Assembly: GCF_008124865.1 (NCBI RefSeq)
Contig: NZ_VNHY01000001.1
Coordinates: forward strand, 806,001 to 870,000
DNA from: Fodinibius salinus
GTDB lineage: Bacteria; Bacteroidota; Rhodothermia; Balneolales; Balneolaceae
Direction: 5' to 3'
Length of the DNA: 64,000 nt
The position numbers and the translations under genes are program-made. The notes under the pieces are model-generated. The model had not been told where the DNA came from. It worked only from the letters and a program-made list of their open reading frames with translations, and did not search any database. Below are positions 1 to 64,000 of this stretch, one piece after another (the first letter of the stretch is position 1; every line of letters starts with the position of its first letter).

Positions 1-202
1 TTTCAGGGGAAACATCACGCCCATAAAGCAGATCAAAATTAAAATCTTTCTGATCTTCGGGGATTAATTCTTCAACCGCCTCCTGCAGCTTGTCCAGAAA
101 GAACTCCTCATCTCCATAGAAAAAATACACCGGTTTCCGCTCTTCCGAATGAAGCTCATCCAGAATTTCTGAGTAAAGCTCTATACTGGTTTTTTTGGCC
201 AC
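1..202 (-). CDS. holA: DNA polymerase III delta subunit, N-terminal part (cut by window edge)
   Basis: The leftward reading frame entering the window start encodes 67 residues that look like the N-terminus of the clamp-loader delta subunit. The segment KPVYFFYGDEEFFLDKL matches the family's opening, a beta strand leading to a degenerate nucleotide-binding loop, followed by an amphipathic helix. Delta opens the beta sliding clamp during loading. I place the start at a GTG at 200-202, giving V/M-AKKTSIELYSEI; no ATG lies in this frame nearby and no clear Shine-Dalgarno site precedes it. It lies 68 bp downstream of asnS on the same strand. The family call rests on the N-terminus only. Confidence 0.72.
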   Translation of the reverse strand, partial: MAKKTSIELYSEILDELHSEERKPVYFFYGDEEFFLDKLQEAVEELIPEDQKDFNFDLLYGRDVSPE

Positions 203-205
203 TTT

Positions 206-271
206 GTTATTGGTTATTTGTTAATGGTTATTAGGTAAAAACCCAATAACCAATAACGATTAACAATAAAC
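206..271. repeat. degenerate 7-bp repeat array in inverted halves
   Basis: Between asnS and holA, 206-233 reads as four imperfect heptamers (GTTATTG, GTTATTT, GTTAATG, GTTATTA). Bases 244-271 read as heptamers of the opposite strand (CAATAAC twice, GATTAAC, AATAAAC). The two halves contain a perfect 13-bp inverted repeat (206-218 with 245-257), so the transcript could fold into a long AU-rich hairpin. It occupies the whole gap between the two genes. Confidence 0.6.
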
Positions 272-1767
272 TACGGACTAAGTCGTCCCATCATACGGGG
301 AAATGGAATAGTCTCTCTAACATGATCCAGACCACAAAGCCAGGCCACCGTTCGTTCCAGCCCCAATCCAAAACCCGAATGGGGCACAGATCCATACTGG
401 CGCAAGTCTAAATACCACTGGAAAATATCTTCCGGCAAATTATGCTCTTCTACCCGTTTTTGGATCGTTTCCAAGTCATCTTCGCGCTCACTACCGCCGA
501 TAATTTCACCGTAGCCTTCAGGAGCCAGCATATCACATGCCATTGCTAGCTTTTCATCCTCAGGATCACGCTTCATATAAAAAGCCTTAATGTCAGCCGG
601 AAAACGATGTACTAAAATGGGCGTATCGTATTTCATTGTCAGCAGCGTTTCGTCACTCCCACCAAAATCTTCGCCCCACTCAAAGTTGAGGGCCGATTCG
701 CGCCAGTCGGGGATATTGCGCAAATCTTCTTCAATCTGATCGAGCCTATTACCGATTTCTTTCACTCGCTGATCGATCTGTGCTTTGCGCCACTTCTTGG
801 CCTGCCCTTTTTCTTTTTTAATCTCTTCGCGCTCTTCTTTAAGCTCTTCGATTTCCTGTTTGCGATCTTCCACCATCTGGTCCAACATAGCGGCCATATC
901 ATCGCTCTTAAGCTGTTCTACAGCTTCGGTATATGATATGCGGGGAAACTCTCCTTCTACCGTTTTACGTAGCTTTTCAGTATCACGTTCAAGAGCATTA
1001 AGCTCTTTGGGACATCGATCAAGCACGCGCTTAACAATAAATGTGACAAAATCTTCGGCCAGATCCATATTGTCAACCAAATCATAAAAAGCCATTTCCG
1101 GCTCAATCATCCAAAACTCGGTAAGGTGGCGTCGTGTTTTGCTCTTTTCAGCCCGAAAAGTTGGTCCGAATGTATAAATCAATCCATGTGCCATGGCCAT
1201 CGCTTCACCATACAGCTGACCGGACTGCGTAAGATAAGCCTGGTCATCAAAGTATTCGGTCTCAAAAAGATTAGTTGTACCCTCAGCGGCATTGCCGGTA
1301 AAGATGGGGGCATCCATTTGTATAAAACCACGTTCTTGGAAAAAAGTATGGATAGCATAGATTATCTCGTTACGCACACGCATCGCCGCCCACTGACGCT
1401 TGCTGCGTAACCACAGGTGTCGGTTTTCCATCAGAAAATCAACACCGTGCTCTTTGGGCGTAATGGGATAATCCTCAGCAACCTGGTAAATTTCCAAATC
1501 GGTAACCTGCAGCTCATGTCCGCCGATACTGCGCTCATCTTCAACGACCGTTCCAGTAATTTTAAGCGAACTTTCCTGCCGGAGTGCTTCTGTCTGCTCC
1601 CAAGCTTCATCACTGACAGCATCTTGCGCCACTACGCATTGACAAATGCCGGAACCGTCACGCATTTCAACAAAATAAAGACTTCCACTGCTGCGATAAT
1701 TATATACCCAGCCTTTTAACGTTACTTCTTCATCAACGTGGTCAGATAAATTGCTGATGTAAACCAT
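271..1767 (-). CDS. asnS: asparaginyl-tRNA synthetase
   Basis: A 498-residue class IIb aminoacyl-tRNA synthetase that charges tRNA-Asn with asparagine. An OB-fold anticodon-binding domain occupies about residues 15-105. The class II motif 2 is seen as [17 protein letters not shown], and motif 3 as [14 protein letters not shown] near the C-terminus. The ending [12 protein letters not shown] resembles the IPFPR ending of AsnRS and helps separate it from AspRS. It is about 30 residues longer than E. coli AsnS because a charged, probably coiled-coil insertion (about residues 288-357, rich in E, K and R) sits inside the catalytic domain. It starts with ATG at 1765-1767. The next gene downstream is holA, and an M16 protease gene ends 88 bp upstream. 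Confidence 0.95.
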
Positions 1768-1855
1768 GCTTCTACAAATAATTTTGGTGAATATTTTGAA
1801 TACGTAAAGAGCTCGAATCTAACCATTTCTGACCAGACTCGAAATGAATCAACAG

Positions 1856-3115
1856 TTATTCTTCGGGCAATAAAACTGCCTCGGAAAATACGTCACTGTC
1901 AAAGAAATTCTGTGCAAATAATTGTATTTCTTCCGATGTCACACTATCAATTTTTTGAATGAGTTCATCCAGTGTAACAAACCGGTCATAATAAATTTCA
2001 CTTTTCGCTAATCGTGACATCCGATTTTTCATGCTTTCAACTGAAAGTAAAAGCTTACCTTTAAGCTGTGACTTTGCCTCTGAAAGTTCCTTTTCGGGGA
2101 TGGCACTCTGTCGCAGAGTATCAAGCTCTTGGTTAATCAGTTCCCGAACGTGATCTACATATTCTTGGTCAGTCCCTACATAAATACCATACAGACCCGT
2201 ATCCTGGTACGACTGATTGAAGGAGGTAATGCTATAACAATAACCATATTTTTCGCGCACATTTTGGTGAAGTCGAGAACTCATCCCACCTCCAAGTACC
2301 GTATTAGCTAGTAGTAGGCTAAACTTGTCATCGTGATTATAGTCTAAACCTCGTCGCCCTGTTATTAAATGTGTTTGTTCAATCGACTTGTGCAACGCAA
2401 TATCATTAACGTCGTACTCAGGCAGCTCTTCATTTTTCTGCACTGTATCATGGGAAGTAACTGAGCTAAAATAATTGGATACTAACTCAACAACCTGATC
2501 GTGCTCCATATTTCCGGATACGGAGATCAATAAATTGGACGGCTGATATCGCTGTTCCATATAATCGTATAAATCCTGGCGCTCAAAAGCTGACACGGTC
2601 TCTTCAAAACCGAGTGTTGAATTGCCCAGCGGATGTCCGTCAAAAATATTGGCACTAAACTGTTCAAAAAGATAATCGTTGGGACTATCACGGTACATTT
2701 TCATCTCTTCTATAACCACCTTTTTTTCCTTCTCAATTTCCTTTTCCGGAAATGAAGGGTGCAGTACCATATCGGAAAGCACATCGAGAGCTCGCTCCAA
2801 CTGCGTATTTAAACAGCGTGAATAGTAACAAGTATATTCTGAAGAAGTAAAAGCATTGAGATATCCTCCTACCGACTCCATACTCATGGCAATATCAAGC
2901 GAAGACCGATTTTCGGTCCCCTTAAACAGCATATGCTCTAAAAAATGTGTTACCCCGGCCTGCTGTGGTGTCTCGTTGCGGCTACCGGTCTTTGCCCAAA
3001 TACCTACTGCTACACTTTTAACACTTTCAATACGCTCTGTAACAATGGTCAGCCCATTGCTGAGTTTGGTCTTATCAACTGCTTGTAGTTCATCTTCAGT
3101 ACTTTTTGTGTGCAT
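1856..3115 (-). CDS. M16 family zinc peptidase (processing-peptidase-like)
   Basis: A 419-residue pitrilysin/insulinase-family protein of the short, two-domain PqqL/MPP-beta type. The inverted zinc motif HFLEH is at residues 57-61 (H57 and H61 ligands, E60 catalytic). The distal glutamate lies in the segment VVIEEMKMYRDSPND near residue 137. The second domain carries the family's substrate-binding segment GGGMSSRLHQNVREKYG. There is no signal peptide, so it is probably cytoplasmic. Homologues often lie beside pnp, as here (pnp ends 184 bp upstream on the same strand). The natural substrate is unknown. Confidence 0.9.
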   Translation of the reverse strand: MHTKSTEDELQAVDKTKLSNGLTIVTERIESVKSVAVGIWAKTGSRNETPQQAGVTHFLEHMLFKGTENRSSLDIAMSMESVGGYLNAFTSSEYTCYYSRCLNTQLERALDVLSDMVLHPSFPEKEIEKEKKVVIEEMKMYRDSPNDYLFEQFSANIFDGHPLGNSTLGFEETVSAFERQDLYDYMEQRYQPSNLLISVSGNMEHDQVVELVSNYFSSVTSHDTVQKNEELPEYDVNDIALHKSIEQTHLITGRRGLDYNHDDKFSLLLANTVLGGGMSSRLHQNVREKYGYCYSITSFNQSYQDTGLYGIYVGTDQEYVDHVRELINQELDTLRQSAIPEKELSEAKSQLKGKLLLSVESMKNRMSRLAKSEIYYDRFVTLDELIQKIDSVTSEEIQLFAQNFFDSDVFSEAVLLPEE

Positions 3116-3225
3116 AAAGCCTCAATTTTTGGGAGATAACATATTCGGTTGTAGCTGTGGTAAGCGTAACACTTCCACATGTGTAGTGTACATCAAATGA
3201 AAATATCTGATATACCCATGATATT

Positions 3226-3265
3226 TGATCAAAAGAAAACGCCATCCCGACTAGTCGAGATGGCG
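3226..3265 (-). terminator. intrinsic terminator after pnp
   Basis: Read leftward, a strong palindromic stem (CGCCATCTCGACT pairing with AGTCGGGATGGCG, one G-U pair, 3240-3265) is followed by a T-rich run GTTTTCTTTTG. It lies 35 bp past the pnp stop codon and separates the pnp transcript from the M16 gene. Confidence 0.8.
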
Positions 3266-3299
3266 CATAAGTTATTAAGATCTATGACGGTACAATAAA

Positions 3300-5420
3300 T
3301 TAGTCTTCTTCACCGTCTTTGGAGATCAGCGCCTTACGAGAAAGACGAAGCTTATCGCCATGTTCAATCTTAAGCAACTTCACTTCTAACTCATCTCCTA
3401 CCGAAAGGACGTCACTGACGTTGTCAACGTGGCTGTGATTAATCTCAGACACGTGAAGCAGTCCGTCTCTACCGGGCACAATCTCTACAAAAGCACCATA
3501 GTCTTTGATTGCTTGAACGGTACCCTGATAGGTCGCTCCTTCTTCTAGGTGACCAACGATGCCTTCAATACGCTTCTTGGCTTCCTTAACATTGGCAAGC
3601 TCATCACCGGTAATGGATATTTTACCTACATCGCGCTCTTCATCTTCTTCAACCCAGATTTCGGTATTCGTTTCTTTTTGGAGTGTCTGAATAACTTTTC
3701 CGCCAGGACCAATAACTGACCCTATCTCATCCGTATCAATTTCCATATTGATGAATTGCGGAGCATACTCAGAAATATTTTCACTAGGTTCCGAAATGGT
3801 TTCTGACATTTTATCCAGAATGTGTAAGCGTCCCTGTCGAGCCTGCTCAAGTGCTTCTTCAAGCTTTTCAAAGGAAATTCCGCTAACTTTCATATCCATC
3901 TGGCAAGCCGTAATACCATCTTTACTACCCGCTGTTTTAAAGTCCATGTCTCCCATGAAATCCTCTTCACCGCGAATGTCGGAGAGAATAACTTCATTCT
4001 CATCGCCTACAATCATTCCCATTGCTATTCCGGCAACAGGTTTTTTGAGTGGTACACCAGCATCCATCAGCGCCATGGATCCACCGCAAACGGAGGCCAT
4101 TGATGATGAACCATTTGACTCAGTAATGTCCGAAATTACGCGGATCACATAGCCAAACTCTTCAAAACTGGGCATAAGCTGACTAATTGCACTCTCGGCC
4201 AAATGGCCGTGTCCTTTCTCACGTCGGCCGGGACCTCGCATATAGCCCGCTTCACCAACACTAAAGTTAGGGAAGTTATAGTGCAGATAGAATTTCTTGT
4301 CTTCTTCAGTCAGCAGTGTATCAATAGCTTGGGCATCCTTCTGCGTACCAAGCGTTACCGATACAAGTGCTTGTGTTTCGCCACGCGTAAAAATGGAAGA
4401 ACCATGTGTACGAGCAAGATAATCTGTTTGGCTCCAGATATCACGAACGTCCTCGGGAGAGCGACTGTCAATGCGACGCTTCTTCTCGAGAATCATACTA
4501 CGAAGTTGCTCTTTCTCAATCTTGCTGAGAACATCTTTAATTGCTCCAGACTCTTCAGCATATTCTTCAATTGCAGTCAGCTCTTCAACGACTCCATCTT
4601 TAATATCGTCAAGTCGTGCGCTGTATTCTTCTTTGCCAAGTCCTACATTGACAAGCTCTGCAATTTTATCATCCGCAAGCTCATGTACCTTAGCTTTGAG
4701 ATCTTCATCAACAGGCTCTGGCTCGAAATTACGTTTCTCCTTTCCAAACTCTTCGCGCAGCTCTTCCTGAAAAGCACAAAGTTTTTTGATGGATTTATGA
4801 GCAGCTTTAATAGCATCAAGCATTTCAGATTCGGAAATTTCTTCCATCTCTCCTTCCATCATGATAACGCTCTCTTCAGTACCACCGATAATCATATCGA
4901 TGTCACTGTTTTCCATTTCACTGATGGTGGGGTTAATGATAAACTCACCGTCAACGCGTCCTACGCGAACTTCGGCAATAGGTCCTGCAAAAGGAACATC
5001 AGAAATATGCAAAGCTGCAGAAGCTCCTACGCCGCCAAGCACATCTCCGTTATGTTCACCGTCTGAGGAATAAACTTTACAAATAATTTGGGTATCACAG
5101 CGGTATCCATCCGGAAAAAGCGGACGGAGGCTACGGTCAATAAGACGGCTGGAAAGTACTTCTTTATCGTTGGGGCGACCTTCGCGCTTTATAAAGCCAC
5201 CGGGAAATTTACCTCCAGCAGAAAAACTTTCACGTAAATCAACTGTTAATGGGAAAAATGGTTTATCAGATTGTTCTTTAGAACTCACGGCTGTACATAG
5301 CACCATTGTATCGCCCATGCGAACCATTACAGCGCCGTCGGCCTGCTTTGCAATGCGGCCGGTCTCAACTGATAGTGTTTTACCGGGCGCAAACTCTACA
5401 CTTTTAAATTCTTCTTTCAT
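3300..5420 (-). CDS. pnp: polyribonucleotide nucleotidyltransferase (PNPase)
   Basis: A 706-residue phosphorolytic 3'-5' exoribonuclease. Two RNase PH cores are present (about residues 1-215 and 315-540) with the helical linker between them. These are followed by a KH domain containing IGPGGKVIQTL near residue 570 and a C-terminal S1 domain (about 620-695) beginning YQGTVQAIKDYGAFVEI. The second core has the family's phosphate-site region (FMGDMDFKTAGSKDGITACQ). Length is standard. It follows rpsO on the same strand, the usual bacterial arrangement, but a terminator-like hairpin lies between them. Confidence 0.97.
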   Translation of the reverse strand: MKEEFKSVEFAPGKTLSVETGRIAKQADGAVMVRMGDTMVLCTAVSSKEQSDKPFFPLTVDLRESFSAGGKFPGGFIKREGRPNDKEVLSSRLIDRSLRPLFPDGYRCDTQIICKVYSSDGEHNGDVLGGVGASAALHISDVPFAGPIAEVRVGRVDGEFIINPTISEMENSDIDMIIGGTEESVIMMEGEMEEISESEMLDAIKAAHKSIKKLCAFQEELREEFGKEKRNFEPEPVDEDLKAKVHELADDKIAELVNVGLGKEEYSARLDDIKDGVVEELTAIEEYAEESGAIKDVLSKIEKEQLRSMILEKKRRIDSRSPEDVRDIWSQTDYLARTHGSSIFTRGETQALVSVTLGTQKDAQAIDTLLTEEDKKFYLHYNFPNFSVGEAGYMRGPGRREKGHGHLAESAISQLMPSFEEFGYVIRVISDITESNGSSSMASVCGGSMALMDAGVPLKKPVAGIAMGMIVGDENEVILSDIRGEEDFMGDMDFKTAGSKDGITACQMDMKVSGISFEKLEEALEQARQGRLHILDKMSETISEPSENISEYAPQFINMEIDTDEIGSVIGPGGKVIQTLQKETNTEIWVEEDEERDVGKISITGDELANVKEAKKRIEGIVGHLEEGATYQGTVQAIKDYGAFVEIVPGRDGLLHVSEINHSHVDNVSDVLSVGDELEVKLLKIEHGDKLRLSRKALISKDGEED

Positions 5421-5537
5421 CGTAATACTATATTCAATTCAAATTCAATTTATATTTTCTTCTCCATCAGACAATATCTTCAAGAAATTCGTACGCTAAA
5501 ACTCAGGTGGGATAATAAGTTGATCACTCTGACAGCA

Positions 5538-5580
5538 GAAATGAAATAAAATAAGTGAACACATCTAATGATATGCTCAC
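5538..5580 (-). terminator. hairpin with T-rich tail between rpsO and pnp
   Basis: Leftward of the rpsO stop, GTGAGCATAT (5571-5580) pairs with ATGTGTTCAC (5555-5564), with two G-U pairs and a 6-nt loop, followed by TTATTTTATTTC. It could be a leaky terminator or a processing site, as the rpsO-pnp junction is a known processing site in E. coli. The T-tract is interrupted, so read-through is likely. Confidence 0.5.
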
Positions 5581-5586
5581 CCATAC

Positions 5587-5856
5587 TTACTTACGAATTC
5601 CTAAATCTTCAATAAGTTCCCGGTAGGCCTCAATATCATTATCTTTAAGATAGTTCAACAATCTTTTGCGCTTTCCTACCAGTTGAAGCAAACCTCTGCG
5701 TGAGGCATGATCCTGAGTATTATCTTCTAGATGATCTGTCAGATCTGCAATCCGTTCGGTAAAAATAGCAATCTGTGCCTCAGTAGATCCTGTATTTTCT
5801 TTAGATCCACCGTACTTTTCGATCAATTCTGCTTTTCGCTCTTTTGTTATCGACAT
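5587..5856 (-). CDS. rpsO: 30S ribosomal protein S15
   Basis: An 89-residue protein of exactly the usual S15 length. It has the typical segments KYGGSKENTGSTEAQIA and HASRRGLLQLVGKRKRLLNYL. S15 binds the central domain of 16S rRNA early in 30S assembly. It lies between ribF and pnp in the conserved order. It also has its own probable promoter at the end of ribF (5919-5949). Confidence 0.97.
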   Translation of the reverse strand: MSITKERKAELIEKYGGSKENTGSTEAQIAIFTERIADLTDHLEDNTQDHASRRGLLQLVGKRKRLLNYLKDNDIEAYRELIEDLGIRK

Positions 5857-5918
5857 GTGTTAAATTTAATCTTATTTGCTTTACTTAAACTACATTGTTT
5901 ACGAATGATAATAGCGAT

Positions 5919-5949
5919 CAAAGATAAGCTTTAATGTTTCCCTTTGCAA
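5919..5949 (-). promoter_or_regulatory. Bacteroidota-type promoter for rpsO
   Basis: On the minus strand TTG (5947-5949) is followed after 20 nt by TATCTTTG (5919-5926), a full match to the TAnnTTTG -7 element known for Bacteroidota primary sigma factor. It is 63 bp upstream of the rpsO ATG, just past the ribF stop. The same octamer and spacing recur upstream of rimP and the atuA-like gene. Confidence 0.6.
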
Positions 5950-5952
5950 TAT

Positions 5953-6888
5953 TTATTGGTCGGTCAACAATTCTTTAGCTTCGCCTTCATCTTCCTTCAG
6001 CTGACTGATTAATTCTTCTTTACCTTCAAACTTTTTTTCGTCTCGTATCCGGTTAAAAAACTGAACTTCTATTTCTTTTCCATAAATTTCACCATCAAAA
6101 TCAAATAGATTAACTTCTAGCGTTCGGGCTTCACCCTCAAAAGTTGGGCGGGTGCCTATATTCATCATTCCATGAAGCTGGTGTTCCCCTACCTGAACCT
6201 TAACTGCATAAACCCCATCTTTGGGAATAATTTTTTTAGGATTTTCCGGCTTAATATTAGCAGTGGGAAATCCAATTTCTTTACCTCGTTTATCTCCGTG
6301 TATAACCGTTCCCGTGATTTTATAGGGACGCTGCAAAAACCTGGCGGCCTGTTCCATATCTCCCTCTTCACTTATTATATTACGGATGGCCGTACTACTA
6401 ACTGTTTTTACGCCTACCTCACGTTTTGAAACGACGTAGGTATCAAAATCAAGCTCCATCCCAATTTTTTCGATGGTTTCAATGGTACCTTCGCGGTTGC
6501 GGCCGAACTTGTGATCATATCCAATAACAAATTCGCTAACGCCAATTTTTTCATAAACAATATCCCGAACGAACTCTTCGGATGTCAGTAAAGAGAAATC
6601 GCGGTCAAAGGGAATTACTACCATGGTATCAATACCCAGCTCATCCAGAATTTCGGCCCGCTCTTCCAGCGTTGTCAACAACTTAATTCCGTCATCACCT
6701 GGGTTTATAATGTCCCTCGGATGCGGATCGAAGGTAACAATTACACTTCGGGCATTACGTTCGACTGCCTTTTGAGCTACCGTATCCACAATAGCTCGAT
6801 GACCGGCATGCACTCCATCAAAGGTACCAACCGTGACGACCGAATTTGTGATTTGTTCTATGTCATCAAGATATACCAGATCAGCCAT
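5953..6888 (-). CDS. ribF: bifunctional riboflavin kinase / FAD synthetase
   Basis: A 311-residue two-domain enzyme that makes FMN from riboflavin and then FAD. The N-terminal nucleotidyltransferase has the GTFDGVHAGHRAIV motif (about residues 21-34) and later a VIGYDHKFGRNREGT segment. The C-terminal flavokinase domain has GDKRGKEIGFPTANI near residue 200. Length is typical. It is downstream of truB (24-bp gap) in the translation operon. Confidence 0.95.
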   Translation of the reverse strand: MADLVYLDDIEQITNSVVTVGTFDGVHAGHRAIVDTVAQKAVERNARSVIVTFDPHPRDIINPGDDGIKLLTTLEERAEILDELGIDTMVVIPFDRDFSLLTSEEFVRDIVYEKIGVSEFVIGYDHKFGRNREGTIETIEKIGMELDFDTYVVSKREVGVKTVSSTAIRNIISEEGDMEQAARFLQRPYKITGTVIHGDKRGKEIGFPTANIKPENPKKIIPKDGVYAVKVQVGEHQLHGMMNIGTRPTFEGEARTLEVNLFDFDGEIYGKEIEVQFFNRIRDEKKFEGKEELISQLKEDEGEAKELLTDQ

Positions 6889-6912
6889 AAGTTTTCTAGA
6901 TTAGCATCAACA

Positions 6913-7677
6913 TTATTTGTGCCGTTTAGCTTGTTGCTCATAATTTTCAACACCAAATACTTTCTCCAAGTAAGAAATAGAAAGTGCGTCTTTGGACGAA
7001 TAATCTCCAATGGCCGTTCTCTTTAAGCCTGTCAAATGTCCGGCTGTGTCAAGATAATCCGCAAGATCATCAGCCAGCGTACGAATATACGTACCAGTGC
7101 TGCATGTTATGGACAACGATAACCTGGGCAGTTTGCAATTCAGTATACTAATTTCTTTGATAATGACCTGCCGCGGTTTACGTTTTACTTTCTTGCCTTT
7201 ACGTGCCAGCTTGTACAACGGATCACCCTCGTGCTTAAGTGCTGAATACATGGGAGGAATCTGTACAATCTGTCCTAAAAGATGCTCGCTTATTACATCT
7301 CGAATCCGCTGTTCTGTTAAGTGTTTAAATGACATTCGTTTATCTGGAATGGTCTCCGCATCAAGACTAGGTGTCGCAGAACCAAATGTAATTTCAGCGG
7401 TATATGTTTTTGAGGCTTCCTGAAATGCGGAAACGGTACGGGTTCCCTTACCGCAACATAAAATAAGTAGTCCTGTTGCTAGGGGATCGAGCGTGCCGGC
7501 ATGTCCTATCTTTCTTAGATCCAGGCATTTACGAAGAAACTTAACAACGGTAAAACTGGTCCAATGTTTAGGCTTGTTGATCAAAAAAGCAGCTCCATCG
7601 GCGTAATCAAAGGAAGGGTTTGGAAGATGAGAGAGCGAAAAGATTGGGAGTTCGTTCAAAGGTATCGCTTTCGCCAT
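6913..7677 (-). CDS. truB: tRNA pseudouridine-55 synthase
   Basis: A 254-residue pseudouridine synthase that modifies U55 of tRNAs. The catalytic aspartate lies in GHAGTLDPLATGLL, and the early KPKHWTSFTVV segment is the family's N-terminal motif. Compared with E. coli TruB it is shorter and has little beyond the catalytic core. It begins 7 bp after the rbfA stop codon, so the two are translationally close. Confidence 0.95.
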   Translation of the reverse strand: MAKAIPLNELPIFSLSHLPNPSFDYADGAAFLINKPKHWTSFTVVKFLRKCLDLRKIGHAGTLDPLATGLLILCCGKGTRTVSAFQEASKTYTAEITFGSATPSLDAETIPDKRMSFKHLTEQRIRDVISEHLLGQIVQIPPMYSALKHEGDPLYKLARKGKKVKRKPRQVIIKEISILNCKLPRLSLSITCSTGTYIRTLADDLADYLDTAGHLTGLKRTAIGDYSSKDALSISYLEKVFGVENYEQQAKRHK

Positions 7678-7684
7678 ACGCAGA

Positions 7685-8065
7685 CTATTCCTCTTGGCCT
7701 TCGTTATTGTCTCGCTGCTGGCGCTCTTCCCGGATTTCCTGAAACAGATTCTCCATCTTCTCTACATGCTCAGCTGTCTTGTCATTGGTAAAGTGAAGTT
7801 TGGGAATACGGCGTACTTGATGGCGAATTTTATCGGCAAGCTCTTTGCGGATACTGGCTTTCTGATTCTGGAGATGAGCAAAAATAGCATCCTCATCTTT
7901 TCCGGGAGCATACACACTTAACAGCACCTTGGCAATAAGCAGGTCTGGCGTTACATCCACTTTTGTAATTGTAATAAACGAACCGGTACGCTGATATCCT
8001 TTCTGGATAATAGTACCTAAATCTCGTTTAACAACTGCGGCCAGCTTTTCGGTTCTGATACTCAT
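7685..8065 (-). CDS. rbfA: 30S ribosome-binding factor A
   Basis: A 126-residue KH-type small protein that helps mature the 5' end of 16S rRNA. It opens with MSIRTEKLAAVVKRDLGTII, typical of the family, and contains VPKLHF-like RIPKLHFTNDKT. The C-terminus is an acidic, glutamine-rich tail. It sits between infB (30-bp gap) and truB in the conserved operon. Confidence 0.93.
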   Translation of the reverse strand: MSIRTEKLAAVVKRDLGTIIQKGYQRTGSFITITKVDVTPDLLIAKVLLSVYAPGKDEDAIFAHLQNQKASIRKELADKIRHQVRRIPKLHFTNDKTAEHVEKMENLFQEIREERQQRDNNEGQEE

Positions 8066-8095
8066 AGGACAAAATTTATAACTGTAAAACTCGAC

Positions 8096-11062
8096 TTATT
8101 CGCTGTCACTTTCTACATCCTCGAGTTTACGTTTCTCTTCAATAACCTCGTAGTTTTCAATAACGTCACCGACTTTAATATCATTGTAATTGACAATGCT
8201 AATACCACATTCATAGCCGGTTTTTACTTCTTTGACATCATCCTTGAACCGTTTCAAAGAATCAATCTCTCCATCGTAAATCACAACACCGTCGCGGACA
8301 ACGCGTACCGGATTATCACGATTTATTTTACCCTCGGTCACATAACAGCCCGCGATGGTACCAATACTGGATACTTTAAATATTTCACGAACTTCTGCGT
8401 TGCCGTACAGTTTCTCACTTATTTCAGGTGACAGCATACCCTCCATAGCGTCTTTCACTTCATCAACAGCATCATAAATTACGCTAAAGAGACGGATATC
8501 AATTTCTTCTTCCTCAGCCACACTTCGTGCATCATTTGTGGGCCGCACCTGGAAACCAATGATAATAGCTTCGGATGCCGAAGCCAGCAACACATCCGAT
8601 TCAGTAATGGCACCGGCACCAGTATGGATAATATTTACGGATACCTCATCATTACTGAGCTTTTGCAAGGCTCCGGAAAGTGCTTCAATAGAGCCGTCCA
8701 CATCCGCTTTGATAATAATGTTGAGATCATCAATTTCGCCAAGTGCCAGTCGTCTAGAAAGATCATCAAGGCTTACATGGCTGGATTGACGTAATTCTTG
8801 TTCTCTACGAATTTGCTGGCGCTGACTAGCAATATCTTTAGCCTTTTGCTCATCCTCCAGCACTACCAGCTTGTCACCAGCTTTGGGGATGTCATTAAAA
8901 CCGGTAAGCTGCAACGGCTCTGAAGGCCCTGCTTCTTCCAGCCTGTTACCAAGCTCATTTTCCATAGCACGTACCCGTCCAAAGCACGGACCAGCAACAA
9001 ATGAGTCACCGACTTTGAGCGTACCATTTTGCACCAAGATATTGGCGACTGTCCCCTTGCCTTTGTCAACACGCGCTTCGAGCACAACGCCATCTGCCTT
9101 GCGGTCAGGATTTGCCTGTAGTTCCATCAGGTCAGACTCGATAAGTACCTTCTCAAGAAGATCAGGGATTCCTTCACCTGTTTTAGCAGAAACCTCTGCA
9201 CACTGATTTTCGCCGCCATACTCCTCAATAATTACATCATGTTCGGCTAACTGCTGCTTAATTTTGTCAGGCTTGGCACCAGGTTTATCCATCTTATTAA
9301 TAGCCACAATGATTGAAACGCCTGCTGCTTTTGCGTGGTTAATAGCCTCAATTGTTTGCGGCATCACGGCGTCATCAGCAGCTACAACCAAAATAACAAT
9401 ATCAGTAGCCTGAGCACCTCGCGAACGCATAGCAGTAAATGCCTCGTGTCCTGGTGTATCAAGGAATGTAATAGGACGTCCGTCGTCAGTCTCAACTTCA
9501 TAAGCTCCTACGTGCTGGGTAATTCCGCCGGCTTCACCCTCTGCTACCTGTGATTTTCGAATATAGTCAAGCAGTGAAGTTTTACCGTGATCAACGTGAC
9601 CCATTACCGTAATAATGGGAGCGCGGGGTTCCAGATCTTCGGGGTCATCTTCTTCAAGTTCAATCTCTTCAATGCCTTCATCGGCATCGACAAACTCAAT
9701 TTCATAGCCGTATTCTTCGGCTACAAGCTCCATAGTACTAGCGTCTAATCGCTGATTTATCGACACCATCTTACCCAGGTCCATACAGGTTGTAATCACA
9801 TCATTCGCCTGCACACCCATCAGATCAGCTAAATCACTAACAGTAATAAATTCTGTTGCTTCAATGATGTTTTCTTCAAGTTCTTGAAGTTCTTCCTGAC
9901 GTTTTTGCTCTTCTTCACGCTCCTTTTTACGCTCGCGACGGCGTTTTTGTCGCTTACTCCCAACAGTTTCAGAAGACTTCATCTCCTGAAGGGTCTGCTT
10001 TAGATTCTCCTGTACATCATCGGTATCAACTCGATTACCGCGCCGCTTCCGTTTCTTCTTTTTACCTTTCTTTTTCTTCTTAGATTTATTCTTGGAAGAA
10101 TCTTTATCGCCTTTTCGGTCTTTCTTCCTCTTGCGTTTTTTACGACGCTTCGGCTTACTTTCATCAACTTTTACTTTACCAACTACTTTGGTTCCCTTTA
10201 ACCGGCCGGCTCTACCGCGTATTACCCCTTGCTCTGAGGAGTCCTTCTCTTCCTCATTATCATCTTCTTCTGCTTCTGTCTCATCAGTATCTTGATCGTC
10301 GGCTTCTTCCTCATCTTCGGATTCTGCCTCACCTTCAGATTCTGTCTTATCTTCTTCCTCTTCCGTATCCTGCTGTACTTCTTCCTTAGTATCTTCTTCC
10401 TCTACCTGCTCTTCTGGAGACTCTTCTTCAGTTTCGGTCTCAGCTTCTTTCTCAGTTTGAGACTCAACTTCTTTATCGTCCTCACCAGCATCTGTTGATT
10501 CTTCAACCTCATCGGTTTCTTCGGAATCCTCAGTCGTTTCATCTTCGGATTCTGCCTCACCTTCAGATTCTGTCTTATCTTCTTCATCTTCCGTATCCTG
10601 CTGTACCTCTTCTTCAGCCTCCTCAGACTCTTTTTCATCCTGAGGCTCTAACGGCATATCACTTTCGGCTTCCTCTTCTTGGTCACCTTGCTCATCATCT
10701 TTGGGTTTTAAACCCTCAACTTCTTCCTCATCCTCAGGTTCAAGAGGCATTTCTTCCTCATCATCCTCTTCTTCCATTGGCTCCAGGTAATCTTCAACAG
10801 ATACACTTTCGTTACGACTAGAACGAATTTGACTACGCCGATTTTCGTACTCTTCTTTAGCTTTTTGATGCTCCTCGCTATTAGCTTTGTCAGCACCATA
10901 TACCTCTTCAAGCGTGGAGTACATTTCGGGCGTTACTTTCGAATTGGGTTTATTATCAATATCAAAGCCCTCATCCGAAAGTGAATCTACAATCGAAGTT
11001 GTAGATACATTAAACTCGGAAGCAACCTTAAATAAACGTTTTGACTTAGCCTTAGGCGACAT
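8096..11062 (-). CDS. infB: translation initiation factor IF-2
   Basis: A 988-residue GTPase that places initiator tRNA on the 30S subunit. An IF2_N subdomain opens the protein (KRLFKVASEFNVSTTSIV). A very long, highly acidic linker (about residues 70-285) follows, then a lysine/arginine-rich block (about 300-390) and a second IF2_N domain (ITVSDLADLMGVQANDVI). The G domain has the G1 motif GHVDHGKTS near residue 490, DTPGHE and NKMDKP. Domains II-IV follow to a normal C-terminus. The acidic linker contains an internal near-identical DNA duplication (10311-10612). The excess of acidic residues fits adaptation to salt, which is inference. Confidence 0.97.
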   Translation of the reverse strand: MSPKAKSKRLFKVASEFNVSTTSIVDSLSDEGFDIDNKPNSKVTPEMYSTLEEVYGADKANSEEHQKAKEEYENRRSQIRSSRNESVSVEDYLEPMEEEDDEEEMPLEPEDEEEVEGLKPKDDEQGDQEEEAESDMPLEPQDEKESEEAEEEVQQDTEDEEDKTESEGEAESEDETTEDSEETDEVEESTDAGEDDKEVESQTEKEAETETEEESPEEQVEEEDTKEEVQQDTEEEEDKTESEGEAESEDEEEADDQDTDETEAEEDDNEEEKDSSEQGVIRGRAGRLKGTKVVGKVKVDESKPKRRKKRKRKKDRKGDKDSSKNKSKKKKKGKKKKRKRRGNRVDTDDVQENLKQTLQEMKSSETVGSKRQKRRRERKKEREEEQKRQEELQELEENIIEATEFITVSDLADLMGVQANDVITTCMDLGKMVSINQRLDASTMELVAEEYGYEIEFVDADEGIEEIELEEDDPEDLEPRAPIITVMGHVDHGKTSLLDYIRKSQVAEGEAGGITQHVGAYEVETDDGRPITFLDTPGHEAFTAMRSRGAQATDIVILVVAADDAVMPQTIEAINHAKAAGVSIIVAINKMDKPGAKPDKIKQQLAEHDVIIEEYGGENQCAEVSAKTGEGIPDLLEKVLIESDLMELQANPDRKADGVVLEARVDKGKGTVANILVQNGTLKVGDSFVAGPCFGRVRAMENELGNRLEEAGPSEPLQLTGFNDIPKAGDKLVVLEDEQKAKDIASQRQQIRREQELRQSSHVSLDDLSRRLALGEIDDLNIIIKADVDGSIEALSGALQKLSNDEVSVNIIHTGAGAITESDVLLASASEAIIIGFQVRPTNDARSVAEEEEIDIRLFSVIYDAVDEVKDAMEGMLSPEISEKLYGNAEVREIFKVSSIGTIAGCYVTEGKINRDNPVRVVRDGVVIYDGEIDSLKRFKDDVKEVKTGYECGISIVNYNDIKVGDVIENYEVIEEKRKLEDVESDSE
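10311..10612. repeat. 74-bp near-identical direct repeat inside infB
   Basis: Copies at 10311-10384 and 10539-10612 agree at 72 of 74 positions and are offset by 228 bp, a multiple of three, so the frame is kept. Each encodes the acidic stretch EEVQQDTE(D/E)EEDKTESEGE. This is an in-frame duplication in the disordered linker of IF-2. Confidence 0.9.
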
Positions 11063-11159
11063 ATGAAGTTATTTCTAAAACTACGTTCTAAAATTAAATA
11101 TTTGTCAACTGTACTCTACAGTATAAGGTAAAGGAGGTTTGGTGGAAATGTAAGTTTAA

Positions 11160-12416
11160 TCACACTTCTTCATCCTCAAATTCATAGGCGATAATATCGA
11201 TGATTCGTTCCGCCTCTTCTTCAGTTATTTCGCCGTCGGTACGGCGCACGATTTCTTCTTCTTCCAGATCAAGTACCTGTCGGGCTGTATCACAGCCAAT
11301 TTCGTGGAGCTGGTCAATCACTTCGGCACCAAAATCGATCTCAAATTCACCGAGATCAATATCATCTTCCTCCTCCACTTCGCGATACACATCTATCTCA
11401 CAATCCGTGAGCTTGGAGGCCAAACGAATGTTTACTCCACCCTTACCAATAGCTTTGGATACCTCATCAGCAGGCACAAGTACTTTAGCATGGCTTTTAT
11501 CCTCACTGAGATCAACACTTAGAACCTCGGCCGGCTGCAGTGCTTTCTTAATAAACTCGTGTTTATCATCAGTGTAATTAATGACATCAATATTCTCGTT
11601 CTGTAGCTCGCGAACAATGGCGTGGATGCGAATACCTTTCATTCCCACACAAGCTCCTACGGGATCTACCCGCTCGTCGTGCGAGCGAACTGCTACCTTG
11701 GAACGGTCACCCGGATCACGAGCAATACGAACAAGTTCAATAATACCGTCAAAAACTTCCGGTATTTCGTTTTCAAATAATCGCTCTAAAAATATCGGCG
11801 ACGTGCGCGATATAATCACCGACGGGTTGCCGTGATACCGCTTTACTTCTTTCACAACAGCTCGAATGGTATCTCCTTTTCGGTAACGGTCTTTATAAAT
11901 CTGTTCATCTTTGGGGAGTACCAGCTCAACACCATTATGATTAACTAACATTTCGCGACTACGAATCTGATAGACATCACCTAGTACAATTTCACCAACA
12001 CGATCGGAATATTCCTCAAAGATATTGTCCTTCTCAATTTCGCGAATACGCTGGGATAACTGCTGGCGCGCCATCATAACAGCACGACGTCCAAAATCTT
12101 GGATAGAAAGCTCTTGGGCATACTCATCATACAGCTCAAGGTCGGGATCATTTTTTTGTGCTTCTTCCAGGGTAATCTCCTGCACCTCATCCGTCAACTC
12201 TTCTTCGGGTACCACTTCACGGATATGAAGAATCTGAATTTCTCCCCGATCTGCATTTAAAATAACTTCAAAAGCATCATCCGAACCATACTTCTTGCGG
12301 ATCATCGTTCTAAAGACATCTTCCAAGATCGACAATAGCAGATCTTTTCCCATGTCCTTGTCTTTTGCAATTTCGGCAAAAGATTGAATTATCTTTTTAG
12401 AAACGTCATTTGACAT
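11160..12416 (-). CDS. nusA: transcription termination/antitermination factor NusA
   Basis: A 418-residue RNA polymerase-binding elongation factor. The N-terminal polymerase-binding domain covers about residues 1-130. An S1 domain follows (SDRVGEIVLGDVYQI), then two KH domains with the segments DPVGACVGMKGIRIHAI and VSKAIGKGGVNIRLAS. It ends with one short acidic helical repeat region rather than the two long acidic repeats of E. coli, so it is intermediate in length. It is cotranscribed with rimP upstream (22-bp gap). Confidence 0.95.
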   Translation of the reverse strand: MSNDVSKKIIQSFAEIAKDKDMGKDLLLSILEDVFRTMIRKKYGSDDAFEVILNADRGEIQILHIREVVPEEELTDEVQEITLEEAQKNDPDLELYDEYAQELSIQDFGRRAVMMARQQLSQRIREIEKDNIFEEYSDRVGEIVLGDVYQIRSREMLVNHNGVELVLPKDEQIYKDRYRKGDTIRAVVKEVKRYHGNPSVIISRTSPIFLERLFENEIPEVFDGIIELVRIARDPGDRSKVAVRSHDERVDPVGACVGMKGIRIHAIVRELQNENIDVINYTDDKHEFIKKALQPAEVLSVDLSEDKSHAKVLVPADEVSKAIGKGGVNIRLASKLTDCEIDVYREVEEEDDIDLGEFEIDFGAEVIDQLHEIGCDTARQVLDLEEEEIVRRTDGEITEEEAERIIDIIAYEFEDEEV

Positions 12417-12438
12417 CAGTGAGCTCCTGTAACCTTAA

Positions 12439-12897
12439 TTATTTGAATGAGGGAATAATTGTTGTTTCTACCAGCTTATCAAATGCAATCGATTTGGACT
12501 CTTCTTCCATTTCGATTACAATTTCATCTTCAAATACATCCTGTAAAATACCTTGCACTTCACGATCCTCGCCTTCATCTGTAAAAGCAACTCTTGCTTT
12601 TCGTCCCTTGTTTTTTGGGTATTGCCGCTTGTCAACCAGCGGACGATCTAAGCCCGGAGACGAAACATTAATCCGATATTTATCAGAGAAAATATCGTGA
12701 GCTTCAAGCAAAAAACTCATCTCGTTACTAATTTCTGCACATTCATCCATATTAACGCCGCGATCTTCGCCGTCCACCGATACCCATACTTCTGGAATAT
12801 CCCCGCCCTTTATCTCAATATCGACGAGAAAAAAATCGGTTGTTGAAAGAACCGACTCGGCAATTTCTTTTAATTTGTTTGTTACTTTGTTGGACAC
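12439..12897 (-). CDS. rimP: ribosome maturation factor RimP
   Basis: A 152-residue 30S assembly factor. The conserved RINVSSPGLDRPL segment lies near residue 85 and the C-terminal SH3-like domain follows. The start is a GTG at 12895-12897, which keeps the normal N-terminus; no ATG is available in frame. It heads the rimP-nusA-infB operon, with a promoter and a terminator-like hairpin directly upstream. Confidence 0.92.
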   Translation of the reverse strand: MSNKVTNKLKEIAESVLSTTDFFLVDIEIKGGDIPEVWVSVDGEDRGVNMDECAEISNEMSFLLEAHDIFSDKYRINVSSPGLDRPLVDKRQYPKNKGRKARVAFTDEGEDREVQGILQDVFEDEIVIEMEEESKSIAFDKLVETTIIPSFK

Positions 12898-12916
12898 AGC
12901 TACAATATTTATGGAT

Positions 12917-12946
12917 AAAAAAAAGTGAGAACCTTGCGGTGCTCAC
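12917..12946 (-). terminator. leader terminator-like hairpin upstream of rimP
   Basis: Read leftward, GTGAGCACC (12938-12946) pairs with GGTTCTCAC (12925-12933), with one C-U mismatch, closed by a GCAA tetraloop. Eight uninterrupted Ts (12917-12924) follow at once. This has all parts of an intrinsic terminator but sits between the promoter and the first gene of the operon. No gene on this strand lies upstream for which it could be the ordinary end. Confidence 0.65.
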
Positions 12947-12956
12947 TTAAAGCAAT

Positions 12957-12987
12957 CAAAGATATTGGTATTCCGCCTAAAAAACAA
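12957..12987 (-). promoter_or_regulatory. Bacteroidota-type promoter of the rimP-nusA-infB operon
   Basis: On the minus strand TTG (12985-12987), 20 nt, then TATCTTTG (12957-12964). Transcription would begin near 12950, just before the leader hairpin. The rest of the 295-bp gap to the divergent gene at 13193 shows no further gene. Confidence 0.6.
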
Positions 12988-13192
12988 CCCACGAACTAGA
13001 ATACTATTCCTTATAATACACGACCAATACAAGTGGTTAAAACAATTTGCTCATTACCTATATTTTCTCCTCAGCTAAACAAAAACTATATATTCCATAA
13101 CTGCTGCTTTTTTAAAAATTTTTATAAAAACTTTATCTAAGCTTTTCTATAATAAGGAGCTACTTTTAAATCTTCACCTAACTTCCGTAACC

Positions 13193-16072
13193 ATGACTCG
13201 GTACTGCCTCACTATTGTTATTCTACTTTCTAGTTTTGTCATTAGCAAAGCTCAAGAAATAGACATCACCCCTACCACGGCTGAAGAACGCGCAACAGCC
13301 ATTGAAAAGCGTCAACACATGCGGGGGAACTCTATTTTTAACGAATATCCGGTTCGTAACGTGGGCCCAACAGTAATGGGCGGACGCATTACTGACCTGG
13401 CAGTAAAAAATGATAACCCGCGCAAATTCTATGTCGCCTTTGCTTCGGGTGGTATTTTCAAAACTACCAACAGCGGCAATACAATGGAACCCATTTTTGA
13501 CCATCAGGGGACACTGACAATGGGAGACATTGCAATATCAAAAGCAGACAGCAACGTCTTATGGGCCGGTACCGGGGAAAATAACAGTAGCCGATCGAGC
13601 TACGCGGGCACCGGTATTTATAAGAGTGAAGACGGTGGCAAAACATGGTCCTTTTCCGGTCTTCGGGGCTCACAGCATATCGGCAGAATTATTACTCATC
13701 CTACAAATCCCGATGTGGCCTGGGCAGCCAGTATGGGTCCCCTTTATTCGATGAACGAAATTCGCGGTGTCTATAAAACAACTGATGGGGGAGAAAACTG
13801 GACAAAGACATTAACACCACCTGACAGTACCGGCGTTATCGATTTAGTTATGCATCCCAATAATCCCGACAAACTATGGGCCACTACCTGGGAACGTTAC
13901 CGACAGGCCTGGAATTTTGATGAGGCCGGGCCCGGATCCGCGATTTATACTTCTAATGACGGTGGAGAAAACTGGCAAAAAGCCATGAAGGGCTTTCCTG
14001 ACGGTAAGTTTGTGGGACGTATCGGCATCGACGTTAGCGAGAGTAACCCTAATATCATGTATGCGTTCTTAGATAATCAGAAGGAATCAAAAACAAAGAA
14101 AGAAACCGACTCTGATAAGCTGCACCAAACTGATTTTGTGGACATGAGTCGAAAGACCTTTCTGGAACTCGATGATGACAAATTAAATACATTTTTACGC
14201 AGCAACCAGTTTCCTAAAAAATATACTGCTAAATCTGTCAAGCAAGATGTACGCGAAGGCAAGTATAATCCTAAAGCATTGTCTGATTACCTGGGCGATG
14301 CCAATGACGCTCTTTTTGAAACCAGTATTGAAGGTGCCCAAGTCTATCGCTCGGAAAACGGTGGAAAAAGCTGGAAGAAAATAAACAGTTACAGCCTCGA
14401 TAATCTCATCTTTACCTATGGCTACTATTTTGGCGAAGTACGCATATCCCCTACTGATCCCAATGAACTGTATATTATGGGTGTACCCATGCTTAAATCC
14501 GAAGATGGTGGAAAAACTTGGAAAGCAGTAGCAGAAAATCAAGATGTCCACGTCGACCACCATGCCATGTGGATTGATCCCAATGATCCAGAGCATATTT
14601 TGCTCGGTAATGACGGAGGATTATATGAAAGTCATGATGGTGCAGAGAATTTTATTCATCACAACAATACCCCGGTGGGACAATTTTACACCGTAGCTGT
14701 AGACATGGAGCAGCCTTACAATATTTACGGAGGACTGCAAGATAACGGAGTTTTTACCGGTTCTTCGGAAGGATCGCCCAACGACGGTGAACACTGGGAA
14801 CGCCTTTTCGGCGGTGACGGCATGCATGTAGCCGTTGATCCCAATAATTCTGAGCTGATCTATACAGGATTTCAATTTGGTAATTATTTTCGGATTGATC
14901 AGTCTAAAGATAAATACACCAAGATTACGCCCAAGCACCAGATTGGCGAAGCTCCCTATCGTTTTAACTGGAATACGCCGGTAGAAATGAGCAACCACAA
15001 TTCGGATATCATTTATTTTGGATCACAAAAAATTAATCGGTCTATGGATCAGGGTAAGACCTGGACGACCATAAGTCCTGACTTAACGAAGGATCTGCCC
15101 AACGGCAATGTCCCCTATTCTACATTAACAACCATCTCGGAATCACCTGTTGATTTCAGTGTACTATGGGCCGGCACGGATGATGGTAACATCCAGGTTA
15201 CCAAAGACGGCGGCAAACACTGGGATTTGGTATCCAAAGACTTGCCCAAACGCCGCTGGGTCAGCGAAGTGCAGGCTTCTCCCCATGATCCTGCTACGGC
15301 TTATGCTTCGCTCAATGGTTATCGGTACGATGATTTCAAAACCTACCTGTACAAAACGACTAACTATGGCCGCACCTGGCAATCGGTACAAGGCAATCTG
15401 CCGCAGGATGTAGCCAACGTTATCGCACAAGATCCCGTAAATCCCGATATCCTATATGCGGGACTTGACCACGGAACCTATGCAAGCTTTAATGATGGCA
15501 AAAAATGGTTTTTGATTAATGGAATACCCAATGTTGCTTCTTACGATATGGTCGTTCATCCCCGCGAAAATGATTTGGTAGTGGGTACGCACGGTCGCAG
15601 TGTATATGTAATGGAACTTGAACCCATCCACAAGATAGCAAACAACCAAGATGCGACCATTATGGCACTGCAAACTCAAGATGTTCGCCATTCTGATAAC
15701 TGGGGAGAACGCCCGGCTCCCTACCGCCCAATTAACGAACCGGAAACCAAGTGGATGTACTGGGTGGGCAATTCCGACGTTGAAGAAGAATCTATCAGCA
15801 TTAAAATTTCGAACAGTGATGGAGAAATTGTAAAAACATTATCAGACAAAGCTGATTATGGGTTCAATACGTTGAGTTGGAACCTACTACTGGATAAGTC
15901 CAGCAAAGACAACTCACGCAGCTATCTGTCGCCCGGTACCTACACTGTTACTTATAATTTAAATGGATCTACTGATGAAATTACGTTTGATGTTACCAGT
16001 CGCAATCATAGCGGCAATACTTCTGAGCGGGTGTTCTCAAGCCCAGAAGAAATCGAATACGAAGAATACTAA
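13193..16072 (+). CDS. secreted VPS10/sortilin-type BNR-repeat protein
   Basis: A 959-residue protein with a signal peptide (MTRYCLTIVILLSSFVISKA, cut probably after AQ). The body is a large beta-propeller built on Asp-box (BNR) repeats: SEDGGKTW occurs twice, with TTDGGENW, SNDGGENW and TKDGGKHW variants. A charged insert around residues 295-365 interrupts the propeller. Such proteins are often called glycosyl hydrolases, but Asp-boxes are structural and no sialidase active site was recognised, so the function is unknown. A C-terminal beta-sandwich-like region follows. Its last 33 codons overlap the start of the DUF192 lipoprotein gene in another frame. Confidence 0.85.
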   Translation: MTRYCLTIVILLSSFVISKAQEIDITPTTAEERATAIEKRQHMRGNSIFNEYPVRNVGPTVMGGRITDLAVKNDNPRKFYVAFASGGIFKTTNSGNTMEPIFDHQGTLTMGDIAISKADSNVLWAGTGENNSSRSSYAGTGIYKSEDGGKTWSFSGLRGSQHIGRIITHPTNPDVAWAASMGPLYSMNEIRGVYKTTDGGENWTKTLTPPDSTGVIDLVMHPNNPDKLWATTWERYRQAWNFDEAGPGSAIYTSNDGGENWQKAMKGFPDGKFVGRIGIDVSESNPNIMYAFLDNQKESKTKKETDSDKLHQTDFVDMSRKTFLELDDDKLNTFLRSNQFPKKYTAKSVKQDVREGKYNPKALSDYLGDANDALFETSIEGAQVYRSENGGKSWKKINSYSLDNLIFTYGYYFGEVRISPTDPNELYIMGVPMLKSEDGGKTWKAVAENQDVHVDHHAMWIDPNDPEHILLGNDGGLYESHDGAENFIHHNNTPVGQFYTVAVDMEQPYNIYGGLQDNGVFTGSSEGSPNDGEHWERLFGGDGMHVAVDPNNSELIYTGFQFGNYFRIDQSKDKYTKITPKHQIGEAPYRFNWNTPVEMSNHNSDIIYFGSQKINRSMDQGKTWTTISPDLTKDLPNGNVPYSTLTTISESPVDFSVLWAGTDDGNIQVTKDGGKHWDLVSKDLPKRRWVSEVQASPHDPATAYASLNGYRYDDFKTYLYKTTNYGRTWQSVQGNLPQDVANVIAQDPVNPDILYAGLDHGTYASFNDGKKWFLINGIPNVASYDMVVHPRENDLVVGTHGRSVYVMELEPIHKIANNQDATIMALQTQDVRHSDNWGERPAPYRPINEPETKWMYWVGNSDVEEESISIKISNSDGEIVKTLSDKADYGFNTLSWNLLLDKSSKDNSRSYLSPGTYTVTYNLNGSTDEITFDVTSRNHSGNTSERVFSSPEEIEYEEY

Positions 16073-16463
16073 TGACAGCGGCCGCACACTCGAATTTGTG
16101 CGGTCGGTATCTTTTCTCTCTGCCAGCGGTGACACGGCAAGTACTGTTCAAGTAGCCGTTGCAGATGATGACACAGAGCGAAACCAAGGCCTAATGGATG
16201 TGCGGGATTTGCCCGAATCAAAGGGTATGCTATTTATTTTTGAGAATAATGAGCCCCGCAGCTTCTGGATGGCCAATACTCCCCTTTCACTAGATATTAT
16301 TTTTGTAAACAACGAGGGGGAAATAGTACGCATCCATCACAGTGCCCAACCTTTTTCCGAAAAAAATGTAAAATCAGACAAACCGGCAAAGTATGTAATA
16401 GAAACCAATGCAGGATACTGTATTTCCAATGATATACAGGAAGGCATGAACGTGAGTTTGTAG
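15975..16463 (+). CDS. DUF192 family lipoprotein
   Basis: About 162 residues. The first codons give a lipoprotein signal, MKLRLMLPVAIIAAILLSGC, with the lipobox LSGC, so the mature protein is a membrane-anchored, probably periplasmic lipoprotein. The rest is a DUF192 domain: an ERNQGLMDVRDLPESKGMLF segment, then SFWMANTPLSLDIIFV and a C-terminal YVIETNAGY. An ATG four codons earlier (15963) is also possible, but MKLRLM gives a better signal peptide. The whole signal peptide is encoded inside the upstream BNR gene in the third frame relative to it. The function of DUF192 is unknown. Confidence 0.85.
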   Translation: MKLRLMLPVAIIAAILLSGCSQAQKKSNTKNTNDSGRTLEFVRSVSFLSASGDTASTVQVAVADDDTERNQGLMDVRDLPESKGMLFIFENNEPRSFWMANTPLSLDIIFVNNEGEIVRIHHSAQPFSEKNVKSDKPAKYVIETNAGYCISNDIQEGMNVSL

Positions 16464-16575
16464 GGGGATCCCAAAGGCACAGACGGGTCTGGACGTATGA
16501 ACGCACAACGTACAGTAAGGTGAATAATAAAATAGCACAAACGTATCCCCCTTGTACTATAGACGATTGCTATAC

Positions 16576-17607
16576 TTAAGCCTCTATTTTCTCATCCTTA
16601 TGTTCATCCAAAAATTCCTTCACCTTCATCACATTCTGCTTTGAACCAATAAAGATGGGGGTGCGTTGATGAATAGACTCCGGCGTAATTTCCATAACAC
16701 GTCCATTGCCGTCAATAGCCATCCCACCGGCTTGCTCAATAATCATACTCAATGGATTGCACTCGTACATAAGCCGCAGCTTTCCATTGGGATATTCCTG
16801 GCTATCCGGATAAATGAAGATACCACCCTTCATAAGGGTACGATGCACATCCGCTACCATGGCACCAATATAACGCGCAGAATACGGACGGTTTGTCTCA
16901 TCATCTACTTCCTGGCAGTACTTGACATATTTTTTTAGCCCCTCGGGCCATGACTTATAGTTACCCTCATTTACGCTGTAAATACTGCCATAGTCCGGAA
17001 TCTTAATATCATCATTCGACAAAATAAACTCTCCGATACTGGGATCCAGCGTAAATAATGAGACGCCTACTCCTGTAGTATAAGCCATGAGCGTACTTGA
17101 TCCGTACAATACATATCCAGCCGCTACCTGCTGGAGCCCGGGTTGCAGCGCATCATCCTCGGAAAGCTTCTTTGTACTTGTATTCTTACGAAGGTAGATT
17201 GAAAAAATACTGCCAATAGAAACATTTACATCAATGTTCGAAGAACCATCAAGGGGATCCAGATAGACAATATATTTACCTCCATCGTTATCCAGATCTA
17301 CAATACCGTCATTCTCTTCGGAGATCACCATGCAGGTAATTTCGGAGCGGTTAAGTGCAGAAATAAGCTGCTCATCAGCAAATAAATCCAATTTTTTAAC
17401 CGATTCGCCGTGCACATTAGTACTGCCATCTTCACCCAAAATATTAGTAATACCCGCCTTGTTAACCTCGCGAGAAATAATTTTTGCTGCCAGTCCAATA
17501 TCTCTGAGCAACTGCGAAAGCTCCCCTTTTGCACCTGGAAATTTATTCTGTGACTGAATAATATATTCTTCCAGCGTAATCACACTTTTCGATTTCTGAT
17601 CTACCAT
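16576..17607 (-). CDS. fbp: fructose-1,6-bisphosphatase, class I
   Basis: A 343-residue gluconeogenic phosphatase. It has the metal-binding signature VYLDPLDGSSNIDVNVSIG near residue 110 and the preceding SEENDGI acidic pair. The substrate-binding segment KLRLMYECNPLSMIIEQAGG lies near residue 275. Length is normal. It follows coaE on the same strand after 49 bp and is convergent with the DUF192 gene. Confidence 0.95.
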   Translation of the reverse strand: MVDQKSKSVITLEEYIIQSQNKFPGAKGELSQLLRDIGLAAKIISREVNKAGITNILGEDGSTNVHGESVKKLDLFADEQLISALNRSEITCMVISEENDGIVDLDNDGGKYIVYLDPLDGSSNIDVNVSIGSIFSIYLRKNTSTKKLSEDDALQPGLQQVAAGYVLYGSSTLMAYTTGVGVSLFTLDPSIGEFILSNDDIKIPDYGSIYSVNEGNYKSWPEGLKKYVKYCQEVDDETNRPYSARYIGAMVADVHRTLMKGGIFIYPDSQEYPNGKLRLMYECNPLSMIIEQAGGMAIDGNGRVMEITPESIHQRTPIFIGSKQNVMKVKEFLDEHKDEKIEA

Positions 17608-17656
17608 ACCGTCTTAACTATTATAATTTCAATAATCTCTATGCTGATAATTTATC

Positions 17657-18250
17657 CTAAGGTAAAAAATTTTGATATAGATCTTTAGCCTTGCTTTCCA
17701 ACTCTTGCAACGTGCCGTTGTTTCGAATGACATAATCAGCCTCATGAACAGACTCCTCAAAATTGCGCTGTTTTTCCATGCGCTGCAAAATTTCTTGTTC
17801 CCTACTGCCATCCCGTTGTTGAACACGCTCTAATCGCTTTTGTCGATCTGCCAAAACTAATACAACCACATCCATTTGCTTGGGACGCAAGTTATCCAAC
17901 AATAATGCCGCCTCATAAACAAATACATTAATCCCATCGGTTTGGGCCTGCTGTATTTTGTATTGTACAGCTTGCGGTATTTTGGGATGAACGATGGCAT
18001 TGAGCTCCTCAACCCTATTCTTCTCGAACGCCTCTTTGGCCAGATGGTCTCGGTTAAGAGAACCATTTTCATGGAATGAGTCTGTTCCAAATTTATCAAC
18101 CAGCTGTTGCTTTATTTCCGGATCCGTATTCATGAGCTCTTTGGCCAACGCATCCGCATTGAGCAGCCGTGCGCCAAGTGATTGCCAAATTTTACATACC
18201 GTGGATTTTCCGCTTCCAATACCCCCGGTAATGCCTACAACAGTCATCAT
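17657..18250 (-). CDS. coaE: dephospho-CoA kinase
   Basis: A 197-residue P-loop kinase for the last step of coenzyme A synthesis. The Walker A loop is GITGGIGSGKST at the N-terminus, and the conserved LNADALAKELM and YEAALLLDN segments follow. Its ATG overlaps the prfB stop codon (ATGA), implying translational coupling. A second ATG directly follows and is an equally good start. Confidence 0.94.
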   Translation of the reverse strand: MMTVVGITGGIGSGKSTVCKIWQSLGARLLNADALAKELMNTDPEIKQQLVDKFGTDSFHENGSLNRDHLAKEAFEKNRVEELNAIVHPKIPQAVQYKIQQAQTDGINVFVYEAALLLDNLRPKQMDVVVLVLADRQKRLERVQQRDGSREQEILQRMEKQRNFEESVHEADYVIRNNGTLQELESKAKDLYQNFLP

Positions 18251-19381
18251 TCCTCGCTGGATGAAGATGAAATAGAAAGCAGATACTCATTAATAAACTC
18301 ATCGATCTCACCGTCCATCACCGCTTCGGTATTGGATGTCTCATAATCAGTACGGTGATCTTTAACCATATTATAGGGATGGAAAACATAGGAGCGAATT
18401 TGAGATCCCCATTCTATTTTACTTTTGGAATCTTCGAGCTTCTGCTTTTCCCGTTCTTTAATCTGTTTTTCGAGCTCATAAATTTTTGACTTTAGCAGTG
18501 TCATCGCCTTGTCGCGGTTCTGTTTTTGCGAACGCTCCTGTTGGCATTCAGCAGCCACACGTTCCTCGGATCCATCAGAAAGTTCTCCTTCCCAGATCAG
18601 GCGTACCGCTGTTTCTGTTTTATTTACGTGCTGCCCACCTGCACCACTGGCTCGAAACCGCTGGAGCTCAACCTCACTTTCATTGATATCTACCTCAATA
18701 GTATCATCGATAACCGGTGATACAAATACTGAACAAAAAGAAGTATGTCGACGGGAGTTGCTGTCGAATGGAGAAATACGCACCAGTCGATGTACACCGC
18801 TCTCAGCTTTCAGAAATCCATAAGCAAATTCGCCATGTACCTGAATGGTCGCACTTTTGAGTCCTGCCTCTTCCCCATCTTGGTATTCAATTACAGACAG
18901 CTCATAGTCATTATTTTTGGCCCAGCGCGTGTACATCCGATAGAGCATTTCGGCCCAATCCTGACTTTCCGTACCGCCCGCACCGGGATTAAAAGTAAGC
19001 AGTGCATCTCGGTGATCATCTTCACCGCTCAGCATATTCTGCAGCTCAAGACGATCTAACTTTTGCTCTAGGCGGCGTACTTCCCCCTGCAGCTCATCGC
19101 CCACCTCTTCGCCTTCTTCTTCAAATTCCTGATATACCTGGATGCTGTCCCGCAAGGAATCCAGCTCATCCCAGGCGGCTATCAAGCTCTTCTCATGATC
19201 TATCTTTTTCATGATACGCCGCGCCTCATCGGGATCATCCCAGAAATTCGGATCTTGGGTCTGCTCCTGCAGCTCAATAATGTTTACTTTGCGTTGCTCA
19301 TAGTCAAAGATACCCCCTGAGCGCATCCACGCGCTCAAATAAGTCATTTAAATGATCGGTATTAACAGTTGTCGTACTCAC
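18247..19381 (-). CDS. prfB: peptide chain release factor 2, with programmed +1 frameshift
   Basis: RF2 recognises UGA and UAA. The tRNA-anticodon-like SPF-type region, the GGQ motif (ASGAGGQHVNKTET) and the C-terminus are present. The true start is a GTG at 19379-19381. The first 25 codons (STTTVNTDHLNDLF, ending in ERVDALRGYL) run to an in-frame UGA at 19304-19306. Continuing into FWDDPDEARR needs a +1 shift: join 19307-19381 with 18247-19305, giving 377 residues. An open frame beginning MTYLSAWMRSG exists only because the downstream frame stays open a little further upstream; that start is not real. The gene is coupled to coaE. Confidence 0.95.
19303..19318 (-). promoter_or_regulatory. RF2 frameshift site
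   Basis: The minus strand reads AGGGGGTATCTTTGAC, identical to the E. coli RF2 recoding site: an internal Shine-Dalgarno-like AGGGGG, spacer, slippery CUU and the UGA stop followed by C. It provides the autoregulatory +1 shift at low RF2 levels. Confidence 0.95.
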
Positions 19382-19528
19382 AATAATTGTTCTTTTTATT
19401 CAAATTCTGTTGAAAAGAAAATCCTTACACTATATCTCTATAATATACCGCTACGAGTTAACCTAAAATAAAGCTTACCCACCTTATAGGCATCAACATG
19501 ACTAGATCCATTGTTTTAGACCTAACGG

Positions 19529-19783
19529 TCACTTACCTCCAATTTTGCCCAGGATATATCCCAGTGCCACCCCACCTACGAAAGAAACAAGTACGCCCTC
19601 CTCGGGATGTGATCGCACATAGCGGCGGGCCTCTCGGTAATCGCGATTTAGCTCATCTTCCAAATTAGCGCGTTCTTTCTTTAAACGATGGATAAGCTTT
19701 TCGTAACCCTCAACTGCTGCTTTTCTCTTATCTTCAAGTTGCTCTTCAATTTCTTTTTCGGTGTTCTTATTGTCATCCGCCAT
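19529..19783 (-). CDS. small membrane protein, DUF883/ElaB-YqjD-like
   Basis: An 84-residue protein. The first 60 residues are highly charged and probably coiled-coil. A linker like VRSHPEEG is followed by a single glycine-rich membrane segment (VSFVGGVALGYILGKIGGK). This layout matches the ElaB/YqjD/DUF883 group, inner-membrane proteins that bind ribosomes in E. coli. The match is by architecture only, so the function is uncertain. It is divergent from btaA, sharing a 150-bp gap. Confidence 0.7.
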   Translation of the reverse strand: MADDNKNTEKEIEEQLEDKRKAAVEGYEKLIHRLKKERANLEDELNRDYREARRYVRSHPEEGVLVSFVGGVALGYILGKIGGK

Positions 19784-19933
19784 AACGAATCAATTGTGGA
19801 TTGGGATTTCTGTAAAGATACAAATTTCAACGCAAATGAAAGTGCAAAAAATACTTCACTTTGATAATCGTTAACTAAATCTTTACAGTCTATTCATACA
19901 GAGTACATACTAGGATGTTACATTGGCAACCTG

Positions 19934-21100
19934 ATGAAATCACTTTCAAATATCGTTTCTAAGCTGCAGGACCAGCTGTTTAATTCGGTTGTTTCGAGTA
20001 ATCTCATTTATAATACCTGCTGGGAGGATCCACGAATAGACCGCAGTCTTTTACAGCTCGATAATGACAGCCAAGTCGTTATGTTGACCAGCGCTGGCTG
20101 TAATGCATTGGATTACTTGCTCGACAATCCCCATAAAGTTCACTGTGTGGATATCAATCCTGCCCAGAACGCCCTTTTGGAACTTAAAAAAGCTCTTTTT
20201 GAGGCAGGGAAACACCATTTGCTCTGGGATTTCTTTGGGAAAGGTGCCAAAAAGGGAGCTAAAATGGTTTACCGGCAGAAACTTCGTTCCCTTCTACCCT
20301 CTTTTGCCCAAACATACTGGGACGGACACATAGATTATTTTGAACCTACTTCCGTATTGCCCAGTTTTTATTTTAGAGGAACTTCTGGAAATGTAGCCCG
20401 CCTTATCCATAACCGCATTCAACGTAAAGGACTATATCCGCAAGTGCTAAACATGCTTGATGCTGAAAAACTCAGCGAACAAGCCTATTATTTTCAAGAA
20501 ATTGAACCACAAATCTGGAACACTTTTTCCAAATGGCTGGTTCGTCAGCCCGCCACAATGACCATGATCGGCGTACCTGCAACACAGCGCAAGATGATTG
20601 AAAAAAGATACACAGGCGGAATTTTGGATTTTATTCGAGAGTCTCTCAATCGGGTTTTTACAAAACAAACCCTGCAGGACAATTACTTTTGGCGTGTATA
20701 CTTAACGGGATCATACCGGTCAAACTGTTGTCCTAACTATTTGCTCGAAGAAAATTTTGAGACGCTGAAGAAACGTACAGATAATATTAACACCCATACC
20801 TCAACCCTTTCCAATTTTCTGGAGCAGAATCCCGATAACTACTCCCATTTTGTGCTTCTTGATCATCAGGACTGGATGGCTGATGCCCAACCGGATGCCT
20901 TGGCTAAAGAATGGCAATTGATTCTATCCAACGCACAACAAGGCGCCAAAATCCTTTTCCGATCAGCGGGATCTACACTTAGCTTCCTGCCTGAATTTGT
21001 TTTTGATTACGTTGATTTTAACTCAGGTCGAACCGATGAAATTCACCAGCAGGACCGCGTAGGTACCTATGAATCCACACATCTGGGCATTGTACAATGA
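19934..21100 (+). CDS. btaA: S-adenosylmethionine:diacylglycerol 3-amino-3-carboxypropyltransferase (BtaA)
   Basis: A 388-residue DUF3419-family protein. It opens with the characteristic NLIYNTCWEDPRIDRSLL segment. A SAM-binding fold has VVMLTSAGCNALDYLL and VHCVDINPAQNALLELK, and the C-terminal part contains FVLLDHQDWM and LFRSAGS. BtaA transfers the aminocarboxypropyl group of SAM to diacylglycerol to make diacylglycerylhomoserine, the precursor of betaine lipids. Its stop overlaps the btaB start (ATGA), which strongly supports the assignment. Confidence 0.9.
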   Translation: MKSLSNIVSKLQDQLFNSVVSSNLIYNTCWEDPRIDRSLLQLDNDSQVVMLTSAGCNALDYLLDNPHKVHCVDINPAQNALLELKKALFEAGKHHLLWDFFGKGAKKGAKMVYRQKLRSLLPSFAQTYWDGHIDYFEPTSVLPSFYFRGTSGNVARLIHNRIQRKGLYPQVLNMLDAEKLSEQAYYFQEIEPQIWNTFSKWLVRQPATMTMIGVPATQRKMIEKRYTGGILDFIRESLNRVFTKQTLQDNYFWRVYLTGSYRSNCCPNYLLEENFETLKKRTDNINTHTSTLSNFLEQNPDNYSHFVLLDHQDWMADAQPDALAKEWQLILSNAQQGAKILFRSAGSTLSFLPEFVFDYVDFNSGRTDEIHQQDRVGTYESTHLGIVQ

Positions 21101-21732
21101 TGGACACCGAACATACAGATTCTGATTCCTATAATGGCAGTGTAGAAAAATATTACCGCTTCCACTCGCTAATTTATGACGCTACTCGCTGGAGCTTTTT
21201 ATTTGGTCGGGATGATCTCTTGGATGGTATCCCCGACCTGTCTTCTAAACCTCGTATTCTGGAGATTGGCTGCGGTACTGGCAAGAATTTAAGTCGGCTG
21301 CAATACTACTTTCCCGATGCCGATCTTGTAGGTATTGACCTTTCTTCTGCTATGCTTGAAGTTGCAAAAAATAAGTTTATTGATTCTAACCAGGTTAAAC
21401 TGATACAGGCAGAATATGGGGCTGATGATATACAGCTAGAACCTTTTGATCTTATTATTTGCTCCTACTCTCTTACCATGGTTGGTGATAATATTGAAGA
21501 TGTCATAGTACAAATCACTGATGGTCTGAATCCCCATGGATATATTGCCGTGGTGGACTTTAACACTTCTCCCTTTGGATGGTTTCGGCAATGGATGGAA
21601 GTAAATCATGTAGATTTAAGCGGTCATTTGCTTCCCCTACTTAACAAATATTATCGGCCGGTTATATCAGAAAAAAATGATGCCTATTGGGGTTTATGGT
21701 CCTACTTCACATTTATAGGACAGCATTCTTGA
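21097..21732 (+). CDS. btaB: diacylglycerylhomoserine N-methyltransferase (BtaB-like)
   Basis: A 211-residue class I methyltransferase with motif I ILEIGCGTGKNLSRL, an acidic GIDLSSAML loop and the C-terminal NKYYRPVISEKNDAYWGLWSY. Coupled to btaA, it would add three methyl groups to make the betaine lipid DGTS. The family call comes mainly from the context; the sequence alone shows a ubiE-type methyltransferase. Confidence 0.85.
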   Translation: MMDTEHTDSDSYNGSVEKYYRFHSLIYDATRWSFLFGRDDLLDGIPDLSSKPRILEIGCGTGKNLSRLQYYFPDADLVGIDLSSAMLEVAKNKFIDSNQVKLIQAEYGADDIQLEPFDLIICSYSLTMVGDNIEDVIVQITDGLNPHGYIAVVDFNTSPFGWFRQWMEVNHVDLSGHLLPLLNKYYRPVISEKNDAYWGLWSYFTFIGQHS

Positions 21733-21873
21733 CGGACACTATTGAGAGCAAAACTTTGCAAAATCTCATTTGTCATTGCAATATCTGCTAAGTTCGAATA
21801 AGATTAGGCAATAAATTCCAATTGGATATCAAATAGTGAGTTCCAGCTCAGCTTTTATTATTTTATACATCCT

Positions 21874-22497
21874 ATGAAACAGATTGAACAAAAAATTACC
21901 GAGATCCAAAACGAACTCAAGGAATCCCCCAATAATGCCGAACTACTTAACGAGCTCGGTGTTGGCTATCACATGCTCGGTGAATACCAGAAAGCAGTAG
22001 AGGCCTACCGGCAATCAATAGCCGAAGACGCCGAAAACTTTAAAGTACATTTTAACCTGGCCAACACTTTTTTTGAACAGCAAGAGGTTGAAAAGGCAGT
22101 CAATTATTACCTTAACGCACTGGATATCCAGCCTGATTACGTCCCTGCGCTAAATAATCTAGCGGATGTGTATGAACTGGCCGAGGATAATGACCGGGCG
22201 CAGGAACTGTTCGAATATATCACTAAGATAAAACCGGATGACCCAATGGGATACTTCAATCTCGGTAATTTTCATCTGCGTACTAATAACACCGTTGAAG
22301 CCGGAAAATGCTACAAAAAAGCGATTGAACTAGACCCTAAATTCCACGAGGCCTACAACAATATCGGCTTTATTTTAAAACACATTGGCCAATATGAAGA
22401 AGCCATTTCATATTTTGAGCAGTGCTTAGAAATTGCACCTGATTATGAACCAGCCCAAAAAGATCTTGCCGCCTGTCGAGAAGCATTGTCGAAATGA
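21874..22497 (+). CDS. TPR-repeat protein
   Basis: A 207-residue protein made almost entirely of tetratricopeptide repeats, five to six units with the small/large residue pattern, for example AELLNELGVGYHMLGEYQKA and HEAYNNIGFILKHIGQYEEA. No signal peptide or membrane segment is seen, so it is probably a cytoplasmic scaffold. Its partner cannot be told from the neighbours (btaB upstream, a tricorn-like protease downstream). Confidence 0.8.
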   Translation: MKQIEQKITEIQNELKESPNNAELLNELGVGYHMLGEYQKAVEAYRQSIAEDAENFKVHFNLANTFFEQQEVEKAVNYYLNALDIQPDYVPALNNLADVYELAEDNDRAQELFEYITKIKPDDPMGYFNLGNFHLRTNNTVEAGKCYKKAIELDPKFHEAYNNIGFILKHIGQYEEAISYFEQCLEIAPDYEPAQKDLAACREALSK

Positions 22498-22708
22498 TAT
22501 ATTATTTATCCCGATACAAACATTGCCACTTACTGTAAGACTGAGATAAAAATTACATAAGGGACATTCCCTGTTTACCTTCAAAGCAAATTATTCAGCC
22601 TCAATTGAACCTAGAACATTCAGGAAATATGGCATTGCTCTGTTATAACTTGATAGCGTATGTTATTCGGTTATCACAATTAGGATTATAGACAAAGCTT
22701 TTTTACCA

Positions 22709-22716
22709 TAAATTTG
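22709..22716 (+). promoter_or_regulatory. possible -7 element of the tricorn-like gene
   Basis: TAAATTTG fits TAnnTTTG, but no TTG is found at the right distance upstream. If used, transcription would begin near 22723, after the upstream in-frame ATG at 22714, which supports the start at 22768. Confidence 0.35.
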
Positions 22717-22767
22717 ACCTTTAATTACAGGAATGCCCTTTTCAGAAATCGCAAAACATTACCCATC

Positions 22768-25700
22768 ATGAAGAAATTACTCTATCCACTACTTTGGGGA
22801 ATCATCACTCTTTTCCTAAGCGTATCCTTTTCTAATTCATTTGCCCAAGATCAAGGCACACGACTGCTGCGCGAACCTACTGTGAGCCAAGATCACATCG
22901 TGTTTGTGTATGCTAATGACCTTTGGATCACCGATAGGAACGGCGGTGAGGCCCGAAGACTCACGAGCGGCGAAGGAAGTGAAACCAATCCTCATTTTTC
23001 TCCCGACGGATCAAAGATTGCTTTTACCGCCCAGTACGACGGTAATACCGACGTCTATGTGGTTTCTGCTGAAGGTGGGCAACCCAAACGGTTAACATGG
23101 CACGGCGATAACGATGAGGTTACCGGCTGGACTCCCAACGGGAAAAAGGTACTTTTTATATCAGGACGTAAAGGCGTACCCACAAAAAGTAGCACCTTTT
23201 ATACCGTAGGTTTAAATGGCGGACTTCCACAAAAACATAAAATTCCTCGTGCCGCAGCCGGAGAACTTTCGGGCGACGGCTCACATATTGCCTATCAGCC
23301 AGTCAGTTTTTGGGATCCTGAGTGGAGAAACTATCGCGGCGGGCAAGCCAAGCCTATCTGGGTAGTGGACTTAAAAACAAATAAGCTGCAAACCTCCCCC
23401 CGAGCTAACAAAGAACGCCATATCGATCCTGTCTGGCTCAATGATACCGTCTATTTCCTTTCCGAACGGGATTATACCATGAATATATGGTCATATAATC
23501 CCCAGAGCGGAGAAAGTGAGCAACAAACTTTTCACTCTCAGTTCGATGTTAAGAGTCTCGATTCAGGTGATGGTATCATCGTCTATGAACAAGGCGGATA
23601 TTTGTTTGAACTAGATCCATCCACTGGAAAACACAAACAGATTGAGATTAATGTGCGTGGAGATATGACCTGGGCACGTCCGCGATGGGTAGAGGCTCCA
23701 TCTGCTTCGCTCAGTAATGCCGCACTATCCCCCACTGGTCAGCGTGCGTTGTTTCAATATCGCGGAGAAGTACTGACAGTGCCTAAAGAAAAAGGAAGCT
23801 GGCGAAACCTCACCAAGAGTTCGGGCGTTGCCAATCGCTATCCGATATGGTCGCCCGACGGACAACAGGTGGCTTGGTTTTCGGATGAAAGTGGTGAATA
23901 CCAGCTGTATATCTCTGATCAAAAAGGGCTCGAAGATCCCAAGAAAATAAAATTACCTGAACCAACCTTCTTTTTTGAACCGGCTTGGTCACCCGACGGC
24001 AAACATATTGCCTACACTGATACTGACTACAAGCTATGGTATGTTAACACCGAAACCGGAGAAGCCACCCATGTGGATACCGACAGCTACGCACATCCCA
24101 ACCGTACACTTAATCCCAAGTGGTCGCCCGATAGCAAGTGGATCGCTTATGCCAAACGGTTGAAAAGCCAATACCATGTAATTAAAGTGCACAATGTAGA
24201 GAGCGGCGAAACTTATCAAATTACAGACGGCATGGCCGACTCTATCGATCCCGTATGGGATGAAAGCGGTAAATATATTTATTTCTTGGCCAGTACTAAT
24301 TTTGGGCTCAACACCGGCTGGCTGGATATGAGCTCATATGATATGAGCACCTCCCGTGGACTATACATGGTATTACTCGATGATGATATCCCCTCTCCAT
24401 TTTTAGCCGAAAGCAATGAAGAACCAACACCAAATAAGGATAAAAAAGACAAAAAGTCTGAAGGGTCGGACGAAACACCGACTGTAACTATTGATACGAA
24501 AGGTATAACCGACCGTATTGTTTCTGCTGATATTCCTAAACAAGACTATACCAATCTCGTTACGGGACCTGAAAATCACGTCTTCTATCAGCAAGGCGGA
24601 ACGCTTCATCGCTATAATGTGAAAGAAGATAAATCAGTGGAATTTTTGTCGCCGGTACAAGAAACGGCGATATCCCAAGATCGAAAAAACCTGCTGTATC
24701 GCAGCGGCGAAACCTGGGGCATTGTCTCAACGGTAGGCAGTCCCCAAAAGCCAGGAAACGGTCAGCTGGATGTGAGTAACCTGCAGGTGCGTATAGATCC
24801 ACAAAAAGAGTGGGAACAAATTTTCAGAGAAGGCTGGCGATTTCAGCGCGACTTTCTCTATGTGGATAACGAACATGGCGCTCCATGGCAAAAAATTTAC
24901 GACTGGTACCGCCCATGGGTAGATCACATTCGGCATCGGTCGGATATGAGTTATCTCATTGATATCCTGGGCGGTGAAATATCTGTGGGTCACTCCTATA
25001 CCTTCGGCGGTGACTATCCCGATCTGGAGGAAGTTTCAATCGGCCTGCTAGGCGCTGACCTCGAAGAAACCAATGGTCATTATCGCATCAAAAAGATTTA
25101 TACTGATGAAAACTGGAATCCTGACTTACATGCTCCGCTGGCACAACCCGGTATTGACGTTCAAGAGGGAGACTATATTTTAGCGGTCAACGGTCAAAAG
25201 CTTGCAACACCAACCAATCCCTTTAGCCTGTTTGAGGGAACAGCTGGTCGTAATACTATTTTAACCGTCAATGATTCGCCCACCATGGAAGGCGCCCAAA
25301 CGGTATCAGTTGTACCGGTTGAGGATGAAAGTCAGCTCCGCCTCCGCAACTGGATAGAAGGTAACCGTCGAAAGGTAAATGAGATGTCTGACGGAAAACT
25401 TGCTTACGTCTGGCTACCCAACACGGGCAATGGTGGATATAATGCTTTCAACCGCTACTATTTTGCTCAACAGAACAAAGACGGTGTTGTCATTGACGAA
25501 CGCAATAACGGTGGCGGGTCGGCGGCCGATTATATGATCGATGTGATGGATCGTGAATTATTGGGGTATTTTAACAGTAAATCCGGTGATAAATTCCCGC
25601 CTTTCACCACCCCTATGGCCGGCATTTGGGGACCAAAGGTAATGGTAATTAATGAACGTGCCGGATCGGGCGGTGATCTGTTACCCTATATGTTCCGAGA

Positions 25701-26034
25701 GAAAGAACTTGGTCCGCTGGTAGGCACACGAACCTGGGGTGGACTCGTAGGCACTTGGGATACGCCCCCATTTATCGATGGCGGTGGCATGATTGCTCCA
25801 CGCGGCGGATTTTACAATACTGACGGCAAGTGGGATGTAGAAGGTAAAGGCATCAGTCCCGATATAGCTGTGATGCAGGATCCTGCAAAAGTGATGAATG
25901 GTCATGACCCACAACTGCAACGTGCTGTCCTAGAAGCACAGCGGCTCTTAAAATCTCAGGATGTAAAATTGAAGAAAGAACCGGCTCCGCCCGTAAAATG
26001 GAAACGCGCAGAAGAAACCGAGGGCTGGAATTAA
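22768..26034 (+). CDS. tricorn-like S41 serine protease, secreted
   Basis: About 1088 residues. It starts with a signal peptide (MKKLLYPLLWGIITLFLSVS, ending near SFAQ). PD40-type beta-propeller repeats follow in two blocks (about residues 30-330 and 340-560, for example NPHFSPDGSKIAFTAQYDG). A tricorn core then carries an EHGAPWQKIYDWY segment with the catalytic-type histidine, a PDZ domain (EGDYILAVNGQKLATP) and an S41 domain with DERNNGGGS and the nucleophile motif NERAGSGGD. An ATG at 22714 would add 18 residues in front of the signal peptide and is rejected. Such proteases degrade peptides in the periplasm in these lineages; the substrate is unknown. Confidence 0.92.
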   Translation: MKKLLYPLLWGIITLFLSVSFSNSFAQDQGTRLLREPTVSQDHIVFVYANDLWITDRNGGEARRLTSGEGSETNPHFSPDGSKIAFTAQYDGNTDVYVVSAEGGQPKRLTWHGDNDEVTGWTPNGKKVLFISGRKGVPTKSSTFYTVGLNGGLPQKHKIPRAAAGELSGDGSHIAYQPVSFWDPEWRNYRGGQAKPIWVVDLKTNKLQTSPRANKERHIDPVWLNDTVYFLSERDYTMNIWSYNPQSGESEQQTFHSQFDVKSLDSGDGIIVYEQGGYLFELDPSTGKHKQIEINVRGDMTWARPRWVEAPSASLSNAALSPTGQRALFQYRGEVLTVPKEKGSWRNLTKSSGVANRYPIWSPDGQQVAWFSDESGEYQLYISDQKGLEDPKKIKLPEPTFFFEPAWSPDGKHIAYTDTDYKLWYVNTETGEATHVDTDSYAHPNRTLNPKWSPDSKWIAYAKRLKSQYHVIKVHNVESGETYQITDGMADSIDPVWDESGKYIYFLASTNFGLNTGWLDMSSYDMSTSRGLYMVLLDDDIPSPFLAESNEEPTPNKDKKDKKSEGSDETPTVTIDTKGITDRIVSADIPKQDYTNLVTGPENHVFYQQGGTLHRYNVKEDKSVEFLSPVQETAISQDRKNLLYRSGETWGIVSTVGSPQKPGNGQLDVSNLQVRIDPQKEWEQIFREGWRFQRDFLYVDNEHGAPWQKIYDWYRPWVDHIRHRSDMSYLIDILGGEISVGHSYTFGGDYPDLEEVSIGLLGADLEETNGHYRIKKIYTDENWNPDLHAPLAQPGIDVQEGDYILAVNGQKLATPTNPFSLFEGTAGRNTILTVNDSPTMEGAQTVSVVPVEDESQLRLRNWIEGNRRKVNEMSDGKLAYVWLPNTGNGGYNAFNRYYFAQQNKDGVVIDERNNGGGSAADYMIDVMDRELLGYFNSKSGDKFPPFTTPMAGIWGPKVMVINERAGSGGDLLPYMFREKELGPLVGTRTWGGLVGTWDTPPFIDGGGMIAPRGGFYNTDGKWDVEGKGISPDIAVMQDPAKVMNGHDPQLQRAVLEAQRLLKSQDVKLKKEPAPPVKWKRAEETEGWN

Positions 26035-26176
26035 AGCAATGGTGACGAACAGCCCGTAAAGCTTAGTAGTTTTAGCTTTTGAACAGCGTGAATAAAGCAG
26101 TACGATTAGAATTTCAATAAGCAAATCCGGCCATAAATACTTATTTTAGATTCATTTTTAATCCAACAAATTTATT

Positions 26177-26548
26177 ATGCGATTTTTCAGCCGAAAAATT
26201 ATTAAACCGGAAGATATGAATGCCCACGGTACTCTCTTTGGGGGATCGGTACTGAGCTGGATTGATGAAGAAGCTGCTATTTACACGACATGCCAACTGG
26301 GCAAAGGGAATATTGTCACTAAGTATATGACCGAGATTAACTTTGTGAGCTCGGCCGGCCTGGGAGATATCATCGAAATTGGAATGGAAACGGTAGAATT
26401 CGGACGCACATCTATTACTGTACGATGCGAAGTCCGCCACAAATTCTCTAAAGAGACCATTATCAAAATCGATAAAATTGTATTTGTTCACCTTAACGAA
26501 ACCGGAGAACCTGTGCCCCACGGTATTACTGAACCACAGAATTCATAA
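26177..26548 (+). CDS. acyl-CoA thioesterase, hotdog fold
   Basis: A 123-residue single hotdog domain. The signature MNAHGTLFGGSVLSWIDEEA contains the family's G-x-H/G-G and W-x-D residues near position 20. KYMTEINFVSSAGLGDIIE is the central helix-strand region. It resembles the YciA/BACH group that hydrolyses acyl-CoA in the cytoplasm. It is monocistronic as far as can be seen. Confidence 0.88.
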   Translation: MRFFSRKIIKPEDMNAHGTLFGGSVLSWIDEEAAIYTTCQLGKGNIVTKYMTEINFVSSAGLGDIIEIGMETVEFGRTSITVRCEVRHKFSKETIIKIDKIVFVHLNETGEPVPHGITEPQNS

Positions 26549-26690
26549 TTGCCTTTATTTTTAAAGGATTATTACATCTTTTTGTTCTTAAAGCAAGAAT
26601 CTACTTTTTGTAGTTGTGTAAAAATTATATTTTCCGCATGGTAAAATGACGCTTTTTTTCGTTGGGCTATAACATTTAAACAGGACTATT

Positions 26691-27044
26691 ATGAGTTATC
26701 AAATCATTAAACCGCAGGAAAACTTAGACATGATTCTCGGAGCTCCCGAGCATGTGGTAGAATTCTGTGAGGCCGCTATTGAATCCATTACAGAATTCAA
26801 AACAAACTTCCACAAGCACCTTACTGATCGAAATATTGAAGAGCTGCGTGGCGCCGGACATAAAATTAAGCCTGGTGCTCAGATGATGGGAGCTGATATT
26901 GTGCTGGAGAATTATGAACACGGTAAAGACCTCATTAAGGAAGAGGCCGATCAGGAAGAGTTAAAAGCACTGGCAAACGAAATGGATGAGATCTGTACAA
27001 AAATTAAGGAAGACCTGGATAAACTGGTCGAAGAGAAAGGCTAA
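26691..27044 (+). CDS. orphan histidine-phosphotransfer (Hpt)-like protein
   Basis: A 117-residue, probably all-helical protein. The segment LRGAGHKIKPGAQMMGADIV fits the Hpt consensus in which the histidine of AHxxKG accepts phosphate, here GHKIKPG with a proline where glycine/serine is usual. No kinase or receiver is adjacent; the nearest receiver is 3.6 kb downstream. It may relay phosphate in a multi-step pathway, which is inference. Confidence 0.7.
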   Translation: MSYQIIKPQENLDMILGAPEHVVEFCEAAIESITEFKTNFHKHLTDRNIEELRGAGHKIKPGAQMMGADIVLENYEHGKDLIKEEADQEELKALANEMDEICTKIKEDLDKLVEEKG

Positions 27045-27304
27045 CGTATTCGATTAAGCAGTTAGCTGATAAACCACTTCAGTGACAGCAACAACGATTA
27101 CAATTTGACCAACACCCAGCCGGAGAGGTACTCTCAATCAAATACTACCGGTTACGTCATCTACTTGAAAGACCACTTTGCCCTAAAGCTTCGAAGTCAT
27201 TACGAGTGTAATTCAGCACTCTCCTTACATATGACGAGCACCAAATCCCGATTCCAAAACACAACAGGATAACCATCATTAACTACACTTTTATCTAGTT
27301 TAAA

Positions 27305-28318
27305 ATGAATATTTTAGTTACAGGCGGTGCAGGCTTCATCGGTAGTCATACCGTTGTAGAATTGCTAAATAAGGGTCATGACGTTACCGTTGTTGACAAT
27401 CTTAATAATAGCAGTAAAACAGCCCTGGAACGTGTACAGGATATTACCGGGGAGACACTCACCTTCCATAAAACTGATCTTCGTGATGCTGATAAGTTAG
27501 ATACTATCATTGGAAACAATGATTTCGATTCTGTTATCCACTTTGCCGGTCACAAAGCAGTAGGAGAATCAGTAGAAGAACCCCTGAAGTATTACCACAA
27601 CAATATTACAGGCACGCTTTGCCTTTGCGATATTATGAAAAAACACGGGGTATATAACCTTGTGTTTAGCTCTTCTGCCACCGTTTATGGCGATCCAGAA
27701 ACGGTACCCATTACCGAAGATTTTCCACTGACCGCTACCAATCCCTATGGACGCACCAAGCTATATATCGAGCAAATTCTGCATGATCTCCACATTTCTG
27801 ACAATAAATTTAATATTGGGCTTCTTCGGTACTTCAATCCGGTGGGGGCTCATCCGAGTGGACGTATTGGCGAAGATCCCAATGACATTCCTAACAACTT
27901 GATGCCTTATATTACACAGGTAGCTGTAGGTAAACTCGATAAGCTTTCAGTCTTTGGGGATGACTACCCCACCCACGACGGTACGGGGGTGCGCGACTAT
28001 ATTCATGTAGGTGATCTGGCAAAGGGACATCTTGCCGCCCTCACCAAACTCACCAAAGATCCCGGAGTAGTTACTTATAATTTAGGTACCGGCACCGGAT
28101 ACAGCGTTCTGGATGTAGTAGAAGCATTTAAAGAAGCCTCGGAACAGGACATCCCCTATGAAATTACCGAGCGCCGGGCGGGCGACATTGCCAAATGCTT
28201 CGCAGATCCCTCAAAAGCAGAACAAGAGCTGGGCTGGCAAGCCGAATATAATTTGTTGGATATGTGCAAGCATGCTTGGAAATGGCAGTCTCAAAATCCT
28301 GATGGGTATGTAGAATAG
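27305..28318 (+). CDS. galE: UDP-glucose 4-epimerase
   Basis: A 337-residue extended SDR enzyme. The NAD-binding motif is VTGGAGFIGSHTVVELL at the N-terminus, the catalytic serine/threonine lies in FSSSATVYG, and the YxxxK pair in NPYGRTKLYIEQIL. The TGVRDYIHVGDLAKGHLAAL segment and length are typical of GalE, which interconverts UDP-glucose and UDP-galactose for exopolysaccharide or lipopolysaccharide sugars. No sugar operon surrounds it. Confidence 0.93.
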   Translation: MNILVTGGAGFIGSHTVVELLNKGHDVTVVDNLNNSSKTALERVQDITGETLTFHKTDLRDADKLDTIIGNNDFDSVIHFAGHKAVGESVEEPLKYYHNNITGTLCLCDIMKKHGVYNLVFSSSATVYGDPETVPITEDFPLTATNPYGRTKLYIEQILHDLHISDNKFNIGLLRYFNPVGAHPSGRIGEDPNDIPNNLMPYITQVAVGKLDKLSVFGDDYPTHDGTGVRDYIHVGDLAKGHLAALTKLTKDPGVVTYNLGTGTGYSVLDVVEAFKEASEQDIPYEITERRAGDIAKCFADPSKAEQELGWQAEYNLLDMCKHAWKWQSQNPDGYVE

Positions 28319-28510
28319 ACAGGAGCTCTAACGGGTAACCCTAGTCGCTATTGGTATTATTCTTATCGATAAATTACCAATCAATTATCAATAGAAAGCT
28401 TGGTAAAACAACTTGGCATTGCAGTCCCGATGATAGTTGGAAGAAGTAATCTCATTAATGACGCTTTAAAATATAATTACTTCGTTTACTCGTAGGTATT
28501 TCAAAAGCCA

Positions 28511-28552
28511 CTTGCCAACTGTACACTGCCTACGGGCCACTGCTCACTGCTT
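28511..28552. repeat. degenerate 7-bp repeat array at the 3' end of the TlpA-like gene
   Basis: Six consecutive heptamers (CTTGCCA, ACTGTAC, ACTGCCT, ACGGGCC, ACTGCTC, ACTGCTT) run through the stop codon at 28530-28532 and code the last few residues (AVSSGP). A less clear AT-rich heptamer-like stretch (28367-28394) lies in the same 211-bp gap after galE. Otherwise the gap is empty. Confidence 0.5.
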
Positions 28553-29126
28553 TCTTACCCAACTCAAGCATTTTCTTAATTCGCGGTTCAAGTTCCTTAT
28601 TTGTCAGTGCACCCACAGCAAAATATTCCAGGTCCCCTTCCTGATCAATAATATATGTGGTAGGAATCCCCATGGTAGGGCCATATTTGTCAATAATAGT
28701 TCCATCATCAATAATCGTCGGATAGTTAACACTGTATTTTTCTATAAAAGGCTCAACAACCGACATCCCCTGCTTATCAATAGAAACACCCAGCACCACT
28801 AATCCCTGATCTTTATATTTGTTATACAGTTCAACAAGATCCGGCGTCTCCTCTCTGCATGGTGCACACCAAGTAGCCCAAATATTGAGCAACACCACCT
28901 TCCCACGCTGCTCAGAGAGACTGAATTTCTCACCACTGACCAACGTCATTTCAAAATCACTGGCTTTTGCCTTTTGCTGTGCCGGATAGAGCGAAGCCGA
29001 ATACGGATCAAGCTGCTCAAGCGGTTCTGTTTTCTTAGACGGTGAGTCACTTTGATTAGAAGTACAACCAACCAGTAAAACTGGTATAAGGAATTTTAAA
29101 AAACTTAAATGGACAAACTTTTCCAT
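28530..29126 (-). CDS. TlpA-like thioredoxin-fold lipoprotein
   Basis: A 198-residue thiol-disulfide protein of the periplasmic side. The lipoprotein signal ends in the lipobox LVGC (residues 18-21). The thioredoxin fold has the redox motif WATWCAPCREETPD and the cis-proline region GIPTTYIID. Such proteins reduce or resolve disulfides, for example in cytochrome c or metal-site maturation. It is 115 bp downstream of the DUF411 gene on the same strand, so a copper- or cytochrome-related role is possible but not shown. Confidence 0.87.
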   Translation of the reverse strand: MEKFVHLSFLKFLIPVLLVGCTSNQSDSPSKKTEPLEQLDPYSASLYPAQQKAKASDFEMTLVSGEKFSLSEQRGKVVLLNIWATWCAPCREETPDLVELYNKYKDQGLVVLGVSIDKQGMSVVEPFIEKYSVNYPTIIDDGTIIDKYGPTMGIPTTYIIDQEGDLEYFAVGALTNKELEPRIKKMLELGKKAVSSGP

Positions 29127-29241
29127 GATGATACCATTCTATTACCAAGAAATTTGTGCAAATAATTTCCGGTAACCAGCATGTTATTATTTCAAAACCT
29201 ATAATTCCAATTTCGAATATCCGATAGCCAAAAATAAGAAC

Positions 29242-29724
29242 CTAATGTTGGGCAAATAGCTCCGTACTGCCATCATTTTTGAGCAGATAAACCTTAAATG
29301 GCTCATTCAGGGCTGTATTCATGCCCGGTGAACTAGCCGGCATCCCCGGTACAACAATTCCCTTGGCATCAGGTTGTTCTCTGAGCAGGCGTTTTACATC
29401 TTCAACGGGGACATGCCCTTCTACTACATAATCACCTATTAAAGCTGTATGGCAAGCTCCCATATTTTGCGGGATTTCCTGTTCAGCTTTCACTTGGGAC
29501 AAGACTCTAGACGTAACTGTTTTTACCGAATAGCCTTTGCCCTGCATATAGTATGCCCATTTATCACAACATTGGCAGCCTTCATTTTTGTACATCACAA
29601 TATCGGCTTTCTGAGACTGCCGAGCTGCTTTTGTATCGTAATAATCATTGATAATATACCAGATGGCTCCACCCGCTACTACAATGATCAGCGTGGCATA
29701 GGCCAAAAAACGTGATGGTTTCAT
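29242..29724 (-). CDS. DUF411 membrane-anchored protein, probable metal binding
   Basis: A 160-residue protein with one N-terminal membrane anchor (about residues 8-26). The DUF411 domain shows MYKNEGCQCCDKWAYYM, with three clustered cysteines, a conserved CHTALIGDYVVEGHVP and the family's VPGMPASSPGM. Members are linked to copper handling and bind metal through the cysteine cluster; that is family knowledge rather than something shown here. It probably cotranscribes with the TlpA-like gene. Confidence 0.85.
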   Translation of the reverse strand: MKPSRFLAYATLIIVVAGGAIWYIINDYYDTKAARQSQKADIVMYKNEGCQCCDKWAYYMQGKGYSVKTVTSRVLSQVKAEQEIPQNMGACHTALIGDYVVEGHVPVEDVKRLLREQPDAKGIVVPGMPASSPGMNTALNEPFKVYLLKNDGSTELFAQH

Positions 29725-30151
29725 GAAAAAATAGCTTTAAAAAAGATTGGATATTTAAGCAATATGAAACCGAAAATTACAACTATTTTGGAGAGAAGGC
29801 TAATAAAATTTCTTTTTCAGACGTAAGATTGCCAGCATAAAATGATGTTAGCAAACTGCACCTGTCAGAAAAACAACTAGTACACCTCTGATATATAAAC
29901 GTATATCTAACTAAACCAGTTTACAGCTTCACTGAATCCAAACCGGTAAAGAACCATTATTAGAGATTGTTACCATTTATTAATGATTTTACAGGATACT
30001 CAGTAGAATAGGTTGTTGTTTCAAATGATTGTCCTACAAAAATTCGGCACTACATTAAAATTATCTTACCCATAAAAACCTAAAAATTAACGGCTCATAT
30101 ATTTTAGGTATGCGGTATTATCTATTATATTTGGAGCTGCTTGACTAGTAT
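29725..30151. other. 427-bp intergenic stretch, no gene seen
   Basis: An AT-rich gap between the leftward DUF411 gene and the rightward tRNA-Leu. Only very short frames occur. The only signals seen are the possible tRNA promoter near its right end and a weak 6-bp palindrome around 29900. Confidence 0.6.
30126..30133 (+). promoter_or_regulatory. possible -7 element of tRNA-Leu
   Basis: TATATTTG fits TAnnTTTG and lies 18 bp before the first tRNA base. The upstream -33 region has TTTTA rather than a clean TTG, so support is partial. Confidence 0.4.
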
Positions 30152-30236
30152 GCCTGAGTGGCGGAATTGGTAGACGCGCCGGATTCAAAATCCGGTGGCC
30201 ATTGCGGCCGTAGGGGTTCGAGTCCCCTCTCAGGTA
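30152..30236 (+). tRNA. tRNA-Leu (anticodon CAA)
   Basis: An 85-nt class II tRNA. The acceptor GCCTGAG pairs with CTCAGGT (one G-U pair). The D arm has TGGCGGAATTGGTAGACGCG, and the anticodon stem CCGGA/TCCGG frames the loop TTCAAAA, reading UUG. A variable arm of leucine type follows, and the T arm AGGGG-TTCGAGT-CCCCT is intact. The discriminator is A and CCA is not encoded. Confidence 0.97.
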
Positions 30237-30673
30237 CTTATCCGTTAATACGTTCAGCATCCATTCTCATTTCGGGCTTTACGTCACTAATTAACGCAAG
30301 GAGTAGAAGCCTGTACAGATGTTTTTCTTTCGGGGTATCTCCTCTCAGGTACTTCCTTCAGTTTTCATTTAGTGGATCGGTGCACAAAAAGTCCATTAAG
30401 GAAAACGAATCTACTTTATTCAGTATTTGCTTATCAAAGTTTAATAATACGGTGGTTTGAATCTTTGACTTCGGATAACTATTTAAACCGGCATCTCATC
30501 CTGAATCTTATGCTGAGCCTTAATACAAAATCCTACAGAAAGTTCCTTAAAAAGCAGTAAAAAAATGTCTATTGATTATCAAAAAAAGCAAGATATTAAA
30601 GTTTGTTTATAAGATTGTTTTACTTCCACTTTTTTACCATTATTGGGTATAAATATTTACACAAACTTAGCAT
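30237..30673. other. 437-bp stretch without a gene, holding a partial tRNA copy
   Basis: No convincing reading frame is present. The stretch contains a 14-bp exact copy of the tRNA 3' end (30341-30354) and otherwise AT-rich sequence. A possible frame that runs through the tRNA is an artefact. Confidence 0.6.
30341..30354 (+). repeat. duplicate of the tRNA-Leu 3' end
   Basis: CCTCTCAGGTACTT is identical to 30226-30239, the last bases of the tRNA plus three flanking bases. A short GGGGT precedes both. Upstream at 30309 is GCCTG, as in the tRNA's first bases, so 30309-30350 could be a shrunken tRNA relic. It may be an integration scar. Confidence 0.55.
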
Positions 30674-31069
30674 ATGGGATCAGACAACGAACTAGAGCCA
30701 AAACGGATTCTTATTGTCGAAGATGACAATATTCAGCAGGTAATTATTGAACGCATTGTTTCACAACTGGGGCATACGGTTATTGGATCCAGTTCTGAGG
30801 GAGCTAAAGCTATTGAATCAGCCCTCAGAATAGGAGCAGTAGACTTAATCCTTATGGATATTAACCTAGCTGACGATATTGATGGCATTGAAGCGGCCAA
30901 AGAAATTAGTAAACACCGGGATGTTAAGTTAGTATATATTACAGCATCCAAGGACCCTGAAAAGCTTAAACGGGCTCGCGAAACAGATTTTGTTGATTAC
31001 CTTGAAAAACCTTTGTCTGTAGAAGTTCTTGAAAATTCCTTTTCGAAGGCATTTTCACTTAAACAATAG
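30674..31069 (+). CDS. single-domain response regulator
   Basis: A 131-residue receiver domain without an output domain. It shows the acidic pair ILIVEDDN, the phospho-accepting aspartate in LILMDINLADD, the threonine in YITAS and the lysine in YLEKPLS. The slightly extended D-x-N-L-A-D-D-I-D-G loop is that of the single-domain group resembling the receivers of multi-step relays. No kinase lies nearby. It may act with the orphan Hpt protein or another distant kinase. Confidence 0.88.
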   Translation: MGSDNELEPKRILIVEDDNIQQVIIERIVSQLGHTVIGSSSEGAKAIESALRIGAVDLILMDINLADDIDGIEAAKEISKHRDVKLVYITASKDPEKLKRARETDFVDYLEKPLSVEVLENSFSKAFSLKQ

Positions 31070-31208
31070 ACTTAGGTTACAGACAGTGGCTTAAACATTT
31101 GGAACAACAGAGTTTTATTTTGGCTATTTTAAACTGTACCATTACAAACAGATTGTAAAAAAATGTTTATCATTGGTTTGCAACTAAAAATGATTAATGG
31201 TATAAACA

Positions 31209-32750
31209 ATGAAAATCTCTGAAGCATTTCTTGTCAACACGAATAACTTTGATGCCATCATCAAAGCACTGGTGAGCTATGACGAGGAAGAACCAATTAT
31301 TGATTCTGAGCTGATGGAAGAATTGGGATATTCTGATCCCAATGATCTTCTTGTTGTTCGTCTTCTTAAGGATCTGAATGTCATCAATAATGAAGGGGAA
31401 CCGGCAGAATACTATCACGAGTTCAGAGACCCGGAAACGACAAAAGAAGCACTGGCTAAGGGAATCGTTTCGGCCTATGAAGATCTTTTTCGCGAACATC
31501 CGCATATCCATAAATCTCAGGATGAGATTAAGCGTACGTTTGAGGAAATTTTTAGAGATAAAAAGACTGATCTGATTATCAAGTATATATCCGGAACTTT
31601 TAAAAAGCTCATTTCTTTTGTAGGACTCAATACTATTGATGACCAATTACCCGATGACGGTTTTGAACCCAAAGAGCCGATTGAGTCAGTTGAACAAACA
31701 GAAGATATCAGTCAGGAACAGGAAATTATGGATACAGAAACCACTGATGATCCCGAAAACGAAATGGAAGAAGAAACAGATTACTCTGATTATGCTCCTC
31801 CCGGATTGAATGGTAATCATAATCAAGACGAAAAAGAGGAGCTTGAAGAACAAGAGGAAGACACTTCTGCCCCCTCTTTAGCTGAAGCATTTGAGAATGG
31901 TCAGTCGGACAGTACCGAAACGGCTGACAGGGACGCATCCGTGGTTGAATTTGAAAATGACGTTGTAGAAGCTGTTGAGGAGGAAACGGAAACAGCTGTT
32001 GAGACTGAACCAGAAACACAATCCTCGGAGCAACCTGATTTTGAAAATAACAGTGCTCCAGCTCCATCTAATGACGAGAGTCCTATGGAAGAACTCGGTA
32101 AAAAAAATGACAAAAACCTAAATGCCGACGACAGCCTTGTACAAAAGGCATTGTTTCGCAAATTTGATCTTGTCTATAAAATGAAACGATGGGAAGATCT
32201 TCTGCAAACGGCAGACGAAATCATTAATCGCTATGACAATGAAGATCACCCAGAATTAGAGGAAAAAGTTGTTCAAGCTATTACCCGACGTGCAGAAGCA
32301 CTCCTAGAGCTTGAACGACCTGACGATGCGCTGGAGCCTATAGACAACATTATCGATCGCTTTAGCAACTCTCAAAATGAGCAATATTATGAGCAGGCTT
32401 CACAAGCGCTAATGTTAAAAGCTCAAATTCTGGAGGAGCAGGAAGACGGTAATCTTCTTGGACTTTATGATACTATCGTTGACCGATTTCAATCAGGAGG
32501 TGAGCAAATCGATGACGAAAAACTAAACCAAATTATCTTAAAACGGTTTGAAATCATTTTAGAAGAAAAAGAGGAGGATGAAATTCTGGAGGCCTGCTCA
32601 AATCTAATTAACCGATTTGAAGATAACGAAGATCATAAAGATCATTTGCATACAGCAATGATTAAGCGAGCTGAAATACTTGATGAGATGGATCGGGACG
32701 AAGAAGCACTCGAAGCCTATAATGAGTTTCTAAGTGCGTTTGGTTCGTAA
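31209..32750 (+). CDS. DUF5343-like domain fused to an acidic linker and TPR-like repeats
   Basis: A 513-residue protein with three parts. Residues 1-140 resemble DUF5343, with a winged-helix-like look (LLVVRLLKDLNVINNEGEPA, then YHEFRDPETTKEALAKGI). About 145-300 is a very acidic, low-complexity linker. About 305-513 is helical TPR-like repeats (RAEALLELERPDDALEPIDN and similar). There is no signal peptide. The role is not recognised; DUF5343 occurs in many bacteria without a known function. The following aminotransferase is probably a separate unit. Confidence 0.7.
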   Translation: MKISEAFLVNTNNFDAIIKALVSYDEEEPIIDSELMEELGYSDPNDLLVVRLLKDLNVINNEGEPAEYYHEFRDPETTKEALAKGIVSAYEDLFREHPHIHKSQDEIKRTFEEIFRDKKTDLIIKYISGTFKKLISFVGLNTIDDQLPDDGFEPKEPIESVEQTEDISQEQEIMDTETTDDPENEMEEETDYSDYAPPGLNGNHNQDEKEELEEQEEDTSAPSLAEAFENGQSDSTETADRDASVVEFENDVVEAVEEETETAVETEPETQSSEQPDFENNSAPAPSNDESPMEELGKKNDKNLNADDSLVQKALFRKFDLVYKMKRWEDLLQTADEIINRYDNEDHPELEEKVVQAITRRAEALLELERPDDALEPIDNIIDRFSNSQNEQYYEQASQALMLKAQILEEQEDGNLLGLYDTIVDRFQSGGEQIDDEKLNQIILKRFEIILEEKEEDEILEACSNLINRFEDNEDHKDHLHTAMIKRAEILDEMDRDEEALEAYNEFLSAFGS

Positions 32751-32812
32751 CAATACCACTTTATCTCTAGCCTTTTTGTTTTCCACCTTTACCCTATCCT
32801 ACAACGTTCTCT

Positions 32813-34012
32813 GTGATGGATATTAATAAATGCCGGCAGCATACACCGGGCACCCATAACGTTATCCACTTTAATAATGCTGGTGCAGCCCTAATGCCTG
32901 CTTCGGTTACTGAAGCAACTATCGATTATCTCAATGAAGAGGCGAATTATGGAGGATATGAAACGGCTCGTGCCCACCGCCAACAACTCGATGAAGTGTA
33001 TGACAATATTGCAACGCTTATCAATGCTTATTCCAGTGAAATTGCACTTCAGGAAAATGCTACGACAGCGTGGAATAATGCTTTTTTTGCTGTCGATTTT
33101 GAAGACGGTGATCGTATCCTTACTTCGGTTTCTGAATATGCCAGTAACTATATCGGCTATTTAAAACTGCAGGAAAAAAAAGACGTAACAATTGAGATTA
33201 TCCCCAGTGACGAGAGCGGAAAAACTTCCCTGCAGTCTCTTTCGGAGATGATGAACCATGAGGTAAAACTTGTTAGCATTACGCATATTCCTACGAACAG
33301 CGGATTAGTAAATCCGGTGGAAGAGATTGGAGATATTGTTCAGCGGTACAATTGTTTATACCTGGTAGATGGATGCCAATCTGTGGGACATTACCCGGTG
33401 GATGTCAAAGAAATTGGGTGTGATATGCTTTCGGCAACGGGACGTAAATATCTTCGAGGTCCCAGGGGGACGGGATTTTTGTACGTCAATAATAAAAAGA
33501 TCGATACACTCTCCCCTCCTTTTTTGGATTTACATGCTGCCACTTGGATATCCAAAAATGAGTACACCGTCCGTGATGATGCCCGAAAGTTTGAAAACTG
33601 GGAGTCTAACTATGCTGCTATTTCAGGCCTTAATCAGGCAGTGGCTTATGCCAATAATTTAGGCATTAATAACATCTGGGATCGTATTGTAATGCTAGCT
33701 GATCAGCTGCGAGTAAAACTTTCTAATATTGACTTTGTTACTGTCCGGGATATTGGTTCTGTAAAAGGTGGCATTGTTACATTTACGATAGATGGGATGA
33801 GCGCTCAGGAAGTACAAAAAAATCTTTCTGAGCACCATATTAACGTCAGTATTTCTGGTAAAAGCAGTACTTTGCTCGACATGAACTACCGCAATCTGGA
33901 TGAAGTAGTACGCGCATCGGTGCATTATTACAATACTGAAAAAGAGATTAACAAACTTGTTAATGTACTCAAAACCTTGTCTTCGACTTCATCCCACACA
34001 AATTCTTTGTGA
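32813..34012 (+). CDS. class V aminotransferase (cysteine desulfurase-like fold)
   Basis: A 399-residue PLP enzyme. The N-terminal HFNNAGAALMP and the catalytic-type lysine in SATGRKYLRGPRGTGFLYV (about residue 215) are those of class V enzymes. VDGCQSVGHYPVDV supplies the aspartate and histidine that contact PLP. It has no obvious cysteine-desulfurase Cys loop, so it is more likely a selenocysteine-lyase-like or isopenicillin-N-epimerase-like member; the substrate is unknown. Confidence 0.85.
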   Translation: MMDINKCRQHTPGTHNVIHFNNAGAALMPASVTEATIDYLNEEANYGGYETARAHRQQLDEVYDNIATLINAYSSEIALQENATTAWNNAFFAVDFEDGDRILTSVSEYASNYIGYLKLQEKKDVTIEIIPSDESGKTSLQSLSEMMNHEVKLVSITHIPTNSGLVNPVEEIGDIVQRYNCLYLVDGCQSVGHYPVDVKEIGCDMLSATGRKYLRGPRGTGFLYVNNKKIDTLSPPFLDLHAATWISKNEYTVRDDARKFENWESNYAAISGLNQAVAYANNLGINNIWDRIVMLADQLRVKLSNIDFVTVRDIGSVKGGIVTFTIDGMSAQEVQKNLSEHHINVSISGKSSTLLDMNYRNLDEVVRASVHYYNTEKEINKLVNVLKTLSSTSSHTNSL

Positions 34013-34040
34013 GCGTCTGCATTCCTGAATTACGGATATA

Positions 34041-34076
34041 TTAAAAATTAAAGTGTAACTGATCTTATCAGTTACA
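34041..34076 (-). terminator. terminator-like hairpin between aminotransferase and ABC genes
   Basis: TGTAACTGAT (34054-34063) and ATCAGTTACA (34067-34076) form a perfect 10-bp stem with a 3-nt loop. Read leftward it is followed by ACTTTAATTTTTAA, so it would end the ABC-transporter operon. The plus-strand side lacks a T-tract. Confidence 0.6.
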
Positions 34077-34127
34077 TTGGTACAGTGGTTAAACAGATAA
34101 AGTCGAAATGTGATGATATAATCCAAC

Positions 34128-35912
34128 CTATGCAGACTTCGAAGCAGGCAAAAACTCATCCTTATACTGCAGCTCATACAACTTTCGGTATATACCGTCC
34201 TCTTTTTCTACAAGCTGCTGGTGTGTACCTGTCTCTCGAATCTCCCCCTTATGCATAACTAAAATTTTATCAGCTCCCTGAATAGTTGACAGCCGGTGAG
34301 CTATTACAATTGAGGTTCTTCCCTTCATCATTCTATTACAGGCCTCATTGACCACATCTTCCGTTTCAGAATCTACGCTTGAGGTTGCTTCATCTAAAAC
34401 TAAAATATTGGGATCATAGACCATGGCACGGATAAAACAAATAAGCTGCCGTTGCCCCATAGACAATGACTTTCCGCGCTCATTAAGCTCGAAATTATAG
34501 TTCCCGGGCAATTTATTGATAAACCGATCGGCCTCAATTTCTTGAGCTACCTTCTTAACGTGCTCTTTCGAAATATCAGGATTACCGAGCGTAATATTCT
34601 GCATCACAGTTCCAGAAAAGAGCTGGTTGTCTTGCAGTACGAGTGCAAAATTTGTGCGTAGCTCTTGGAGTCTCAAATCCCGAACATCAATACCATCGAG
34701 CGTTATCTTGCCCTCATTAATATCATAAAACCGCATCAACAGGTTGATAATTGTTGACTTCCCTGCTCCCGTAGCACCGACAATGGCAATCGTTTCCCCA
34801 GGCTTAGCCTCAAAGGATACATCCTTAAGCACGGTCTCACCTTCGTTATAGCTAAACCATACGTCATCAAAAATAATATGACCCTCCGGATCGGTAATCT
34901 GCTTGGGAGACTCGGGATCAGTGATCTCATTTTCGGTATCCAAAATGTTAAAGATACGCTCTGATGAAGCCAAGGCCGACTGCAGAGTATTAAATTTCTG
35001 TGAAAGTCCCCGGATGGGTCGAAAGAAGTCGCGCACATACTGTACAAAAGCAACTAATATTCCAAAGGTCACCTCTCCCATCAGTGCTCGTCCGCCACCA
35101 TACCATATAACCAGTGCCATCGCCAGGCTTGCAATAATTTCTACAGCTGGCCAAAAGATGGCAAAGTAGAAAATCGTATCCAGATAGGCTTCTTTATGTG
35201 CATTGTTTATGGCTTTATATTTTTCGCGCTCTCGCTCCTCCTTATTAAAAAGTTGTACAACCGACATGCCGTTGATATGCTCTTCCACAAAAGAGTTAAG
35301 ACGTGAAATTTGGTCGCGCACGTTTAAGAAAGAAACACGAACTTTTGCCTTAAACCAGAAAGTAGCATAGAAAAGCAACGGGAGCACTGATATAGCTACC
35401 AACGACAGTTCCCAACTCATGCTAAACATGAAGTAGAGAATAAAGAACAGCCGAAACATGTCACCAATAATATTTACAACACCATCACTAAGCAGGTCAC
35501 TTAGCGCTTCAATATCACTAGTGGTACGGGTAATCAGCTTTCCGATGGGATTATTATCAAAAAACTGTACATGCAACGACTGTATCTTCTCGAACACCAC
35601 ATTGCGCATGTTGTAGAGCGTACCCTGCCCAAACCAGCGCGTCAGATAGGTATTAGCTACCAACACAATAAATTCACCTACCAGGGCGGCCACCAACAGT
35701 GCAATAATCCACAGTAATCCCTGGAAATCGCGATTACGGATGTATTCATCAATGGCCAGCTGCGTCAGCTTGGGACGTATAGTCCCCAGAAAAGCAGCTG
35801 TAAGTGTTAATACAATACCGAGTAATACATACCAGCGATATGGACGAATAAATTGATAAAGCCGCCGAAGCAGATCCGAATCGACTGCTTTATCATCTGT
35901 TTGTTCTGTCAC
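34128..35912 (-). CDS. ABC exporter half-transporter, catalytic-glutamate type
   Basis: A 594-residue MsbA-type half-transporter: six membrane segments in residues 20-320 and an ATPase domain. Walker A is GATGAGKST, Walker B is ILVLDEATSSVD with the catalytic glutamate, and the H-loop is IVIAHRLST. The signature is LSMGQ rather than LSGGQ. It is the last gene of a leftward operon, 12 bp after RNase Z, with a sister half-transporter two genes upstream that shows the complementary degeneracy. The two probably make a heterodimer. Substrate unknown. Confidence 0.9.
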   Translation of the reverse strand: MTEQTDDKAVDSDLLRRLYQFIRPYRWYVLLGIVLTLTAAFLGTIRPKLTQLAIDEYIRNRDFQGLLWIIALLVAALVGEFIVLVANTYLTRWFGQGTLYNMRNVVFEKIQSLHVQFFDNNPIGKLITRTTSDIEALSDLLSDGVVNIIGDMFRLFFILYFMFSMSWELSLVAISVLPLLFYATFWFKAKVRVSFLNVRDQISRLNSFVEEHINGMSVVQLFNKEEREREKYKAINNAHKEAYLDTIFYFAIFWPAVEIIASLAMALVIWYGGGRALMGEVTFGILVAFVQYVRDFFRPIRGLSQKFNTLQSALASSERIFNILDTENEITDPESPKQITDPEGHIIFDDVWFSYNEGETVLKDVSFEAKPGETIAIVGATGAGKSTIINLLMRFYDINEGKITLDGIDVRDLRLQELRTNFALVLQDNQLFSGTVMQNITLGNPDISKEHVKKVAQEIEADRFINKLPGNYNFELNERGKSLSMGQRQLICFIRAMVYDPNILVLDEATSSVDSETEDVVNEACNRMMKGRTSIVIAHRLSTIQGADKILVMHKGEIRETGTHQQLVEKEDGIYRKLYELQYKDEFLPASKSA

Positions 35913-35924
35913 GCTAACTTGAAT

Positions 35925-37178
35925 TTAGAATCTATCAAAGTCATCAAAGGGTGTTCGCGGAGTAATTTGCTTAGGCTCATGGTCCGAAGAATTATTGTCA
36001 TTTTTCTTATCCTTGTCTTTCTTTTTCGACTTTCGTTTACGCTTTTTCCGAGAGTCACTATCTTTTTTCTTTCTCTTCTTTCGAGACCCTTTATCCGAAG
36101 ATTTTTTTCGCTTACGGACTCGCTTCTTGCTCTTCTTTTTCCGCTTTCGTTTTTTTGACGACTTTTTCCCCTTATTATTACTGTTATTATTGTTTCCCTT
36201 ATTCTTGTTCCTGTTGATTTCTTTAAGGTACACTTTCGGCTGTATGATACCTTTCTCATGTGCCGGATCAGTAAATATGGGACGCAATTCGGTAGCAACC
36301 CAAGTCGGAAAGAAATCATCGCGTGCTTCGCGCAGCAAGACATACTCGTTAGTATATCGGGCAGAAAAGTGCGTAATAACCAACAGCTTTGTTTTGGCTT
36401 CATTAGCTACCCGAGCTGCATCTTTAGGCGTGGAATGACCGGTTTCTTCAGCTTTGTCAGCAAGGTCGTTGCTGAATGTGGCTTCGTGAACTAACACATT
36501 TGTATTTTTAGCCAGCTTAACTGAGTTTGGGCAATATTTTGTATCAGTAATATAGGCAAAACTGTCGCCGGGACGCGGATGACCTACAATATCTGCAGAT
36601 TTTACAACCGAACCATCATCAAGTTCAACATCATTACCGGCTTTCAACTCTTTATATTGCCAGTCCTCACTAATGCCCTGCTCTTGTGCTTTCTCAGCAT
36701 CAACCTTTCCGGGCTTGTCTTTCTCCTGGAAGCGATAACCAATACAAAATTTTGTATGATTGAGTGGACGTGCTTCGATGTAGTATTCATCTTCATCAAC
36801 CACACGCTCTTCTTCAAATCCCTCTTCTACTTCAACATATTTAATCGGATAGTTTAGATCGATATTTGCAAACTCAAAGTTCCATTCTACAAATTCTTGC
36901 AAACCTTCGGGACCAACGAGCGTTATTTCCCGATCTCTGCGGTGCAGTTGCAATGTCGAGAGCAGCCCGATAAGTCCTGAGTAATGATCGGTGTCGAAGT
37001 GAGAAATAAAAATGCAATCAATTTGTGAGCGTTTGAGTCCACCCTGCAGCATTCTCATCTGCGTATTTTCACCGCAGTCAAAGAGAAAAACACTACCTTC
37101 TCTCCAAACAGCCACCGAAGAAAGGTGACGTGTCGCTGTAGGGGTTGCAGATCCAACGCCAAGTGGTTCAATAATCAT
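35925..37178 (-). CDS. rnz: ribonuclease Z-like metallo-beta-lactamase protein with lysine-rich tail
   Basis: About 417 residues. The N-terminal metallo-beta-lactamase fold has SHFDTDHYSGL in the place of the RNase Z HxHxDH motif, so the second histidine is Asp. The later GHSTPKDAA and ITHFSARYTN motifs are those of RNase Z. This enzyme trims the 3' trailer of tRNA precursors. I set the start at ATG 37176-37178, preceded by AAAAGGAGT at good spacing; a frame opening 13 codons earlier is less likely. The last 95 or so residues are almost only K, R, S, N and D. It lies between two ABC half-transporter genes. Confidence 0.85.
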   Translation of the reverse strand: MIIEPLGVGSATPTATRHLSSVAVWREGSVFLFDCGENTQMRMLQGGLKRSQIDCIFISHFDTDHYSGLIGLLSTLQLHRRDREITLVGPEGLQEFVEWNFEFANIDLNYPIKYVEVEEGFEEERVVDEDEYYIEARPLNHTKFCIGYRFQEKDKPGKVDAEKAQEQGISEDWQYKELKAGNDVELDDGSVVKSADIVGHPRPGDSFAYITDTKYCPNSVKLAKNTNVLVHEATFSNDLADKAEETGHSTPKDAARVANEAKTKLLVITHFSARYTNEYVLLREARDDFFPTWVATELRPIFTDPAHEKGIIQPKVYLKEINRNKNKGNNNNSNNKGKKSSKKRKRKKKSKKRVRKRKKSSDKGSRKKRKKKDSDSRKKRKRKSKKKDKDKKNDNNSSDHEPKQITPRTPFDDFDRF

Positions 37179-37252
37179 AGTCGTACTCCTTTTAATTTTA
37201 GGTTGAATTGCGTTCAAACAATCAACCTTGATTTACTATTTATTTTATTTGG

Positions 37253-39055
37253 TCAAATTTCAGCCAGCTCTTGTTCTATAAGTTGTTTGTGATACATGAC
37301 TGAATAACGACCTTCTTGCTCGAGTAGTTCCTTATGTGTTCCCTGTTCTACAACTGTTCCATCTTCCAGATAGTATATAACATCTGCATCTTTTATTGTA
37401 GATATACGATGGCTAATCATTAAAGTTGTCCTTCCTTTAAGTTCATTTCTGAGATGTTGTAGAATAGCTTCTTCAGTTTTCGTATCAACTGCACTTAAGG
37501 AATCATCGAGAATAATAATTTTAGGATCCCGAATCAATGCTCGTGCGATGGCAGTACGCTGCTTCTGCCCACCTGAAAGCGTAATACCTCGTTCTCCCAA
37601 AATTGTTTCAAATTGTTCTTCAAAATCAAGAATATTATCACGTACCTGAGCCTTTTCAGCGGCTTCTTCAATTTCATTTTGATCGGCATTTCGTGTGCCA
37701 AAAGCAATATTTTCACCAATGGTATCAGAAAACAGGAAGGTATCTTGGGGGACGAGCCCAATATTTTTGCGAAGCAGCTCGAGCGAAATCGTAGATATAT
37801 CCTGTCCGTCGATAAGTATTTGTCCTTCTGTTGCATCATACAATCGTGGAACTAGTTGTACAAGCGTTGTTTTACCACTGCCGGTTCGCCCCACGATAGC
37901 CGCATTTTGACCGGCTTCAACCTTAAGATTTACATTTTTAAGAGCATATTCTTCGGCACCGGGATACTTAAAGGATACATCCCGAAATTCAATCCCCCCT
38001 TCAATAGACTGTACATCAAAATTGGTCTGAGCATGGTCCGAAATTTCAACATCTTCGGTTAGCAGCTCATCAATACGTTTCCATGAGGCCATTGACTGCT
38101 GAAATCTGTTGACAGTATATCCCAACGAGGCCACCGGCCACGTCAAATAGGCCACATATACAATATACTCCAAGATGTTACCTACCGTAAGCTGCCCTTC
38201 TATCACCAGTTGACCAGCTTTCCAGACTACTATCACAATCGATAATCCAATCAGCAGATTTAATGTAGGATGGAAAAGCGATTCTACCAGATCAAGCCGT
38301 AGCTTTTTTGTGCGATAAGATTCGCTTTCTTTGTCAAAACGTTTTTGCTCATGCTTTTCTCGGTTATACGCTTTAATCAGGCGGATACTCGAAAAGGATT
38401 CTTTAGCACGACCAGCAATATCAGAATATTGCTCCTGTATAATGCGTGAATAATTATTGATATATCCACTAATCCAATAAGCAAAAGCTGAAAGAAACGG
38501 GAGTGGCAGCAGTGCCCACATAGTTAACTCGGGACTTACAATAATCATCATGGTGATGATAAATCCTGCACGCGTAAGTGTATTAATGGTATACATGTAG
38601 GCTGGACCAAAATACTCTCTTACTTTTGAGACATCTTCGGTAGCCCGAACATATATTTCGCCAGATTTATAATTACTATAAAATCGCTGGGGTAGCTTTA
38701 ATAACTTATTAAAGATGTCGTTCCGCAGATCAAATTCAATTTTTCGGGAAGCTACAATGAGTGTCTGCCGGGTAGCAAAAAGTAAAATGCCGGATAACAG
38801 CACCGCTCCAACCAAGAAAAGTGCATTCTTAGCTAACGGCCAGCTGGCACTACTGTTAAATAATACAGTAACAATGCTGTCTAAATTTCCTGATGAAGTC
38901 TGTAATTCAACATTTGAAATTTGATCAACTGTTCGACGTAAAAAGACCGGAATCCAAACCAAGAAAAAGTTGGAAGCCATCAAAAATATCGAGCCCCATA
39001 TAATGGTGCTCGTATATTTTTTAAAATATTGGTTTAGCTTCTTAAGCGAGCTCAC
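37253..39055 (-). CDS. ABC exporter half-transporter, degenerate-site type
   Basis: A 600-residue MsbA-type half-transporter with six membrane segments followed by an ATPase domain. Walker A is GRTGSGKTT, the signature is a normal LSGGQKQR, but Walker B reads IIILDDSLSAVD, with Asp in place of the catalytic glutamate. The H-loop ISHRIST is intact. Degeneracy of this kind on one subunit, with a changed signature on the partner (34128-35912), is the pattern of heterodimeric exporters such as TM287/288. It follows the FAD oxidoreductase by 48 bp. Confidence 0.9.
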   Translation of the reverse strand: MSSLKKLNQYFKKYTSTIIWGSIFLMASNFFLVWIPVFLRRTVDQISNVELQTSSGNLDSIVTVLFNSSASWPLAKNALFLVGAVLLSGILLFATRQTLIVASRKIEFDLRNDIFNKLLKLPQRFYSNYKSGEIYVRATEDVSKVREYFGPAYMYTINTLTRAGFIITMMIIVSPELTMWALLPLPFLSAFAYWISGYINNYSRIIQEQYSDIAGRAKESFSSIRLIKAYNREKHEQKRFDKESESYRTKKLRLDLVESLFHPTLNLLIGLSIVIVVWKAGQLVIEGQLTVGNILEYIVYVAYLTWPVASLGYTVNRFQQSMASWKRIDELLTEDVEISDHAQTNFDVQSIEGGIEFRDVSFKYPGAEEYALKNVNLKVEAGQNAAIVGRTGSGKTTLVQLVPRLYDATEGQILIDGQDISTISLELLRKNIGLVPQDTFLFSDTIGENIAFGTRNADQNEIEEAAEKAQVRDNILDFEEQFETILGERGITLSGGQKQRTAIARALIRDPKIIILDDSLSAVDTKTEEAILQHLRNELKGRTTLMISHRISTIKDADVIYYLEDGTVVEQGTHKELLEQEGRYSVMYHKQLIEQELAEI

Positions 39056-39103
39056 AAAAAGTAGTTATCTCGTTTTGAAAAGATCTGATCGTCTCGATTG
39101 CGC

Positions 39104-40138
39104 TCAGGCAGTAACGGTACTGTATTTATTAATCCAATATTCCGCCAGGTTATAACCGGAAATAAAGGCATCTTCTAATGAATTACCACCTAAGTAGTCC
39201 CCTATTAACGCAAGTGGAGCTTCATCCATTTCCAGTTCCATAAAATATTCATCAATAGGATTTTGCGACTGAAAATACTTCCAGCGGTGCAGATAGGTAG
39301 ATTGAGGCTGTAAAATCCAGGATCCGACTATCTCTGAAGCCTCTTCTAACAAGGCTTCTTCTACTCTTTCTTCATCTGATTGTGCGAATTTCCTAAAGAA
39401 ATCGGGCGCAGATTGTATAACCAATCCTGCTACAGAATCTTCATCTCTCTTTGAAGATTCATTGCCTGTCCATTGGATTGCACTGTTATCACCTTCAATA
39501 CCATTCCAGTCAGGTACTTCCTCATCAAAAGTACAGGCCAACGCCATACAGCCATCGTAGCGAACCTCATCAATATGTCGAATAATTTTTCTAGTTGCCG
39601 TACGATTCTGTACCGTCTGAATGATACCATAAGCTTCTACCGCCGGTGTCGCTACCAACACAGCATCACACTCAAATACACTTGTATCGGTAAGGTTAAT
39701 CATCCAAGAACGTTTTTTGGAAGTATCAGGACCAAGATATGTAAGACCTGCAGCCTGTTTATCAGCCATAACATCAACCCATCGGCTTAATCCCTCTGCG
39801 ATAGTCTGATTTCCCTTTTCCCCGAAATAATTTACTTGGGAATCCGAATTAGGATTAACTTTATGAAACTCAGTACCATCATAAAAACTGAACTCTTGTA
39901 CCCATTTTCGCACATTGCCCTTTTCAGCTAAACGATCAAGAAAATGCTGAAAATTTTGCCCACGGGCATGAATATGGGAGATACCATAATCCAGAACCAT
40001 ATCATCTAGTTCTACTGTTGCCAAACGTCCACCAAGCGATCTATTCTTTTCTATCATTGTCACATCATGACCGGCATCCGCCAATCGCTTACCAGCTACA
40101 AGTCCTGAAAGTCCGGCACCTATTATTCCTATAACCAT
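39104..40138 (-). CDS. FAD-dependent oxidoreductase, renalase/amine-oxidase-like
   Basis: A 344-residue flavoprotein. The Rossmann motif is IGAGLSGLVAGKRLADAGH at the N-terminus, ending at the acidic IEK, with GGRLAT after it. The distal segment LALIGDYLGGNSLEDAFISG contacts FAD in the renalase group. Soluble. The substrate cannot be told. It appears to be the first gene of the operon with the two ABC subunits and RNase Z. Confidence 0.82.
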   Translation of the reverse strand: MVIGIIGAGLSGLVAGKRLADAGHDVTMIEKNRSLGGRLATVELDDMVLDYGISHIHARGQNFQHFLDRLAEKGNVRKWVQEFSFYDGTEFHKVNPNSDSQVNYFGEKGNQTIAEGLSRWVDVMADKQAAGLTYLGPDTSKKRSWMINLTDTSVFECDAVLVATPAVEAYGIIQTVQNRTATRKIIRHIDEVRYDGCMALACTFDEEVPDWNGIEGDNSAIQWTGNESSKRDEDSVAGLVIQSAPDFFRKFAQSDEERVEEALLEEASEIVGSWILQPQSTYLHRWKYFQSQNPIDEYFMELEMDEAPLALIGDYLGGNSLEDAFISGYNLAEYWINKYSTVTA

Positions 40139-40227
40139 CGATTATTTCTCCTTGTTCTACTATTCGATTTGGGAATCATAAAATCAGAAATTTTATGACC
40201 AAACGCTATGTTTTTTGAGCTGAGGTC

Positions 40228-41589
40228 TTAAAAAATACGAACTTGGGGTTCTACCGCATCCTTATCAAGAAGTGCAGGCCAATAGGCTACCACACCGCTT
40301 GCTTTGGGGCGCCCGCCTGCAAAACCGGTAACCCCGCTGGGACCGGTAAGGATCAACGGAGCCATCTCTTTACCGAATCTGTTGAGATCGTCCTTGTTTG
40401 GGCCTGACAACGACACGCGCATCTGTACTTCTTCGTGTTCTTCTGCAAGTATCTCTTCGGTAATCGGCTCTTCACTGCATCCATTAACCCCCACATATTC
40501 TACACGATAATCATCGAACTCCAGATCCAACGCATCAGCACGATTACGTAAAATATCTCCCGCTTTTTTCGCTTTTTTAAGAGCATCCGGCCATGAATAC
40601 ACCAGCGTTGATGAAAGTTTATATCCATCATTATAGCTGGCTGAAATTTTATAGGTATCCGTCTTGGGACGACCCTCAATACCATGAACGTGCACTTTGT
40701 TTTCTCCGTCAGACTCGAGCTTAACTGATGTAAAGTCGGCAATGCAATCCGGAGTAATATATTCGGCAGGGTCCCCAATCTCATACATCAGCTGCTCTTT
40801 CACCGTCATCTTGTTGAGTAAACCGCCGGTATCCTCATGCTTGGTAACATAAAAATTACCGTCGGGTTTGGCCTCAATAATAGGAAAACCAATGTCCGTA
40901 AAGTCATCCACTTCTTGCCAGTCAGTAAAGTTACCGCCGGATACTTGTGCCCCACATTCAATAATGTGACCCGCAATAGTACCAGCACTCATCTTATCAT
41001 AATCATCAAACGACCAGCCGAATTCGTGCACCATCGGCGCCAGTGTAAGGCCCGTATCGGTAACACGACCAGTAACAACAATATCAGCCCCTTTGTTTAG
41101 TGCTTCAACAATAGGACGGCAACCAAAATATACATTGGCGCTTAACAACTCGTCCTTCACAGTAGTCACCGGTTCGCCGGTCTCCATATTGGCAAGAGAA
41201 TGACCATTGCTAATTAACTCGTCAAGATCATCAAGAATATCATCACCATCCACAACGGCAACGGTAATATCATCATACCCTTGCTCGTCGATAGCTTCTA
41301 AAATTTTGTCTTTACAAGCTTCGGGATTTACACCGCCCGCGTTGGAAATTACTTTAATTCCTTTTTCAGCAATATCCGGCAGCACTTCGCTCACCACCCC
41401 CACAAAATCGCGGGCATAACCATAATCGGCATTACGCATTTTTTGCTTTTGCATTATCGACATGGTGACCTCGGCAAGATAATCCATCACCAAATAATCA
41501 ATGGGGCCTTTACGTACCTGCTTGATGGGTGCATTGGGCAGATCGCCCCAAAATCCCTGTCCGGATGCTATTCTGATAGATTCGTTCAC
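40228..41589 (-). CDS. AtuA-like (DUF1446) protein
   Basis: About 453 residues. The opening IRIASGQGFWGDLPNAP is the family's start, and GADIVVTGRVTDTGLTLAPM and GGNFTDW are conserved. AtuA proteins belong to acyclic terpene catabolism, but their biochemical role is not settled, and no other atu genes are here. I put the start at GTG 41587-41589: the next upstream candidate, TTG at 41647-41649, coincides with the -33 element of a promoter. The name therefore rests on family similarity only. Confidence 0.85.
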   Translation of the reverse strand: MNESIRIASGQGFWGDLPNAPIKQVRKGPIDYLVMDYLAEVTMSIMQKQKMRNADYGYARDFVGVVSEVLPDIAEKGIKVISNAGGVNPEACKDKILEAIDEQGYDDITVAVVDGDDILDDLDELISNGHSLANMETGEPVTTVKDELLSANVYFGCRPIVEALNKGADIVVTGRVTDTGLTLAPMVHEFGWSFDDYDKMSAGTIAGHIIECGAQVSGGNFTDWQEVDDFTDIGFPIIEAKPDGNFYVTKHEDTGGLLNKMTVKEQLMYEIGDPAEYITPDCIADFTSVKLESDGENKVHVHGIEGRPKTDTYKISASYNDGYKLSSTLVYSWPDALKKAKKAGDILRNRADALDLEFDDYRVEYVGVNGCSEEPITEEILAEEHEEVQMRVSLSGPNKDDLNRFGKEMAPLILTGPSGVTGFAGGRPKASGVVAYWPALLDKDAVEPQVRIF

Positions 41590-41619
41590 AACTGGTTGGT
41601 TTTGTGTTGAATTTCTCTG

Positions 41620-41649
41620 CAAAGATAAGAGATCATCAAACACTAACAA
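41620..41649 (-). promoter_or_regulatory. Bacteroidota-type promoter of the AtuA-like gene
   Basis: On the minus strand TTG (41647-41649), 19 nt, then TATCTTTG (41620-41627). Start of transcription near 41613 leaves a leader of about 24 nt before the GTG start. It lies in a 258-bp divergent gap with the gene at 41848. Confidence 0.55.
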
Positions 41650-41847
41650 AAAGAAGTGACAGGTAAAAAAGCAATTAAGAGTAATTATAAAATAGAACGT
41701 GAAAACTATTGTTTACTTTAAACCTTTCTTTTTTAAATACCTTTCATATTTACCTTTTATTAAAAAAAGAGCTGAATTTTAGGCAAAAGTTGACTTATTT
41801 AAGGAATACCAAAATCAAACACCTTCTATCCTGATCAGCCCTCCAAT

Positions 41848-43263
41848 ATGTCTTTTGATGTTACTATAATCGGAGCAGGTCCTAATGGATTGGCAGCCGG
41901 TATCCACTTGGCACAAAAAGGACTTTCCGTTAAAGTATTCGAAAAGTCTGGTACTATCGGCGGTGGTACGCGTACGCAGGAACTTACACTGCCCGGTTTC
42001 CAGCATGATGTGTGCTCCGCCATTCATCCGTTGGCCAAAGCCTCTCCTTTTTTGCGATCTCTCCCTCTTGAAGACTACGGCCTCCAGTGGATACAACCTG
42101 AAGTGCCCGTCGCCCATCCGCTCGATGACCAACCTGCAGGTGCACTTTTTCGGTCGCTGGATAAAACTGCAGATTATCTTGATAAAGATGGATTGATCTA
42201 CAAAAAATTACTTACCCCCTTTGTCTCATCCTGGGATGATCTTATGGCCGATATTCTGGGTCCCTTCTCACCTATTCCCCACCATCCCTTCTTGACGACT
42301 CGTTTTGGCTTAAAAGGACTTCGCTCAGCTCGCGGACTTGCCCAAAAATTTACCACCTCAAAAGCCCGCGCCACTTTTGCAGGCCTTGCCGCACACGGTA
42401 TTCTGCCATTTCATAAAACAGCAACTGCTGCTATTGGACTTGTATTAGGAATTACAGCACATACAGTTGGCTGGCCCTATCCCAAGGGTGGATCCCATAA
42501 TTTAACAAAAGCAATGGCACAATATTTCGAATCAGTCGGCGGTAGCATCGAAACAAATGCACAAATTACGTCGGTGAAAGAATTACCTGAATCTTCAGCT
42601 ATATTTTTTAATAACACTCCAAAACAAATCTTGGATATAGCCGGGGATGAACTCCCTAAGACCTACATGAGGAAGTTACAAAACTATAAATATGGCAGTG
42701 GGGTATTTAAATTAGATCTGGCACTCAGCGATCCCATTCCCTGGAATGATGAAACCTGTCGTAAAGCCGGGACAGTACATGTTGGAGGCACCTTCAAAGA
42801 AATTGCACATTCAGAACAACAGTCGGCCAAGGGCGATCATCCTCAAAAACCTTATGTGCTAGTAGCTCAACAAAGTCTTGGGGATAGCAGTAGAGCTCCA
42901 TCGGCTAAACATACCTGCTGGGCCTACTGCCACGTTCCAAACGGATCAACCCAGGATATGACTGAACCCATTTTAAATCAGATTGAACGATTTGCACCGG
43001 GCTTTCGTGACTGCATAATCGGCCGACACGCAATGAATACCAATGCTCTGCAGGCCTACAATCCCAACTATATCGGCGGGGATATCAACGGCGGGCGGCA
43101 AGATATCACTCAGCTATTTACACGGCCCACAGGCTTATTTAACCCCTATCACATTCCAAAAACGAATATGTATATATGTTCCTCTTCTACACCACCGGGC
43201 GGAGGCGTACATGGCATGTGCGGTTTTCATGCGGCTGAATCGGCTCTGCGAAATTTATTGTAG
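41848..43263 (+). CDS. phytoene-dehydrogenase-like flavoprotein (PYROXD2-like)
   Basis: A 471-residue FAD/NAD(P)-binding protein. The dinucleotide-binding motif IIGAGPNGLAAGIHLAQKG is followed by the CrtI-like GGGTRTQELTLPGF. It ends with SSSTPPGGGVHGMCGFHAA, the C-terminal FAD-contact motif of phytoene desaturase/PYROXD2 proteins. The true carotenoid desaturases usually cluster with crtB, which is not here, so the substrate is unknown. It is divergent from the AtuA-like gene and convergent with endonuclease V. Confidence 0.82.
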   Translation: MSFDVTIIGAGPNGLAAGIHLAQKGLSVKVFEKSGTIGGGTRTQELTLPGFQHDVCSAIHPLAKASPFLRSLPLEDYGLQWIQPEVPVAHPLDDQPAGALFRSLDKTADYLDKDGLIYKKLLTPFVSSWDDLMADILGPFSPIPHHPFLTTRFGLKGLRSARGLAQKFTTSKARATFAGLAAHGILPFHKTATAAIGLVLGITAHTVGWPYPKGGSHNLTKAMAQYFESVGGSIETNAQITSVKELPESSAIFFNNTPKQILDIAGDELPKTYMRKLQNYKYGSGVFKLDLALSDPIPWNDETCRKAGTVHVGGTFKEIAHSEQQSAKGDHPQKPYVLVAQQSLGDSSRAPSAKHTCWAYCHVPNGSTQDMTEPILNQIERFAPGFRDCIIGRHAMNTNALQAYNPNYIGGDINGGRQDITQLFTRPTGLFNPYHIPKTNMYICSSSTPPGGGVHGMCGFHAAESALRNLL

Positions 43264-43370
43264 GAGAACTTTGAAAATCTCGACTGTCCTCCTGAATCAT
43301 CAGCTGAAATTATCTCCGCATCTTTCAGCGGCTATTATCAACCAGTTAAATTTAGCTTTTAGATACAGAG

Positions 43371-44075
43371 TCAATTTTTAAAATAACCTTCTTCTGCTTC
43401 CCCTCTTCGCAATTTATTAGCCCACTTGTGAGCCAACCTTGTTGTCCGTGGCAGTTTATATTTTGTCAAACATTTCATCACCACCGAATAAGCATCATCA
43501 GAAGACAATCTGTGCCCCGGCGAAACATAAACGGGATTTACGTTAGTACGGCTTCGTAATGCCATTCCCACAGTCTCACTGCCATCAATGAGTGGTACCC
43601 GCTCCCCTTTTTGGGAGCTCAGTTCATCATGGCTACCCGTTAAAATATTTTTTGCACATCCTATGGTTGGATGTTCAATTTCAATACCCAAATGCGTAGC
43701 TATGCCCATTCGCCGGGGATGCGCAATGCCGTGTCCGTCTAATATGAGTACATCCGGTTTCTGTTCAAGCTGATCCCACGCTTTTAACAAGATCGGCAGC
43801 TCCCGAAATGCCAATAATCCCGGGATATAGGGAAAGGACGTTTTATCGGAAACGGTTGATCGGGCTACTATATTCAAATCAGGGAGGCCTAAAATAATGA
43901 TGCCCGCATGCATCAAGTTGGAACCCTGATTAAAAGAAATATCAGCTCCTGCTACAAACTGTGGCTCATCAGCAAGCGGCTCCAAAGAAATCTGCTGGCG
44001 CAATTCTTGCTGTAGCTTCTTAGCCTTGGTGGGATCAATAGTTTTATAATAATCAAGTCTATCACCACTCATCAA
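43371..44075 (-). CDS. nfi: endonuclease V (deoxyinosine 3'-endonuclease)
   Basis: A 234-residue DNA repair enzyme that nicks next to deoxyinosine. The metal-binding aspartates lie in GADISF and LILDGHGIAHPRRMG. The C-terminal YVSPGHRLSSDDA and THLGIEIEHPTIG segments are conserved. The start is ATG 44073-44075, with a second ATG right after. It is divergent from the decarboxylase gene. Confidence 0.93.
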   Translation of the reverse strand: MMSGDRLDYYKTIDPTKAKKLQQELRQQISLEPLADEPQFVAGADISFNQGSNLMHAGIIILGLPDLNIVARSTVSDKTSFPYIPGLLAFRELPILLKAWDQLEQKPDVLILDGHGIAHPRRMGIATHLGIEIEHPTIGCAKNILTGSHDELSSQKGERVPLIDGSETVGMALRSRTNVNPVYVSPGHRLSSDDAYSVVMKCLTKYKLPRTTRLAHKWANKLRRGEAEEGYFKN

Positions 44076-44145
44076 ATATCAAATAGTTAAAATATTTTGT
44101 TATTTAACAGATGCATAAAAATTGGCAGATCAACGTATCAACACA

Positions 44146-45564
44146 ATGAATAATAGCAAATTTCGCAAGTATGCTCACGAATTGGTCGACTGGATGGCCG
44201 ACTATTTTGAAGAAGTCGAAGAATATCCCGTAAAGCCAGACGTACAGCCGGGTGATATTTTACAGCAGCTTCCTAATTCAGCTCCCGAGCAAAGTGAGTC
44301 ATTTGACTCCATCTTCGAGGATTTCAATGATACTATTATACCAGGTATGACCCACTGGGAAAGCCCTAACTTTATGGGCTACTTCCCCGCAAACAAAAGT
44401 TATCCATCGGTGCTGGCCGAAATGCTGACGGCAACACTCGGCGCCCAGTGCATGAGCTGGCTGACCTCCCCTGCTGCCACCGAACTTGAAGAACAGGTAA
44501 TGGTATGGTTGCGCAAACTCATTGGCATGCCGGAATCATTTACGGGTGTCATACAAGGTACCGCTTCTACTTCTACCCTTTGCGCACTGCTGATGGCCCG
44601 CGAACAGATTACCGATTTTGAGGTTAACGAAACCGGATTTCCCAGCGATGAACAGTTCACCGTTTATTGTTCTGCAGAAACACATTCCTCTATCGAAAAG
44701 GATGTAAAGATTGCAGGCTTTGGCCGGAGACATCTGCGTAAAATTCCTGTGGATAAGAATTTTGCCATGCAGCCGAAGAAGCTGGAGCAAGCAATTCGCA
44801 GTGACCTTGAAGACGGATACTCACCCACTGCTGTTGTAGCTACCGTCGGTACAACCGGATCTACAGCCATCGACCCACTGCAAGCAATTGGTGAAATTTG
44901 TACAAAATATGATGTATTCCTGCATGTAGATGCAGCCTATGCCGGTACAGCACTTATTCTTCCTGAAAACCGCTGGATGAATGAAGGCATAGAACATGCT
45001 GATTCTTTTGTATTTAATCCTCACAAATGGATGTTTACCAATTTTGACTGTTCAGCATTCTATGTTCAAGATGAAGCACTGCTGGTACGCACCTTTGAGA
45101 TTATGCCGGAGTATCTGAAAACTCCCGAAGATCAGCGCGTTAAAAACTATCGCGACTGGGGTATTCCGCTGGGACGACGTTTCCGAGCTCTCAAACTCTG
45201 GTTTGTACTGCGAAGTTTCGGGGTTGAGGGATTGCAGGAAAAAATTCGTCACCATATTTCTCTGGCGCAAAATCTAAAAGACAAGATTCAACAACATAAC
45301 CATTTTGAAATGCTGGCTCCGGTACCGCTAAATACACTATGTTTTCGATTCCATCCGAATTATATAGATGATGAAGAAAAACTTGATGAACTGAATGAGA
45401 AACTGCTCAACACCATACAGAAAAGCGGTGAACTTTTTTTAACACATACCAAACTGGGTGGGTCTTATACCATCCGTATGGTACTGGGCAATACTAATGT
45501 AACAGAAACGCATATGAAAAAAGCTTGGAAACTAATCACAGAAAAAGCCAATCAATTACTGTGA
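44146..45564 (+). CDS. PLP-dependent aromatic amino acid decarboxylase family protein
   Basis: About 472 residues. The family's N-terminal helix-strand MADYFEEVEEYPV and PGMTHWESPNFMGYFPANK are clear. The PLP-contact aspartate lies in HVDAAYAGTA and the Schiff-base lysine in NPHKWMF, a signature of group II decarboxylases (DOPA, tyrosine, tryptophan). The substrate is not fixed by the sequence. I use ATG 44146; an earlier TTG at 44122 would add eight residues. It is the last of a run of divergent single genes. Confidence 0.9.
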   Translation: MNNSKFRKYAHELVDWMADYFEEVEEYPVKPDVQPGDILQQLPNSAPEQSESFDSIFEDFNDTIIPGMTHWESPNFMGYFPANKSYPSVLAEMLTATLGAQCMSWLTSPAATELEEQVMVWLRKLIGMPESFTGVIQGTASTSTLCALLMAREQITDFEVNETGFPSDEQFTVYCSAETHSSIEKDVKIAGFGRRHLRKIPVDKNFAMQPKKLEQAIRSDLEDGYSPTAVVATVGTTGSTAIDPLQAIGEICTKYDVFLHVDAAYAGTALILPENRWMNEGIEHADSFVFNPHKWMFTNFDCSAFYVQDEALLVRTFEIMPEYLKTPEDQRVKNYRDWGIPLGRRFRALKLWFVLRSFGVEGLQEKIRHHISLAQNLKDKIQQHNHFEMLAPVPLNTLCFRFHPNYIDDEEKLDELNEKLLNTIQKSGELFLTHTKLGGSYTIRMVLGNTNVTETHMKKAWKLITEKANQLL

Positions 45565-45683
45565 TGAATATGTCTCAACCACTTAACTGACAAAACTGCT
45601 ATTTGTAGGAAATGAATTCCATCGGTATGTTGCTATCCAATTATGAAATACAGCAATAATGCTAAATAAAGAAATTCAATTTT

Positions 45684-46388
45684 ATGCAGTTATCAGATAT
45701 TCAGGCACTGGTTACCGGCGGAAGCTCAGGCATCGGAAGAGCAACAGCTAAAATGATTATTGAATCTGGTGGCGAGGCAGTTATTGCCGCCCGAACCAAA
45801 AGCAAGCTAGAACAAACCGCAGAAGACATTGGGGCTATTCCCATTCAATGTGATGTGGGTGACGAGCAGCAGGTAGAAGAGCTCATCCAGAAAACAGACA
45901 AACAGCTGGATAACTATAATGTTCTTATCAATAATGCAGGCTATGGAAGTCACAAAAAGCTGATAAATGTTTCTGCGAAAGAAATGGAAGATCAACTACA
46001 AACCAATACTATCGGTGCTATGATGGTGGCCCGTGAATCGGCTAAGGTTTTTATTGATAATGATTACGGCAATATTGTCAACGTTTCCTCTTCTTCGGGA
46101 AAACGCGGATATGCCGGCGGTACTTCGTATGTAGCCAGCAAGTTTGCCCTCAGCGGTATGACCCAGTGTTGGCGCGCCGAGCTTCGTCCTCATAACATCC
46201 GGGTGATGCAAGTGAATCCCAGTGAGGTGCAAACGCCTTTTTTTAGTGACGGGCACGAAATAGAACGCGATATCAATGAAACCAAACTTGTTGCTGATGA
46301 TATTGCCCAAAGCATCTGCGATATGCTGGGTATGCACGACCGCGCCTTCATTACTGAAACCAGTGTATGGGCTACCAATCCCAAATAG
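45684..46388 (+). CDS. short-chain dehydrogenase/reductase
   Basis: A 234-residue classical SDR. The cofactor motif VTGGSSGIGRATA is at the N-terminus, NNAGYGS is the stabilising motif, and the catalytic pair lies in SYVASKFALSG after a serine (VSSSSGKRG). It probably uses NADP because the loop after the second strand carries AARTKSK with basic residues. The substrate is unknown. The next gene starts 17 bp later on the same strand. Confidence 0.88.
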   Translation: MQLSDIQALVTGGSSGIGRATAKMIIESGGEAVIAARTKSKLEQTAEDIGAIPIQCDVGDEQQVEELIQKTDKQLDNYNVLINNAGYGSHKKLINVSAKEMEDQLQTNTIGAMMVARESAKVFIDNDYGNIVNVSSSSGKRGYAGGTSYVASKFALSGMTQCWRAELRPHNIRVMQVNPSEVQTPFFSDGHEIERDINETKLVADDIAQSICDMLGMHDRAFITETSVWATNPK

Positions 46389-46405
46389 ATTTCTAGTTAT
46401 ACTTT

Positions 46406-47122
46406 ATGCTAAGAAAAAATCCATTTTTAAATAAGGTAACAATAACTCTATTGTTATTGAGTTTTGTTGGTCTATTATTACATTATTTTGACATTTTAAG
46501 TGCGTCTGTTCTTAAGATTTATTTTGGCGGGACATTCACGGGACTTTTTCTGGGATTATCAATTCAATTATATTATAGTCTCGTAAATCCCTCCGATTGG
46601 TTATTTCAAAGCAGATATCATATAGAAGGAGCAATCTTGGGTGGAAGTATTGGTTCTTATAGCCTGACAAAATACTCCTTTAGTAATGGGCTTGTGAATA
46701 TTTTCGAGATAATCATTCCTCTTGTAGTCGGCTTAATTTTGGGAATATCCTGGATTAAAAGTGCCAAATATAGAACACTGAAAGACTGGAAAGGTAATTT
46801 AATTCAGCAAAATACGGATAATATTATTTTTAGTGACGCTGGTACTCTTACTGATCCAAATCACTCAAATACTAAGGGCACGGTGATGCTCACCCAAAAT
46901 GAAATTATTTTTTCTCCTTCTAATGCGCAAAACCACAAAATAAGAACTGATTTATCCGAAATGAACCCTCTACTCGAAAAATCCGGGTTTGATTTTTTTA
47001 GCATACCAACTGGTATTCAACTTACCCAAGAACGCAGTATACATCCATACAAGTTTCCACGATACTGGCTGGAAAAAATTCGCAATATTCGTTCTGGGAT
47101 TGAGTACTATGATGGATCATAA
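46406..47122 (+). CDS. membrane protein of a tandem pair with a PH/GRAM-like C-terminus (copy 1)
   Basis: A 238-residue protein I do not recognise. About four hydrophobic segments (residues 10-30, 36-58, 70-90, 95-115) precede a soluble C-terminal half. Between the second and third segments is the stretch SLVNPSDWLFQSRYHIEGAI, matched in the next gene by SVINPPQWLFTYRYILEGIL. The C-terminal half begins GTVMLTQNEIIFSP and ends with FSIPTGIQL and KFPRYWLEKI, with a strand pattern like PH/GRAM lipid-binding domains. This is by eye only. It follows the SDR by 17 bp and may share its transcript. Confidence 0.6.
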   Translation: MLRKNPFLNKVTITLLLLSFVGLLLHYFDILSASVLKIYFGGTFTGLFLGLSIQLYYSLVNPSDWLFQSRYHIEGAILGGSIGSYSLTKYSFSNGLVNIFEIIIPLVVGLILGISWIKSAKYRTLKDWKGNLIQQNTDNIIFSDAGTLTDPNHSNTKGTVMLTQNEIIFSPSNAQNHKIRTDLSEMNPLLEKSGFDFFSIPTGIQLTQERSIHPYKFPRYWLEKIRNIRSGIEYYDGS

Positions 47123-47250
47123 GACTAATATAATGTAAAAAATGCTCTGCGGTTGATCTATTGTGATCTCACTCAGCATACAGAACGAAAGAGAATGTTT
47201 GAGAAGTAGTTTATATATTTATTTCAAAATCAAGTAAACAATTGATCGGT

Positions 47251-47931
47251 ATGTTTGGAGAAAAATCTTGGCTTATAAAAACCTTAGGATTATTTTTTCT
47301 TTTAATTTTACCAATATTGCTAGTACTGTATTTCAATTCTTCGATTTTAAGTATAGGACTCATTTTGCTTGAAGGAGCAGCTGTGGGTCTCATTTTTGGA
47401 TCCATTATCGCATTAATATTTAGCGTAATAAATCCACCCCAGTGGTTATTTACCTATCGATACATTCTGGAAGGTATTCTCTGGGGGCTTATGATTGCAA
47501 CTACAAGTTTATTCGTTACTACCAGTGAAGAGTCACTGAGTATGAGTAAGGCTGTATTTACAACTCTATTCTGCAGCGGAATGGGTGTACTTTGGATCTA
47601 TTATTTCAAGTACAAAAAACTACAACAGCAAATGGAAGAATATCTATCTGGTAATTTGGATACGGTAGACCTCTGTGACGTTGCTAACTTTTCGGATCAA
47701 GAATATGATAATAAAAACAGCCTTTTATTATTATCCGCCAGCCATATTCAAATCGTATCAATAGACACTCATAAGAAGCTCGCTGACTTACAATTAAGTG
47801 AAATTAATCCGAAAATAAGAAGGAGAACCTGGTTCAACTTTCCTGCAGGTATCCAATTGTCAAACACTAAAGAGGTGAAAGTGAAATTCCCTCTCTACTG
47901 GTTCAAGAAAATAAGTATGCAAAAAAGATAG
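47251..47931 (+). CDS. membrane protein of a tandem pair with a PH/GRAM-like C-terminus (copy 2)
   Basis: A 226-residue paralogue of the upstream gene. The same segment order is seen: hydrophobic segments, then the motif NPxxWLFxxRY-xx-EG, then a soluble half with LLLLSASHIQIVS, LSEINP and FPAGIQL, ending KFPLYWFKKI. I use ATG 47251; a TTG nine bases earlier is possible. The pair diverged widely in the linker, so the duplication is old. No function is assigned. Confidence 0.6.
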   Translation: MFGEKSWLIKTLGLFFLLILPILLVLYFNSSILSIGLILLEGAAVGLIFGSIIALIFSVINPPQWLFTYRYILEGILWGLMIATTSLFVTTSEESLSMSKAVFTTLFCSGMGVLWIYYFKYKKLQQQMEEYLSGNLDTVDLCDVANFSDQEYDNKNSLLLLSASHIQIVSIDTHKKLADLQLSEINPKIRRRTWFNFPAGIQLSNTKEVKVKFPLYWFKKISMQKR

Positions 47932-47946
47932 GTATGAGATTTTGGT

Positions 47947-48288
47947 TCAAGCCTGCTCAGGATAACACTCCTTACAAGGACACATATCCCGCAGCGTCCC
48001 CCATTGGTACATGCCGTTGTTGTGGCCGTCATTCCAGAAAATCTTGATGGCATGATTCCCAATCTGCTTAATATCTTCTACCTCAAAATTTTGTGTAGGA
48101 TCAACAAAAAACAGCGAACGGTCAAAAGAATTCATATTTCCGTGTCCCCCGCGACAGGTTACGCAAGGACAATTTTTGCGAAGTCCAAAGAGCGGGTATT
48201 CCGAATGGTGTCCATCTGACCATTCAATTTCTAAAACTTGGTCACTATTAGAAACTTCAATTCCTGTAGGTATTACTTGATCTGACAT
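47947..48288 (-). CDS. DUF971 protein (GBBH-like N-terminal domain)
   Basis: A 113-residue protein with the DUF971 layout: WSDGHHSEYPLFGLRKNCPC, then CRGGHG and a second half with IFWNDGHNNGMYQWGTLRDM and CPCKECYPE at the end. The cysteine pairs may bind zinc. The domain forms the N-terminal part of gamma-butyrobetaine hydroxylases, and also exists alone near Fe-S cluster genes; its role here is unknown. The CoA-binding protein gene lies 56 bp upstream on the same strand. Confidence 0.85.
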   Translation of the reverse strand: MSDQVIPTGIEVSNSDQVLEIEWSDGHHSEYPLFGLRKNCPCVTCRGGHGNMNSFDRSLFFVDPTQNFEVEDIKQIGNHAIKIFWNDGHNNGMYQWGTLRDMCPCKECYPEQA

Positions 48289-48344
48289 GTGTTACTTCTG
48301 CACTTAACAGTCTTTACAAAACTGTCAATTAAAATTAAGATTCC

Positions 48345-48764
48345 TTAAGCTACAGCTTTATCGTGCTGTACCATCATGCACTTGTTTTCTACATACTGGT
48401 AGTTATTTTCTTCAGCAAGGCTTTTGGCTTTATCCGAAGAAACCGCCAGCTGGGTCCATATTACCGGTTTTTGGCCACTCTTTTCTGACCAATCAATCGC
48501 CTCCCGCACCATATCAGCTGTGTATTCCGAATCCCGAAAAATATCAACAACATCAATCGTTATATCATCGGGGATATCAGCCATGCTGTCATAGCATTCT
48601 TCACCCAAAACCTCATCATAATTCGGGTTCACCGGAATAATACGAATACCCTGTTCTTGTAAATAATTAGCAATGTGATAACTGGTCCGATATTTATTGG
48701 CCGAACAGCCAATTACAGCAACTGTTTCTACGTTACTTAGAAGTTTTCCTAACTCACTTTTCAT
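48345..48764 (-). CDS. CoA-binding domain protein (YccU-like)
   Basis: A 139-residue Rossmann-fold protein. The CoA-binding motif is VAVIGCSANKYRTSYHIANY near residue 15, followed by IIPVNPNYDEVLGEECYDS and the conserved NKCMMVQH at the C-terminus. Close to the E. coli YccU group, whose physiological role is unknown. It is probably the first gene of a pair with the DUF971 gene. Confidence 0.87.
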   Translation of the reverse strand: MKSELGKLLSNVETVAVIGCSANKYRTSYHIANYLQEQGIRIIPVNPNYDEVLGEECYDSMADIPDDITIDVVDIFRDSEYTADMVREAIDWSEKSGQKPVIWTQLAVSSDKAKSLAEENNYQYVENKCMMVQHDKAVA

Positions 48765-48873
48765 AACTGTTTTTTCTTTTATTATTGACTATCTATTTGA
48801 ACACAGAAGTTACGAGATTCATTTGATTTAACGTATTATTGGATATCAAAATAATTACAGTTTTACTTTCAAG

Positions 48874-49959
48874 ATGGTAACTGCAACCAAACATTTTTTT
48901 CGGAGATATAAAAAATATATTCCGGTACTATTCTTTATCGGCGGATTCACCTGGGATAGCCTCACCCTTGGTCGCATTGACGGCTGGTACAGTAATACCG
49001 TGCTTTTTACTTATCTCATTGGACTCACACTCTGCCTCTACATCTTTAACCTTGCCGATGATGGCCGCTGGCAAAACACGTTTTTAGAACCTTATCAAGA
49101 ATATGCCCCGTTGGCTATACAGTTTTTCCTTGGCGGTCTTTCAAGTGCCTATGTCATTTTCTTTTTCCAGAGTGTTACACTTACTAAAACCCTTGTTTTC
49201 TTTTTGATTCTAGTTGTACTTCTGGTTTCTAATGAGTTACTCAAGCATCGTATTTCAAATAAATACCTACAATTCAGTGCCTACTTCTTTGTCAATTTTA
49301 CATTTTTCACCTTCTTTATACCGGCTATCTTTGCAACCATGAATACCTTTCTGTTTGTGGTATCAGGACTTATAAGCCTTGGGCTTACCCTATATTTTAT
49401 TTATTACCTCTACCGGATAAGTCCTTCTACCCGCCAAGAAATAAGCCGCCGGAAAGTTATAGCCCTTATCCTCGGCATTTATCTGTCTATTAACACCTGC
49501 TACTACTTTAACTTGATACCCCCTGTTCCTCTTTCATTGCAATCCGGTATGGTGGCCTATAATGTTGAAAAGACCAATAATAATTTTTTGGTTTCTTATG
49601 AAAAATCCCCCCTTTTTAAATTTTGGGAATCTTATAAACATACCTTCAACTACACCTCCGGTGATTCTGTTTTTATTTATACCTCAATTTTTGCTCCCAC
49701 AGATCTTGAAAAATCGGTGCAACATCAGTGGCGCTGGCACGATCCCAAATCGGACCAATGGAAAACGACGGATACTATTGCCTACACCGTAGTAGGCGGA
49801 CGTAAAAAAGGATTCCGTGGATACACCTTTAAAAATAATATTTGGCCTGGCAGCTGGCGTGTCAATGTAACTACCGGTGAAGGACTAGTACTCGGGCAAA
49901 TTAACTTCACCGTGGTTGAGGACTCAACCGCTGTCTCTCTAACCAAAAGCAAATTTTGA
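48874..49959 (+). CDS. DUF2914 membrane protein
   Basis: A 361-residue protein. The N-terminal 220 residues hold about seven hydrophobic segments (for example GWYSNTVLFTYLIGL). The C-terminal 130 residues form the DUF2914 domain with QHQWRWHDPKSDQW, AYTVVGGRKKGFRGYT and WPGSWRVNVTTGEG. The domain occurs in many bacteria and its role is not known. It is divergent from the CoA-binding protein gene. Confidence 0.82.
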   Translation: MVTATKHFFRRYKKYIPVLFFIGGFTWDSLTLGRIDGWYSNTVLFTYLIGLTLCLYIFNLADDGRWQNTFLEPYQEYAPLAIQFFLGGLSSAYVIFFFQSVTLTKTLVFFLILVVLLVSNELLKHRISNKYLQFSAYFFVNFTFFTFFIPAIFATMNTFLFVVSGLISLGLTLYFIYYLYRISPSTRQEISRRKVIALILGIYLSINTCYYFNLIPPVPLSLQSGMVAYNVEKTNNNFLVSYEKSPLFKFWESYKHTFNYTSGDSVFIYTSIFAPTDLEKSVQHQWRWHDPKSDQWKTTDTIAYTVVGGRKKGFRGYTFKNNIWPGSWRVNVTTGEGLVLGQINFTVVEDSTAVSLTKSKF

Positions 49960-50013
49960 TTAAGCTGACCCTATTGCGGAAACTGCAAACTAATTGCAAT
50001 ATTTTAAGCCACA

Positions 50014-50107
50014 AGACTTAAATATTGATTTTTAAGTCTATAAGCTTAATATTAGGCATTTAGAGTCTGTTCGGAGACAAAATTGTATAAATTATCATTC
50101 CGAACAG
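50014..50107. promoter_or_regulatory. inverted repeats upstream of the SatD-like gene
   Basis: Two inverted repeats lie in the 283-bp gap: AGACTTAAA (50014-50022) with TTTAAGTCT (50031-50039), and CTGTTCGGA (50067-50075) with TCCGAACAG (50099-50107). A further TTCGGA half-site occurs near 50141. They may be operators for the nearby HTH protein, or a transcript end for the DUF2914 gene. No gene was seen in the gap. Confidence 0.4.
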
Positions 50108-50242
50108 TCTATAAGATACATATTAAAGATAATTACTTATTCGGAGAGGAGACCCAAGCGGTGATGCAAGCAATGCTGAAGGAAAGGTCTCACCTTCTTA
50201 ATTCTTAAACACGTTCTTGTTGTACCCAAAAAAGATGTTGAA

Positions 50243-50911
50243 ATGGCTAAAAAAGACATGAAATCAGTTATTACAGGTGATATTGTTAATTCTACCAAAG
50301 TAGAGGGTAAACAGTATACCCAGCTAATAGAAAGCCTAAAAAAATCCTTTAATTGCATAGCAGAGCTTCATACTGATAAATCCTCAAAAATTATATTCGA
50401 CATTTTTCGGGGTGATAGCTTTCAAGGACTTATCCCTAATCCATTAGCAGCCCTGCCTGCCAGCCTCATTATCCGCAGCAGCCTTCGTAAAGCCCAACCC
50501 TCAGACAGTTCCTTTAATTGGGATGCCCGCACAGCCATTGGAATTGGAGATATTAACTCTCTGCCTGATAATGCCTCTGAAGGAACAGGCAAAGCTTACC
50601 AGTATTCCGGTACCTCACTGGATCAAATGAAAACCAGTCAACGGTTAGCTATTGTAACTCCCTGGACAACGGTGAATAATGAAATGCAGTCTCAAACGGC
50701 TCTTCTGGATGCCGTCATTTCCAAATGGTCACCATCACAAGCCGAAATTGTACTGGAACTTTTAAAAGGAAAATCCCGAAAAAAAATAAGTGCCGAATTT
50801 GATATATCACAAGCTGCTGTACATTATCGTATAAAAGGAGCCGGCTGGTTAGCCATCGAAAAGTTTCTGCAACGTTACCAAAACATTATCAACCAACATT
50901 TAGCATCATGA
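50243..50911 (+). CDS. SatD-like protein with C-terminal helix-turn-helix
   Basis: A 222-residue protein. The N-terminal domain opens with VITGDIVNSTKVE and has FDIFRGDSFQGLI and ARTAIGIGDI, as in SatD and cyclase-like regulators. The C-terminus ends with an HTH (KGKSRKKISAEFDISQAAVH) of the type seen in DNA-binding sigma-like regions. Its stop overlaps the ATG of the DUF3307 gene (ATGA at 50908-50911), so the two are one unit. Binding targets are not known. Confidence 0.8.
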   Translation: MAKKDMKSVITGDIVNSTKVEGKQYTQLIESLKKSFNCIAELHTDKSSKIIFDIFRGDSFQGLIPNPLAALPASLIIRSSLRKAQPSDSSFNWDARTAIGIGDINSLPDNASEGTGKAYQYSGTSLDQMKTSQRLAIVTPWTTVNNEMQSQTALLDAVISKWSPSQAEIVLELLKGKSRKKISAEFDISQAAVHYRIKGAGWLAIEKFLQRYQNIINQHLAS

Positions 50912-51661
50912 TTGCTCTACCCCAAATTCTCATTCTCTTACGACTGTTAACTGCTCATCTGCTGGCCGATTTTTTTTCTACAATCTAAACACTGGATTGA
51001 TCAGAGACACAAACATGGTGTTCGTGCCCCACAGCTTTATTATCATATCGGACTTGTAGGCGGACTAACCTACATATTCTTAGGCGACTGGTCGCATGTT
51101 GGGCTCCCTCTTTTTATTATGATTACCCATTTTCTTATAGACTGGTGGAAATCTGCTCAGAAAGAAAGTACAACCGCATTTGTGGTAGATCAAACTGCTC
51201 ACTTGCTGATACTACTACTGGGGTGGAGCGTATATGCCAATATTGGAACTGCTATAATTGATTATGCAGTCCACATTTTCAGTAAACCTTCAACCTGGAT
51301 CATCATCCTCAGTTATTTTATGACCATCCGCCCCTTTGGATATTTCATTGCCCGTGTTACTAACCGTTGGCAACAGGATCTCACAGCTGGTGATGCAAAA
51401 AAGCTTAGCGGACTTAAAAAAGCCGGCATGTGGATAGGCTGTACCGAACGGATTATTATCCTTACATTTATTTTGATGAACCAATACAGTGCTATTGGCT
51501 TTCTGATTGCCGCTAAATCCATATTTCGTTTTAAGAGTAACATCGACAGCAATCAAGAACGCAAAGAAACTGAATATATCCTCATTGGTACCCTGCTAAG
51601 CTTTGCCCTAACCATTGGGCTGGGCATTACCACAAATTTTCTTTTACACATTTGGAGTTAA
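50908..51661 (+). pseudogene. DUF3307 membrane protein, frameshifted at a T8 run
   Basis: The ATG frame runs MIALPQILILLRLLTAHLLA-DFF, the usual start of DUF3307 proteins, then stops at a TAA at 50986-50988. Removing one T from the run of eight at 50970-50977 restores LQSKHWIDQRHKHGVRAP and a continuous frame to 51661, about 250 residues with several membrane segments. The family is often beside SatD genes. The extra T may be a sequencing error, a real inactivation, or a site of transcriptional slippage. The downstream part alone could also start at the ATG of 51119, giving only a fragment. Confidence 0.75.
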
Positions 51662-51805
51662 AATCATAATAAAAGGCATTTTGCAATAACAATATCTCTA
51701 ATTTTACTCCAGCCTAATAAATCTGTACCATTGTATCTTAAAACAGTTTATCCAGTTAGTATCACAGTCTCTTAAAAATGTTACATTAACTATCAATCCA
51801 TCACT

Positions 51806-53152
51806 ATGAAACGTTTTATTTTCTTACCGCTCATAATTCTTATTGCTTGCTCTGCACAAGCACAAGACCTATCTATTGACCCTCAGATGTATGATATTAT
51901 TGATTCGGTTAGTGCAGATCGCCTGGAATCTGACATACGCGCGTTGGCCGGTTTCGGCACGCGTCACACCATGTCAGACACTATCTCAGATACCCGTGGT
52001 ATTGGTGCTGCCCGGCGATGGATCAAACAGGAATTCCAGAAAATAAACAAACAATGTGGAGGCTGCCTGGAAGTCCACGAGCAACGCACACTTGTTGAAG
52101 GCAAACCTGATAGTCGTATTGATGAAGATACGTGGGTCGTAAACGTCTATGCCGTGCTAAAGGGAAATACCAATCCCAACCGATATGTAATTATGAGTGG
52201 CGATATTGACAGCCGAGCGTCCGACATAATGAATGATACCATTGATGCACCCGGCGCCAATGATAACGCCACCGGGATGGCAGGTGCTATTGAAGCGGCA
52301 CGGGTACTGTCCCAGTATGAGTTTAGAAACAGCATCATTTTTGCAGGATTATCGGGCGAAGAACAGGGGCTTTACGGAGGTAAGCATATGGCTCAAAAAG
52401 CCAAAAAAGAGGGATGGAATATTATAGGCGTGCTCAATAACGATATGATTGGAAATATCAGAGGTATCGACGGCGTAATAGATAACCGCAGCTTCCGTAT
52501 ATTTTCGGAACCCTATTCATCACAAGCTACCAAACGCGAGCTGCAGCTTAAACGATTTTACGGTGGCGAAAATGATGGCATTTCACGTCAACTTGCCCGC
52601 TATATTTATGAAACGACTGATACATACATGCCCCAAATGGATCCAATGCTCATCTACCGGCTCGACCGCTTTGGACGTGGTGGGCATCACCGACCCTTTA
52701 ATGAAGCAGGCTTTGCCGGTGTACGTATTATGGAAACTCACGAAAATTATAATCGCCAGCACCAAAATATCCGTACCGAAAACGGCATCGAATACGGTGA
52801 TGTGATAGAAGAAGTTAATTTCGAATATGCTCAAAAATTGACAGCCGTCAATGCTGTGGCCTTGGCTTCTCTTGCTAAAGCTCCGGCAAGTCCGTCTGAT
52901 GTAAAAATTGGCGGTGCCGTTCAACCTTCGACTACACTTAAATGGAAGAAGTCTGAAGGTGCAAAGGGTTATAAAATTTACTGGAGAAAAACTACGGCAC
53001 CACTGTGGGAAAATGTTCGATATGTGGGTGATGTCAATGAATATACGCTCAAAGGTATTGTAATTGATAACTATTTATTTGGTGTTTCCGCCGTAGATGA
53101 AGATGGAAATGAAAGCGTGGTCTCATTTCCATCTGGATTAATTAGAGACTAA
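51806..53152 (+). CDS. M28-family peptidase with fibronectin type III-like C-terminus
   Basis: A 448-residue secreted protein with the signal peptide MKRFIFLPLIILIACSAQAQ. The peptidase domain shows APGANDNATGMAG, GEEQGLYGG, LNNDMIGN and a late ETHENY with the final histidine. The first metal ligand, normally histidine in GHxDS, is Asp here (SGDIDSR). The last 90 residues form an FnIII-like domain (TLKWKKSEGAKGYKIYWRK). It is probably a zinc aminopeptidase outside the cytoplasm, unless the changed ligand abolishes activity. Confidence 0.85.
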   Translation: MKRFIFLPLIILIACSAQAQDLSIDPQMYDIIDSVSADRLESDIRALAGFGTRHTMSDTISDTRGIGAARRWIKQEFQKINKQCGGCLEVHEQRTLVEGKPDSRIDEDTWVVNVYAVLKGNTNPNRYVIMSGDIDSRASDIMNDTIDAPGANDNATGMAGAIEAARVLSQYEFRNSIIFAGLSGEEQGLYGGKHMAQKAKKEGWNIIGVLNNDMIGNIRGIDGVIDNRSFRIFSEPYSSQATKRELQLKRFYGGENDGISRQLARYIYETTDTYMPQMDPMLIYRLDRFGRGGHHRPFNEAGFAGVRIMETHENYNRQHQNIRTENGIEYGDVIEEVNFEYAQKLTAVNAVALASLAKAPASPSDVKIGGAVQPSTTLKWKKSEGAKGYKIYWRKTTAPLWENVRYVGDVNEYTLKGIVIDNYLFGVSAVDEDGNESVVSFPSGLIRD

Positions 53153-53265
53153 TATTTTAGTAAACAATGATATTAAGGCCAAACCACAACAATATCATTG
53201 GTAAACCGTAGATAAATGCTTATTTTTAAAGACTTTGTAATCTAAAAATAAAAGAGAATAGTATT

Positions 53266-53706
53266 TTGTCTAAAGTTAAAGACGGTGATACCGTAAAAGT
53301 ACATTACACAGGAACCTTAACTGAAGAGGGGTCAGTTTTTGACAGCTCTGAAGAACGAGGAGAACCACTTGAATTTACCCTAGGAGACGGGCAATTGATT
53401 CCCGGTTTTGAAGAAGCGGTAATCGGGATGCAAGAAGGCGATGAAACAACCGTGGAGATTGATTCAGAAGATGCCTACGGTCAGCGTCGCGAAGATCTAG
53501 AGTTGGAAGTTTCAAAATCAGATCTTCCTGACAATATTGATCCGCAAGTTGGAATGCAGCTGCAAATGCAGCAGCAAGAAAATGGACAGGCTATCCCCGT
53601 TCAAATTACGGATGTTGAGGATGATTTTGTGAAACTCGATGCCAATCATCCACTGGCCGGTAAAGACTTGACGTTCGATATTGAGCTTATTGAGCTAATG
53701 GACTAA
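53266..53706 (+). CDS. FKBP-type peptidyl-prolyl isomerase, SlyD/SlpA-like
   Basis: A 146-residue isomerase. The start is a TTG at 53266-53268 with an AAAGAGAAT Shine-Dalgarno-like stretch upstream; no ATG lies nearby. The FKBP strand KDGDTVKVHYTGTLTEEGSV and LGDGQLIPGFEEAVIGM are clear, and an insert-in-flap domain (about residues 66-120) makes it SlyD-like. The histidine-rich tail of SlyD is missing. It helps fold proteins in the cytoplasm. Confidence 0.93.
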   Translation: MSKVKDGDTVKVHYTGTLTEEGSVFDSSEERGEPLEFTLGDGQLIPGFEEAVIGMQEGDETTVEIDSEDAYGQRREDLELEVSKSDLPDNIDPQVGMQLQMQQQENGQAIPVQITDVEDDFVKLDANHPLAGKDLTFDIELIELMD

Positions 53707-53730
53707 GAGCTCATTTAGTGATTATATTTA

Positions 53731-53765
53731 GCCTGAATCCGGTTATACGGGTTCAGGCTTTTTTT
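53731..53765 (+). terminator. intrinsic terminator after the FKBP gene
   Basis: GCCTGAATCCG pairs with CGGGTTCAGGC (11 bp, one G-U), loop GTTATA, followed by TTTTTTT. The leftward O-methyltransferase gene ends inside the T-tract. Confidence 0.88.
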
Positions 53766-54390
53766 ATTTTTTGCGTACGATGGTTACACCATCTCTTACT
53801 GTTAGCATAACTTGTTCAACCAATTCATCAGCAGTAATTTGTTTGTTAAGCTGATCAATAGCCTCTGCCTTTTCCCCCTCGGGCTGCAAAGCTTCACCAT
53901 CCCACAGCACATTATCTATTACCATTACTCCGCCCTCCTTGAGTCTCGGTATTATCATATCATAATACTTCGGATAATTAATTTTATCCGCATCCAAAAA
54001 AACAAAATCAAAGCTGCCGTTAATAGTTGGGATTGTTTTCAGGGCTTTACCCATTAATAAAGAAATTTTTGATCCCTCATCACTTTTTTCAAAAAAAGTG
54101 CGGGCAATATCTTCATACCGTTTATTATACTCACAAGTGAAAAGTTGACCATCTTTGGGCAGTGCCTCAGCCATTTTTAGCGCCGAATAGCCAGTAAACG
54201 TCCCTACCTCGAGCACTCGCTTGGCACCAGAAATTTTGATCAACATAGTTAACAGCTGTCCCACTTGTCGGCCGCTTAGCATATCAGTATGTTCGAGATC
54301 TTCTTTGGAAGCAGCTATAAGTTCTTTAACAAGTTCTGAGTCAGCGGTGGTATGTTCGGCCGCGTAGGTCCCTACTTTGTCAAAATCCAT
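53764..54390 (-). CDS. class I O-methyltransferase (caffeoyl-CoA/catechol type)
   Basis: A 208-residue SAM-dependent methyltransferase. Motif I is VLEVGTFTGYSALKMAEAL, followed by CEYNKRYEDIA, and the metal-binding FVFLDADKINYPKYYDMI and VMVIDNVLWDGE. It belongs to the group of cation-dependent small-molecule O-methyltransferases. It is divergent from the acyltransferase gene, 83 bp away. A carotenoid role is possible from its neighbours but not shown. Confidence 0.88.
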   Translation of the reverse strand: MDFDKVGTYAAEHTTADSELVKELIAASKEDLEHTDMLSGRQVGQLLTMLIKISGAKRVLEVGTFTGYSALKMAEALPKDGQLFTCEYNKRYEDIARTFFEKSDEGSKISLLMGKALKTIPTINGSFDFVFLDADKINYPKYYDMIIPRLKEGGVMVIDNVLWDGEALQPEGEKAEAIDQLNKQITADELVEQVMLTVRDGVTIVRKK

Positions 54391-54473
54391 TGGAATAATA
54401 CATAAATTTTATTGGCAACTCTTCGTGATGCTAAAGATATTCAGCTAACAATCACTCAACAAATATTTTACTT

Positions 54474-55136
54474 TTGGATTTTATCCCCGCAAATGAATCT
54501 CCGGTATTTATTAAGGGCTTTCGGTGGTACACTTGGCTTCTGTTTAAACGCCGTTTTCATAAAGTATGGCTCAGGCAAGACTATTATCCGAAAAAAGAAT
54601 CAAAAACGGTCTATTACCTAAATCATCACTCATGGTGGGATGGGCTTGTTCCTTTTCTACTCAACGAGTTTCGATTTCACCAGCAGGCACGAGCACTTAT
54701 GGAAGACACCCAAATGAAGAAATATCCCCTATTCCAAAAGATCGGCGCTTTTTCCATTAATCGTGATGATCGGCGGCAGGCTATCACCTCGCTTCGCTAT
54801 GCAGTAAATTCATTTGAACGAGAACAGGCCAGCCTCTTTATATATCCGGAAGGCACTATCACACCCCCAGGTTTGGACATGAATTTTGAAGGCGGCCTGG
54901 CTTGGCTGTATGGAAAGCTTCACAATGTAGATTTTGTACCCATCGGCATCTACATGCACACCATTCGGCATGATAAACCCGAACTGCACCTTCATGTAGG
55001 AAAATCGGACCAAATTGGGCAACTAAAATCTGGGGCGAAACTGACTCATCATTTTGAAGAACGACTCAATACTATCCTAGATGACCTGCGGACAACAGCA
55101 GGATTTGATGATACTAATTTTGAGCCATTTGCATGA
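54474..55136 (+). CDS. 1-acylglycerol-3-phosphate acyltransferase-like (PlsC domain)
   Basis: A 220-residue acyltransferase. The HX4D motif is NHHSWWDG near residue 50 and the acyl-acceptor motif YPEGTITPPG near residue 122. The start is TTG at 54474, since no ATG exists in frame before the catalytic motif. With the CrtC-like and glycosyltransferase genes next to it, it could acylate a carotenoid glycoside, as in acyl-glycosylated carotenoids of related halophiles. That is inference. It may instead act on phospholipids. Confidence 0.82.
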   Translation: MDFIPANESPVFIKGFRWYTWLLFKRRFHKVWLRQDYYPKKESKTVYYLNHHSWWDGLVPFLLNEFRFHQQARALMEDTQMKKYPLFQKIGAFSINRDDRRQAITSLRYAVNSFEREQASLFIYPEGTITPPGLDMNFEGGLAWLYGKLHNVDFVPIGIYMHTIRHDKPELHLHVGKSDQIGQLKSGAKLTHHFEERLNTILDDLRTTAGFDDTNFEPFA

Positions 55137-55143
55137 GTGGCTT

Positions 55144-56232
55144 CTACCATGTCCACCGATATAAGCCAGGAAACTGCTGCACCCAGTGTGGGTTTTCGGC
55201 CATATATCTGATGCGCATATTTACAAACGGCCAAAAGAATCGATTGTAAATACGCTGGGGGCAAATATATTCGCTGATGCCCCGCTGTGATTCTATATAA
55301 TCCTGGTCGACAATCTGTAAAAAGGCATCACTCATAAACCGCTGATAAAAGGGGCCGTTATCAAGTAACCTGCCCTGCTGTATCTGCACCGATACCCTAT
55401 CAGAATGTAACCAAATACGATGGGCGGTACGTAGCCCAAAAAGCGTTCTTCCTTCATCTTCCAACCTAACATTATCTAACTCATTCAGCACTTTCCCGTT
55501 GTTATTATCAATAAGCCACGCCCGATGCTGCTTATCGGATTCCCTGTTCATCAAATAATAAACTAAGGTAGCATGCGAAAAGTGAAAACGCCCCCAGTAC
55601 CAATCCTCAAATTCATTATGCATTGGTTCATAACCAGTATTATGATCATGATATCCCCTGCCCTTAAATCCAATTTCTCGAGCCTCGACAGTGGGTCCGG
55701 TGATATGAAATGATCCTTCGACTTCTGCCCGAGGCTGCACCAAATTCCATAGATGCTCACCAGAACGCTCATCACAATTTTTAAATAAAGAATCTACCGG
55801 TAATGAACTTTTAAATGTTAACGAAGCTTCTATCTGATCACCACTGGCCAGTGTTTCTTCCAGTGTTAAGTGGTATTTCAGCAACCCGGATGTGTTTTGA
55901 ATCTCCATCCTATGCGGACCCACCTCAACAAATGGACGTTCTTCATCAAATGAACAGTCTGATGCCTCAAACTCTGTAAAACTGTAGTAAATGGGATCAC
56001 CATCCTCATAAACCGAAATACTAATAGCCGGGAATTTCGACGGACGAGCATTGACGCTATCACTATTGAGCTGTGAAATATACCGCCGGGAAAACGGATT
56101 GCCCCGATAAAAAATAATAACAAAGCTAAATTGATCATCAGCTGATACCGCATCAAAATACCACCACTCATATCCACCAGTGGTATCCATCGAACGCGCA
56201 GCATCTTTTCTGAAATCTGAAAAAATATTCAT
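55144..56232 (-). CDS. crtC: CrtC-like carotenoid 1,2-hydratase
   Basis: A 362-residue lipocalin-like two-domain protein. The opening TTGGYEWWYFDAVS and GYHDHNTGYEPM, then EDWYWGRFHFSHA, are the signatures of CrtC (hydroxyneurosporene synthase). These enzymes add water to the end of acyclic carotenes to give tertiary alcohols that can be glycosylated. It is convergent with the acyltransferase (7-bp gap) and divergent from the glycosyltransferase (47-bp gap). The precise carotenoid is not known. Confidence 0.83.
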   Translation of the reverse strand: MNIFSDFRKDAARSMDTTGGYEWWYFDAVSADDQFSFVIIFYRGNPFSRRYISQLNSDSVNARPSKFPAISISVYEDGDPIYYSFTEFEASDCSFDEERPFVEVGPHRMEIQNTSGLLKYHLTLEETLASGDQIEASLTFKSSLPVDSLFKNCDERSGEHLWNLVQPRAEVEGSFHITGPTVEAREIGFKGRGYHDHNTGYEPMHNEFEDWYWGRFHFSHATLVYYLMNRESDKQHRAWLIDNNNGKVLNELDNVRLEDEGRTLFGLRTAHRIWLHSDRVSVQIQQGRLLDNGPFYQRFMSDAFLQIVDQDYIESQRGISEYICPQRIYNRFFWPFVNMRIRYMAENPHWVQQFPGLYRWTW

Positions 56233-56279
56233 AAGGCGGACAATTAACCCATTAAAATATCGACCCGCAACCTCATTTT

Positions 56280-57485
56280 GTGTTTGATCTTCAGTCTTAC
56301 AGTCCTACCTTTCAGAAGGTGACTTTTTTACTCTACATAGCGCTTGGGTATTTGGTAATAACATCAGTCATTTTATGGCTTAACTACCGGGATTTTAGCC
56401 CGCTTTATTCGGCTGAACAAAAATACTTCAATGATCAGGCCCCCAAAGCAAGTATTTGTATTCCCGCCCGAAATGAAGCCAACACTATTGAGCTATGTGT
56501 CCAGTCAGCTCTAAACCAAAAGTATCCCAGCTTTGATGTATATGTACTCGATGATCAATCCACTGACGGTACCACCCAAAAGCTAAGAGCATTGCAGTCT
56601 AAATACCCTGAACAACTGACTATTATTTCTGGACAACCCAAACCGGCTGATTGGCTGGGAAAGTCCTGGGCTTGTCACCAGCTGGCAGAAGCATCAACAG
56701 GAGAAATTATTGTTTTTATTGATGCTGATACCCGTCTTGCTCCCAATACTTTAGCACGTACTATCCGCACTATGGGCCGCGATGTAGTGGACTTTGTTAC
56801 TTTATGGCCTGATCAAAAACTGGGAACATTCTGGGAAAAAACTGTAATTCCACTTGTTTACTTTGGCTTACTTACTTTGCTGCCCAACCGCTACGTCTAT
56901 AATATCCCAAAATGGATACCCTCAGCCCTTCGTAAAAAAATGGCGCCGCTTTTTGCTGCCGCTTGTGGTCAATTTATGGCATTCAAGCGGCACTCATATC
57001 GTGCCATCGGTGGTCATGAATCGGTAAAAAATGATATTATTGAAGACGTAGCATTGGCAAAAAATATCAAAAAGAACGGTTTTGCCATGAACATGTATAA
57101 CGGTGCCGACAGTATCAGTTGTCGCATGTACCAATCAAGCCGGGAATTATGGCAAGGATTTCGAAAAAACTTTTTCGCTGGTTTTGGTTGTAACATCCCG
57201 CTATTTACAGCAATGGCCTTGTTACATTTGATTGTGTTTATAATACCTTTAGTCACACTTCCTTTTATCTTGATTTGGGGATCACCCCAAGTACTAGTTC
57301 TCTGCCTTATCGCTATTTTCGGTATGCTATTACAACGACTGGTGGTTGACCTTTGGTTTGGATGGGAAAAGAGATACACATTACTGCACTCTCTTGGCGT
57401 CGGCTGGTTTCAGGCCTTGGGCGTACAGGTATTACTGGATTATGTTAATAAACAGCCTGCCAAGTGGAAAGATCGAGAAGTATAA
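56280..57485 (+). CDS. family 2 glycosyltransferase, probable carotenoid glycosyltransferase
   Basis: A 401-residue membrane glycosyltransferase with an N-terminal TM segment (about residues 15-35). The catalytic domain has SICIPARNEANTIE, VLDDQSTDGTTQKL and the metal-binding VFIDADTRLA. The distal part has ACGQFMAFKRHSYRAIGGHE and a SCRMYQSSRELWQGF motif of the QXXRW type, then three or four hydrophobic segments. The start is GTG 56280; no ATG precedes the TM segment. The order with CrtC-like hydratase and acyltransferase suggests a carotenoid glucosyltransferase of the CruG/CrtQ type. Confidence 0.83.
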   Translation: MFDLQSYSPTFQKVTFLLYIALGYLVITSVILWLNYRDFSPLYSAEQKYFNDQAPKASICIPARNEANTIELCVQSALNQKYPSFDVYVLDDQSTDGTTQKLRALQSKYPEQLTIISGQPKPADWLGKSWACHQLAEASTGEIIVFIDADTRLAPNTLARTIRTMGRDVVDFVTLWPDQKLGTFWEKTVIPLVYFGLLTLLPNRYVYNIPKWIPSALRKKMAPLFAAACGQFMAFKRHSYRAIGGHESVKNDIIEDVALAKNIKKNGFAMNMYNGADSISCRMYQSSRELWQGFRKNFFAGFGCNIPLFTAMALLHLIVFIIPLVTLPFILIWGSPQVLVLCLIAIFGMLLQRLVVDLWFGWEKRYTLLHSLGVGWFQALGVQVLLDYVNKQPAKWKDREV

Positions 57486-57557
57486 CTACTTATCCCCATA
57501 GTAATTATCGCAATTAACTGTTTATTTTTATTGCCAAAGTATCCATATTGAATTCAG

Positions 57558-58484
57558 ATGAAGAAAGCGATTAATAAATATCTGCACTATTTGAAGATCG
57601 AGCGTAATGCCTCGGAAAATACCATTCTTTCGTATGAAAACGATTTGCAACAGTTTCTTGAATTTTGTGTAGCACACTTTGATAAGGATGAACAACTGCA
57701 TCCCGACCTAATTGAACGCATTACCATTCGGCTTTGGCTCGGCGAACTGTCCGAACGTGAACTGGCCAAAAGTACCATTGCCCGAAAAGTAGCAGCTATA
57801 CGATCATTTTTTAAGTACTGCTTTAAACGGGGTATAGTTGAACAAAATCCGGCTCATTTATTAGTAATTCCCAAAAAGGATCAATCGCTACCCAAAACGG
57901 CTAGTGCTGAAGATCTGGAACGTATGATGGAACTGGCCAAAGGGAAAACTCCAAAATCAGCACAAAATAGAGCTATTTTGGAACTGCTTTACGGTACCGG
58001 TATTCGATTAAATGAGTTGGTTCAGCTAAATGAAGAAGATATCAATCATACGCTCAATCAGATTAAGGTTTTGGGCAAAGGTGCCAAACAACGTATTGTA
58101 CCTTTTGGATCTGAAGCCCAAAAAGCACTTAACAGACATCTTGAAACAAAGCATGAACTGTATGGTAAACGTACTGATGCAGATGCCCGAAAGGCGGTAT
58201 TTTTAGCCGCCGGCGGACAACGAATTTATGCACGTGCAGTGCAACGCATTGTCAAAGATTATCTGCAGCGTGCCAGTGAGGTAACGCAAAAAAGTCCGCA
58301 TGTGCTTAGGCACAGCTTTGCTACGCACTTGCTGGACCAAGGAGCTGAAATTCGTGTAATCAAAGAATTACTCGGTCATGCTAATTTAGCAGCTACACAA
58401 GTTTATACTCATACATCCGTTGAACGATTAAAAAATGTTTACGAACTAGCCCATCCACGGGCCAAAAACCAAAAATCTAATTAA
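57558..58484 (+). CDS. xerC: tyrosine recombinase XerC/XerD
   Basis: A 308-residue site-specific recombinase. The N-terminal SAM-like core-binding domain (about 1-90) is followed by the catalytic domain with R in GTGIRLNELV, HVLRHSFATHLL, GHANLAATQ and the nucleophile tyrosine in QVYTHTS. It resolves chromosome dimers at dif together with a partner. XerC versus XerD cannot be decided here. It is next to hpf, with no integrated element nearby, so this is the cellular enzyme. Confidence 0.88.
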   Translation: MKKAINKYLHYLKIERNASENTILSYENDLQQFLEFCVAHFDKDEQLHPDLIERITIRLWLGELSERELAKSTIARKVAAIRSFFKYCFKRGIVEQNPAHLLVIPKKDQSLPKTASAEDLERMMELAKGKTPKSAQNRAILELLYGTGIRLNELVQLNEEDINHTLNQIKVLGKGAKQRIVPFGSEAQKALNRHLETKHELYGKRTDADARKAVFLAAGGQRIYARAVQRIVKDYLQRASEVTQKSPHVLRHSFATHLLDQGAEIRVIKELLGHANLAATQVYTHTSVERLKNVYELAHPRAKNQKSN

Positions 58485-58494
58485 GGAGGTTCCT

Positions 58495-58794
58495 ATGAAA
58501 ACGACATTCACTGCAAGACATTTTGATCCAACTTCTGATCTTCACTCATATGCCGAAGATTCTGTACAAAAACTAGACCAATTTTATGATCGCATTTTAA
58601 CCTGCGACATTATTTTGGAACCAGTACCCGATGATGATAACCCACAACAAGCAGAACTAAATGTAAAAGTACCCAAGAAATTGCTTAACGCTAAAGAAAA
58701 GGCTCCCTCCTACGAGCAAGCCATAAATAAAGTGATAGATAATATTAGCCGTCAGCTAAAAAAATATAAACAGAAAACATTACACCAGCGATAA
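58495..58794 (+). CDS. hpf: ribosome hibernation promoting factor, short form
   Basis: A 99-residue protein with the family's N-terminal TARHFDPTSDLHSYAEDSV and the central SYEQAINKVIDNISRQLKK. It lacks the C-terminal extension of the long forms. It binds ribosomes in stationary phase. An unusually strong Shine-Dalgarno site AAGGAGG overlaps the end of the recombinase gene. It is 3 bp upstream of hprK, which hints at joint control. Confidence 0.9.
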   Translation: MKTTFTARHFDPTSDLHSYAEDSVQKLDQFYDRILTCDIILEPVPDDDNPQQAELNVKVPKKLLNAKEKAPSYEQAINKVIDNISRQLKKYKQKTLHQR

Positions 58795-58797
58795 AAA

Positions 58798-59826
58798 ATG
58801 TCATTTGATGAAAATGAAACCATACCCAAAACCGAAAAAATAACGGTTAAACATTTGCTGGAGCAGCTGCAAGAGCGGGTTCGCATTGAACTCAATCCTT
58901 TTGCAGCCCAAGCATATACCAAGCAGTGCCACGTCACCGAGGCGGATCTACACCGCCCCGGCCTGGCATTGGCTGGCTATGTCAAACTTTTTACCCATCA
59001 ACGTATTCAGGTAATCGGTAATACCGAAACCCGCTATCTCGAAAATCTATCCAAAGAAGAACAGATAGCAGCTTTCGAAAACCTGACGCAGTTTGATATT
59101 CCTATTTTATTTATTACTGACAGTAACGAACTGCCCGATTACCTGCTTAAAATGGCTGAAGAAGCAGGAATTCCTGTTGTAGGTACTCCGCTCGAGACAA
59201 CGCGGTTTATGCACGTCATTAGGGATTTTCTTGAAGATCAGTTTGCACTGCAAACAATGGTTCATGGTACCATGGTAGATGTATATGGCATTGGCATTCT
59301 CATTGCAGGCAAATCAGGTATCGGTAAAAGCGAGGTCGCTCTTGATTTAGTTGAACGTGGACACCGTCTGGTTGCGGATGATGCCGTTATCCTAACCAAG
59401 AAAAACAACGTCTTGATGACCTCGGCCACAGAAATGAACAAGCACTTTATGGAAATTCGCGGACTCGGCATTATTGATATTATGTCGATGTTTGGAGTCC
59501 GCGCAATCAGGTATCAAAAACGACTGGAGGTGGTTTTGGAATTGTCATTGTGGGACGAATCCAAGGATATTGAACGTACAGGCCTTAACCGTGACACGAC
59601 CTCTATCATGGATATCGATATACCACGTATTAAATTACCTATTACACCCGGTAAAAATATTACCGTTATCGCCGAAGTTATTGCCATGAATTACCTGTTG
59701 CGACACTATGGATATGATGCAGCTGAGGCCTTTCAAGATAAAGTTAAAACCCATATTGCCGAGAAAAAAGATCCTCGGGCAATGCCAAAACGGGCTATAG
59801 AGTATTTTGAAGGTGATATTGAGTAA
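58798..59826 (+). CDS. hprK: HPr kinase/phosphorylase
   Basis: A 342-residue serine kinase. The Walker A is GIGILIAGKSGIGKSEVALD near residue 160, with DDAV at the end of the P-loop helix. The family's MEIRGLGIIDIMSMFGVRAI and GLNRDTTSIMDIDIPRIKLP follow, and a conserved C-terminus. It phosphorylates a serine of HPr or an HPr-like protein to sense carbon status. No PTS gene lies in the window, as is common outside Firmicutes. Confidence 0.93.
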   Translation: MSFDENETIPKTEKITVKHLLEQLQERVRIELNPFAAQAYTKQCHVTEADLHRPGLALAGYVKLFTHQRIQVIGNTETRYLENLSKEEQIAAFENLTQFDIPILFITDSNELPDYLLKMAEEAGIPVVGTPLETTRFMHVIRDFLEDQFALQTMVHGTMVDVYGIGILIAGKSGIGKSEVALDLVERGHRLVADDAVILTKKNNVLMTSATEMNKHFMEIRGLGIIDIMSMFGVRAIRYQKRLEVVLELSLWDESKDIERTGLNRDTTSIMDIDIPRIKLPITPGKNITVIAEVIAMNYLLRHYGYDAAEAFQDKVKTHIAEKKDPRAMPKRAIEYFEGDIE

Positions 59827-59929
59827 TTACATTCGATTTTTGAAAGCTCATTTTTATCCGTATAATTAAGTTCCGTATTTGCGGACATAGCTCTCTTTTG
59901 GTGACGGATCAGTATTAACAACAATTCTT

Positions 59930-60904
59930 ATGGGTTTAAAAAATTATTACTATTACGACGAACAAAACTGTGATTTTGTACCCGTCGAATATAACAGTCT
60001 GGAACGCATTATTTATACCGCATGCGTATGGATTTTATGTGGTGTGGTACTTGCCGGCGTAGGTATTTCAATCCTCTCCTTCTCAGTAGGAACACCGGCC
60101 GAAATTGCTCTTAAAGCTGAGAACCAAGAACTCATCGATCAGCTTGAAAAGACGAAGTCTACTATTAAAAATCTTGATCAAGAAGTTGACAAGCTTGCCG
60201 AGACTGATAATGAGATGTATCGATCAGTGCTGGGAATGGATCAAATTTCGTATGATGAACGGCAAGGTGGTGTTGGTGGTGCCGATATTTATTCAGAGTT
60301 TGACATCCACAGCAAGAAAACAGCAGAAATTTTAAAATGGACTTCTAAAAATCTTGCAAGTTTAAAGCGAAGTATCAATATCCAAAAGCTTAGCTTTAAG
60401 GAGATCAAAAGTCATTACAATAAAAATCAGGAGAAAATGGAGCATATTCCTGCTATAAAGCCCACCAAGGGAATTATCCTTAGTGGGTTTGGAATGCGCT
60501 ACCATCCCATTTTAAAGTATCAGAAAAAACATGAGGGACTTGATTTTCGCGCTAATGTCGGCAGTAAAATATTTGCTACCGGTGCTGGTGTTGTTAAATA
60601 TGCCAGCCGTAAAGGAACTTTTGGACGGTTGGTTATTATTGATCATGATTTTGGGTATGAAAGTTATTATGCACACTTATCTTCATATGCTAAAAATATT
60701 CGGCCAGGTACCAAGGTAAACCGTGGAGACCTTATAGGTTTTTCAGGTGAATCTGGTCGTGTAGAAGGTCCCCACCTTCATTACGAAGTTCACAAAGAGA
60801 ATCTCCCGATTGATCCTCTCAATTACTTGTTTGCTGATACTTCCCCCGAAGAATATCAAATGTATAAAGAGATTGTTGAAAACAATGACCGCTCAATGGA
60901 TTAA
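59930..60904 (+). CDS. M23-family peptidoglycan endopeptidase with membrane anchor
   Basis: A 324-residue protein. One membrane segment (about residues 30-52) is followed by a coiled coil (55-95, ENQELIDQLEKTKSTIKNLD). The LytM/M23 domain has HEGLDFRANVGSKIFATG and DHDFGYESYYAHLSSY, and ends with GPHLHYEV, the zinc-ligand motif. It probably cuts peptidoglycan cross-links in the periplasm. A terminator follows at 60931. Confidence 0.9.
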   Translation: MGLKNYYYYDEQNCDFVPVEYNSLERIIYTACVWILCGVVLAGVGISILSFSVGTPAEIALKAENQELIDQLEKTKSTIKNLDQEVDKLAETDNEMYRSVLGMDQISYDERQGGVGGADIYSEFDIHSKKTAEILKWTSKNLASLKRSINIQKLSFKEIKSHYNKNQEKMEHIPAIKPTKGIILSGFGMRYHPILKYQKKHEGLDFRANVGSKIFATGAGVVKYASRKGTFGRLVIIDHDFGYESYYAHLSSYAKNIRPGTKVNRGDLIGFSGESGRVEGPHLHYEVHKENLPIDPLNYLFADTSPEEYQMYKEIVENNDRSMD

Positions 60905-60930
60905 CAGTTTAGCATAAGTGCAAATTTATT

Positions 60931-60956
60931 AAGGCTGCTTTCGGGCAGCCTTTTTT
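60931..60956 (+). terminator. intrinsic terminator after the M23 gene
   Basis: AAGGCTGC pairs with GCAGCCTT around a TTTCGG loop, followed by a run of Ts. It lies 27 bp after the stop codon. The rest of the 249-bp gap to the TrmH gene shows no gene. Confidence 0.9.
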
Positions 60957-61153
60957 ATTTCACTTAACCGTTCTGTGCCATTTTATTTACTATTAAGAGT
61001 GGTTTATCTTTTCTTGACAAGAGCTGTAAATACTATAGACAAACTAAACGGAAAAGAATATTAGAAGTACATTGCGGCAATGCTGAATATGGTATATCTA
61101 GCTGCAGACATGTCATAGCACTTGTCCTGGAAATAACAATCAATAAGCCAATA

Positions 61154-61837
61154 TTATTGGTGCTCTTTAAAGAATCGGGCTTCTAATTTATCCGGTGCCC
61201 GAACAGATTGTTTTACCCACTCCAGCCGTAAATCCAGCTTTTCATCCTCTGTTAGTGACCACTCTCGATCTCCATTGCGTAACCTACTTGTCAAATCATA
61301 AAGACACAGCGCCGCCCCTACTGATATATTAAAACTTTCACTAAATCCCGACATCGGTATTTTGGCATAACCATCTGCTTGCTGCATCGCAGTATCAGAA
61401 AGTCCTTTTAGCTCGGCACCAAATACAAGAGCTGTCGGTTCATCCACAGAAACCTCATCTATTGTCACATCATCGTGGTGGGGAGTAGTCGCAATAATTT
61501 GATATCCCTGCTCTCTCAATTTTTGATAACAGTATTCTGTATTATTCTGGTCCTCCTCATTATAGTGATGTTGGGTAATCCACTTGTGAGCACCTATAGT
61601 TACTTCATTATTAGGATCAAATGAGTTCCTGTTCTCAATAATATGCACATCCTGAATACCAAAACCCTCGCAGCTGCGCAACACAGCACTTGCATTGTGC
61701 GGCTGGTAGATATCTTCGAGGACAACGGTGAGGTGACGCGTGCGCTTTTCTAATACCTCATTAATTATTTGCCAACGGTCTTCGGTAATAAATGCTTTTA
61801 AAAAATTAAGGAGTTGTATTTTCAATGACTTATCCAT
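61154..61837 (-). CDS. trmH: tRNA/rRNA 2'-O-methyltransferase, TrmH-like (SpoU family)
   Basis: A 227-residue SPOUT methyltransferase. Motif 1 is IYQPHNASAVLRSCEGFGI, motif 2 LVFGAELKGLSDTA and motif 3 MSGFSESFNISVGAALCLYD. TrmH methylates G18 of tRNA; the single-domain length and C-terminal extension fit TrmH rather than the RlmB type, though the exact substrate is a family inference. Confidence 0.88.
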   Translation of the reverse strand: MDKSLKIQLLNFLKAFITEDRWQIINEVLEKRTRHLTVVLEDIYQPHNASAVLRSCEGFGIQDVHIIENRNSFDPNNEVTIGAHKWITQHHYNEEDQNNTEYCYQKLREQGYQIIATTPHHDDVTIDEVSVDEPTALVFGAELKGLSDTAMQQADGYAKIPMSGFSESFNISVGAALCLYDLTSRLRNGDREWSLTEDEKLDLRLEWVKQSVRAPDKLEARFFKEHQ

Positions 61838-61921
61838 AAAATTGTTTTAACGACTTGTTCTGTTATTTCTGACAAACATACCGTTTTGTTTACTGATCTT
61901 TTAACTTAAAAAGGAGGTCTT

Positions 61922-62365
61922 ATGTTCGTACGTGATGTCTTAAAAGTCAAAGGCAATGCCGTATATTCGGTAAAGCCAAACCAAACAGTGTACGAAGCTA
62001 TTGCCAAAATGGATGAGCTGGATATCGGGGCTTTGTTGGTGATGGAAGATGATAACCTACAAGGCATTCTCAGTGAGCGTGATTACCGAAGTAAGATTAT
62101 TCTAAAAGGCAGACGTTCCAAAAGTACAGCGGTGAGCGATATTATGAGTAATCAGGTATATTGCGTAGAGCCTACTGATTCTGTACAAGACTGTATGTCT
62201 ATAATGACTGAAAAGAAAATTAGACATCTGCCGGTTCTCAAAGACGATGAGGTTGCGGGGGTAGTCTCTATTGGAGACTTGGTCAAAAGTATTATTTCCA
62301 AACAAAAAGTTGAGATCAACAATCTCCGGGGGTATATACAAGAAGGGGGTACTTATCCCGGCTGA
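61922..62365 (+). CDS. CBS-domain protein
   Basis: A 147-residue protein that is a pair of CBS motifs (about 10-65 and 75-130), with LQGILSERDYRSKIILKG and EVAGVVSIGDLVKSII. Such pairs sense adenosine nucleotides; the target is unknown. A clear Shine-Dalgarno AAAAAGGAGG precedes the ATG. It is convergent with the response regulator gene, with a 6-bp gap. Confidence 0.87.
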   Translation: MFVRDVLKVKGNAVYSVKPNQTVYEAIAKMDELDIGALLVMEDDNLQGILSERDYRSKIILKGRRSKSTAVSDIMSNQVYCVEPTDSVQDCMSIMTEKKIRHLPVLKDDEVAGVVSIGDLVKSIISKQKVEINNLRGYIQEGGTYPG

Positions 62366-62371
62366 GCCAAC

Positions 62372-63049
62372 TTATTGACCGCAGTGCATAATAAACCCCT
62401 TTTTGCGTACAGTATCGATATATTCCTTATCAGAGTGATTACGTATTTTTTTCCGCAAATAGCTGATATAAACGTTTATATAATTTGTTTGGGTATCAAA
62501 ATGGATATCCCATACATTTACAGCAATCTCTTCTTGCGTAACAATTTGATTTTTATTTTTCAGTAAGTAAACCAACAAATTAAACTCATTGTTTGTCAGA
62601 TCTACTTCAGTACCATTAACCCTAAAGATACGCTCTAGCACATCCACCTCCAGCTCCCCGCATGTTAATGTACGATCTTCCAGAAGTCCATTATTGCGTC
62701 GCGTTATCGCTTCAATACGTGCCAACAATTCTTCGGTATTAAACGGCTTAGTAATGTAGTCATCGGCCCCCACGCGCAGACATTTAATTTTTACATCTGT
62801 TTCCTGCTCTGCAGAAAGTATGAGTACCGGGGTTGTAATATTCTCGTCACGCATTCTTTTACAAACCTCAAAACCGTCACCGTCGGGTAGCCCTAAGTCA
62901 AGAACGATAACGTCATATGGATTTTCATAAGCCTGACTTTCACCGCCACTTGCCGTTTCGGCAAGGTCCACATGATTATCATCTTTTTGGAGTACCGTTT
63001 GTACTAACGTACGTACTGACGGATCATCTTCTATGACTAATATGTCCAT
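62372..63049 (-). CDS. OmpR/PhoB-family response regulator
   Basis: A 225-residue transcription factor. The receiver has the acidic pair VIEDDPSVR, the phosphorylated Asp in VIVLDLGLPDGDGFEV and the Lys in DDYITKPFN. The winged-helix output domain (about 130-225) begins CGELEVDVLERIFRV and has DTVRKKGFIMHC at the end. No histidine kinase lies next to it inside the window, so it may be orphan or its kinase is elsewhere. Confidence 0.92.
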   Translation of the reverse strand: MDILVIEDDPSVRTLVQTVLQKDDNHVDLAETASGGESQAYENPYDVIVLDLGLPDGDGFEVCKRMRDENITTPVLILSAEQETDVKIKCLRVGADDYITKPFNTEELLARIEAITRRNNGLLEDRTLTCGELEVDVLERIFRVNGTEVDLTNNEFNLLVYLLKNKNQIVTQEEIAVNVWDIHFDTQTNYINVYISYLRKKIRNHSDKEYIDTVRKKGFIMHCGQ

Positions 63050-63124
63050 ATTTTATTTCTTTTAATTCTTACCCCTAAATAAGTATATATCTTACAAAAT
63101 TTAAAAAATAGCCACATAAAAATA

Positions 63125-63817
63125 TCATTCATTTTGAAGTGACAAAAACCATTTTTTAATCTTTTTTACATACTCAGGCTTTAAACGATGGCCGGAATCA
63201 ATTGTCTGAAACTTAACATTCGCTCCCCACTCTGAAAGCAGATCACAACATCTTTTCTGTGGGTTGCTATCAACACTCTTGTCATTCGCGCCATGCAAGG
63301 CTAATACATTTAACTGTTCGTACTGTTTATCAGCGTCTTCAAATACTTCTGTTTTAATTCGCCCACCAATTACAACTAATTTATTTACAATATTGGGACG
63401 AGACAATCCGAAATAACCGGCCAAATATCCACCCATTGAATATCCCACAATGGCAACTGACTTTGCGTCAATGTCTTTCCTTACTTTGTCAATGATTTCT
63501 TCAATAAATTCTGAAGCAGCTTCGAGAGATTTTAAAAACTGATCTTGTTTCCCGTCATATAAGTACCATGCACGTCCCCAGTCTTCCACCTTTCGTTGTT
63601 TCTTACGATCGTAAATAGGATACGGACCTTGAATAAACAAGTGGTAAGCATCTACAGTAAACATATCATCAACTAAATCTTCAAAGCGCGCTATATTTTG
63701 CTTGAATCCATGTAAGTAAACAATTAACGGTTTAGAGCTATCTTTGCCAGTTTTAATAAGCTTATATGGCACCTCAATGTCGAATGGATGAGTACCAGAA
63801 CATAGAACACTTTTCAT
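63125..63817 (-). CDS. alpha/beta hydrolase (carboxylesterase-like)
   Basis: A 230-residue cytoplasmic hydrolase. The oxyanion HGF segment (IVYLHGFKQN), the nucleophile elbow VGYSMGGYLAG, an aspartate in LALHGANDKSVD and the histidine in DSGHRL make a complete Ser-Asp-His triad. It is close to the phospholipase/carboxylesterase group; the substrate is unknown. It lies 75 bp upstream of the response regulator on the opposite reading order, and nothing follows to the window end. Confidence 0.85.
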   Translation of the reverse strand: MKSVLCSGTHPFDIEVPYKLIKTGKDSSKPLIVYLHGFKQNIARFEDLVDDMFTVDAYHLFIQGPYPIYDRKKQRKVEDWGRAWYLYDGKQDQFLKSLEAASEFIEEIIDKVRKDIDAKSVAIVGYSMGGYLAGYFGLSRPNIVNKLVVIGGRIKTEVFEDADKQYEQLNVLALHGANDKSVDSNPQKRCCDLLSEWGANVKFQTIDSGHRLKPEYVKKIKKWFLSLQNE

Positions 63818-64000
63818 ATCTATTTGATAATAGATCAGTTAATGCCGATAGAGTTTATCCAGATAATTGCAGTATAATATCTTGTCTCTACTAACCTAAT
63901 ATTTTTTTATAAACAAGAACTCCTAAATCTTGCCTAAAACACACGTATTATTTAAATCTCTTTTCAATATAACCAGATTACATCTAATTAATAAAAAGTT
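63818..64000. other. 183-bp upstream region, no gene seen
   Basis: An AT-rich stretch before the hydrolase start. No frame, hairpin or full promoter match was seen up to the window end. Confidence 0.5.

Follow-up and report, generated by a model that had tools for sequence, protein, structure and literature searches.

Membrane-anchored PH-like domains of bacteria have already been described: the accessible portion of PMC2817789 presents families (DUF304/bPH_2, DUF1200 and DUF2244) that combine TM helices with a PH-like domain predicted to be cytosolic, and proposes that such proteins assemble into ring-like oligomers that work as transporters or pores. Two such genes can lie side by side, as with ddE and ddF, both of which the cell needs to export enterocin DD14 and which are similar to ydbS/ydbT of B. 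subtilis; a resistance function is listed for YdbT without experimental support (PMC8657885, in the part available). PH-domain proteins also recur in leaderless bacteriocin clusters, according to the excerpt at hand of PMC11580447. Strings of non-identical polytopic membrane proteins are known as well from the TsaI (DUF443) immunity proteins of Staphylococcus aureus (PMC9484751, as far as its available text goes). In addition, membrane-anchored GRAM proteins (PF02893; e.g., P0004 of a congener) consist of one or more hydrophobic segments followed by a GRAM-type tail; judging by title and the start of the abstract, no paper among those listed by our literature search describes a bacterial GRAM membrane family.

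The locus analyzed here lies in a 64,000-nucleotide stretch of the Fodinibius salinus genome (hereafter, the window) and contains two adjacent genes for membrane proteins (Table 1). Taken together, the evidence below indicates that this pair is a lineage-specific variant of the known bacterial membrane-anchored GRAM/PH proteins and no new kind of system.

Table 1. Positions in the window of the gene pair, its parts and the flanking genes.
Feature	Position	Strand	Description and basis
SDR gene, upstream neighbor outside the feature	45684..46388	+	Pfam adh_short 3.9e-50
Copy 1 (P0001)	46406..47122	+	238 aa, ATG start; ORF and translation
Conserved loop NPSDWLFQSRYHIEG of copy 1	46586..46630	+	residues 61-75, between predicted TM2 and TM3; alignment
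GRAM-like tail of copy 1	46787..47101	+	about residues 128-230; 105 aa as folded alone
Copy 2 (P0002)	47242..47931	+	229 aa from TTG; architecture as copy 1 by alignment
GRAM-like tail of copy 2	47632..47928	+	99 aa
Downstream gene, right border of the variable slot	47947..48288	-	113 aa; orthologue at 75-89% identity in 11 of 11 congeners

A sequence-only reading of the window had proposed paralogous tandem genes with shared hydrophobic segments and common motifs, and the ORFs, BLASTP and alignment bear this out. The two copies, each hydrophobic in its N-terminal half, are homologous (a single BLASTP comparison aligned 199 aa at 28% identity, E 1e-24) and are separated by 119 bp with the TTG start of copy 2, or by 128 bp with an alternative in-frame ATG at 47251 that yields 226 aa. 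In the pairwise alignment, the loop motif NPxxWLFxxRYxxEG reads VNPSDWLFQSRYHIEGA in copy 1 and INPPQWLFTYRYILEGI in copy 2, and the KFPxYWxxKI stretch reads KFPRYWLEKI and KFPLYWFKKI, respectively. The claimed FPxGIQL motif holds for copy 2 (FPAGIQL), whereas copy 1 has I instead of F (IPTGIQL), leaving PxGIQL as the common form. Although 9 of the 15 loop columns are identical between the copies, when the identity positions were re-ordered 20000 times, 6045 of the arrangements contained an equally dense stretch of 15 columns, indicating that the loop is no hot spot beyond chance clustering. In a repeat search of positions 45500-49000, all direct repeats were short (17-19 nt, each present twice) and none amounted to a long DNA repeat between the copies, suggesting that the duplication is old or that the copies arrived separately. 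An Rfam search of 45500-48900 gave no match; promoter-like and terminator-like sites numbered 6 and 4, compared with shuffled means of 9.9 and 2.4.

The AlphaFold2 model of copy 1, calculated from the two-row alignment, contains helices at residues 6-27, 31-60, 62-91 and 99-138, followed by a few strands and a C-terminal helix, with a mean pLDDT of 48.5 over the full length and values below 50 throughout the tail. Basic residues are found at the N-terminus and directly after TM4, the last hydrophobic segment, and the natural reading would be four TM helices with both the N- and the C-terminus in the cytosol. Hydrophobicity, charges and the helices of this low-confidence model are compatible with TM helices plus a cytosolic PH-like domain, the sidedness being predicted.

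In keeping with the sequence-only reading, which recognized neither protein, no Pfam or NCBIfam model reached its cut-off for either copy. The Pfam GRAM model matched residues 150-217 of copy 1 below its cut-off (13.4 bits, E 0.069; cut-off 23.6 bits) and did not match copy 2; we therefore refer to the tails as GRAM-like, and not as members of Pfam GRAM. Since the GRAM model also gave sub-cut-off matches at E <=0.1 in 5 of 14 control genomes, the Pfam match of copy 1 is not specific by itself. Matches to Pfam Vps36 (copy 1, E 0.15) and to MASE10, PIRT, DUF3021, AbrB-duplication and MotS models in Pfam/NCBIfam were all under cut-off. The Pfam scan accepted E up to 10, but its filters remove most matches above about E 0.1, and with this restriction neither bPH_2 (DUF304) nor DUF443 was among the matches of the pair. 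PDB sequences and PADLOC yielded no match, and PHROGs yielded weak matches only (best E 0.053).

Stronger evidence came from membrane proteins of related genomes. Of 394 phylum genomes, three have a GRAM protein above the Pfam cut-off, and each of these proteins carries, as judged by eye, one or two hydrophobic segments at its N-terminus. A tail profile built from these three proteins and the window pair, when run on 244 genomes of the class, matched in five (the window's own genome included) and brought in one further such protein (L077) and one tandem pair (L078). A second profile comprised six GRAM membrane proteins and left out the window pair, three of its members (P0009, P0010 and P0011) having come from a search whose profile included the pair; it gave 14.7 bits for copy 1 and 8.8 bits for copy 2, scores exceeded by 0 and 2 of 10,000 shuffles, respectively. 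Of the three recruited members, P0010 exceeds the Pfam GRAM cut-off by itself, P0011 has a weak GRAM match (0.044) and the GRAM match of P0009 (0.18) ranks behind two other families. When 455 distinct ORFs (at least 100 aa; 81 sources) were ranked by this profile, the six training members came first, followed by copy 1, copy 2 and then the next ORF at 6.0 bits. Comparison of the pair with the six proteins by hhalign gave a probability of 84% and a score of 42.2, compared with 28.2 for the best of 300 shuffles and 19.7 for the reversed sequence. Because of how half of the six were recruited, a comparison of the tails only with the three original GRAM proteins is cleaner, though weaker (17%, score 23.9; best of 300 shuffles 20.8), and an earlier profile-profile comparison of the pair with these three was weak (35% or 15%, depending on direction). 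Finally, an eight-row profile matched in 6 of the 394 phylum genomes, namely the window's own, the three with known GRAM proteins and two others, whose ORFs (118 aa and soluble; 166 aa with two TM segments) appear by eye to be GRAM-type. As judged from these profile comparisons, the pair is distantly homologous to GRAM-type membrane proteins.

The same data do not support the suggestion that bacterial membrane proteins seldom carry GRAM/PH tails, since proteins that join N-terminal hydrophobic segments to GRAM are present in the genus, the class and the phylum and since membrane-anchored bacterial PH domains had already been described (PMC2817789, in the portion available). The two genes of L078, which lie in another genome of the class, are arranged in tandem (1255-1749 and about 1965-2459). 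The ORF upstream of them is presumably topoisomerase-like.

Modelled alone, the tail reached a pLDDT of 54.6 (33-42 for the other four models), and the order of elements in this low-confidence model (four strands and a short helix, then an unclear stretch and finally a C-terminal helix) fits a PH beta sandwich with its C-terminal helix cap. Foldseek returned 659 matches, none at E <=0.001 and the best at 0.1; those listed include Lam6 PH-like, MTMR2, Vps36, neurobeachin PH, FACT subunits and Sin1 PH, and the best 50 of the 659 are, as we take it in part from their titles, mostly PH-type. VIA-align likewise listed PH, PTB, FERM-F3, Ran-binding and GLUE chains with Z up to 7.2, values that, being below 8, are no proof, since a common arrangement alone is compatible with them. 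The best 50 VIA-align matches are, again partly by title, presumably mostly PH-type, and SsgA/SsgB, also among those listed, we take not to be PH. MTMR6 and Vps36/GLUE were also among the structure matches listed. For the proposed PH/GRAM-like C-terminal tail, structure prediction gives a fitting order of elements and mostly PH-type chains among the matches listed, but at a low pLDDT, with Foldseek E-values no better than 0.1 and Z no higher than 7.2. Combined with profile scores above those of shuffles, these weak matches make a PH/GRAM reading of the tail likely, and the proposal was probably right.

These results also bear on the alternative that the pair is an orphan membrane family and that the likeness of its beta-rich tail to GRAM/PH is due to chance. 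Such an origin would accord with the lack of a curated family above cut-off, the low confidence of the structure models and the weak first profile comparisons, but it would have to explain why the profile scores beat shuffles and why the pair ranks behind the training members among real ORFs, and we consider it unlikely. In contrast, we are quite confident that the two proteins have a four-TM architecture and a GRAM/PH fold.

An alignment of all eight proteins indicates where the pair departs from the other GRAM proteins. Both share the pattern G-x-x-x-L-T...F...L-S-x-(I/M)...P-x-G-I-x-L...F...W, which is seen chiefly in copy 1; the pair, however, has neither the GG of the other proteins nor their N/R-R ahead of W, and scores under the Pfam cut-off. 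The other proteins start near TM3 of the pair, which has about 70 more N-terminal residues that would form an additional TM hairpin, i.e., two more TM helices, and that include most of the NPxxWLFxxRY loop. In Pfam, NCBIfam and PHROGs, this extra part is covered by no family above cut-off, and the predicted hairpin with its loop distinguishes the pair from known GRAM membrane proteins. The suggestion of an undescribed family is thus correct insofar as no model exceeds its cut-off, but not insofar as the pair is a variant of known GRAM/PH membrane proteins.

Searches with the pair matched 3 of 394 genomes of the phylum, 3 of 92 of the family and, at E up to 1, 7 of 12 of the genus, and a search with copy 2 matched 3 of 244 of the class; these genome sets overlap. 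Two of the three matches in each of the phylum, class and family sets were due to chance. The genus matches include the window's own genome, three judged to be due to chance and three (L009, L010 and L011) at E 0.12-0.15. Apart from chance matches and L009-L011, these sequence searches found the pair only in its own genome within the four sets. The matches rejected as relatives after inspection of their ORFs were L004 (presumably TPR/SH3-type), L005 (a frame that contains stops and overlies an ORF we take to be ABC-permease-like), L007, L008 and L012 (presumably NuoE-like), L039 (presumably sugar-transferase-like) and L040 (a 147-aa ORF in what we take to be a flagellar operon). No relative was confirmed among 26 pattern matches in viral contigs or among 112 and 115 in two scans of a genome contig collection, the first of which used one protein as query and detects close relatives only. 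Plasmids queried with copy 1 only and phages queried with copy 2 only gave no match.

The genomic setting of the pair is variable. All 11 congeners keep the SDR gene at the same locus, together with the downstream gene, which we take to be DUF971-type, and all lack the pair. The interval between them (46389-47946 in the window) is a variable slot: it is empty in four congeners (no ORF >130 aa of its own; one overlapping ORF was taken as spurious) and filled in the other seven with ORFs of about 770 aa (presumably peptidase-like), about 365 aa or 361 aa. Aligning the slot ends with two empty congener sites revealed divergence too high to name borders. The GC contents of the two copies, 0.342 and about 0.35 (0.349-0.351), are the lowest among the 42 window ORFs of at least 200 aa, whose median is 0.428. 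Occurrence in a single genome, a variable slot and the lowest GC are what would be expected if a single lineage had acquired the pair or if the pair had diverged there very fast; GC and distribution suggest that it was probably acquired recently. The site of this entry, or of this extremely fast divergence, would be the slot flanked by the SDR and DUF971-type genes.

The same comparison speaks against the earlier proposal that the pair may act with the SDR; presenting it with a lipid or hydrophobic substrate would be one example of such a role. The shared strand and the 17-bp gap between the SDR gene and copy 1 would suit such a partnership. However, all 12 genus genomes contain the SDR (66-71% identity in the 11 congeners), and the linkage check in other genomes found the pair beside it in none of the 11; moreover, the slot behind the SDR gene is empty or holds other genes, as described above, and the GC content of the SDR gene (0.462) does not match that of the copies. 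The tie to the SDR is therefore unsupported, and we regard it as highly improbable.

Just past the DUF971-type gene, all 11 congeners encode a different membrane protein, 233-246 aa long, whose tail is weakly DUF5673-like. A search of 89 family genomes detected this protein in 78 but not in the window's genome, in which the corresponding interval is the gap 48288-48345. The pair is not a diverged form of it (hmmsearch <1 bit, hhalign 0.3%), and it showed no link to the GRAM profile (hhalign 0.4%). Non-orthologous replacement, in which the four-TM GRAM pair would have taken over an envelope job of the lost protein, is improbable in our estimate; it would be one case, and 10 other family genomes without the 233-246-aa protein (several of them incomplete) also lack the pair.

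Returning to the reading of the pair as membrane-anchored GRAM/PH proteins, the likeness to described systems extends from the predicted combination of TM helices with a cytosolic PH-like domain to the adjacency of two such genes, as in DdE/DdF and YdbS/YdbT. Nevertheless, the pair has no bPH_2 match, has one predicted PH domain per protein in contrast to three in YdbT and DdF, and has no recognized bacteriocin or ABC exporter genes nearby (comparison limited to the available parts of PMC2817789 and PMC8657885). By analogy, the C-terminal GRAM/PH-type domain would pack onto the membrane from the cytosolic side and bind lipid headgroups or make homo- or hetero-oligomers, and the two copies might form a membrane assembly through which the envelope withstands, or exports, membrane-active agents. 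Inspection of the flanking ORFs by eye recognized neither a bacteriocin gene nor one for an exporter or a stress protein, and the role consequently rests on analogy; a function in protection or export is a tentative proposal. The explanation as a whole, that of a GRAM/PH pair in the cytoplasmic membrane, acquired or diverged in one lineage and serving in such an assembly, is one we moderately favor.

The main rival is that the pair provides orphan immunity, guarding the cell against membrane-targeting toxins of competitors with a tail that binds the toxin or its receptor. Divergent paralogues in tandem, a single-genome occurrence, the lowest GC of 42 ORFs and a variable gene slot could all be expected of immunity genes, and TsaI, with tandem divergent copies of a polytopic membrane protein, provides a precedent (PMC9484751, in the text available). 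TsaI differs, however, in having five predicted TM helices, compared with four in the pair, and by eye, no toxin-like ORF was recognized among the ORFs flanking the pair. Moreover, PADLOC gave no match, no immunity model of Pfam/NCBIfam exceeded its cut-off, and DUF443 was not among the Pfam matches, within the filter limit of that scan. Orphan immunity thus seems rather unlikely.

For the little-studied membrane-anchored GRAM/PH proteins of bacteria, the pair adds a predicted four-TM variant in tandem, and the second pair in the class (L078) indicates that tandem GRAM copies occur more than once. The pair also illustrates how far GRAM-type tails can drift under curated cut-offs. If the protective or export role is true, the theme of DdE/DdF would extend to another bacterial group.
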